Assembly (NCBI GenBank): GCA_030065055.1
Contig: JASJDS010000045.1
Coordinates: 1 to 36,791, forward strand
Reading direction: 5' to 3'
DNA: 36,791 nucleotides
From: Calothrix sp. MO_192.B10
GTDB lineage: Bacteria; Cyanobacteriota; Cyanobacteriia; Cyanobacteriales; Nostocaceae
The notes beneath the pieces were generated by a model. It saw only the letters and a list, made by a program, of their open reading frames with translations. It was not told where the DNA came from and did not search any database. The translations under genes and the position numbers were made by a program. Positions 1-36,791 of the stretch are shown one piece after another (positions within the stretch are counted from its first letter, which is position 1; every line of letters begins with the position of its first letter).

Positions 1-98
1 CCAAGGGGGCGTTTTTCCTCCTTTCCGGGTTTGGGTATCCAAACTCGTCTTGTGGGTTTTGCCTTACCGTTGATTCGCAAGTTTTTGGCGAGTTTTAA
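1..98 (-). pseudogene. Group II intron reverse transcriptase/maturase fragment (runs off the window)
   Basis: Reading the minus strand from about position 98 to the window edge gives one open frame of 32 residues. It includes RRVWIPKPGKEEKRPLG, the signature at the start of the RT domain in group II intron (LtrA-type) reverse transcriptases. The upstream residues (LAKNLRINGKAKP) also fit that family. The frame starts abruptly inside the porin gene, overlapping its last codons in another frame, and no intron 5' end or RT start codon is visible. This is therefore either an internally truncated intron joined to the porin or an assembly join. The remainder lies outside the window. The family is clear from the motif; whether the RT is intact further left cannot be seen. 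Confidence 0.7.
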
Positions 99-1651
99 CC
101 TCTGGAGGAAGCTGCTAAATTAAAATTGTCACTAGAAGTAGCTGTATTGGCTCCAAAAGGTAATTGAGCGAATTGACTGCCGGTAAAACTGGTAATATTG
201 TTGGTTGAACCAGGTTGAGGGGAATAATAATGGGCATAGCTGAAAACAATACCCAATCGGTCAGAGGGTGTAAATGTGATTTGACCTAAAGCTGTATAAT
301 CACCATTGAATAAACCTTTTCCTGGCTCGGGACTGGCATTAGAACTAGTATAATAAGTTAATCCAGCACCAATTTCATCGGTTAATTGATAGTAAACTCC
401 CCCACCAGCACCAAAACCAAGATCGTAGATAGGATTGTAAAAACCAAATACGGATATAGTTGAGGCGGGATTCAGAGCGGGAACAAAATCACTAGAGGAC
501 TGACGGGCTGCTGCCAGATAAACTAAAGTCTTGTCCCCTAGAGGAAAGCGATAAAATAATTTGCCAAGTCTGACATTATTACCTGTATTGGTAGCACCAG
601 CTATCTGCGTCATTGCTGTGCCAGTGACACTGCTGCCTAACCCGTTTATACTTCCGGCTTCCAGTCTGGTACGTAATAGGTCTTTGCCTGTAAAACTGGT
701 ATCCAAGTTTAATGCTACTCTACCAGCAAAGGTGACATTAGAATCCAAATCTTCTGTCGGACTTTCCCCAGAAGAAACAGCTTTGTTCCCGCCAAATACA
801 CTGGCAGCTAAAAAAGAGACTTGTCCCCGTAAAATTGTAGTAGGAGAAAAATTGCGTTCTTCTAGAAAAGATATCTGTCTGTCTTGAGCATCAACTTTAG
901 CTTGTATAGCAGCCAATTCCTCGGCAAATTCTCCTTGCAGCCTTTTTAATGTTGCCAAGTCTTCCTGGCTAGAAAGTTTATTGTTCAAACTATCAAGTGA
1001 ACGCCTAATTCTTAACAGGCAAGTATTCAACCCCGCAGCAAATTCATAACGGGTCATCGCCCGATTCCCATTAAAAGTTCTTGCACCAGAACCATTAATA
1101 CAGCGGTATTTTTCTACTAAGTTACGCAGTGCTTCATAAGCCCAATGGTCAGGAGTGACATCCTCTAACTGATTTACATCAATGACTCGGTCACCCAGTC
1201 TGTTGGATGGCAAGCGATTGCGTTTGTAAGGATCTAAAGAATCAGGAGGTTGGTTATATTGTTCGATTTGTGCTTGTAGTTTGTCATTAATAAGAATTTC
1301 TTTAACTTTAGATTCTGAATTCCCAGGGGATAATTGAGAACCCAAGGTGATAGGAATTAAATTGGAATTACTGAGAGAATTTGATTTAAAATTTATTACA
1401 GATGATGGACGCAGATATTGATTTCTGGTACTAACTTCGTTAATTGGTTTAATCTGCTTAACAGCAGTGTTTTCCGAATCAACTATTTGCTGCGCCTTCT
1501 CTATATCACTCTCTGATAAGTTTGGAGTTATTTGAGACTTTAAGACTGGATTATGACCAGGAACTGCTTGCCCTAAGACTGGAGGTACAATTAGCAATTT
1601 ACAACCCAGTATGACTGAAGTTAGGGGCAACGACACTGCCACTTTGTTCAT
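95..1651 (-). CDS. SLH-domain porin of the cyanobacterial iron-uptake/OprB type, 3'-truncated
   Basis: This encodes a 518-residue outer-membrane protein. It has an N-terminal signal peptide (about residues 1-28) and a low-complexity linker. An SLH domain follows around residues 165-215 (DVTPDHWAYEAL ... MTRYEFAAGLN), which anchors to peptidoglycan-linked polymers. A short coiled coil (about 220-265) precedes an OprB-like beta-barrel region. Known relatives are cyanobacterial porins for inorganic ions. The protein ends NLAASSRG, where the barrel should continue for several strands and finish with an aromatic-terminated beta-signal. Beyond the stop the DNA encodes reverse transcriptase, so the last barrel strands are missing and the protein is probably not assembled. 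It lies 137 bp downstream of pstS on the same strand and may share its transcript. Confidence 0.85.
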   Translation of the reverse strand: MNKVAVSLPLTSVILGCKLLIVPPVLGQAVPGHNPVLKSQITPNLSESDIEKAQQIVDSENTAVKQIKPINEVSTRNQYLRPSSVINFKSNSLSNSNLIPITLGSQLSPGNSESKVKEILINDKLQAQIEQYNQPPDSLDPYKRNRLPSNRLGDRVIDVNQLEDVTPDHWAYEALRNLVEKYRCINGSGARTFNGNRAMTRYEFAAGLNTCLLRIRRSLDSLNNKLSSQEDLATLKRLQGEFAEELAAIQAKVDAQDRQISFLEERNFSPTTILRGQVSFLAASVFGGNKAVSSGESPTEDLDSNVTFAGRVALNLDTSFTGKDLLRTRLEAGSINGLGSSVTGTAMTQIAGATNTGNNVRLGKLFYRFPLGDKTLVYLAAARQSSSDFVPALNPASTISVFGFYNPIYDLGFGAGGGVYYQLTDEIGAGLTYYTSSNASPEPGKGLFNGDYTALGQITFTPSDRLGIVFSYAHYYSPQPGSTNNITSFTGSQFAQLPFGANTATSSDNFNLAASSRG

Positions 1652-1788
1652 AATTTTTTACTAGCTTCTCCTCGCACAAATATAATCGACTGAAAAATAA
1701 AGTTTTCAGGACTAGCATAATAGGCTAATATGATATCTTAATTAAGTAATTTTTAAATATAGCCATATAATTTTTCAATAGGGACGAA

Positions 1789-2823
1789 TCAATAGGGACG
1801 AAACTTCAATTCATTATTAGCAGTTTCAATCACTTTTTTAGCAATATCTTGGGGAATTTTTGTGTACTGTAGTTCTTCATTAAATTCTTGACCTTTAGTT
1901 AAAATCCATGTCAACAAATCCTTAGTTGCTGTTAACATATCTTGATTAGTATACTTTTTATTAATTAGTAACCAAGTTAAACTGACTAAGGGATAACCAT
2001 CTTTTGGATCGTTAATATCTTCAGTAGTAAAATCATCTTTAAACTTGACATTAGCTAGGGCTTTTTTGGTTTGTTTTAAAGTTGGTCTCACGTAACGACC
2101 AGCTTGATTTTCAATCCTAGCTATAGGCAGATTATTTGCTAGGGCAACGCTTGTTTGCACGTAACCAATAGCTCCATCAATTCGCCGCACTTCTCCAGCC
2201 ACTCCACTGTCTTGAGGACGAGCAGCAAAAACCTCAAACCCCCATTTAGGTTTTCGACTTGCTGTTATTTTTCCCTTGGTAATCTGACTCAGGTATTTAG
2301 TCAACATAAAACTAGTACCGCTACTATCAGAACGAACCACTACCTGAATTCTTTTATCTGGTAAGCGGGGATTAACCTGTCTCCAATTACCAATTTCACC
2401 AGTGAATATTTTTGCCAACTTTTTCCGAGATAACTTAATATCAGTAGTTACGTTTTGTAAATTATAAACAATGGCTAATGCACCTCCCCCAGTTGGTACC
2501 ATCAGTAACCCATCTTCCATTTGATTTTGTTCAATGGGAGTAGGAATTAAAGTAGTAGCACCAAAGTCTACAGATTTATTCGTGAATAAACGAATCCCCC
2601 CACCACTACCGATGGCTGTGTATTTAAATTTTTTACCTGTTTCTTGTTCGTATTCTGCTATATAACGCTCGTAAAGAGGTTGAGGAAAAGAAGCACCTGC
2701 ACCTTTAAGTAATTGAGCAAAAACAGGACTGGTGGTAGAAATAATGGTTGTTGCAGTGACTGTGGCAGCTACAACTGGTTGCCAATTAATAATTGCAAAG
2801 GTCTTCATAATCTGATTTTTCAT
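1789..2823 (-). CDS. pstS: Phosphate ABC transporter substrate-binding protein PstS
   Basis: This 344-residue periplasmic phosphate-binding protein has a signal peptide ending near SPVFAQ (about residues 25-36). Family motifs follow: GAGASFPQPLYERYIAEY at the mature N-terminus, YTAIGSGGGIRLF, VDFGAT, and RSDSSGTSFMLTKYLS, which contributes to the phosphate site. It would hand phosphate to a PstCAB transporter, but no pstC, pstA or pstB gene is next to it, so it is an orphan copy here. Its ATG overlaps the stop codon of the upstream gene (TAATG), which suggests translational coupling. I did not find a convincing tandem Pho box in the leader of the upstream gene. Confidence 0.93.
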   Translation of the reverse strand: MKNQIMKTFAIINWQPVVAATVTATTIISTTSPVFAQLLKGAGASFPQPLYERYIAEYEQETGKKFKYTAIGSGGGIRLFTNKSVDFGATTLIPTPIEQNQMEDGLLMVPTGGGALAIVYNLQNVTTDIKLSRKKLAKIFTGEIGNWRQVNPRLPDKRIQVVVRSDSSGTSFMLTKYLSQITKGKITASRKPKWGFEVFAARPQDSGVAGEVRRIDGAIGYVQTSVALANNLPIARIENQAGRYVRPTLKQTKKALANVKFKDDFTTEDINDPKDGYPLVSLTWLLINKKYTNQDMLTATKDLLTWILTKGQEFNEELQYTKIPQDIAKKVIETANNELKFRPY

Positions 2824-3371
2824 TATGATGATGGATTAATAGTGACCTTTGTAACCTTCTTATCATCAAGATAAATTTCAAACCAGAAACCATTATTCAT
2901 AACAATTTCATAGACAAATTCACCTAAACGAGTACTTCGCCAGGTACTGACAATTTGGGCATTTGGTGCCCACTGCTTGAGTGCTTTCATGGCATTTTCA
3001 GGAACGGCACTACGTTCTATTTCTTCGTCAACTTCAATAATTTTGCCGTCGGGAGTGGCATCTACTAAGAATTTAAAACCTTGTTGGTTTTGACCACCTA
3101 TTTCATAGACTATAGAACCGTCTGATTTCATCTCTACTCCTGCTTCTTTTGGCTCACCACCAGTCACAAGTTTTACGGAAGCCATAACAGGAAGTGGTAC
3201 TTCTGAAAGGGATATTTTTCTTTCTATCCCACCAAAGGTTTGAGCTATCAATAAATTTTCTTGCTGAGGTAAAGATTGAGCTTTTGCATCATTCAAATAA
3301 ATTGAGGAGGCGAGAATAGCCATTCCTGTAGTGGTTAAAATTTTATGCCAAGTATTTGTGAAGAAAATCAT
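2823..3371 (-). CDS. Secreted PepSY-like domain protein of unknown function
   Basis: This 182-residue protein has a signal peptide (hydrophobic about residues 12-25, cleavage near NDAKAQS). The mature part appears to hold two related alpha/beta repeats. Each has a helix followed by strands, with Y-E-[IV]-stretches (SIVYEIGG and FVYEIVMNNG) resembling the PepSY / propeptide-like fold: PENAMKALKQWAPNAQIVSTWR, then FWFEIYLDD. Such domains often bind or inhibit partners in the periplasm; the role here is not known. It is the first gene of a probable three-gene unit with pstS (1-bp overlap) and the porin. The fold assignment is inferred from pattern only. Confidence 0.7.
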   Translation of the reverse strand: MIFFTNTWHKILTTTGMAILASSIYLNDAKAQSLPQQENLLIAQTFGGIERKISLSEVPLPVMASVKLVTGGEPKEAGVEMKSDGSIVYEIGGQNQQGFKFLVDATPDGKIIEVDEEIERSAVPENAMKALKQWAPNAQIVSTWRSTRLGEFVYEIVMNNGFWFEIYLDDKKVTKVTINPSS

Positions 3372-3659
3372 TTATTTTGATGATTGATATATTAATTTTT
3401 ATTAAACTTTGTGCGCCCAACAAGTATAAAATAACATAACCGAGTTTCGTAAATATTTCAAGTCATTACTCTATGCCAAAATTCCGCTCCACCAATACAA
3501 GTAGTTAGACAAAATTAATTACATAATTTTTCTTCAAATTATCTCAGAGAATGTTTGTCAAGTCAAAACCACCTCAAGTTATGATATTTTGTCAGTAGAT
3601 AAAAATACGACAAAGTTGCAATGACTATGTCTAAATCATATCCAACTAGCTTGAGAATA

Positions 3660-3701
3660 GGGAACAGGGAACAGGGAACAGGGAACAGGGAACAGGGAAC
3701 A
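3660..3701. repeat. Heptamer tandem repeat, 6 x GGGAACA
   Basis: Six perfect copies of GGGAACA run from 3660 to 3701, ending at a diverged unit (GGTAAGA). This belongs to the class of short tandemly repeated repetitive heptamers known from heterocystous cyanobacteria. It lies in the non-coding stretch upstream of the PepSY-like/pstS unit. Confidence 0.95.
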
Positions 3702-3760
3702 GGTAAGAGATATTTTCATCTGCAGGTTGTGGGATTTGACCGTGGGGGGCTAGTTAAGGT

Positions 3761-3824
3761 GATCCCCGACTTCTGAATCAATATCCGCACATTGTAGCAA
3801 TTCCTAGGATAGAAGTCGGGGATC
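3761..3824. repeat. Inverted repeat GATCCCCGACTTCT ... AGAAGTCGGGGATC
   Basis: A perfect 14-bp inverted repeat (3761-3774 and 3811-3824) is separated by 36 bp. The same termini, extended to 20 bp, flank a 311-bp segment at 26021-26331, and a single diverged arm occurs near 29768-29788. The termini are typical of a non-autonomous, MITE-like element. No transposase is encoded. Confidence 0.75.
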
Positions 3825-3878
3825 GTTCGCACCCGCGACTCGTCAAAATTAATGGGACAAAGCACTAGCTTGAAAAAA

Positions 3879-3959
3879 CCTCACTCTGACAAGAGCGGAC
3901 ATCCCTCTCCTTAATAAGGAGAGGGAAAGATTTTTGTCTAGCAAAAAGCGAGGGTGAGG
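3879..3959. repeat. Palindromic repeat with CCCTCTCCTTA core (copy A)
   Basis: An 81-bp element starts CCTCAC and ends GTGAGG, with a central palindrome at 3903-3925 (11-bp arms around one base). Copy B at 10675-10749 is the same element in reverse orientation, and a partial copy lies at about 31636-31672. It is non-coding and can form a long hairpin, so it may act as a transcription stop where it follows genes. Confidence 0.8.
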
Positions 3960-4009
3960 TTTTTCATGGGCAGGTTGTGAGATTTTCTCATGGAGGGCTG
4001 AGTTGACAG

Positions 4010-4563
4010 TTTATGAATCCGATGGAGCTGGAGTAAGAAAATTATTCTTGCAAGTAAAGAGTGACACTCTCTCCGTCAATTCGTAAGGATTGACAGGAGA
4101 TTCTTGTTTCATCCCCACATAGAATTAGGGAAATGACAAATCAGCGTTTGTGCGATCGCTAATTCGAGGTTGGTTTGTATTTAGTTGTATTTAGGTTGAT
4201 GCAGGCTATCAAGGACAAGGGCTTATTACATGGATTATAGATAGCTATCTAGGACTAAAGCTGCATCTCACAATTGGTGATTGTTGCTTGTTAAGTTCAA
4301 ATATTCTTGTAGGGTCACCCAACGGCAATACCGCATTTTGCCTTCCCTACAGAAAAGATATGCCAGTTGGTAAGTCTTTGAAGAAAAGTTTAATACTTTC
4401 CAACATCCTCTCAGATGGGTGTAAAATGACTCACACAATTCCAGAGTACTCCATAGGAGGCAATTATTCACAGATGTTCACTATTTCAAATACAAATTTT
4501 TCCAGCTTTTCATCTGAATCGATTTGCCAATATTGCATCAGCAGCTACTGGAAAAAAAGCATT
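4010..4563. other. Non-coding stretch, no gene recognised
   Basis: About 550 bp downstream of the broken FAH gene. Short open frames exist on both strands, but none resembles a family I know, and they overlap each other in opposite directions. One HIP1 octamer lies near 4153. It may be decayed mobile-element DNA that replaced the 3' end of the FAH gene. Confidence 0.4.
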
Positions 4564-5085
4564 TTATTTACGTCGAAAAATGAAAGCAATCAGATCGGGA
4601 ATTGAAAATAGCATTTGTTTAGTAGAACCTTGTTGGCGAACTTCACCATTCACTTCCAGTTTGATTTCCAGTTCTTCTATTTCTTGGCTGTGATTCAACT
4701 GACGGAATTTTGACAATGGACAAGCGTTTACAAAACTTTTTGCTAGATCCCAAGGATGCTTTTTAGCCTTCAGTTCACTTTGCTTATCACGAAGAGTCAA
4801 ATCTAAAGCAATACCAACGTAACTAATTGCCTGCAAAACCTGACTTTGCTTTGCCTGATACAAGTCAGCACCAAGTTGTATGGCAATCTCAGTTTCGTAA
4901 TCACATCGTCCTAAATTATCAGGTAAAAATATCTTTCCTTCAAATGGGACAATGCAGGCGGGGGATTTTGTGAAAATTATAGGCTCTGTGGGTACTGGAT
5001 TGTTTAGTTCCTTTGCGTGGTCAGCATAATTACGACCTACACAATAAATTGAACCAATTGTTTTTGGTATATTAGAAGAACTCAT
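4564..5085 (-). pseudogene. Fumarylacetoacetate hydrolase (FAH) family protein, 3'-truncated
   Basis: The 173-residue product begins with the FAH-superfamily core: IYCVGRNYADHAKELNN, PIIFTKSPACIVPFEG, and the acidic metal-site segment CDYETEIAIQLG. YVGIALDLTLRDKQ, HPWDLAKSFVNACPLS and FSIPDLIAFI follow. Complete small FAH proteins continue after DLIAFIS with a conserved G-D-x-[IL]-x-T-G-T-P loop and about 40 more residues. Here the frame ends FIFRRK and the missing part is not found downstream in any frame. The metal-binding acids are present, but the loss of the C-terminal loop suggests an inactive enzyme. A TnpB remnant lies 120 bp upstream and unrecognised DNA lies downstream, consistent with rearrangement at both ends. 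Confidence 0.8.
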
Positions 5086-5207
5086 TACGCAATTAGCTTT
5101 CGAGCAGATAATTTCCCATATTAATGGGATCTAAGTTAAGTCGGCACAAAAAACTCAAAAGATGGCGCGATTGAGCGAATACGGTATCCGATGTTACCGT
5201 TATCACC

Positions 5208-5420
5208 TTGAAATTAACGGTGAAACCTGTATTTAGTGGTAAGCGTGTAAAGCGCGGTTTATATAAAACTTCCACTGATCAAGTAATCAATGCTGATATT
5301 AATGGAAGTATGAATATAGCAAGAAAAGTAATTCCCAATGCTTTTGAGGGAATAGAGGGATTGCCGTTGATCCCTGTAGTTTTAGGACTTTGGACTAAGA
5401 TTACAAACGTAAATGTCTAG
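5208..5420 (+). pseudogene. TnpB (IS200/IS605 OrfB) C-terminal remnant
   Basis: Recognisable homology begins at VFSGKRVKRGLYKTST and runs through VINADINGSMNIARKV, which carries the final RuvC acidic residue and the typical D-x-N-x-x-x-N pattern, to the NAFEGIEG tail. In full TnpB proteins of about 400 residues these are the last 60-70. The preceding 110 bp shows no zinc-ribbon or earlier RuvC motif, so the 5' part of the gene is lost. The TTG start is arbitrary. The element is dead on its own; its right end may lie shortly after 5420. Confidence 0.85.
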
Positions 5421-5569
5421 ATATGTTTATGTATTGGTAGATATGTCCAGATTTATACGAGCGGTTTAAGTCTGGGCAATTGTTTTTGTTAAAATTCTGT
5501 AACCACTCTGTATAACCACGGGAAACTGATGTACACTTATTTTCTCAATATGTAAGATATTAAATTGCA

Positions 5570-6688
5570 ATGGAAGCGGTTTGGAAGTTCATTCAAAATT
5601 TTGATTTTTCTGGCATACCGGTAGGTAAGATTATTGCCGTTATTGTTGTCCTCACCCTGACACAGATATTTAGGCGAGTTTTCACGGCAATCATGATCAA
5701 GACTGTTGAACGCCTAACTCGTAAAACCGAGACCACCCTGGATGATGAATTGGTCAGCGTTCTCAAGCCATCCCTAAGCTTGCTGATTTTTCTGGGTGGA
5801 CTATGGATAGTAAGGATTATTCTGTCAGATGACCTAGGACCTAAATTGGGTGAAACAGCAGACTCAATTCTTAATATCATCTTTATTTTTATAGTTGCCT
5901 ATATTATCTACCGTAGTGCTTCAATATTGGGACAGATAGTTGCCAACTCATTGCTACGTACAGATACAGAGCTGGACGAGTTGCTCAGACCCTTCCTGCC
6001 CAAGATTTTTCAAGCAATAGCTATTATTGCGATCGCTATCAAGGTAACTGAGATATTCTTAGGGAGATCCATCGGAGCGCTGGTAGGTCTGCTAGGAGGA
6101 GCAGGGATTACCTTAGGTTTGTTATTCAAGGATATTGTTTATGACTGGTTCTGTACAGTCATTATCTACTCCGATAATCTGTATAAAGAAGGTGACTGGA
6201 TAGGAGTGTCAGGAGTAAATGGTTTTGCGGAGGTACTAAAGGTCGGATTCAGAAGTACAACTCTTCATATAGCTGATTGGGGTTCCATCGTCAAAATGCC
6301 CAATTCCAAAATGATTACCGGAATTGTGGAAAATTGGTCGCAAAACCCTGGTGAAGAGTTAAAGTGGGGACTGAATTTCACTCTCAAAATTGACGGAATT
6401 TCATCACAGCAAACAGCTAGGATTTGTGATGGAATTGAAGAGATTCTCAAGTCTATGGATGGCTTATGGAAGTCATATGCAGTTCGTTTTTCCAGCATTG
6501 AAGAGAATGCCCGCGTGATTAAAATGAAGTTATTTGTGAATGATGATAATATCTACTTTGATGTTGAAAAACAATTGAATCTATCAATTTTAGAGCTATT
6601 AGAAAAAGAGGGCATCGATTCTCTTCATGTGCTTCTGAGAACTGATCCAGAAAAATATCAACAAAGCATGAAAGGAATCAATAATTAA
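5570..6688 (+). CDS. MscS-family mechanosensitive ion channel
   Basis: This 372-residue membrane protein has about four or five hydrophobic segments in the first 170 residues. The MscS pore-helix signature follows (SIGALVGLLGGAGITLGLLF, then KDIVYDWFCTVIIYSDN). After it comes the beta domain (YKEGDWIGVSGVNGFAEV ... VKMPNSKM) and a cytoplasmic alpha/beta C-terminus. The family opens under membrane tension to release solutes after osmotic downshift. The ATG at 5570 fits the start of the first hydrophobic segment. It converges on a second MscS-family gene, with a hairpin between them. Confidence 0.9.
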   Translation: MEAVWKFIQNFDFSGIPVGKIIAVIVVLTLTQIFRRVFTAIMIKTVERLTRKTETTLDDELVSVLKPSLSLLIFLGGLWIVRIILSDDLGPKLGETADSILNIIFIFIVAYIIYRSASILGQIVANSLLRTDTELDELLRPFLPKIFQAIAIIAIAIKVTEIFLGRSIGALVGLLGGAGITLGLLFKDIVYDWFCTVIIYSDNLYKEGDWIGVSGVNGFAEVLKVGFRSTTLHIADWGSIVKMPNSKMITGIVENWSQNPGEELKWGLNFTLKIDGISSQQTARICDGIEEILKSMDGLWKSYAVRFSSIEENARVIKMKLFVNDDNIYFDVEKQLNLSILELLEKEGIDSLHVLLRTDPEKYQQSMKGINN

Positions 6689-6700
6689 AAATAAATTTGA

Positions 6701-6725
6701 GTAGGGTGGGCATTGCCCACCCTAC
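6701..6725. terminator. Bidirectional hairpin terminator between convergent MscS genes
   Basis: A perfect 11-bp stem GTAGGGTGGGC / GCCCACCCTAC has a 3-nt loop. A T-rich run lies downstream on the plus side and an A/T-rich run on the minus side. It sits in the 45-bp gap between two convergent genes, so it can serve both. Similar GTAGGGTGGGC palindromes are dispersed in cyanobacterial genomes, so it may have been a repeat first. Confidence 0.8.
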
Positions 6726-6733
6726 TAATTTAA

Positions 6734-8365
6734 TTATTTTTCAGTTACATTGTTATTCCGTGAGGAACTTTGCCCTGCCCAGTCAGGTTTATCTGTGGTT
6801 TCCCCAATAGGAATATAAATTCCTTCGCGATCGAATGCTTCTTTCAAAAGTTTTCTCAAAGTTCGTTTGACTTGCACGTGTCTACCTGGTTTAACCTTTG
6901 TGATTGTGAAAATGGATAAGCGAATATCGCCAAATTCTTTAATTCCGTCCACTTTTGTCGGTTCCAGAATATCGCTGTTTTTTTCTTTCAGTTGACGACC
7001 AACAGTTTCGATAATTTCCTGAACGCGATTTAGATTGCTATCGTAATCAACACCAACCTCAACATAGGCATAAACAAAACCTTTAGAAAAGTTGGTAACT
7101 GAGGCAATATCTCCATTACGCACGATGTAGACTTGTCCGAGGAGATGACGAATGCGTGTTGTTCTCAATTCAATAGCTTCCACATATCCTGATGCTTTAT
7201 CTGTTTCGATATAATCTCCCACTAAATAATAATTTTCAAATAGGATAAAGAAACCCGATACAATATCATTAATTAGATTTTGCGCTCCCAGACCTACAGC
7301 TAAACCCAAAATCCCTGCACCAGCTAAAATTGGTCCTGGATTCATCCCAATTGTTTCCAGCATTAAAACCCCTGCCCCAAAATAAATAAAATATTTGACA
7401 ATACTTTTGATTAGAGGGGCTATTGTCTCCCGTCTTTGTTGTTGAGCTTCTGTTAAATTTTGCGATTTTATTAATAATTCTTCAACAATTAAGGAAGCAA
7501 TTGAGATGAGTATTCGACTCAATAAAAAGATTGAAATTAATTTAATTCCAACTACTCCCCAACTAGCAAAATTGGCAATAAAATCAACCTGCTGAACAAC
7601 AAGAGTTGCCATAAGAACATAAATAATATATTCCAAACAACGCTTGAAAAAAGGAATTATATGTCGGAACTGGTCATAAAATCGCAAGAAATTATCTGGA
7701 CTGGAATATTTAACGCTGAGGGCATCCAGGCTATCAATAATAACAGCAACTACTTTAAAAATTAGTAGCCCAATGGAGATAATCAGATAAATTCGTAGCA
7801 GGACGTATAAATATTTAGTAATAACAGGCGGGAGAATTAGAAATTGAGCGCAAAGAATCGCGACCCCAATCCAAGCTGCACTATTAATATTCTTTTTTAA
7901 GGTGTTAAAGAATGTGGCAATGCTCTCATCATTGCCAGCAATTTGATCAAAATTTTGAGCATATCTCGATACTTTATCTAGCAAAGGGTTAAAAATTCGC
8001 AACGCAATACTTGTTGCCAGAATTGCCCCTAGACTTTTGACGATACGTAAGCCAAGGGCTGTCCAAAACTTTGTGGGAATTTGATTGATGAGCTGTAAAC
8101 TATAGTCTCGAACATTTTCGCCTTGATAGACAAGATATCCATTAATTCCAATTATTGCTAACGACAAAATACCACTGAAAAAAAAGAGACAAACACGAAA
8201 ATTACGACGAATTACTGATGCGCTGTTGTTGAATTTTTTCAGTAAAGGAATTTTAATAATTTGTCGATACAGTTTGTCAAAGCACCAATTAATCAGGAAG
8301 AAAAAGATAACAACTAAAATAAGTTCAGCTGCAATTGTAGTAATGTTAATTGTTAAATTATTCAT
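6734..8365 (-). CDS. Large MscS-family mechanosensitive channel
   Basis: This 543-residue protein has about eight or more hydrophobic segments before the conserved pore region (PILAGAGILGLAVGLGAQ, then NLINDIVSGFFILFENYYLVGDYI). The beta domain follows (VEAIELRTTRIRHLLGQVYIV RNGDI) and a cytoplasmic tail ends DREGIYIPIGE. The extra N-terminal membrane segments place it with the larger MscS relatives rather than the minimal MscS. The pore helix is Gly/Ala-rich, as expected. It is transcribed convergently with the shorter MscS-family gene, and its upstream region holds an imperfect dyad at 8523-8546. Confidence 0.9.
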   Translation of the reverse strand: MNNLTINITTIAAELILVVIFFFLINWCFDKLYRQIIKIPLLKKFNNSASVIRRNFRVCLFFFSGILSLAIIGINGYLVYQGENVRDYSLQLINQIPTKFWTALGLRIVKSLGAILATSIALRIFNPLLDKVSRYAQNFDQIAGNDESIATFFNTLKKNINSAAWIGVAILCAQFLILPPVITKYLYVLLRIYLIISIGLLIFKVVAVIIDSLDALSVKYSSPDNFLRFYDQFRHIIPFFKRCLEYIIYVLMATLVVQQVDFIANFASWGVVGIKLISIFLLSRILISIASLIVEELLIKSQNLTEAQQQRRETIAPLIKSIVKYFIYFGAGVLMLETIGMNPGPILAGAGILGLAVGLGAQNLINDIVSGFFILFENYYLVGDYIETDKASGYVEAIELRTTRIRHLLGQVYIVRNGDIASVTNFSKGFVYAYVEVGVDYDSNLNRVQEIIETVGRQLKEKNSDILEPTKVDGIKEFGDIRLSIFTITKVKPGRHVQVKRTLRKLLKEAFDREGIYIPIGETTDKPDWAGQSSSRNNNVTEK

Positions 8366-8522
8366 GAATGTATACTGATCTGAAAAATGTTAATTTAGTT
8401 TCCTCTTAGTATGGCTTATCAGTCTCCTTGTGTACAACTCGCCGCTATTTTTTAAGTATTTATACTTAGCAGATTGCGAACGGGTCACACCCGGTTTCAA
8501 GACATAAACTTGTACTTGATTC

Positions 8523-8546
8523 AACTATAACCTCAGGGTTGGAGTT
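8523..8546. promoter_or_regulatory. Imperfect dyad in the leader of the large MscS gene
   Basis: AACTATAACC and GGTTGGAGTT form an inverted repeat with 8 of 10 paired positions around a 4-nt spacer (TCAG). It lies about 160 bp upstream of the MscS start, in a 278-bp non-coding gap, so it could be an operator. No regulator gene is adjacent and no convincing -35/-10 pair could be placed. Treat it as a candidate only. Confidence 0.25.
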
Positions 8547-8643
8547 AATTAAGTATCAAAAAATTAATCTTCTACCTTGAATGACAAAGCGAGCAGATTG
8601 ATCATATTTTATTTTATTTCGGCAAATAATTAACAACTGTGTT

Positions 8644-9603
8644 TTAATCAAACATTACAATCCACAGGGGTAACACCAGCACAAATGCCACTATTGATAC
8701 AAAAATACTACTAGCGATTAAATCCCGATTGAGGTTGTACTCTTCTGCCAAAATTAAAGCTGCAAAAGCCGAAGGCATCCCCGACATTAATACTATAGCA
8801 AAACGTCGATCGCCTGATAAACCAAAACAAAAGGTTGTAAATAAAGCTACTAGCAATGGTGTTAAACCAACTTTCAGAAAAACAGGAACTAGGGATAGTT
8901 GCAAACTTTTCCACCCCTGCAACTGACTCAAACGAATACCTGTGAGTATAAAGGCACAGGGAATTACAATATCAATAGATCCTTGCAGACTTGATTCTAT
9001 TAATTCTGGTAATGGTACTTGCCTAGTTAGATAGCCAATAAAAAACGCCCACAAAGAAGGTACACTCACAATTGCTTGGAGCTGCTTCCACCAGCGATGA
9101 GTAGTTTGAGTATGACTGAAATAACTAGCGATCGCAACCCCAAATACATAAGTACCAATAATATTTTGGGTAAGACTATATACTAATGCCCAGGTAATCG
9201 CTTCGGAATTTACTAGATGGGGAGCGATCGCTAAACCTATAAACCCTGTATTACCTAATACTGAGGCAAGTACGAAACTACCACGGTTGGATGGTTCATC
9301 CCAAATCTGACTTTTGCAGACGAGGCGTTGCCATATCCATAATGCTAAGATTGCAGCGATGGCACCTATAGCTAGTGCCCCTACAGTCAGTATGGGTACT
9401 AAAAAGGTAAAACCACCCCCGTCGCTCACCTCATCGAGATGATTTCGCCGGGATAATGCCAATAATTCTAAAGGTATACCTATCCAGTAAAGACAGCGAC
9501 CTAACAAATGCGGAAACCACTGAGGAAAAAATCTAAATACAAATAATCCTAGGGTTGTCCATAAAATTAGAGGTGTGTAAGCATGAAGTAGGGTTTGTAT
9601 CAT
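8644..9603 (-). CDS. AEC-family (auxin efflux carrier-like) transporter
   Basis: This 319-residue integral membrane protein has about ten hydrophobic segments in two halves, typical of the AEC/BASS fold. Family-like features include SVLGNTGFIGLAIAP in the first half, PCAFILTGIRLS in the middle, and MPSAFAALILAEEYNLN near the end. The first-half G-N-T-G-[FY] motif is characteristic of bacterial AEC carriers, which move organic acids or other small anions. The substrate cannot be told from sequence. It is divergent from msrA across a 174-bp gap that must hold both promoters. Confidence 0.88.
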   Translation of the reverse strand: MIQTLLHAYTPLILWTTLGLFVFRFFPQWFPHLLGRCLYWIGIPLELLALSRRNHLDEVSDGGGFTFLVPILTVGALAIGAIAAILALWIWQRLVCKSQIWDEPSNRGSFVLASVLGNTGFIGLAIAPHLVNSEAITWALVYSLTQNIIGTYVFGVAIASYFSHTQTTHRWWKQLQAIVSVPSLWAFFIGYLTRQVPLPELIESSLQGSIDIVIPCAFILTGIRLSQLQGWKSLQLSLVPVFLKVGLTPLLVALFTTFCFGLSGDRRFAIVLMSGMPSAFAALILAEEYNLNRDLIASSIFVSIVAFVLVLPLWIVMFD

Positions 9604-9777
9604 TCAATTTTGGATTTTAGAGTGCAAAAAGCTGGTACAGTAATGTTTGCCAAAATCTACCTGTCCCATTCATTTTTGAAATTGGTATTAGTTTTTTTTA
9701 ACCAAAATCACCGTCATAATCTCTAAAATATTAATTATAGTTAAGATTAGTAACAAAAATTAGAGTTAGTATCCACC

Positions 9778-10434
9778 ATGATATTTGGATTTGGCAAAAA
9801 AAAATTAAGCTTACCTACCCCCTCAGAAGCTTTACCAGGAAGGGCGGAAACTATGCCAGTACCGGCACAGCACTATGTCAATAGTAATCCACTCAAACCC
9901 CCTTTTCCCGGAGGTATGGAAAAGGCAATGTTTGGCATGGGGTGTTTTTGGGGTGCGGAACGTAAATTTTGGCAGCTCCAGGGAGTTTATAGCACTGCTG
10001 TAGGTTATGCTGCGGGCATTACCCCCAACCCCACTTACCAAGAGGTTTGTACGGGTATGACGGGGCATAATGAGGTGGTACTGGTTGTATTTGATCCTCA
10101 GGTAATTAGCTACTCAGAACTACTGAAAGTATTTTGGGAAAACCACAATCCCACCCAAGGAATGCGTCAAGGGAATGATGTTGGTACTCAGTACCGTTCT
10201 GGGATTTATGCATATTCCGAAAGTCAAAAACAGGCGGCGCAAGCATCCCAGGAGATTTATCAACAAGCCCTCAAAGATGCGGGTTATGGTGAGATTACCA
10301 CAGAAATTCTTGACGCTCCGGAGTTTTACTATGCTGAAGGCTATCATCAGCAGTATTTAGCCAAAAATCCTGGTGGATACTGCGGCTTGGGTGGAACCAA
10401 TGTCAGCTGTCCTGTGGGAGTAGTAGAAGCGTAG
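9778..10434 (+). CDS. msrA: Peptide-methionine (S)-S-oxide reductase MsrA
   Basis: This 218-residue protein has the catalytic motif [14 protein letters not shown] with nucleophilic Cys at about residue 56. [25 protein letters not shown], then [20 protein letters not shown] and YRSGIY are nearly diagnostic of MsrA. The C-terminal [14 protein letters not shown] segment supplies candidate resolving cysteines. It repairs methionine S-sulfoxide in proteins, using thioredoxin, in the cytoplasm. A short N-terminal extension precedes the core, as in cyanobacterial MsrA of this length. No strong ribosome site is seen before the ATG. A hairpin follows at 10548-10589. Confidence 0.96.
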
Positions 10435-10547
10435 TTAAGGATTAGGGAGCAACAAAAAACAAAAAATAAATTATGCCAGGGGCACAACATCAGGTACAAT
10501 TGCTGTATGATGGCATGAAATTTTAGATGTTGTACCTTTCTATTTTG

Positions 10548-10589
10548 GAGACGGTTTAGTTGTTGGTTCATCTGCAACTAAGCCGTCTC
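10548..10589 (+). terminator. Hairpin downstream of msrA
   Basis: GAGACGGTTTAGTTG pairs with CAACTAAGCCGTCTC (15-bp stem with one G-U on one strand) around a 12-nt loop. No clean U-tract follows; a T-rich stretch comes only about 15 nt later. It probably ends msrA transcription, or it is a dispersed palindrome. Confidence 0.55.
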
Positions 10590-10674
10590 TAACGTGATAA
10601 ACAATTTGTTTTGTAATATTCATGTTCTCTTAATTACCTATAACTCCTATTTGACTCACTTCAACCCTCTTTTA

Positions 10675-10749
10675 CCTCACCCTCGCTTTTCGCTGTGCAA
10701 AAATCTTTCCCTCTCCTTATTAAGGAGAGGGCGCCATAGGCGGGTGAGG
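10675..10749. repeat. Palindromic repeat with CCCTCTCCTTA core (copy B)
   Basis: This 75-bp element from CCTCAC to GTGAGG is the same repeat as 3879-3959 in opposite orientation, with a central CCCTCTCCTTA palindrome. It lies 36 bp past the stop of atpG, where its hairpin could end the N-ATPase transcript. Confidence 0.8.
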
Positions 10750-10784
10750 TTTTATAAGTATTCATCCGCACATGATATTATTTT

Positions 10785-11693
10785 TTATGGATTTAACAAC
10801 ACCAAGGCATCAGTACCCGCCACAATTTCTATAATTTCTTCGGTAATGGCAATTTGACGCTCTTGTTGAAATTGAGCATTAAATTCCGCTAATCTTTCGT
10901 CAATATTTTGTTCTGCCATTTGCATGGAAGCTAGACGACTGGCGTTTTCACTCGCCAAAGATTCACCAAAGGCGCGATATAAGGACACAAACAGATATTG
11001 GCGGATTAAGGCGGCAAATAATTGCGATCGCTCCATGGTAAAAGTAGGTAAACTACGGGAATCCCACTGTCGTTGTTTTAATTTATGCAACCATGTTTGG
11101 TCAATGGGCAAAATTTGTAATTTACGAGGATAAAAGAGACTATTAGAATGAATATGGTTGTAAAATAGGATAATTTGATTTATTTTTTCCTCTTCACGCC
11201 AATTTTCTATATATAGCAACAGTTCTTGTACCATAGGGGTAATACCTGCTAGGGAACTAGGCATGGGAAAACTGGCTGTAATTTTTTGTCCAGATGTCTC
11301 TAAGGGAGGAATCACCCTAGAACCAATGGTTAATAGACTATAATCTGCGTTTAGTATCGGTTGTTGATTAGTCTGTTCCCATACATAGTGAGCAATCTGC
11401 TCGTTAAACTGTCCGCACATCCCTTGCTCTGAACCAAAGACAATTAATCCCCAACGGTTGATACTGCGGCTTCGAGAGGTGGTTATACCGTAGTTGGAGA
11501 TTTCAGATTTGGGGTGTTCTCTCAAGATAATCTGCAACCCCATCTCTATGGTGTGAGTGTATTGCTTTAATGACTCTACCGCCTGTTCGTACTGACGAAT
11601 ACTCGCAGCAGAAAGCACTTTCATTGTCCTCACTACTGATTGTAATTCTTGAGCGGTGGTAATTTTACGCTGGAGGTAATCAAGAGAGGGCAT
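10785..11693 (-). CDS. atpG: N-ATPase gamma subunit
   Basis: This 302-residue protein is the central rotor shaft of an F-type ATPase. The N-terminus (YLQRKITTAQELQSVVRTMK, then VLSAASIRQYEQA) and the C-terminus (LASMQMAEQNIDERLAEF NAQFQQERQIAITEEIIEIV) form the two long helices of the coiled coil that turns inside the alpha3beta3 hexamer. The divergent middle (FGSEQGMCGQFN in place of the usual SD.GLCG.FN) is typical of N-ATPase gamma. In canonical N-ATPase operons atpG directly follows atpA; here it is displaced by about 3.1 kb and sits 6 nt downstream of a small unknown gene. Co-transcription with the rest of the operon is likely but not shown. Confidence 0.93.
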   Translation of the reverse strand: MPSLDYLQRKITTAQELQSVVRTMKVLSAASIRQYEQAVESLKQYTHTIEMGLQIILREHPKSEISNYGITTSRSRSINRWGLIVFGSEQGMCGQFNEQIAHYVWEQTNQQPILNADYSLLTIGSRVIPPLETSGQKITASFPMPSSLAGITPMVQELLLYIENWREEEKINQIILFYNHIHSNSLFYPRKLQILPIDQTWLHKLKQRQWDSRSLPTFTMERSQLFAALIRQYLFVSLYRAFGESLASENASRLASMQMAEQNIDERLAEFNAQFQQERQIAITEEIIEIVAGTDALVLLNP

Positions 11694-11699
11694 AATATT

Positions 11700-12041
11700 T
11701 TATTTAGGGGAATAATTTTTTGGGAGAAAGCTATCTGCCCATTCACGCACGCGGTTATGCGCCACTCCGGAACCTTTACGACGGTAGGCTTTGAGGGCTA
11801 ATTTACTTTGCCGAACCATTTCGGCTTCAGTGAGAGGTTGAAAATTTAATGCTGAGTCTATCTCACCATACTCAAATGATGTTTCTGTGATTTGGGTAGA
11901 TTGATTTGTCAGTAATTTCTCAAAATCTTCTAAGTTCCCAGATGAATTCGTTAGCCATGTTAAGAGGAGAGTTTTTACTTGTTCTCCGGGTAATGCCTCA
12001 AGATGTTCTAATATCTGCTGTCTAATATTGTTTGCTTTCAT
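11700..12041 (-). CDS. Small protein of unknown function, coupled to atpG
   Basis: This 113-residue protein belongs to no family I recognise. It is hydrophilic and mostly helical. It starts IRQQILEHLEALPGEQVKTL, a pattern reminiscent of small cyanobacterial antitoxin-like proteins, and ends with a basic segment (LKAYRRKGSGVAHNRVREWA). Its stop codon lies 6 nt before the atpG ATG, with no clear ribosome site for atpG between them, which suggests translational coupling. No toxin-like partner is adjacent. An antitoxin role is only a guess. Confidence 0.6.
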   Translation of the reverse strand: MKANNIRQQILEHLEALPGEQVKTLLLTWLTNSSGNLEDFEKLLTNQSTQITETSFEYGEIDSALNFQPLTEAEMVRQSKLALKAYRRKGSGVAHNRVREWADSFLPKNYSPK

Positions 12042-12235
12042 AGGTTTTTAAATTTTGTAGTACCTTTGCATAAATATAGTATTCTTTTCCTCCTTCACCA
12101 AGATATCTGATTTTAACAAAAATGCAGGTAACATTTTATGTTTTGATTATGTTTGGATGGGATAATATTTGATGTTTTGGTAGCACGGCAATTTTTCCCA
12201 AAAATATCGTAAATTTATTTTGGTAATCTTATTTT

Positions 12236-12940
12236 TTAAAGTGTATTGGTATCAATACCTTGTTGTTGTAATCTTGCTAGAAGTTCTTGAAGTTGTTGTT
12301 GAGTTTGCTCTAGTTGCTGTTGTTGTGTCGCAACTATTTCTTCTGGTGTTTGGTATCTATTACCATTTTCGTCATACCAAAACAGCCATTCTCGTATTTT
12401 TCCTTGATAGGTTCCCCGTTCACGTCCGATACCTAAACCTATTTCTGGCATCCAAATTTTATCACCCGGTTGTAAAATATATTCACCGTTAACTAAATGA
12501 TAAACTTCCAATCTTTGACGTTTGCGACGTAGGCGTGTTGGTGCATAGATGACGTAATATAATATTCCTAATTCGGCATAATTTGTTTTCTTTTGCTCGT
12601 ATTCACCGTTATAGGTTTGGGAAACAATTTCTATAGCTAAAATTGGAGGAATATTATCTTCTTCCCAAAGTACGTAACTAGAACGCCCATTTTCTCCCAC
12701 AAATCTTTCTACTCCCAAACTCAAAAAACCATCGGGAACAATAGCATCTTGATTTGGTTGGTAATAAACTCCCATGTTAATGCCAAAATACCAATCATCG
12801 CGGTTTTGCCAAATTGTTGACAAAATGGCTAATAATAAGTTGGGTATTAATATTTGTAGCTCGCTATCCACGGGTGTATCGTCAGAATCTGGTAATTCTG
12901 CAGAGGAAGGTAAACAGTGTAAGGGATTGTATTTATACAT
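12236..12940 (-). CDS. Uma2 family (DUF820) endonuclease-like protein with glutamine-rich tail
   Basis: This 234-residue protein contains the Uma2 core. VPDGFLSLG, LAIEIVSQTYNGEYEQKKTNY and LGILYYVIYAP match the PD-(D/E)xK-like arrangement of Asp, Glu and Lys seen in this large cyanobacterial family. The last 30 residues form a Gln-rich coiled coil (ATQQQQLEQTQQQLQELLAR), common in Uma2 paralogues. The biological role of Uma2 proteins is not established, although the fold is nuclease-like. It lies 35 bp downstream of another Uma2 gene on the same strand, between atpA and atpG. Confidence 0.9.
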   Translation of the reverse strand: MYKYNPLHCLPSSAELPDSDDTPVDSELQILIPNLLLAILSTIWQNRDDWYFGINMGVYYQPNQDAIVPDGFLSLGVERFVGENGRSSYVLWEEDNIPPILAIEIVSQTYNGEYEQKKTNYAELGILYYVIYAPTRLRRKRQRLEVYHLVNGEYILQPGDKIWMPEIGLGIGRERGTYQGKIREWLFWYDENGNRYQTPEEIVATQQQQLEQTQQQLQELLARLQQQGIDTNTL

Positions 12941-12975
12941 GATATTATCCCTTGGTCAAAGGGTGTATTTATATT

Positions 12976-13575
12976 TTACTGCCGTTGCAATGCTTGGCGA
13001 TATTTTTTAACTGCTTGTGTTTGATTTGTTTCTTCCACAAAGCTAGATAACAAAACTGGGTCTAAATCTGGTAAAAGCAGACTGCGCGTACTTTTGATGT
13101 AATTGCTATCCGGTTGAGGTAAGTAATGAAAAGTGAATTGTTTATTTTCCCAAAACCAAACTTCCTTGACTCCTAAACCCTGATAAACTTTTAATTTATC
13201 AATTCCCCCACTGGTGATGACAATTTCTATTGCAATATCTGGAACTTCATTAAGTTCTCCTATACAATAACATTCATCTGGTTCTGCACCTTTTTTAGCT
13301 GCTTGGTTGCGAAAGGTGGTATTACCATAACCATTTAAATTAATATTTTTTTCCTCAGCGTAAGCTTCTAATAAGCGAGCAATAATTTTTTTCAGACGTT
13401 CGTTTTCGGGGGATGTAGTCATTACTATTTCTAGCGTACCTGCTAAATATGTCATCCTGGGGAATGAATCAACAAACGTATCAGATAACTTCTCGTATTC
13501 TTCCCAAGTAACATCATAAATAACTATACGTTGGTCTTCTTTAGGCTGGAGTGTTTTCGGGTCTAAAAGTAACAT
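12976..13575 (-). CDS. Uma2 family (DUF820) endonuclease-like protein
   Basis: This 199-residue Uma2 protein has the core signature EPDECYCIG, PDIAIEIVITSGGIDKLKVY and LGVKEVWFWE, giving the Asp, Glu and Lys of a PD-(D/E)xK-like site. The N-terminal WEEYEKLSD ... RMTYLAGTLEIVM segment is typical. It is not closely similar to its downstream neighbour, so the pair looks like two subfamilies rather than a recent duplication. The two are probably co-transcribed and lie in the segment that separates atpA from atpG. Confidence 0.92.
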   Translation of the reverse strand: MLLLDPKTLQPKEDQRIVIYDVTWEEYEKLSDTFVDSFPRMTYLAGTLEIVMTTSPENERLKKIIARLLEAYAEEKNINLNGYGNTTFRNQAAKKGAEPDECYCIGELNEVPDIAIEIVITSGGIDKLKVYQGLGVKEVWFWENKQFTFHYLPQPDSNYIKSTRSLLLPDLDPVLLSSFVEETNQTQAVKKYRQALQRQ

Positions 13576-13593
13576 TTTTGAACTCCATAGTCA

Positions 13594-13731
13594 TTATTGA
13601 TGCACAGCCCAAATTACAGCCCAATCATCTAAAAAATTAGTTTTTTTTAGTGCTTGACTAATTGATTGGGGTGTTCTTTTATTATATGTAGAAGCTCCAA
13701 TACAAAGAATTTTATTTGCTGGTTTACTCAT
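13594..13731 (-). CDS. Possible 45-residue small ORF
   Basis: A short open frame runs from ATG at 13731 to TAA at 13594. It encodes about 45 residues beginning MSKPANKILCIGASTYNKRT and ending in a Trp-rich stretch (DDWAVIWAVHQ). It is colinear with the Uma2 gene 18 bp downstream. No strong ribosome site is visible and no family is recognised. It could be a small protein or the remnant of a longer gene. Confidence 0.3.
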   Translation of the reverse strand: MSKPANKILCIGASTYNKRTPQSISQALKKTNFLDDWAVIWAVHQ

Positions 13732-13854
13732 ATCTTGTATCTATCCGTATAAACAATGAAAAACTTGAAAGCGGCGCAATAAAGCTACATTATTTTAGTT
13801 GGCTCTTATCGCTCAATCAAGCTTCGAGTGTTAATACTGAGTGATAAAAAGACA

Positions 13855-14307
13855 TCAATTTTCCTTGGTGTAAGATGTGAGTTCAACTCGATTTTTACGT
13901 GTCGAGTACCATTTGTAGGTAAGTGAACCAAAAATCAAAGCAATTACAAATAAAACCGGATTCCAAATGCCCAATACCAACGCCACAATACTTGGTCCGG
14001 GACAGTATCCAGCAATACCCCAACCCATACCAAAAATGGCTGCCCCTGCAACCAGAGGTATGTCAATATCTTGTTTGGTGGGTAGATAAAACTGACTACT
14101 AAATAACGGATGGGAACGGCGTAGTACAAACCGGAACGTAATTAATGTTACAGCCACAGCTCCAGCTAAGACAAATAAAAGTGTTGGGTCCCACACCCCA
14201 GTTACATCCAGAAAGCCAAGGACGCGATCGCGATCTATCATTTGGGAAATACTCAGTCCTAAACCAAATAATAAGCCTGCAATTAAGGCAATTAAATTCT
14301 GTTTCAT
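13855..14307 (-). CDS. YeeE/YedE-type half transporter, second subunit
   Basis: This 150-residue membrane protein has about four hydrophobic segments. The conserved cysteine motif GWGIAGYCPGPS (about residues 95-106) marks the second half of split YeeE/YedE (DUF6691-type) proteins. Full-length YeeE relatives import thiosulfate through a path lined with cysteines; split pairs are thought to move sulfur compounds. AGAGG is present about 6 nt before the ATG. It lies 55 bp after its partner. The pair sits in the middle of the N-ATPase operon, immediately after atpA. Confidence 0.9.
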   Translation of the reverse strand: MKQNLIALIAGLLFGLGLSISQMIDRDRVLGFLDVTGVWDPTLLFVLAGAVAVTLITFRFVLRRSHPLFSSQFYLPTKQDIDIPLVAGAAIFGMGWGIAGYCPGPSIVALVLGIWNPVLFVIALIFGSLTYKWYSTRKNRVELTSYTKEN

Positions 14308-14362
14308 ATTTAACCTCTATGTTTCAAGTCAATACCTTTTGACTCTCCACGGATGTAGATTT

Positions 14363-14785
14363 TCATAAAGATGATATGTAACGCATAACAATAATTGTCA
14401 TTATGCCAGTTGTCAGGAATGTAATCACCGCGACTAGGGAACGAAGAGATAATCTACCTAATCCACATACTCCATGACCACTAGTACAACCACTACCCAT
14501 GCGTGTGCCAAAACCTACTAGAAAGCCACCGATAATCATTTCCCAAGGGGAAAATACAGAAGTTGGAGTCGGTTCTGGTGCCAATAAATACTCATAAATT
14601 ACCCCACCAAGCACCATGCCAATCAGAAACAGCCAACGCCAAGCTTTATCATTGGCAAAGGCGATCGCACCATTGAAAATGCCACTGATACCGGCAATCC
14701 GTCCATTGAATAGCAACAATAGGGTAGCACTAAGACCAATGAGTATGCCCCCACATAGGGCTGTAATCCAGTTAAATTCTGTCAT
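14363..14785 (-). CDS. YeeE/YedE-type half transporter, first subunit
   Basis: This 140-residue protein has about four membrane segments and the signature GFGTRMGSGCTSGHGVCGLG (about residues 92-111), which holds the two cysteines typical of the first half of YeeE/YedE transporters. SGIFNGA in the second segment also fits. A strong GGAGG ribosome site lies before its ATG. The start is only 23 bp after the atpA stop on the same strand, so it should be transcribed with the ATPase. It probably forms a heteromer with the next gene for uptake of a sulfur compound; the substrate is unproven. Confidence 0.9.
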   Translation of the reverse strand: MTEFNWITALCGGILIGLSATLLLLFNGRIAGISGIFNGAIAFANDKAWRWLFLIGMVLGGVIYEYLLAPEPTPTSVFSPWEMIIGGFLVGFGTRMGSGCTSGHGVCGLGRLSLRSLVAVITFLTTGIMTIIVMRYISSL

Positions 14786-14808
14786 GATTTTTCCTCCAAG
14801 GACTTACA

Positions 14809-16362
14809 TTAATCAGTAGAGTCCACTACATTGATTTGTAATATTTCCTCGATCACTTCCCTGGCAATATCCAGTATGGCAGTGCGATCATTATCACTAA
14901 GCTTTTCCCCAGACTCAATGCGATCGCAAACTTCGGGTAATTTCTGGCTCACTGCTTGGATAATCGCCTTTTCCGCGTCTGCGATTGACCCAATTTCTAG
15001 GTTATCAAATAAGCCTGAGGTAACAGCCAATAACACAGCAATCTGTTCTGGTACAGGCATTGGTTGATATTGGTTCTGCTTGAGGATTTCCCGGACTCGT
15101 CGCCCCCTTTCCAAAGTCTTGCGCGTAGCTTCATCTAACCGCGTACCAAAGCGGGAGAAAACCTCTAATTCCTCAAACTGGGTGTAAGATAGACGTAAAT
15201 CTGCCGCGACAGCCCGATAGGCAGGAAGTTGGGTTTTACCCCCCACGCGGGATACTGATTTACCCACATCTACCGCCGGTACAATATTTTTCTGGAACAG
15301 GTTGGGAGAAAGATAAATTTGCCCATCAGTAATGGATATCAGATTAGTGGGGATATAGGCAGAAATATTCTGTGCTTCGGTTTCCAGAATTGGTAAAGCT
15401 GTCAGGGAACCACCACCCCCTTCGGAATTGAGGTGTGTAGAGCGTTCCAACAACCGGGAATGAATGTAGAAAATATCACCAGGGAAAGCTTCCCGACCAG
15501 GAGGGCGACGTAATAGCAAAGATAGTTCCCGATAGGCGCGAGCATGGCTAGTCAGGTCATCATAGATAATTAAAACATCCCGTCCCTGTTCCATAAAATA
15601 CTCACCCATCGCCGTAGCAGCATAGGGAGCAATGTATTGCAACCCTGGTGGTTCTTCACCCCCAGCTACTACTACCAAAGAGTATTCCATCGCCTCATAC
15701 TTTTGCAGATCGGCAATTAACTTAGCCACCGCAGAACTACGCTGTCCAATGGCACACCAGATACAAATTACACCTTTACCCTTTTGGTTAATAATTGTAT
15801 CTAGGGCAATAGAGCTTTTTCCCGTTTGCCGATCGCCCAAAATTAATTCCCGTTGACCCCTACCGATGGGGATCAGGGCATCTATAACCTTGATCCCCGT
15901 TTGTAGGGGTACCGTTACCGGGGCGCGATCCATAATTCCCGGTGCTTCTCGTTCCGCCGGACGGCGTTGGGAACTCCGCACAGGTCCCCCTCCATCTAGG
16001 GGTCTTCCCAAGGGATCAATCACTCGACCCAGTAAAGTGCGACCTACGGGTACATCTAAAACCCGTCCCGTCCGACGCACCTCGTAACCAGCTTTTAGAT
16101 GTTCGCTTTTGTCTAGTAGGATTATACCTACTTCATCGGGATCGAGGTTAAAAACCATACCCAGACCATTACCGACAAAGCGCACCACTTCTTCCGATTT
16201 AACCTGAGGTAAACCTGCAACCCTAGCGATCCCTTGACCTACAGATTTAACAATACCAATTTCTTGGGAGGCCAGTTGTGGCTGATGGCTGGTGAGTACA
16301 TCATCAAATGTTGTAAAAGTGTCATTTAAGAAGGATTCTAATAGTTGTTCTTCTTGGCTCAT
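14809..16362 (-). CDS. atpA: N-ATPase alpha subunit
   Basis: This protein of about 517 residues is the non-catalytic nucleotide-binding subunit of an F-type ATPase. It has Walker [10 protein letters not shown], the [20 protein letters not shown] segment, [20 protein letters not shown], then [17 protein letters not shown] and [21 protein letters not shown] chose the ATG at 16362 ([11 protein letters not shown]) over an upstream TTG at 16380. Upstream, a 177-bp gap to atpF is filled with heptamer repeats. Downstream, the usual next gene atpG is absent and a YeeE-type gene follows 23 bp later. Confidence 0.96.
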
Positions 16363-16401
16363 AAGCTTTGGAAAATTCAAGATATTTATATAATCGTTTA
16401 G

Positions 16402-16478
16402 GGTGATGGTTGATGGTTGTTAGTTGTTAGTTGTTAGTTGATGGTTGATGGTTGTTAGTTGTTAGTTGTTAGTTGACA
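16402..16478. repeat. Heptamer repeat array (TTGATGG / TTGTTAG type)
   Basis: About ten heptamer units alternate between TTGATGG and TTGTTAG and end in a TTGACAG unit. The array fills most of the gap between atpF and atpA inside the operon. The same heptamers recur at 27271-27330 and 28528-28570. On the transcript they read as C/A-rich units and are not expected to form stable structure. Confidence 0.9.
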
Positions 16479-16505
16479 GTCTTTAATTCATCACTCCATC
16501 ACTCC

Positions 16506-16547
16506 GAACTCCGAACTCCGAACTCCTAACTCCTAACTCCTAACTTC
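16506..16547. repeat. Heptamer repeat array (GAACTCC / TAACTCC) overlapping the atpF stop
   Basis: Three GAACTCC units (16506-16526), two TAACTCC units (16527-16540) and a degenerate TAACTTC run into the 3' end of atpF. The TAG stop of atpF (16540-16542) is supplied by the array. The pure GAACTCC form recurs seven times at 23195-23243. Confidence 0.85.
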
Positions 16548-17322
16548 CTCCTTCTGCCGTTTCTTCTTCAAACACAGCAGATAGATTCTCCTCAAAACTA
16601 TCTAAATAGTTCTCTAAACTCCAAGCAATCCTCTTGCCTGTGGCACGTAATTCGATACCGCAGATTAAATGGGGGGTAGTTTCAAAATGCAAATCTATAT
16701 TTTTTAACAAGCGATCGCATATTACCTCAATAATTCTTTGGCGAGACTCTTCGGGAATTTCAAAACCGCTACATATAGCGATCCCAGAGTTATTCTTTTG
16801 GTCAGCTATTGCTGTAGACAATTCTTGTCTTTCATCAGCTGATAAATTCTGAATGCGGTTAATAAAGGTATTAATTATTTGCTGTTCCAGTTGGGTATCA
16901 GCAATATCACGTAAGGCACGGCGGATGAACGTTTGAATTTGCAACATTGCTCGATAGCGTAATTCTTGCAGAAATGCATCTTGCTGTCTGCTAATTGTAG
17001 TTTTCCAAGCAGAACGGGTGGTTTCAACGTCCTCCCGCACTTGCTGCATTAACACCGCACGTTCTGTTTCTACTTCCGCTTTGACATCAGCCAGCATTTC
17101 TGTTTGCTTTTGTGCAAACTCCTGCTGCATCTGCTGATATTGTTCTGCTTCCTTTTGGGCGGTTTGGCGTTTTTCATCTGCTTCGAGCAAGCGATCGCAA
17201 ATTGTTTCCTCCCGTTCATCCATTGCTTGAATGATCGGGCGATACAAAAACCGTTGTAGTAAAGCTACCAGAATCAGGAAATTGACTATCTGGGCAATGA
17301 AAGTCAACCAATTGATTTCCAC
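16540..17322 (-). CDS. atpF: N-ATPase b subunit with delta-like C-terminus
   Basis: This 260-residue stator subunit has an N-terminal membrane helix typical of subunit b (INWLTFIAQIVNFLILVALL), then QRFLYRPIIQAMDERE and a long charged coiled coil to about residue 150. The last 110 residues look like a delta-type domain (DIADTQLEQQIINTFINRI ... LICGIELRATGKRIAWSLEN). A separate atpH gene is absent, as expected for N-ATPases, so this protein likely supplies both functions. The start is GTG at 17322, 4 nt after the atpE stop. The C-terminal EEETAEGGS tail ends in a heptamer array that provides the stop. Confidence 0.92.
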   Translation of the reverse strand: MEINWLTFIAQIVNFLILVALLQRFLYRPIIQAMDEREETICDRLLEADEKRQTAQKEAEQYQQMQQEFAQKQTEMLADVKAEVETERAVLMQQVREDVETTRSAWKTTISRQQDAFLQELRYRAMLQIQTFIRRALRDIADTQLEQQIINTFINRIQNLSADERQELSTAIADQKNNSGIAICSGFEIPEESRQRIIEVICDRLLKNIDLHFETTPHLICGIELRATGKRIAWSLENYLDSFEENLSAVFEEETAEGGS

Positions 17323-17326
17323 AATA

Positions 17327-17605
17327 CTAGGCTCCTGCCTTTTCTATCACATAATTCCAGAAGGGATTAGCAAAAATTAAAATTAGGGATATCACAAAAC
17401 AGTAAATAGCCACTGATTCAATAAAGGCTAAACCAACAAACAGGGTGCGGGTGATGGTATTTGCCTCATCTGGTTGTTGAGCTAGAGCAGACAAAGCTTG
17501 GGCTACTGCTCGTCCTTCTCCCAGTGATGGTGCAATGGAACCAATGGCAATTGTAAACCCAGCCACAAAAATTGACATCATTCCAATCAGGCTGACACGA
17601 TCCAT
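17327..17605 (-). CDS. atpE: N-ATPase c subunit (rotor ring)
   Basis: This 92-residue two-helix hairpin forms the membrane rotor ring. The ion-binding carboxylate is E63 in LAFIESVAIYCF. S64 and Y68 follow at the +1 and +5 positions, as in Na+-binding c subunits of the Ilyobacter tartaricus type. In helix 1, SLGEGRAVAQAL places a second carboxylate, E30, where classical Na+ c subunits have Gln. The polar loop AQQPDEANT fits the family. Two-carboxylate c subunits are known in N-type ATPases, and whether a given one couples to Na+ or H+ has to be measured. The gene is followed 4 nt later by atpF. Confidence 0.95.
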   Translation of the reverse strand: MDRVSLIGMMSIFVAGFTIAIGSIAPSLGEGRAVAQALSALAQQPDEANTITRTLFVGLAFIESVAIYCFVISLILIFANPFWNYVIEKAGA

Positions 17606-17774
17606 TTACTTTTTTCTCTCAAAACTGACTGATCATAAAGTATCAAAGAGTCATCCTCCGGCGCTATAACTCTGGAGATATAACATACAGCAGATTTTAT
17701 TTGGATCAGAGTTATGAGCGATCGCTAACTTTTGAGGGGATCTAAACAACGGCGATCGCTCACACCGCGACTCG

Positions 17775-18476
17775 TCAAAGTCTGGGTAAAGTCCCATTGT
17801 CTACATCTTTTTTTTCATGGGCTTGAGTTGCAGAAGCAATATAAACAACAGCAAGAATGGCAAAGATATAAGCTTGAATAAAACCAGTTAAAAGTCCCAA
17901 AAGTTGTATTGGTATTGGTATCAAGAATGGAGTCAGCAGTAGGAGAATAGCAACTATCAAGCCTCCACTCATCACATTACCAAATAAACGCACCGCCAAG
18001 GCAATTGTGCGGGAAAATTCACCAATAATGTTGAAGGGCAACATAATGGGGGTAGGTTTTAGATATTGTCGGAGATAACCTAATACTCCCTGTTGTCGAA
18101 TGCCGAAGAAGGGAACCGCAAAAAACACACAGACAGCAAGTGCGGCTGTGGTGGAAAGAGAAGCTGTGGGTGGATTATAAAAGGGAATGATGGACAGTAG
18201 ATTGGACGTAGCAATAAAAATGAATAGAGTTCCAATAAAAGGTAAATAGGGATCAGGATTTTGTCCGCTAGTTTGGCGAATTTGATCCCGCAGTCCAATT
18301 ACCAAAACTTCCAGTAAATTCTGCCATCGGGAAAGGCTAGTTCCGGTTGAGAGCTTGCGTGTTATTAACCAAGAACCAACTATCAATAGCAACATCACTA
18401 CCCAACTAAACACAAGGGTGGCATTTAATACCACAGGTCCCAGTTGCCAGGTAATTTGGTCAGTACTTATATGCAT
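17775..18476 (-). CDS. atpB: N-ATPase a subunit (stator ion channel)
   Basis: This protein of about 233 residues has five or six membrane helices. The essential arginine lies in GEFSRTIALAVRLFGNVMSGG, with PYLPFIGTLFIFIATSNLL and FIQAYIFAILAVVYIASAT also conserved. I chose ATG at 18476 (MHISTDQITWQLGP), with GAAGG just upstream, rather than a TTG at 18524 whose extra 16 residues come from repeat DNA. The tail (HEKKDVDNGTLPRL) reads into sequence resembling a repeat seen near 3830 (CGACTCGTCAAA) and may be remodelled. It would form the half-channels next to the c ring. Confidence 0.94.
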   Translation of the reverse strand: MHISTDQITWQLGPVVLNATLVFSWVVMLLLIVGSWLITRKLSTGTSLSRWQNLLEVLVIGLRDQIRQTSGQNPDPYLPFIGTLFIFIATSNLLSIIPFYNPPTASLSTTAALAVCVFFAVPFFGIRQQGVLGYLRQYLKPTPIMLPFNIIGEFSRTIALAVRLFGNVMSGGLIVAILLLLTPFLIPIPIQLLGLLTGFIQAYIFAILAVVYIASATQAHEKKDVDNGTLPRL

Positions 18477-18557
18477 AGCCTTCAATAAGTTATAAATTAT
18501 GAGCACCCTAGGAGGGGAAGTCAAAAGTCATGCATTATTAAACCTCCTTCCCCCCAA

Positions 18558-18624
18558 GGCGCAAGTCTTGCGCCCCCACTCATTCACTCCTTCCCTCCGG
18601 GCGGGGAAACCCCGCCCCTACTCC
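18558..18624. repeat. Two palindromic repeats at the atpR/atpB junction
   Basis: GGCGCAAG-T-CTTGCGCC (18558-18574) and GGGCGGGG-AAA-CCCCGCCC (18599-18617) are perfect short palindromes. The second is inside the atpR reading frame. The 26 bases 18599-18624 recur exactly at 23168-23193, and half of the palindrome occurs, inverted, at 31002-31014. Confidence 0.9.
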
Positions 18625-18912
18625 CTCACTCTGTGGTTGCAAACGCTGTACCATAAGGTTCCGCACCAGAAGGAAGGTAACAATAAATACAAAGGCGTTT
18701 AATGGCGCATATGCTTTACCTTCAACAATAATTAGGTATAAGAACGCTAAACAGATACCCAGCCTAGCAATAAAACTTAATAATGTTAGTTGTAGGGGGT
18801 TAGATGCTGTGGGTAGTTTATTCACAGTTATCCACAGTCCACCAAAATATAATAATCCCAGCACAATTCCCGCTAATAATGCCACGGCAAGAAGAACTAG
18901 ATTACCGCTCAT
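18580..18912 (-). CDS. atpR: N-ATPase AtpR subunit with repeat-encoded C-terminus
   Basis: This 110-residue membrane protein has three hydrophobic segments. The conserved basic residue typical of AtpR is in LLSFIARLGICLAFLYLI. The gene is diagnostic of N-type ATPase operons, where AtpR is thought to be needed for assembling the c ring together with AtpQ. It overlaps the 3' end of atpQ by 11 bp. The normal protein appears to end near MVQRLQPQ; the last 15 or so residues (SEGVGAGFPRPEGRSE) are encoded by a palindromic dispersed repeat that has extended the frame. Confidence 0.9.
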   Translation of the reverse strand: MSGNLVLLAVALLAGIVLGLLYFGGLWITVNKLPTASNPLQLTLLSFIARLGICLAFLYLIIVEGKAYAPLNAFVFIVTFLLVRNLMVQRLQPQSEGVGAGFPRPEGRSE

Positions 18913-19279
18913 GATTCGACTCCTGTTCTGATGGCTGTTGAGACGCTTCCGTGCGAGATGTCTCCATTTGTTTTTGTTCTCCCATTACCCAATACCATGC
19001 ATTGATACACCCCAGAATTAAACCCCCTAACATTAGTGTTAAAGTCCAGGATATAGTGCTGGGGAACCGCCTATCAAGCCAATTGCCTAATACCATACCT
19101 AATAAAGCAGGAACCACAATCGACCAACCCACAAGTCCGAGAATACCCAAGCCAAACCAAATACCCTGTTTTTTTTGTCTTTTAGCTCTCAGCTTGCGAG
19201 TTGCTTTGTTTGCCACTTTACCTATAAAATCTAATTGGATTTTTCGATGAGTTTTCCCTGGTAATTTATCACTGTCCAT
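18902..19279 (-). CDS. atpQ: N-ATPase AtpQ subunit (AtpI/AtpZ-like)
   Basis: This 125-residue protein has a basic N-terminus (KATRKLRAKRQKKQG) followed by two hydrophobic helices. The pattern FGLGILGLVGWSIVVPALLG ... GNWLDRRFP, then SWTLTLMLGGLILGCINAW, matches the AtpI/AtpZ-like AtpQ of N-ATPase operons, including the GNWLD[RK] motif. Its known or proposed role is assembly of the c ring or an accessory ion channel. It overlaps atpR. A 174-bp gap with short A/T-rich repeats separates it from atpC. Confidence 0.9.
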   Translation of the reverse strand: MDSDKLPGKTHRKIQLDFIGKVANKATRKLRAKRQKKQGIWFGLGILGLVGWSIVVPALLGMVLGNWLDRRFPSTISWTLTLMLGGLILGCINAWYWVMGEQKQMETSRTEASQQPSEQESNHER

Positions 19280-19453
19280 TGCTGCATCTATCCCCCCATA
19301 CCATTTTGGATTTTAGATTTTGGATTTTAGATTGTAAAACATTTACTGGATAAACTTTTCGCTTCTTCCATCTGTTGCAATGATTTTTCAAAGGGGTATT
19401 ACTTTCCCTAACCTACATTCCCCAATTTTGAATTTTGAATTGAATTGTCTCCC

Positions 19454-21234
<1,781 letters not shown>

Positions 21235-21257
21235 TTAAATATCCTGAGTGACATCCT

Positions 21258-21288
21258 CCCCCACCAAATCTTGAGATTGTGGTGGGGG
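21258..21288. terminator. Hairpin between the kinase gene and atpD
   Basis: CCCCCACCA/TGGTGGGGG forms a 9-bp GC-rich stem extended by AATCT/AGATT. A TTTTAT run follows on the plus strand only. Genes on both sides read on the minus strand, where no U-tract follows. It may be an attenuating structure in the atpD leader or the end of a mobile element rather than a terminator for these genes. Confidence 0.45.
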
Positions 21289-21392
21289 TTTTATAGCTCC
21301 CCCAAGCCCCCTCAAAAAGATAAAACTCACGCAAAGACGCAAAGGTTATACGGTTATTTTATTATGGGCTTACTTCCGGACTTGATATCAAT

Positions 21393-22775
21393 TCACCGAC
21401 GCAACCAATCTTTAATTTCATTTGCTAACCAAATACATTCCATTGGACTTAAGCCTACACCAAATGAGTAACGCTGTTCATCGGTTTGAATTGTCACCAT
21501 TTCTTTTTCTTCTTTGACATTATTCATCTGAAAGGAGCTTCTATTAGTGATGTACATCACACTCTGAAATACATCTTGAATGGAATCAGTGGCAGCCAAT
21601 TGACGCTGACGACAAAGGTTAAACAACCATAGTTCAACTGAAAAGTGTTCCGGAGTTATATGTACGCGCTGGTGTCCAAAAGCATTTATTAACAATCCAT
21701 CGATAAATCGGACAAATACCAAACACACTGGAATCAAGATAATTAAAAACAATAGGGGAACTGATGCAAACAGCGCAGTAATCATCATTAATACCATTAT
21801 TAGTCCGATAACAGCCATAATTAGCAGAGTACCACCAGAGCATATAATTTCTAATGCAGACTGCGATCGCATTGGTAGTTTAATTAATAACTGTTTGCGA
21901 TTTTTTTTCAGTTGCACCCGGCTGTCTACTGGCTGGCGAGTGGTATGTAATAAACTGGGGGAGAAGACACGATTGGCTTTGAGGGTTTCTAATGCTTCGC
22001 GGGCATTACTGATTCGTCTTTCTACCGATGGTTCGGTGATATCCTCTAACCAATCTGCAAAACTAGGTTTGATATTTACCAAGTCCCGGAACTGAATTTG
22101 TAAGTCGCGCACGGGTAATTCTGCTGGGGAGGTACCTGTAAGTAAATGAATCAAGGTTGTTCCTAAAGCATACAAATCTGAGGCTGGAACCGCTTTACCA
22201 CCAAACTGTTCCATCGGTGCATAACCATAGGTACCAACTACGGTAAATGTAACTCCTTCCTTGGCCGCTTTATCTTGCACCGCGCCAAAATCTACTAAAT
22301 AAATATGATTATCTTCCCCCCAGATTAAATTACTTGGTTTGATGTCTCGGTGCAGTACGGGGGGATTGAGTTCGTGTAAATGAATGAGAATATTGAGAAT
22401 TTCAATCGCAACTTTCCTGACTTGTTTTTCTGTAAATCGCTTGCCCTGGGTTAACATCTCTTTCAAAGATGCTCCAGGAATGTATTCTTGCACCAAGCCA
22501 AACCACAGACTGCGGTCATCTATGGAAAAATAATCGATATATTGAGGAATGCGGGGATGATTTAACTGCTTGAGGATTTGTACCTCTCTTTCAAACAGTT
22601 TCAAATCTTCCCACTGTACTGTACCCCCAAAAGCCAGGAGTTTGACTACTACTTGCTGGCGTTGATCATTATTAGCCTGTAAATCTTTAGCCAACCAAGT
22701 TTGCCGAATCCCATTATCACCCAGTTGGCGTTGTAATTGATAACGATTTTGTAATATTTGCTCTGCTTGTAGCAT
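21393..22775 (-). CDS. Membrane-anchored serine/threonine protein kinase
   Basis: This 460-residue protein has a complete kinase domain in residues 12-270: a degenerate glycine loop (LGDNGIRQTW), catalytic Lys45 (VVVKLLAFG), HRDIKPSN with Asp144, VDFGAV with Asp162, and GTYGYAPMEQFGGKAVPASD. Two long hydrophobic segments (about residues 315-365) follow, then a cytoplasmic tail with no known domain. It belongs to the bacterial Hanks-type (PknB-like) kinases common in filamentous cyanobacteria. Its target is unknown. Its position directly upstream of the N-ATPase operon allows co-transcription. Confidence 0.92.
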   Translation of the reverse strand: MLQAEQILQNRYQLQRQLGDNGIRQTWLAKDLQANNDQRQQVVVKLLAFGGTVQWEDLKLFEREVQILKQLNHPRIPQYIDYFSIDDRSLWFGLVQEYIPGASLKEMLTQGKRFTEKQVRKVAIEILNILIHLHELNPPVLHRDIKPSNLIWGEDNHIYLVDFGAVQDKAAKEGVTFTVVGTYGYAPMEQFGGKAVPASDLYALGTTLIHLLTGTSPAELPVRDLQIQFRDLVNIKPSFADWLEDITEPSVERRISNAREALETLKANRVFSPSLLHTTRQPVDSRVQLKKNRKQLLIKLPMRSQSALEIICSGGTLLIMAVIGLIMVLMMITALFASVPLLFLIILIPVCLVFVRFIDGLLINAFGHQRVHITPEHFSVELWLFNLCRQRQLAATDSIQDVFQSVMYITNRSSFQMNNVKEEKEMVTIQTDEQRYSFGVGLSPMECIWLANEIKDWLRR

Positions 22776-23611
22776 TTTGTATTGCTATCCTCACCAGCCT
22801 AACTCCTCTAATCTAGCTACAATTTTTGATTGAGTCATTCAAGACGATTATATTGCTAAGTTTTTTAAAGAAAGCCGCGAGAGCTGGAGGCTGGAGTGAG
22901 CGTAAGTGATAAGTGATAAGTATCTTGGCTCTCCCACATATTTTTTCGTTCACTCGGCAGGAGGCAGTCCTGATGAAAAAAATTTTCAGCCCGTGCCCGT
23001 AGACCTGTAGCGGCTTGCCATAGGGTAGCTCCCGCTTTTCTGCAAGAGGCAACCAAGCCCTCAAGGGCGCACGCAATGCGCCCCTACTATGCCCTTCTTA
23101 ACTATTTTCAAGCTAGTCCCCCACGGTCAAATCCCATAACCAAGCATGAAAATAATTTCCTAACTCTGGGCGGGGAAACCCCGCCCCTACTCCTGAACTC
23201 CGAACTCCGAACTCCGAACTCCGAACTCCGAACTCCGAACTCCATATTTTCAAGTTAGGGGTGAGTAAAAAGTCAAAATCATTGTATTATCTGTCTTTGA
23301 TCTTGTATAAATGGTTAGTTTATTTACGTCGATGTAAATTCAGAAACCAAACTGGGTTTCCATATATTGCGATATAGTTCACTTCAGGCTAAACACTAAA
23401 ACTGGCTTAGGTTGGTTTGCGTTCCTTAACCCAACGTTATCAAAGGTTTGTTGGGTTCCCTATGGCTCAACCCAACCTACCATTATGATTAACTGAACCG
23501 TATTGCTATATATTGGGTAACTATTTAGATTGTTGAAATCACGAAAATCGTAGATAAATTTCTGCTAATTGAAACATAATGCTGCATCTCCGAACGTCAA
23601 AATCGCAATTA
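22776..23611. other. Repeat-rich non-coding region between divergent transcription units
   Basis: About 830 bp lie between the kinase (minus) and the sugar-binding protein gene (plus), and no gene is supported. It contains an inverse copy of the 3711/3963 repeat (about 23109-23150), the GGGCGGGG palindrome (23168-23193) and a seven-unit heptamer array (23195-23243). AACCCAACCTACC-type repeat DNA, dispersed in cyanobacteria, lies around 23430-23480. Promoters for both flanking genes should lie here, but none is convincing by eye. Confidence 0.6.
23195..23243. repeat. Heptamer tandem repeat, 7 x GAACTCC
   Basis: Seven perfect GAACTCC units directly follow a GGGCGGGG palindrome (23168-23186). 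The same unit forms the short array at the end of atpF (16506-16526). Confidence 0.95.
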
Positions 23612-24892
23612 ATGTCAAGAATTTCACAAAAATTCAAATCTCCAATAGTTATATTTTTTACGGTTCTCATAGGGATTCTCCTGATATCTGTACCACCAGC
23701 CTTTACTAAACAGCCAGTGGTTCTCAATTTGCTGATGACAGCACCGGATGCTCAAACCTGGAAGCAAACAGTAGTCAAGGACTTTGAGGCAAAAAATCCT
23801 GGTATTCGTGTGAATGTGATTGAAGGACCTAATGCCACAAATTTAATTGAAGATATGTACACCTCCGCCTTTGTTTTGGGTGATTCTCCATATGACTTGG
23901 TGAATATGGATGTGATTTGGACACCCAAATTTGCGGCTGCGGGTTGGTTAATGGATTTGAGCGATCGCATGACCAAGGAGCAATTATCCGTATTTTCACC
24001 TAAAGATGTGGATGGGGGGCGTTATGAAGGTAAGTTGTATCGGATTCCCATGCGTTCTGACGTGGGAATGCTTTACTACCGCAAAGATTTACTCAAGTCA
24101 GCTGGATTTAATCCCCCAGAAACTTTTGCAGATTTGCTGAAAATATCCAAAGCTTTGAAGGAGAAAGACAAAGTCAACTGGGGTTATTTGTGGCAAGGCA
24201 AACAATATGAAGGATTAGCCGCAATGTTTGTCGAAGTCTTGCAAGGTTTTGGCGGATATTGGGTGAATCCCGATACCTTAGAAGTTGGTTTGGATCAACC
24301 CGAAAGTATAAAAGCGATCGCTTTTCTCCAAGAAACCATCCAAGAGGGAATTGCACCGGCAGGGGTAACAACCTATCAGGAAGAAGAAACCAGACGCATA
24401 TTTCAAAACGGAGAAGCAGCATTTGTCCGCAACTGGCCCTATGCATGGCCCCTAGGCAACGCCGATGACTCCCCGGTGAAAGGAAAAATAGCAATTAAAC
24501 CCATGGTGGGTACTCCTGGTCAAAATGGCGGCGCTTGTTTAGGGGGTTGGGGTTTAGGAATTGCCAAAAACTCCAAACATCCAGAAGAAGCCTGGAAAGC
24601 AATTCAATACTTTACCAGTGAAGCAGCACAGCGCAAATTTATTTTACAAGCAGGGTTTGTTCCCAGTCGGCGCTCCCTATTTACAGATCCTCAAATCGTC
24701 GCCAAATACCCCCATTATCCAGAAATATTACGAGTAGTGGATCAAGCCGTTTTGCGTCCACCCATTGCTCAATACGCCCAAGCATCAGATATTTTGCAGC
24801 GTTATTTGAGTTCCGCCCTCACCAATCGGATGAACCCAGAAAAAGCCATGAAAGCAGCAGCAGCAGAAACCAAGCGACTACTAAAAACCTAA
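23612..24892 (+). CDS. Carbohydrate ABC transporter substrate-binding protein (family 1)
   Basis: The protein is about 426 residues from the ATG at 23612 (MSRISQKFKSP), which puts the signal peptide (FFTVLIGILLISVPPAFTK) at the N-terminus. An in-frame ATG 33 nt earlier would add 11 non-hydrophobic residues. The mature part matches family-1 extracellular solute-binding proteins: FEAKNPGIRVNVIEG, LVNMDVIWTPKFAAAGWLMD, YRIPMRSDVGMLYYRKDLL and GGWGLGIAKNSKHPEEAWKA. Relatives bind trehalose, maltose or other glycosides. The exact sugar is not visible. It heads a four-gene importer set. Confidence 0.92.
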   Translation: MSRISQKFKSPIVIFFTVLIGILLISVPPAFTKQPVVLNLLMTAPDAQTWKQTVVKDFEAKNPGIRVNVIEGPNATNLIEDMYTSAFVLGDSPYDLVNMDVIWTPKFAAAGWLMDLSDRMTKEQLSVFSPKDVDGGRYEGKLYRIPMRSDVGMLYYRKDLLKSAGFNPPETFADLLKISKALKEKDKVNWGYLWQGKQYEGLAAMFVEVLQGFGGYWVNPDTLEVGLDQPESIKAIAFLQETIQEGIAPAGVTTYQEEETRRIFQNGEAAFVRNWPYAWPLGNADDSPVKGKIAIKPMVGTPGQNGGACLGGWGLGIAKNSKHPEEAWKAIQYFTSEAAQRKFILQAGFVPSRRSLFTDPQIVAKYPHYPEILRVVDQAVLRPPIAQYAQASDILQRYLSSALTNRMNPEKAMKAAAAETKRLLKT

Positions 24893-24911
24893 ATCAAGTT
24901 AAAAGTCAAAA

Positions 24912-24970
24912 GTGAGCCATTGCGGTGGACGGGTTCCCCGGCATAAAGCAAATGGCGAACTCCGAAGGAG
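24912..24970. repeat. Short palindromic element with conserved core, copy 1
   Basis: GCCATTGC (24916-24923) and GCAAATGGC (24948-24956) pair as arms around a core containing GGTGGACGGGTTCCCCGGC. The element interrupts a run of AGTCAAA units. The core is shared almost exactly with 32616-32648, but the outer arm sequence is different there and again self-complementary. Confidence 0.8.
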
Positions 24971-25004
24971 TCAAAAGTCAAAAGAGCTTTATTTTAAACT
25001 CTTC

Positions 25005-25035
25005 CTCTCTGCGCCTCTGCGCCTCTGCGTGAGAC
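25005..25035. repeat. CGCAGAGG-type dispersed repeat (uninterrupted copy)
   Basis: On the minus strand this reads GTCTCACGCAGAGG followed by two further CGCAGAG units. It is an uninterrupted version of the repeat at 32596-32675, which carries a 49-bp insert. A diverged copy is at about 26149-26180. Confidence 0.85.
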
Positions 25036-25071
25036 AAATCCATATTTCCTACCTCCCAACCAAGAAAACCC

Positions 25072-25989
25072 ATGACGAAACTACAAACAATTAGAAGCCG
25101 AGAAATCAGGACAGCAGGGGTTTTCTTACTACCAGCATTACTCTTACTGCTCTTCGTCTTCGCCTATCCCATTCTCCGGGCATTTTGGTTAAGCTTCTTT
25201 ACTCAGAACCTAGGTACAAAACTACAACCCACATTTTCTGGCATCGATAATTACCTGAGGATGGCGGGGGATGGACGTTTCTGGCATAGTTTATTGACAA
25301 CATCCATATTTACCACTGCATCAGTATTTGTGGAACTCTTGCTTGGACTAGGAATTGCCCTAATTTTAAATAAACCCTTTGCCGGACGGGGTGCAGTGCG
25401 AACCATTGCCATATTGCCTTGGGCATTACCCACAGCCTTGATTGGTCTAGCTTGGGCGTGGATTTTTAACGATCAATTCGGTGTTGCTAACGATCTCTTA
25501 CTGCGACTGGGAATCCTGGAACAAGGTCAAGTTATTAACTGGTTAGGGGAACCAACCTTAGCAATGATTGCAGTGGTATTTGCAGACGTATGGAAAACTA
25601 CACCATTTATCAGTATTCTTTTGTTAGCTGGCTTGCAATCAATTTCCCCCGATATGTATGAAGCTCACGCCATTGATGGTGCAACCCCTTGGCAAAGTTT
25701 CCGGCAAATCACCCTTCCCCTACTCATGCCGCAAGTCTTGATTGCCATGCTATTTCGATTTGCCCAGGCATTTGGCATATTCGACCTAATTTCTGTCATG
25801 ACTGGGGGTGGCCCTGGTGGTGCCACGGAGGTCATATCCCTGTACATTTACTCTACTATCATGCGCTACTTAGATTTTGGCTATGGTGCGGCATTAGTAG
25901 TAGTCACATTTACCCTCTTGGTGGTAGCAGTGGCTCTTGCCAGTTTCTTGCTGACTAAATTTAACAGCAAAAACGCAGTTCCTAATTAG
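25072..25989 (+). CDS. Sugar ABC transporter permease (MalF type)
   Basis: This 305-residue protein has six membrane segments and the EAA loop EAHAIDGATPWQSFRQITLP (about residues 197-216), which contacts the ATPase. The N-terminal FLLPALLLLLFVFAYPILRAF and the FDLISVMTGGGPGGATEVIS motif identify it as the MalF/UgpA-like partner. It is the first of two permeases. The 179-bp gap after the binding protein and the 388-bp gap before the second permease contain repeats, so the importer is an operon expanded by repeats. Confidence 0.94.
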   Translation: MTKLQTIRSREIRTAGVFLLPALLLLLFVFAYPILRAFWLSFFTQNLGTKLQPTFSGIDNYLRMAGDGRFWHSLLTTSIFTTASVFVELLLGLGIALILNKPFAGRGAVRTIAILPWALPTALIGLAWAWIFNDQFGVANDLLLRLGILEQGQVINWLGEPTLAMIAVVFADVWKTTPFISILLLAGLQSISPDMYEAHAIDGATPWQSFRQITLPLLMPQVLIAMLFRFAQAFGIFDLISVMTGGGPGGATEVISLYIYSTIMRYLDFGYGAALVVVTFTLLVVAVALASFLLTKFNSKNAVPN

Positions 25990-26020
25990 TGGTCTGTCCC
26001 ATTAGTTCTGAGAGGTAACA

Positions 26021-26331
26021 GATCCCCGACTTCTTTAAGGATGCTGCTGGCGAATAGTGGCTATGACCCCTTACTAGGTTAAAAACTAGGGATTATTGGC
26101 ATAATTTGGACTTGTTTTTTCGGCGTTGCATAAGTGCGGGATGATTTATCTCACGCAGAGTCGCAGAGACGCAGAGAGAAAGGGAGTTGAGAATTTCTAT
26201 ACCTTCAATTTCATCCCATTATTCAGCAACGCCGTTTTTTCTGCCCCCACTCCCCCACTCTCCCACTCCCCCACTCCCAAGAGGGTGATACCCCTGATTC
26301 GCCATCGGTATCCTTTAAGAAGTCGGGGATC
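26021..26331. mobile_element. MITE-like element with 20-bp inverted ends
   Basis: The ends GATCCCCGACTTCTTTAAGG (26021-26040) and the inverted copy at 26312-26331 differ at one position, enclosing 271 bp. The interior holds a copy of TGCTGCTGGCGAATAGTGG (also inverted at about 31618-31636), a GCGTTGCATAAGTGCGGG repeat, a CGCAGAG stretch and a C-rich CCCCCACTC run. There is no coding sequence. It sits between the two permease genes and accounts for most of the 388-bp gap. Confidence 0.65.
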
Positions 26332-26377
26332 TAAACACATCATCACCCATTACCCCTACCCCTAACTTTGAGTAAAC

Positions 26378-27262
26378 ATGACTACAATCCCAGAAAAATT
26401 AACTACCAACCCCCAACCACAGGCTCAAGCCAAGAATCTAGTCACAAACATATTAAAGTGGGCAGCGATCGCCTTTGTGGTAGTATTTTGTTTAGCACCT
26501 GTAATGTGGCAAGTACTGACATCATTTAAGGTGAATCAAGATATTTCTAAATTACCCACAATCTACTTTCCTAGCAGGATTACCCTCAACCATTATCTGG
26601 AATTATTCGTCCGTCGCCCCTTCTGGCGGTACATTTTGAACAGTGCCCTGGTATCTTTTGTTTCCACGGCTTTAGCCTTAGCTATGGGCGCACCTGCCGC
26701 TTATGCCTTAGCTAGATTGCGCCCTTGGGGTAGTAAAGTCATCCTGGCAGGTATTTTAATTGTCACCTTATTCCCCGGAATTTTATTATTCTTGGGACTA
26801 TTAGAAATTATCCAAAAATTAAACCTGGGTAATAACTACTTGGCTTTGATTATTCCCTACGCTGCCATTAATTTACCATTAACAATTTTGGTGCTGCGGA
26901 GCTTTTTTGAACAACTACCAAAAGAATTAGAAGATTCAGCCAGGATGGATGGTTATAATACCTTGCAAATGCTAATTAAAATCCTCCTGCCAATGACTGT
27001 CCCCGCATTAGTAACCACAGGTATTTTGACCTTTATTTTTGCATGGAATGAGTTTATTTTTGCCCTCACATTTATTACCCGTGATGAGATGAAAACCATT
27101 CCCGTGGCAGCAGCTCAACTCAGTGGAGCTTCCACTTTTGAAATACCCTATGGACCAATTGCAGCGGCAACTGTGGTAGGCACTTTTCCCCTGGTTTTAT
27201 TAGTATTGTTCTTCCAACGTAAGATTGTTCAAGGTCTAACTGCTGGGGCTGTAAAAGGGTGA
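26378..27262 (+). CDS. Sugar ABC transporter permease (MalG type)
   Basis: This 294-residue protein has six membrane segments. The EAA loop EDSARMDGYNTLQMLIKILL and the signature FIFAWNEFIFALTFITRDEM KTIPVA are typical of MalG/UgpE permeases. The N-terminal cytoplasmic tail is Gln/Pro-rich. It pairs with the upstream permease. The gap to the ATPase gene (130 bp) holds a heptamer repeat array. Confidence 0.94.
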   Translation: MTTIPEKLTTNPQPQAQAKNLVTNILKWAAIAFVVVFCLAPVMWQVLTSFKVNQDISKLPTIYFPSRITLNHYLELFVRRPFWRYILNSALVSFVSTALALAMGAPAAYALARLRPWGSKVILAGILIVTLFPGILLFLGLLEIIQKLNLGNNYLALIIPYAAINLPLTILVLRSFFEQLPKELEDSARMDGYNTLQMLIKILLPMTVPALVTTGILTFIFAWNEFIFALTFITRDEMKTIPVAAAQLSGASTFEIPYGPIAAATVVGTFPLVLLVLFFQRKIVQGLTAGAVKG

Positions 27263-27270
27263 GATATGAG

Positions 27271-27330
27271 TTGATGGTTGTTAGTTGTTAGTTGTTAGTT
27301 GATGGTTGTTAGTTGACAGTTGACAGTTAG
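27271..27330. repeat. Heptamer repeat array (TTGATGG / TTGTTAG / TTGACAG)
   Basis: Eight or so heptamer units of the same family as 16402-16478 lie just after the second permease stop. The related array at 28528-28570 follows the ATPase gene. Confidence 0.85.
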
Positions 27331-27392
27331 GAGTATTTGATTTTTTACTCCCTTATTTCTTCAAGCTTGATTCCTAATTAAATAGAAACATC

Positions 27393-28487
27393 ATGGCTAA
27401 ACTTGAATTAAAGAACTTAAATAAAACCTATTCTTCTAAAGTTGTTCCCGTTAAAGATATCAGTTTAACTGTGGATGACAACGAATTTCTCACCTTACTC
27501 GGACCATCTGGTTGCGGGAAATCTACCACCCTACGGATGATAGCTGGCTTAGAAGAACCAACAAGGGGGCAAATTACCCTGGGAGATGAAGATATTACCT
27601 TTAGAAGACCAGGCGATCGTAATATGGCTATGGTATTCCAAAGTTACGCTCTTTACCCCCACATGAGTGTATATGAGAACCTAGCTTCGGGATTAAGACT
27701 GAAGAAAATACCTAGAATCGAAATCAAAAAGCGAGTTGCAGAAGTTGCCGAAATCCTCGGATTAGAAGAATTATTACAGCGCAAACCAGGACAACTATCC
27801 GGGGGACAAAGACAACGGGTAGCAGTTGGTCGAGCCTTGGTACGTCATGCCCAAGTATACTTATTAGATGAACCCCTCAGTAACTTAGATGCCCTATTAA
27901 GGGAAAAAGTCCGGGCTGACTTAAAACGAATATTTGCCGCCCAAAAAGCACCCACAGTTTATGTTACCCACGACCAAACCGAGGCAATGACCCTGTCTAC
28001 CAAAGTGGCGGTACTAAATAACGGTTATGTGCAACAGCTTGATACCCCGGCACGTATATATAATCACCCTGCTAATTTATTTGTGGCTGGATTTGTGGGT
28101 AGTCCACAGATGAATTTACTTACCTTACCCTGTCAAGGTAACTGTGCCATGTTAGGGGAGTTTTCCATACCCTTGCCAGTACCCACCGTACCCCCACAAA
28201 TCATCCTAGGGATTCGTCCAGAGAACGTCTGTATTGCTCAACCAGGGGATATCCATACCTTTACAGGTCAGGTATTTTTAGTGGAAAATTTGGGTATGCA
28301 CAACCTGGTGAGCGTGAGCGTAAATAGCTCTCACTCAGAACCACTGACAGTAAGAGCTTTGTTACCCACAGACCAATGCTGGAACGAAGAACACATTACC
28401 CTGGCATTACAACCCAAGAGTATCCATTGGTTTGACATTACATCCGGCAATGCTGTTTTCCGCAACCAAGCGATCGGTGTAATGTAG
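27393..28487 (+). CDS. Sugar ABC transporter ATP-binding protein (MalK/UgpC type)
   Basis: This 364-residue ATPase has Walker A GPSGCGKST (37-45), Q-loop MVFQSYALYPHM, signature LSGGQRQRVAVGRALVR (from 135), Walker B VYLLDEPLSNLD and switch histidine H193 in YVTHDQTEAMT. A TOBE-type regulatory domain of about 120 residues follows, typical of MalK/UgpC/MsmK proteins that serve sugar importers and are open to regulation. Linked to the two permeases and the binding protein, it completes the importer. Confidence 0.96.
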   Translation: MAKLELKNLNKTYSSKVVPVKDISLTVDDNEFLTLLGPSGCGKSTTLRMIAGLEEPTRGQITLGDEDITFRRPGDRNMAMVFQSYALYPHMSVYENLASGLRLKKIPRIEIKKRVAEVAEILGLEELLQRKPGQLSGGQRQRVAVGRALVRHAQVYLLDEPLSNLDALLREKVRADLKRIFAAQKAPTVYVTHDQTEAMTLSTKVAVLNNGYVQQLDTPARIYNHPANLFVAGFVGSPQMNLLTLPCQGNCAMLGEFSIPLPVPTVPPQIILGIRPENVCIAQPGDIHTFTGQVFLVENLGMHNLVSVSVNSSHSEPLTVRALLPTDQCWNEEHITLALQPKSIHWFDITSGNAVFRNQAIGVM

Positions 28488-28527
28488 TCTTAGGAAACTC
28501 TAGGAAATAAGTTATCCCACAAAAATA

Positions 28528-28570
28528 GTTGATGGTTGTTAGTTGTTAGTTGACAGTTGATGGTTGACAG
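28528..28570. repeat. Short heptamer repeat array (TTGATGG / TTGTTAG / TTGACAG)
   Basis: About six heptamer units lie between the ATPase and aldo/keto reductase genes. It is the third array of this family in the window. Confidence 0.8.
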
Positions 28571-28670
28571 CTTAAGGCTATTGGCGAAGTTTACAGGTTT
28601 TGTTGGCTGATAACTATGGGATATTTTTGATCTGGAGGTTCCTTAGGGTGTCAAATTTTCTGGGATAAAT

Positions 28671-29651
28671 ATGCAGACTAGCCAAAAACTCTCCCTACCA
28701 ATCATGGGTTGTGGAACTTGGGCATGGGGGAACCGACTCCTGTGGGGATACGATGAAAGTATGGATGACCAGTTGCAAGGGGTGTTTAATCTCTGTGTTA
28801 ATAATGGTGTCACCCTATTTGATACCGGAGATTCCTACGGTACGGGCAAATTAAATGGGCGTAGCGAGCAACTTTTGGGACGCTTCACCAAAGCATATCA
28901 AGGCGTAAACCAAGAAAATATTTGCATTGCTACCAAGCTAGCTGCTTATCCCTGGAGATTAACCCGCCAATCGATGGTGAATGCTTGCAAGTCCTCTGCC
29001 CAAAGACTGGGGAGAAATGTGGATTTGGTACAGATGCACTGGTCTACAGCTAATTATGCACCTTGGCAGGAAGGAGCATTGTTAGATGGTTTAGCTGACC
29101 TTTATCAGCAAGGATTGGTCAAGGGTGTGGGATTATCTAACTATGGACCGAAAAGATTGCAATGGGTACATAGAAAATTTACGGGACGGGGTGTTCCCAT
29201 TACAACTCTTCAAGTCCAGTATTCATTGTTGTCTACCTATCCCGTGACAGAACTGGGTTTAAAAGAAGTATGCGATGATTTGGGAATACAATTGATTGCC
29301 TACAGTCCTCTAGGATTGGGCATTTTAACGGGTAAATATTCAGATCAGAGTCAGTACCCTAAAGGTATTCGTAATTTCCTGTTTAAGCAATTAATACCCA
29401 AGGCACGACCTCTATTATCTTGTTTGCAAAAGATAGCAGAATCTAGGCATAAAACCATGTCCCAGGTAGCTATTAACTGGTGTATTTGCAAAGGTACCAT
29501 TCCTATTCCCGGAGCCAAAAATATAGAACAGGCGCAGCAGAACATCGGCGCGTTGGGTTGGCAATTAGATAGTGGTGAAGTGGAGGAATTAGATAGAGTA
29601 GCGGCGAGTTTGGAGAAAAAAATGGTGCAGAATATCTTTCAGACAAAGTGA
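28671..29651 (+). CDS. Aldo/keto reductase
   Basis: This 326-residue TIM-barrel oxidoreductase has the catalytic tetrad D51 (LFDTGDSYG), Y56, K89 (CIATKLAAYPWR) and H123 (LVQMHWST). GVGLSNYGPKRLQ and NWCICKGTIPIPGAKNIEQA form the NADPH-binding C-terminal part. It reduces carbonyls with NADPH; the substrate is unknown. It lies 183 bp after the sugar ATPase in the same direction, so a role in sugar or glycoside metabolism is possible. The gap contains a heptamer array, so co-transcription is uncertain. Confidence 0.94.
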   Translation: MQTSQKLSLPIMGCGTWAWGNRLLWGYDESMDDQLQGVFNLCVNNGVTLFDTGDSYGTGKLNGRSEQLLGRFTKAYQGVNQENICIATKLAAYPWRLTRQSMVNACKSSAQRLGRNVDLVQMHWSTANYAPWQEGALLDGLADLYQQGLVKGVGLSNYGPKRLQWVHRKFTGRGVPITTLQVQYSLLSTYPVTELGLKEVCDDLGIQLIAYSPLGLGILTGKYSDQSQYPKGIRNFLFKQLIPKARPLLSCLQKIAESRHKTMSQVAINWCICKGTIPIPGAKNIEQAQQNIGALGWQLDSGEVEELDRVAASLEKKMVQNIFQTK

Positions 29652-30147
29652 TACGATTTTGGATTTTAGATTGTGAGGCTGGAGCCTCGTGAATAATGCT
29701 CCCACGCAGAGCATGGGAGCAAGACAATTGTGAAAGGGCGACTGAATCAGTTTATCGCCCTTGGCATCCTTAAATAAGTCGAGGATCTAAATTTTTACTG
29801 CCTTATCATATTAACTGCAATTAGTCAAATATGAAGAAATTGCAGTCTATCTAAAACAGGAATCTAATCTAACGAGAATAATAGTGTTTTAGCTGTCGTT
29901 TGAGTAAGTTTCCATAAAATGCCCCTATTTTAAAATACACGAAATGATACAAAAAAATCAAGAGGCTGAAACAACGCAAATTCGTTTAATAAATAGGAAT
30001 CTATATCAATAAAATTTGGTGATCGACTGCTAAAAAAGTTGTAAATAATTGTATACTTTTAAAATTGGAAACCAAATAGATAAATAAATAGGTTTTGCTG
30101 ATGAAATCAGCTCATGCACCGGTAACCCTTGATAATCAAGACAGTTG
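29652..30147. other. Non-coding stretch between convergent genes
   Basis: Two small hairpins follow the aldo/keto reductase: GAGGCT/AGCCTC at 29675-29688 and GCTCCCA/TGGGAGC at 29698-29720. They may terminate it. At about 29768-29790 there is one diverged end of the GATCCCCGACTTCTT element. From 29800 to 30147 the DNA is A/T-rich and I see no gene, tRNA or repeat in it. Confidence 0.5.
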
Positions 30148-30864
30148 CTACGAGAGATTGCTACAGGAGATTGGCTGTCGCCAAGCGCGAATAGCGACTT
30201 CCTTCGCATTTTTTTCTATTAAGTCTCCATGAGAAATTACAATTCTCTCAAAATCCCAACTGAGGATTTTCTTTAAAGTCTTAGAAGCAGCATTTTTGTC
30301 TTGCCATCCTAACTGATACTCTGGTGCTGGTTTTGGATTGTTCCACATCCGAAAAACAACTTTAAACCAAAACTGCAATATCCAATTCACATCTTCCGTT
30401 TCATCTGTAAAATTTTCAATTAAATCAACCAGAATGAGGGTCTTGGTGATTTTGTGGTAAAAAGCAACCTCCCATATATACTTATTTCCCCGCACAAGAA
30501 CCTGCTCGAAGTCATTTTCCCATCTTTCGTCAGGTCGATTTCCCAATAGCCAATCAAACTCAAGCTCCGGATTCTTGATTTCAATACCTGGACAAATAAA
30601 AGTTTCAGCATTAGGAAACGCCCTCTGGGCTGATTCAACATAAAGATAGTGGTATAAACCAGGAGCTACGATAAATTCAACTTTACCTAATTTTGCGATC
30701 GCAATCTTTGTGGGTTCATCTATATTACAAGGTGAATGAATGAATAAATTGCCATTCGATAGGCGAATAATTGTCATTCTGGAATTAAACTTGGTACCGG
30801 CATAATGGATAGGATATTCCTTTATCCAAATAGTATTTGTCTGATACTCATATAAATCTTTCAT
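30148..30864 (-). CDS. DUF4336 domain protein (metallo-beta-lactamase-like fold)
   Basis: The protein is about 238 residues from ATG at 30864 (MKDLYEYQTNTIWIKEYPIH). The open frame continues 93 residues upstream but that part is low-complexity and overlaps DNA with coding potential on the other strand, so the shorter start is preferred. Features fit DUF4336: MTIIRLSNGNLFIHSPCNID, VEFIVAPGLYHYLYVESAQ, CPGIE and RIVISHGDLIEKNA. DUF4336 proteins keep the beta-lactamase-like fold, but their reaction is unknown and metal ligands are reduced to a few His/Asp. The C-terminus (WRQPISCSNLS) looks complete. Confidence 0.8.
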   Translation of the reverse strand: MKDLYEYQTNTIWIKEYPIHYAGTKFNSRMTIIRLSNGNLFIHSPCNIDEPTKIAIAKLGKVEFIVAPGLYHYLYVESAQRAFPNAETFICPGIEIKNPELEFDWLLGNRPDERWENDFEQVLVRGNKYIWEVAFYHKITKTLILVDLIENFTDETEDVNWILQFWFKVVFRMWNNPKPAPEYQLGWQDKNAASKTLKKILSWDFERIVISHGDLIEKNAKEVAIRAWRQPISCSNLS

Positions 30865-31005
30865 TTTCAAAATCATCCCATTAATCAGCAACGTCAAAAA
30901 TAGGATTCTGATAGCGTTTGTTATGTCAAGCCAGATAGCATTGTAATTGTATAATCTTACTAATACCAATTTGAAAAAATAATGCAACACATGATTTATT
31001 GGTAG

Positions 31006-31608
31006 GGGCGGGGTTACGGTGGGATACTTGAAAATGAGGTAAATCGTCTTCGTCAAGTTGGAGAAGTAGAGTTGCATCCTCTTTATCCCGCACCCGATAT
31101 TAATATAAATGGATGGACACGGGATAGTTATTCCGAACAACAATTATTAGCTCGTGTTAAAACAATATATTCTTTGGCAATTGAAGGATATCAACAACTG
31201 GTTAATACTTGGTTTCCAAAATTTGCACCCAGATTAGCGACAGCAGTAACGTTGCCTGCACGTCTTGTTGGAGTAGTTACTCCAACACGATTTAATAACA
31301 CTGAGGTATGTGTACAGTGGTACTTTAAGGCACTTCAGCAAGGACAATCGAGTTACGTTGATTTAAGTTTTGGGGAACCAGGCATTTTGATAGGAAATGA
31401 CCATCTATACTCACAAGTAAATGAAAAACTGCTGTTTCTAAGAAAAGATGCAGCAGCATGGATTAGGACAAAGATGAGTTCGCAATTATTGAGTATATCT
31501 AAACCCAACTCTGCAACTGAGCTAGCTTACGAATGGTTATGGAATGATTTAAAACAGGTTAATTGGGTTGATGGAACTCTTGGTAATGCACCTCTATCTG
31601 GCTTTTAA
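31006..31608 (+). pseudogene. Uncharacterised protein, 5'-truncated at a palindromic repeat
   Basis: The open frame has good coding character from GYGGILENEVNRLRQVGEVE (starting about 31015) to the stop at 31608, about 200 residues rich in aromatic and charged residues. The only start-like codon (TTG at 31072) is internal to the conserved-looking part. Upstream, the frame runs into GTAGGGGCGGGGTT, half of the GGGCGGGG palindromic repeat, then a TAG. I do not recognise the family. The gene has probably lost its 5' portion at the repeat, so it is likely a remnant. Confidence 0.55.
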
Positions 31609-31615
31609 AATTTTC

Positions 31616-31672
31616 ATACCCACTATTCGCCAGCAGCATCCTTAATCAGGAGAGGGAAATATTTTTGCACAA
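31616..31672. repeat. Composite repeat fragments between convergent genes
   Basis: The stretch carries the inverse of the TGCTGCTGGCGAATAGTGG motif found inside the 26021-26331 element, followed by a partial CTTAATCAGGAGAGGGAAA copy of the CCCTCTCC-core repeat. It spans most of the gap between the truncated gene and the dioxygenase gene. Confidence 0.65.
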
Positions 31673-31681
31673 CTTGCTGTG

Positions 31682-32500
31682 TTAACTACCCAAAGCTTTA
31701 TCCCACTCTAATTGATAAGCTAAACCATACTTAATAAAATCTTCTGCTTTAGCTTTATCGCTTTTCCCAAATACACCGAGGCTGTAAGGGTTATCTTGCA
31801 TACGCTCGGTAACTAACTCCCGTTCAAACTGGATTACTTCTTCCCTAGGTTTATCAGTTTTAAAGAAGTCCACAACCAACACAGTGCGATCGCAATCAGT
31901 ATAATTATGGGGACAGTGGGGATAGCTGTGGTCTAAAACCATAAATTCACCTTCATGCCAATACAGTTTGTCATGGCATATTTTCATCGCCACATCCCCT
32001 TGGGGAACGATTAACCCCAGATAACCGCGATTCATATGGGGGTTGTAGTTGGTATGCAGTTTAATATCTAAGCCGGGGTGGAATGTCCCATAATATACAT
32101 TTCTCAGAACATGGTTATCAATGGAGTTTGCTGTAGCGATTGCCTGCGATAAAATTGTAAAATATTTTTCTCTTAATTTAAGTACTTCCCCTGGTACATC
32201 CAATGATTGATAATGGGGGTATTGTATGTGATGGGCTTGGATATATTCTTCAATAAACATGCCTTGAAATAACACGCCAAAAGCACTGTATTTAGAACTA
32301 CCTTTGGTTTTGATAGTTTGACTTTTCGGTCCCATCACGTCATAGGCAAGTTTTAATTCTGACTCAGATGCACTATTGAGGAAGTGGGTAAATTCATCCC
32401 TAATGCTTTGCCAATTTTGTTGTAAGTTTTGTAGGAAAGGAAATTGCTGTGGATTCAGGTGATACTCAGTAAAATTTGTCATTGTTTTGTTAATACTCAT
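31682..32500 (-). CDS. Aspartyl/asparaginyl beta-hydroxylase family dioxygenase
   Basis: This 272-residue Fe(II)/2-oxoglutarate dioxygenase-like protein carries the double-stranded beta-helix core GTFHPGLDIKLHTNYNPHMN, then RGYLGLIVPQGDVAMKI and LDHSYPHCPHNYTDCDRTVL. H149 and H195 are the two iron-binding histidines and R205 the 2-oxoglutarate-binding arginine by analogy with the family, which often uses only two His ligands. The target (protein or small molecule) is unknown. Met1 or Met7 could be the start. It is divergent from the amidohydrolase cluster across 330 bp and could belong to the same process, but there is no direct evidence. Confidence 0.88.
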   Translation of the reverse strand: MSINKTMTNFTEYHLNPQQFPFLQNLQQNWQSIRDEFTHFLNSASESELKLAYDVMGPKSQTIKTKGSSKYSAFGVLFQGMFIEEYIQAHHIQYPHYQSLDVPGEVLKLREKYFTILSQAIATANSIDNHVLRNVYYGTFHPGLDIKLHTNYNPHMNRGYLGLIVPQGDVAMKICHDKLYWHEGEFMVLDHSYPHCPHNYTDCDRTVLVVDFFKTDKPREEVIQFERELVTERMQDNPYSLGVFGKSDKAKAEDFIKYGLAYQLEWDKALGS

Positions 32501-32595
32501 TAATTTAAAATTTTTTACATAATAATTTACGCATAACTTACATAATTACGTCATGATCGGTGATAACGGCGTAATTAAATAAAATCTTGGTTTTT

Positions 32596-32675
32596 GTCTC
32601 ACGCAGAGGAGGACACTTGCGGTGGACGGGTTCCCCGGCATAAGCAAAGTGTCCGTCGCGCAGAGGCGCAGAGAG
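32596..32675. repeat. CGCAGAGG repeat interrupted by a 49-bp palindromic element (copy 2)
   Basis: The outer repeat GTCTCACGCAGAGG | CGCAGAGGCGCAGAGAG matches 25005-25035 (inverse) exactly. It is split by an insert from 32610 to 32658. The insert has arms GGACACTTGC (32611-32620) and GCAAAGTGTCC (32644-32654) and the GGTGGACGGGTTCCCCGGC core also found at 24924-24942. No target duplication is obvious. Confidence 0.85.
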
Positions 32676-32830
32676 TGAGAGTTGTGAGCATATCGTTTAA
32701 TAAATTCATTCCCCATTGGTGCAATGCTCGATTCCTTAATCTTAGTCTAGCGAAATGGTGTGTTAGTGTCCCAATTCTATCTGTAGAACCAATTTCTAAA
32801 ATTCAAAATAGTTTTACTTGAGGTTTATAT

Positions 32831-34300
32831 ATGTCTGAAGGTATATTGTTTGACAAGATTATTAAAAATGTGCGGGTGGTTCGTCCCCATCAAGCATCCG
32901 TGGAATCACTGGATTTAGGGATTAAGGATGGTAAATTTATTGAAATTGCTTCTAATATAAGTCCGGAACAGGGGAAAGAAGTATTTGATGCCCAAAATTT
33001 GCTTGGTTTCCCAGGGTTAGTTGATGCCCATATGCACATTGGTATTTATCAACCCCTGGATAAGGATGCGGTGACTGAAAGTAAAGCGGCGGCAATGGGG
33101 GGTGTAACTAGTAGTATTACTTACATTCGCACGGGTCAATATTATCTTAACAAGGGTGGCCCTTACAAGGATTTTTTCCCAGAAGTTTTGGCACTATCGG
33201 CGGGTAATTTTTTTGTTGATTACAGTTACCATATTGCCCCCATTAGCGGCTCCCATATTGATGAGATGCAGATGTTGTTTGAGGAGTATGGTGTTAGCTC
33301 CTTCAAAATCTTTATGTTCTATGGTGGCTACGGTTTACATGGACTTTCTGACAAACAAAACCTCTTTTTGATGATTAATAAAGAGGAGAGGTATGACTTT
33401 GCCCACTTTGAGTTTATTATGCGGGGTTTGACCAAACTAAGGGAATTGTACCCCGAAGCGAGCGATCGCATCAGTTTAAGTCTCCATTGTGAGGTGGCGG
33501 AAATCCTCAATGCTTATACGAAAATTGTCCAAGCAGACTCTAGCTTAACTGGTTTGAAAGCTTACAGTGCAGCTCGTCCCCCCCATTCTGAAGGTTTGGC
33601 TATTTGTATTGCTTCTTACTTAGCCCATGAAACCAATTGTGTGAATATTAACCTCTTACACCTGAGTTCCCGCAAGGCAGTGGAAGCAGCTTTAACTATG
33701 CAAGCAGCCTTTCCCCATATCAATTTTCGCCGGGAAGTTACGGTGGGACATTTATTATTAGATACAGATGCACCTACGGGTAAATGGGCAAAGGTAAACC
33801 CCCCCATTCGTTCCCGTGCAGATGTAGAATATTTATGGCAAGCTGTACTCAATGGTCAAATTGACTGGATTGTCAGTGATCATGCTTGCTGTTCAGCGGA
33901 GAAAAAAGCTAGTTTGCAAGATCCCGATAATATCTGGTTGGCTAAATCCGGCTTTGGTGGCACAGAATACCTCCTATCTGGTGTATTTAGCGAGGGAAGT
34001 AAGCGGGGTTTGTCCTACAATCGCATGGCTGAGTTATTAAGTTGGAATCCCGCTCGCCGGTTTGGGTTAGATACAAAGGGCGATATTGCCATTGGTTATG
34101 ATGCAGACTTGGTATTACTAGACCCCAATGAATCCTTTGTTGTCCGTGCCGCTGAATCGGAGTCCCAGCAAGGTTATACGCCCTTTGAGGGAGTGGAATT
34201 GACAGGAAAGGTAAAAACCACCTTTCTGCGGGGGAATATAATTTATGACCAAGGACAAGTAGTTGGTACGCCCACCGGACGTTACTTAGAACGCAGATGA
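32831..34300 (+). CDS. Hydantoinase/dihydropyrimidinase-type amidohydrolase
   Basis: This 489-residue TIM-barrel cyclic amidohydrolase has the complete binuclear metal set by analogy with D-hydantoinase: H67 and H69 (LVDAHMHIG), bridging Lys159 (SSFKIFMFYGG), H219 (SLSLHCEVAE), H277 (NLLHLSS) and D350 (VSDHACC). The N- and C-terminal beta-sandwich segments (VSEG...VESLDLGIKDGKFIEI; DLVLLDPNESFVV) are present. Relatives hydrolyse dihydropyrimidines, hydantoins, dihydroorotate or allantoin; the specificity cannot be read here. A GAGG ribosome site precedes the ATG. It heads a plus-strand cluster with the pseudo-hydrolase and bicupin genes. Confidence 0.92.
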   Translation: MSEGILFDKIIKNVRVVRPHQASVESLDLGIKDGKFIEIASNISPEQGKEVFDAQNLLGFPGLVDAHMHIGIYQPLDKDAVTESKAAAMGGVTSSITYIRTGQYYLNKGGPYKDFFPEVLALSAGNFFVDYSYHIAPISGSHIDEMQMLFEEYGVSSFKIFMFYGGYGLHGLSDKQNLFLMINKEERYDFAHFEFIMRGLTKLRELYPEASDRISLSLHCEVAEILNAYTKIVQADSSLTGLKAYSAARPPHSEGLAICIASYLAHETNCVNINLLHLSSRKAVEAALTMQAAFPHINFRREVTVGHLLLDTDAPTGKWAKVNPPIRSRADVEYLWQAVLNGQIDWIVSDHACCSAEKKASLQDPDNIWLAKSGFGGTEYLLSGVFSEGSKRGLSYNRMAELLSWNPARRFGLDTKGDIAIGYDADLVLLDPNESFVVRAAESESQQGYTPFEGVELTGKVKTTFLRGNIIYDQGQVVGTPTGRYLERR

Positions 34301-34312
34301 AGTAAATCATTT

Positions 34313-34336
34313 GGCATTGCATAAATGCGGGATGAT
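34313..34336. repeat. 24-nt dispersed repeat GGCATTGCATAAATGCGGGA..
   Basis: The 24 bases match 26122-26145 at 22 positions. It lies just after the amidohydrolase stop. Its origin is unknown. Confidence 0.7.
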
Positions 34337-34466
34337 ATCAAGTTCGCTTAATTGCTTACAATAAAAACTTTGCGTATTGGCGTGAGATTTAATCGTAACT
34401 ATTTATCCGAACATCATATGAATTAAGATTTTGAGCCAAGCTGTAATGTTTCTTCAAGGATAAAAA

Positions 34467-35291
34467 ATGAGCCAACGTATCAAGAGAGCATTTTTAGACA
34501 CAGAGGATGGACAAATTCTATACCGCATAGGTGGAGAAGGCGAACCCCTACTTTTACTGCATATGAATCCCCGCAGCAGTGATGAATTTCGTGAGGTAAT
34601 GCCAATTTTTGCCCAGAAAAGGCGTGTAATTGCCATGGATTTCATGGGTTTTGGAGATTCTGACAAGCCACCCAGAATGTACTCAATTGCGGACTACGCC
34701 AAAAATGCGATCGCACTTTTAGATGAATTAGACATCAAAAAGACGAGTATCTTTGGTAACCACACAGGTGCTTTCGTGGCAGGAGAGGTAGCAGCAGCCT
34801 ATCCCGAGCGGGTGGAAAAACTGGTATTATCCAGCGCAGATATTTTTGATGAACAAGGAAAAGCAGCTTTACTAAGCAGATTTGAGAAGGGTTTCCAAAT
34901 CAAAGCAGATGGCTCTCACCTGATGGAAAGATGGCAAGCACGGGCTGCTTATGTAGGATCTGCCGAATTAAATCACCGTTGGGTTTTAGATGATATGAAA
35001 TGCTTTGGACATCCTTTGTACGCCGTCTGGGCTGTAGCTGACTACTGTCTGGATGCAAAAGAAAGATTTAGTTTGATTAAGTGTCCAACCCTGATATTTT
35101 GGGGAACCGAAGACGCGAAAGAAGTTGAAAAACTGGGTTTATCCAAAGCAAAAGATCGGTATTTGGTATCAGAAGCAATTCCCCATGCCAAAATAGTAGA
35201 ACTTGAAGGTGGAACAATCTGCATGATGAATCAGATGCCTGAAGAAATATCAAAATTAGTAGTCGATTTTCTCGATGGTATAAGTGATTAA
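34467..35291 (+). CDS. Alpha/beta-hydrolase-fold protein with a non-canonical active site
   Basis: This 274-residue protein has the fold of haloalkane-dehalogenase/lactonase-like hydrolases: LLLLHMNPRSSDEFREVMPI, RVIAMDFMGFGDSDKPPR, SIFGNHTGAFVAGEVAAAYP, CPTLIFWGTEDAKEVE. At the nucleophile elbow (G97-N98-H99-T100-G101) the usual Ser or Asp is His99. In the late loop the catalytic His expected in a GGH motif is replaced (LEGGTICMMNQMPEE, T250/I251). D216 remains as the possible acid. It may act with another chemistry or bind a ligand without hydrolysis. AAGGA lies 7 nt before the ATG. It follows the amidohydrolase by 166 bp. Confidence 0.88.
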   Translation: MSQRIKRAFLDTEDGQILYRIGGEGEPLLLLHMNPRSSDEFREVMPIFAQKRRVIAMDFMGFGDSDKPPRMYSIADYAKNAIALLDELDIKKTSIFGNHTGAFVAGEVAAAYPERVEKLVLSSADIFDEQGKAALLSRFEKGFQIKADGSHLMERWQARAAYVGSAELNHRWVLDDMKCFGHPLYAVWAVADYCLDAKERFSLIKCPTLIFWGTEDAKEVEKLGLSKAKDRYLVSEAIPHAKIVELEGGTICMMNQMPEEISKLVVDFLDGISD

Positions 35292-35346
35292 AGTTACATA
35301 TTTTAGAGCTATAAATCAGTAGAGCGAAAGTTCAGAGGAAACGGAC

Positions 35347-36312
35347 ATGGCTAAAAAAAGCGATCGCAACAGTACTTTATCCAACGATAAAGATAATAGG
35401 CTTCCCCTCATGCATACCAGTGTTCAAGGAAGCCAAAGTACCCCTATTGGACGCAAACATGTGGAGAGCGAAGAGTCCCTCAACTCAGTCCTCGACTTCC
35501 CCAAGCAGGATTTTCAGGTGGAGAACTTTATCACCGGCAAACACGGTATTGCACAGATCCTATCTGCCGACGAAGCAACTGGAGAATCAACCCAGCGAGT
35601 GCATTTGTCTAAAGGATGGACTGCTCCCATTGGGCATTTTACTGAGAATATAGAAATATTTGTCCTCAAAGGACGAGTCAAACAAGGGGGCTTTCCTTTG
35701 AGAGACCTTTCCTATTCATTTATCCCCGCAGGAGTCCCCACTGGACCCTGGGTAGCAGAGGAAAATACAGTGTTACTCTGGATGCCAGATGCCACTCCAA
35801 CATATGTAACCGATCCCTACGCCGATTTGCCCCAGATTGGGGAAAGCTCAGTGTATCACCCTTTGGCGCAGACTGCATCAGCAGTGCGGGACTACATCCC
35901 CATCAAAGAAATTCGCTCCATGCCTTGGGAATCTACTCGATACGACTACCTGCCTCCAGGTGCTGCCAGACGTAGTCTCCGTACCAACACTGAGACAGGT
36001 AGGGATACCTGGATACTGGGATTAGTTCCCATGTTTATTGAAGGTAACTTCCTGGGTGGACATCCGACAACCGAAGAAGCGTACATGCTCACAGGGAATC
36101 TTCATGGCCACTGGCCCATGAACGACGATCCCTTTAATCGGCGCTACTGGGAAATGAAGCAGGATGGCTACTTCTGGAGGCCAGCTCATGTGCCCCACGG
36201 ACCATTCTGGACTGACACAGGCTCACTCCTCCTATTCCGCACCAAGGGTGTTCTTGGGTATAACTGGATGCTTCATAACTCAGATATTGGTCAGCAAAAT
36301 TTTCAGAAATAA
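35347..36312 (+). CDS. Bicupin protein
   Basis: This 321-residue protein has two cupin domains. Domain 1 (about residues 60-150) carries GHFTENIEIFVLKGRVKQGG with H97 and E100/E103. Domain 2 (about 215-305) carries GGHPTTEEAYMLTGNLHGHW with H239 and E243/E244, and a motif-2 histidine in WRPAHVPHGPF (H281/H284). Domain 2 therefore keeps a full set of metal ligands; domain 1 is reduced. Such bicupins act as metal-dependent dioxygenases, isomerases or hydrolases, or as sensors. AGAGGA precedes the ATG. It is 55 bp after the hydrolase-like gene and probably co-transcribed. Confidence 0.85.
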   Translation: MAKKSDRNSTLSNDKDNRLPLMHTSVQGSQSTPIGRKHVESEESLNSVLDFPKQDFQVENFITGKHGIAQILSADEATGESTQRVHLSKGWTAPIGHFTENIEIFVLKGRVKQGGFPLRDLSYSFIPAGVPTGPWVAEENTVLLWMPDATPTYVTDPYADLPQIGESSVYHPLAQTASAVRDYIPIKEIRSMPWESTRYDYLPPGAARRSLRTNTETGRDTWILGLVPMFIEGNFLGGHPTTEEAYMLTGNLHGHWPMNDDPFNRRYWEMKQDGYFWRPAHVPHGPFWTDTGSLLLFRTKGVLGYNWMLHNSDIGQQNFQK

Positions 36313-36366
36313 TTGTTCGGGTAAGGTTGTGAAGAAGAGGACTTAGATAGATGGATAGATGGGTAG

Positions 36367-36422
36367 GGGCACGGCATCCAAAATCTTTTGGTTTATAAAA
36401 CTATCTTACTGATGCCGTGCCC
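36367..36422. terminator. Hairpin downstream of the bicupin gene
   Basis: GGGCACGGCATC (36367-36378) pairs perfectly with GATGCCGTGCCC (36411-36422) around a 32-nt loop. It is in position to end the amidohydrolase-bicupin transcript. The GGCACGGCATC sequence is also known as a dispersed cyanobacterial repeat, so the role is uncertain. Confidence 0.5.
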
Positions 36423-36461
36423 TGACAAACTTTATTTGCGATTGAATTTATATAATTAATT

Positions 36462-36665
36462 TTATCTAGTTGGTGGATGCCAATTACTCTCAATCCACAA
36501 TGCTCTAGCTGTTGTCAAATACTCATTATTTAGTCGTAAAGCAATTACGGTTGCTCGACCTATTGGTGTTAAACCAGCAACGTGAGTTCCACCATTTACC
36601 CAATTAAAATGTTCCCACCACGACTGTTTTCTTGGATTGAATAATGGAACTAACTGACCGAACAA
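36462..36665 (-). pseudogene. HNH endonuclease C-terminal remnant
   Basis: About 66 residues match the C-terminus of cyanobacterial HNH endonuclease family proteins: QLVPLFNPRKQSWWEHFNW, HVAGLTPIGRATVIALRLNN and ARALWIESNWHPP. The upstream part with the HNH catalytic motif is absent. Instead, the DNA from about 36663 is a poly-purine AAAAGTAAAAAG repeat, and the apparent TTG start is at the junction. It is a decayed gene, not functional alone. Confidence 0.85.
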
Positions 36666-36791
36666 GGCAAAAGTAAAAAGTAAAAAGGCAAAAGTAAAGA
36701 AAAAGAAAAATGGTCACCAAGCCCCTAAATTTATTTATGGAACGAAGTAAAAACATTTGTTTCGATACAGGTAGTGCAAGAAACAATACGT
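36666..36791. other. A/G-rich repeat and unrecognised sequence at the window end
   Basis: The first 45 bp are a run of GGCAAAAGTAAAAAGTAAAA-like units. The remaining 80 bp contain no open frame I recognise. The region adjoins the truncated HNH gene. Confidence 0.4.

Follow-up and report, generated by a model that had tools for sequence, protein, structure and literature searches.

A very small hairpin repeat in Calothrix sp. MO_192.B10 as a probable non-autonomous mobile element

The small dispersed repeats SDR1-8, described by Elhai in 2008, are reportedly found in Nostoc punctiforme and its relatives, with conserved parts of 21-27 nt that are dispersed in heterocystous cyanobacteria. Three SDR families are said to share a structure with compensatory changes, and SDRs are said to nest in their own copies and to occupy heptad and minitransposon hosts, recent mobility having reportedly been inferred for them. 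We know of no identified mover for such elements. The Rickettsia palindromic elements are palindromic inserts that are translated in frame within protein-coding genes. The precise insertion of SDR5 into HIP1 is mentioned in one report (PMC4390886), and non-autonomous mobility in trans has been proposed for REP/REPIN elements (PMC3116915, PMC3733652).

We analyzed a stretch of 36,791 nt from Calothrix sp. MO_192.B10 (contig JASJDS010000045.1), hereafter called the window, which contains two copies of a hairpin repeat. With a probability of roughly three in four, we take these copies to be a very small non-autonomous mobile element, the body of which is one hairpin of ~45 nt, often accompanied by a second mini-hairpin. 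By its description, the family appears to match the "small dispersed repeats" kind of Elhai 2008. The letters of the core and the encoded peptides had no match among the papers searched.

Two copies of the hairpin in the window

The 19-nt core GGTGGACGGGTTCCCCGGC is located at 24924-24942 (copy 1) and 32621-32639 (copy 2), in both cases on the forward strand, and a scan of the window with up to three mismatches allowed gave 2 matches versus 0.00 expected by chance. The inner hairpin of the core occupies 24930-24933 and 24937-24940 in copy 1, and 32627-32630 and 32634-32637 in copy 2. The initial annotation had described a fixed core enclosed by arms that differ between the copies and complement each other within each copy. 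This arrangement was confirmed at its coordinates and is far above chance, with GCCA and TGGC found at 24916-24919 and 24953-24956 and GGACAC and GTGTCC at 32611-32616 and 32649-32654. The stems proved to be longer than described, however. On the forward strand, GCCAT and TGC of copy 1 (24916-24923) pair with GCA and ATGGC (24948-24956, bulged A at 24951), and GGACACT and TGC of copy 2 (32611-32620) pair with GCA and AGTGTCC (32644-32654, bulged A at 32647), one unpaired A separating the two 3' stem segments in each copy.

Both copies lie within other repeats, as had also been noted. Copy 1 belongs to a composite of 58 nt (24913-24970, forward strand) between GTCAAAA heptads, which extend over 24897-24912 on its left and 24971-24984 on its right. 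The composite consists of T, GA-hairpin-G and AACTCCGAAGGAG, its boundaries being inferred from the heptad period (heptad flanks AAAAG and TCAAAAG), and it includes a second small hairpin, AA-CTCC-GAA-GGAG, at 24958-24970. Forward-strand genes for an extracellular solute-binding protein (PF01547; 23579-24892) and a binding-protein-dependent transport permease (PF00528; 25072-25989) are located upstream and downstream, respectively. Copy 2 is a forward-strand inserted unit, GA-GGACACT-TGC-core-ATAA-GCA-A-AGTGTCC-GTC (32609-32657, with boundaries ambiguous by one G), in a CTCACGCAGAGGCGCAGAG repeat. The host repeat reads TCTCACGCAGAG on its left (32597-32608), unfilled versions of which are known, and GCGCAGAGGCGCAGAGAG on its right (32658-32675), both on the forward strand. 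The neighboring genes encode an Asp/Asn beta-hydroxylase domain protein (PF05118; 31682-32500, reverse strand) and a member of the amidohydrolase family (PF01979; 32831-34300, forward strand). With regard to a CGTC end tag, which was compared for the two window copies only, copy 2 ends in CCGTC and copy 1 in GGCGAA.

The RNA folding energy was good for copy 2 (z = -3.29) and weak for copy 1 (z = -1.60), fold energies were unimpressive for some copies of the family, and an Rfam search of the window returned 0 matches above the curated threshold. The strength of the case for a hairpin derives from the wider set of copies.

Distribution and covariation of the stem

The genome of MO_192.B10, called the Calothrix genome below, contains 91 exact copies of the core, with 0 for a reversed-pattern control, and all 91 were inspected together with their flanks (L002 and L008 were dropped as duplicates of L001 and L007). 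There were 53 exact cores in a near strain (G002) and 12 in genome G001, which corresponds to Calothrix rhizosoleniae SC01 by matching positions. The exact core was present in 17 of the 59 genomes searched, including that of Calothrix: 17 of the 35 genomes of the same family and 0 of the 24 of other families in the order. A scan of the collection gave at least 84 named stretches with the exact core, which we take to be from Nostocales apart from three that belong to a Pleurocapsa MAG. This MAG, outside Nostocales, carries the core at L152, L163 and L179, with a CTACTTG heptad context for two of them, and transfer or misbinned contigs may account for its presence there. Copies were also observed in plasmid-type DNA, at L131 (CyRepA1 replication gene) and L135 (a Cylindrospermum plasmid record), and such plasmid-borne copies are a possible route between species.

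The ~45-nt unit begins with GA, and its two-part stem closes a loop that itself contains an inner hairpin; the bulged partner strand and G or GT follow. The outer stem segment measures 5-6 bp, the second segment 3 bp and the loop 24 nt (23 in one class), and the 3' side runs from the 3-bp partner through one bulged base to the outer partner. Sixty distinct full copies from the Calothrix genome and the 84 named stretches listed aligned gap-free, 22 of 178 copy rows having been excluded from the comparison of arms (20 nested, 2 at contig ends). They formed two length classes, in which one additional stem pair goes with the loss of one A from the loop, the commoner class (A2) containing 41 copies and the second (A3) 18; L056 fitted neither and was left out. 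The core letters are constant in this set by design, given that the search was performed with the exact core.

Paired cells accounted for 94.8% of the outer stem in A2 (96.5% including four inner pairs, which were fixed by the exact-core search) and 88.9% in A3 (92.3% including the inner pairs). The covariation score was 0.233 in A2, versus 0.072 ± 0.011 for shuffled and a maximum of 0.057 for slid arms, and 0.206 in A3, versus 0.074 ± 0.017 and 0.065, respectively; 0 of 500 shuffles reached the observed score in either class, the shuffles ignoring relatedness of the copies. Changes on both sides affected six of the eight outer pairs in A2 (37 cells, with 4 wobble-only and 17 unpaired) and four of the nine pairs in A3 (22 cells, with 2 wobble-only and 18 unpaired), where cells count sequences and not events. 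Further pair types were not above the shuffles, being as high in 55 of 500 for A2 and 404 of 500 for A3, and the A3 pairs with double changes were as high in 50 of 500. The covarying stem around a fixed loop that had been proposed from the two window copies therefore holds in both classes of the wider set, in which the arms covary by the same shuffles instead of being complementary no more often than chance.

The outer stem and its one-base bulge are kept through many paired changes. Forty-two of the 59 rows were fully paired, and the bulge, counted in 53 well-paired rows after omission of the 6 rows with at least three mismatches, was a single A in 46, C in 4 and T in 3. The CA/TG step is nearly fixed while neighboring stem positions vary, and the last stem pair, invariant in A2, is variable in genome G005 (TGT/ACA, TCG/CGA), which has further paired arms such as GCCAGTCG/CGAACTGGC and GCCAGTGT/ACAACTGGC. 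These features bear on the alternative that the arms were matched by mutation and not by selection, through template switching at an imperfect palindrome (quasi-palindrome correction), which we consider very unlikely. Such correction would fit the excess of paired over one-sided wobble changes (37 to 4 in A2, 22 to 2 in A3), but it should erase the one-base bulge, which persists in the 53 well-paired rows as the arms change, and the CA/TG step stays near-fixed amid its variable neighbors. As a sole cause it was rejected because the bulge is kept.

Among 60 loci of G005 and genome G016, obtained with a model search that rewards the structure, 57 were parsed with no more than two mismatches, and they included 40 distinct loops. 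Stems were perfect in 31 of 40 copies in G005 and in only 3 of 20 in G016; the hairpin is thus not kept everywhere. Related loops also occur that equal the core-bearing loop in length and layout and differ from it in the inner stem. Locus L235 of G001 has the same host repeat as window copy 2, similar arms and a different loop, TGTGGGCGGGTTCCCCGACTTGAG. At L020, L031, L065 and L185, the 5' arm fits the outer and the 3' arm the inner copy of two nested hairpins, a pattern suggestive of nested pairs collapsed by recombination, and some unpaired rows (L020, L185) are explained by such collapse.

Precise insertion, nesting and reading frames

The near strain G002 shows about 90-98% identity to the Calothrix genome at matched flanks. 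Forty-one Calothrix loci and the two window copies, of the 91, were compared with it, and only loci without the insert were listed. Exact empty sites in G002 were obtained for L056/L262, where the Calothrix genome has a 45-nt insert between TTTGG and TGATTC; L077/L263, with a 50-nt insert between AAAAG and TGCC; and L050/L260, with an 81-nt composite between CACGCAG and AGACGC. Neither arm is present in these three sites, and both arms therefore travel with the insert; target-derived arms, one arm being copied from the insertion site, were rejected on the same grounds. Target-site duplication, a feature of DDE-type MITEs, was not found at L056, and L050 showed a one-base ambiguity only. At the exact empty-partner sites, the left flanks of which end in AG or GG, the element has entered directly after purine-G, no target sequence is duplicated, and both arms are intrinsic to the insert. 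In 102 distinct contexts, which remained after 76 of 178 rows had been dropped as cut, unpaired or identical in left context, the base at -2 next to the stem was G in 93 cases and that at -1 was A in 94. The L077/L263 copy, which has unusual ends, is embedded in the palindrome GGCACTTAAAAGTGCC, with a Y1 transposase fragment next to it.

L034/L276 is a filled/empty pair by alignment coordinates. The pairs L054/L277, L027/L275, L048/L290 and L070/L272 lie within tandem repeats and differ in unit number or downstream repeat, the insert boundaries at these four being inferred; L027, L048 and L070 share the heptad context of copy 1, and their G002 counterparts lack the insert and differ in heptad number. 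Both window copies are absent from G002, which has other DNA in place of copy 1 and an imperfectly preserved site for copy 2. A GGACAC-armed copy of G002 (L191), equivalent to copy 2, fills the repeat that neighbors window copy 1, a repeat left unfilled in the Calothrix genome. The host repeat is missing or much altered in G002 at L003, L017, L035, L037, L052, L080 and other loci, which give no boundary, and the empty partner of L012 may be a paralogue. The initial annotation had favored a selected hairpin rather than passive duplication; the selected hairpin is supported, but the contrast is incomplete, in that the hairpin itself appears to constitute a mobile element that is inserted precisely and with both arms.

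Copies nest at recurrent sites within themselves and their relatives. Counted per locus, and thus not all independent, copies of the Calothrix genome and named species were interrupted immediately after ATAAAG at 20 loci and after GGTGGACGG at 33. Of 20 loci of G001 picked from the best model scores, 10 contained an exact 51-nt unit. It occupies one and the same position of the inner hairpin in four different host cores, is also found in one short tandem repeat, and always follows GG. This unit, which carries a T-G wobble, looks like a recent amplification, although some of the ten have a host in common (groups of four and three). The second mini-hairpin that follows the main one has matching arms that vary among copies (CCC/GGG, CTCC/GGAG, CCCC/GGGG, CTC/GAG), with 55 instances when only matching arms are counted, and units that include it measure 57-58 nt.

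An alternative is that the hairpins have no mobility of their own and are passengers of larger repeats, spread by these and by recombination or gene conversion among them. Many copies do share host repeats, L020, L031 and L065 resemble collapsed nested pairs, and a repeat that is filled in one strain and unfilled in the other at a given locus could reflect conversion. This account is nevertheless highly improbable, given that exact empty partners exist for L056 and L077, neither of which is in one of the usual short host repeats (their flanks, both in IS200/IS605-type DNA, share no 15-mer with the other Calothrix loci read), and that one unit occupies the same site in four different G001 host cores. 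Some of the apparent spread is carriage in larger repeats or gene conversion, several of the G001 copies sharing a host.

Copies traversed by open frames are located in tnpB (L011 and L116 by Pfam; L056 by NCBIfam, below its cut-off) and in genes for an MFS transporter (L023), a CobN/Mg-chelatase family protein (L050, the Pfam query being the 400 residues before the insert), the CyRepA1 plasmid replication protein (L131), an HPr-PtsI fusion (L154), a WD40 protein (L156), an HSDR_N protein (L177) and a DUF429 protein (L106); because this set was selected by open frames, it gives no measure of the frequency of gene disruption. The copies in L116 and L177 are positioned after the recognised domains and may be only a tail of the protein. 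The G002 proteins at L050 and L056 are without the added residues, and their sequence extends to either side of the insertion point. The tnpB frame of L056 comprises 214 residues from stop to stop in Calothrix, versus 396 in its insert-free G002 counterpart. Counted by hand, the unit lengths of 45, 57 and 81 nt are divisible by three, whereas that of the heptad-borne 58-nt form is not. In-frame copies in unrelated proteins (L050, L131, L154, L156, L011) share the added peptide core EP(L/V)AVDGFPGISK(V/L)A.

Between co-directional genes, 12 copies were sense and 19 antisense in the Calothrix genome, versus 27 and 13, respectively, in other species; within called ORFs, many of which are short and possibly spurious, the corresponding numbers were 3 and 21 in Calothrix and 9 and 8 elsewhere. 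No consistent transcription-strand bias was thus apparent across the Calothrix genome and other species. The location of 67 of the 91 Calothrix copies outside called ORFs, and of copy 1 between two transporter genes, would suit a host regulatory hairpin (a terminator, RNA-stability or protein-binding site) that lies in spreading repeats by coincidence. We regard such a role as a poor prospect, however, given that the hairpin varies in presence between near strains, is inconsistently oriented to flanking genes, has no Rfam match in the window, and occurs also in open frames of genes and nested in its own copies.

Candidate movers and comparison with known systems

In the mechanism that we hold most likely, an enzyme supplied in trans would recognise the folded single strand; copies would then stay mobile only if their arms are complementary, and paired changes would be kept while the sequence drifts. 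The wobble counts are too few to distinguish RNA from single-stranded DNA as the folded form: wobble versus A-C mismatches numbered 3 versus 2 in the A2 and A3 rows and 12 versus 5 in G005 and G016, differences that are not significant, and a choice by wobble asymmetry was dropped.

Our best guess for the putative enzyme, though less likely than not, is a Y1/HUH-type transposase acting on single-stranded DNA, by analogy with REP/IS200-type hairpins. The Calothrix genome has 24 Y1_Tnp matches, some of them fragments. With the model search scoring 150 of 2849 candidates in this genome (150 per genome elsewhere), a hit was found within about 250 bp of 4 of the 24, at inconsistent positions, and no pair of hairpins flanking any of the 24 was seen. 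An association with Y1 by distance was set aside as weak and confounded by shared intergenic habitat. Y1_Tnp was present in 32 of the 34 genomes searched, and its presence is therefore uninformative. A strong lagging-strand preference would give rise to two-arm strand segregation, and the finding of none in G005 (p = 0.78) or G016 (p = 1.0), where origins were unlocated and a weak bias would be missed, counts against our favored reading.

Movement via an RNA copy, with a transcript that folds and inserts or primes at the target before a reverse transcriptase makes DNA, seems rather unlikely to us; the abstract of Elhai 2008 is said to raise the idea of an RNA intermediate for such repeats. The hairpin with its bulged A and the clean insertion without duplication are consistent with such a route. 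The wobbles that outnumber A-C mismatches by 12 to 5 in G005 and G016, together with the T-G wobble of the G001 unit, fit folding of this strand, but the difference is not significant, and the sense lean of 27 to 13 in other species is opposed by the antisense lean in Calothrix (12 versus 19). Hits for RVT_1 numbered 10 in Calothrix, 8 in G002 and 4 in G005, with its 31 of 40 perfect stems, and 0 in G016, with its 3 of 20. G001 also has 0 RVT_1 hits, yet it contains at least 80 model matches among 150 candidates scored, and one unit is repeated there exactly in several contexts; the pattern of stem decay in G016 and G005 relative to RVT_1 counts cuts against this argument from G001. Among the 34 genomes, the 10 with the exact core had Y1 in 10 and RVT_1 in 9, and the other 11 family members had Y1 in 11 and RVT_1 in 6; the counts over the 34 genomes were set aside as not discriminating except for G001.

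We also consider it doubtful, though conceivable, that the folded strand is moved by an enzyme outside both the RVT_1 reverse transcriptases and the GTAG-specific RAYTs, to sites after purine-G that often lie in the inner hairpin of a relative. Folded-strand movement of this kind, if true, would be a transposition route not yet described, and the elements would be among the smallest mobile ones known. A repeat of ~45 nt that moves cleanly, keeps its fold, nests in itself and sits in open frames is close to the lower size limit of mobile elements. The near strain pair with exact filled and empty sites and G001, with many copies and no RVT_1, make the question of the mover testable.

With regard to REP/REPIN elements and their RAYT (Y1) enzymes, the family resembles them in consisting of small hairpin repeats with alternative complementary stem bases, and differs from them in having one 45-nt hairpin with a 24-nt structured loop and GTAG in 0 of 102 distinct contexts (PMC3116915, PMC3733652). 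The tetranucleotides beside the stem on its 5' side were GTGA in 48 and AGGA in 22 of these contexts, and no dedicated Y1 gene flanking the family was found at the 24 Y1_Tnp matches of the Calothrix genome. The Rickettsia palindromic elements, likened here by description only, share the in-frame inserts, the unit in Calothrix being shorter (45-81 nt) and from another phylum. The SDRs, as reportedly described, are alike in three respects: a short conserved part dispersed in heterocystous cyanobacteria, found here in 17 of 35 genomes of the family; a common secondary structure with compensatory changes, which the arms of this family also display; and nested insertion together with heptad-repeat hosts, both of which were observed for the present copies.
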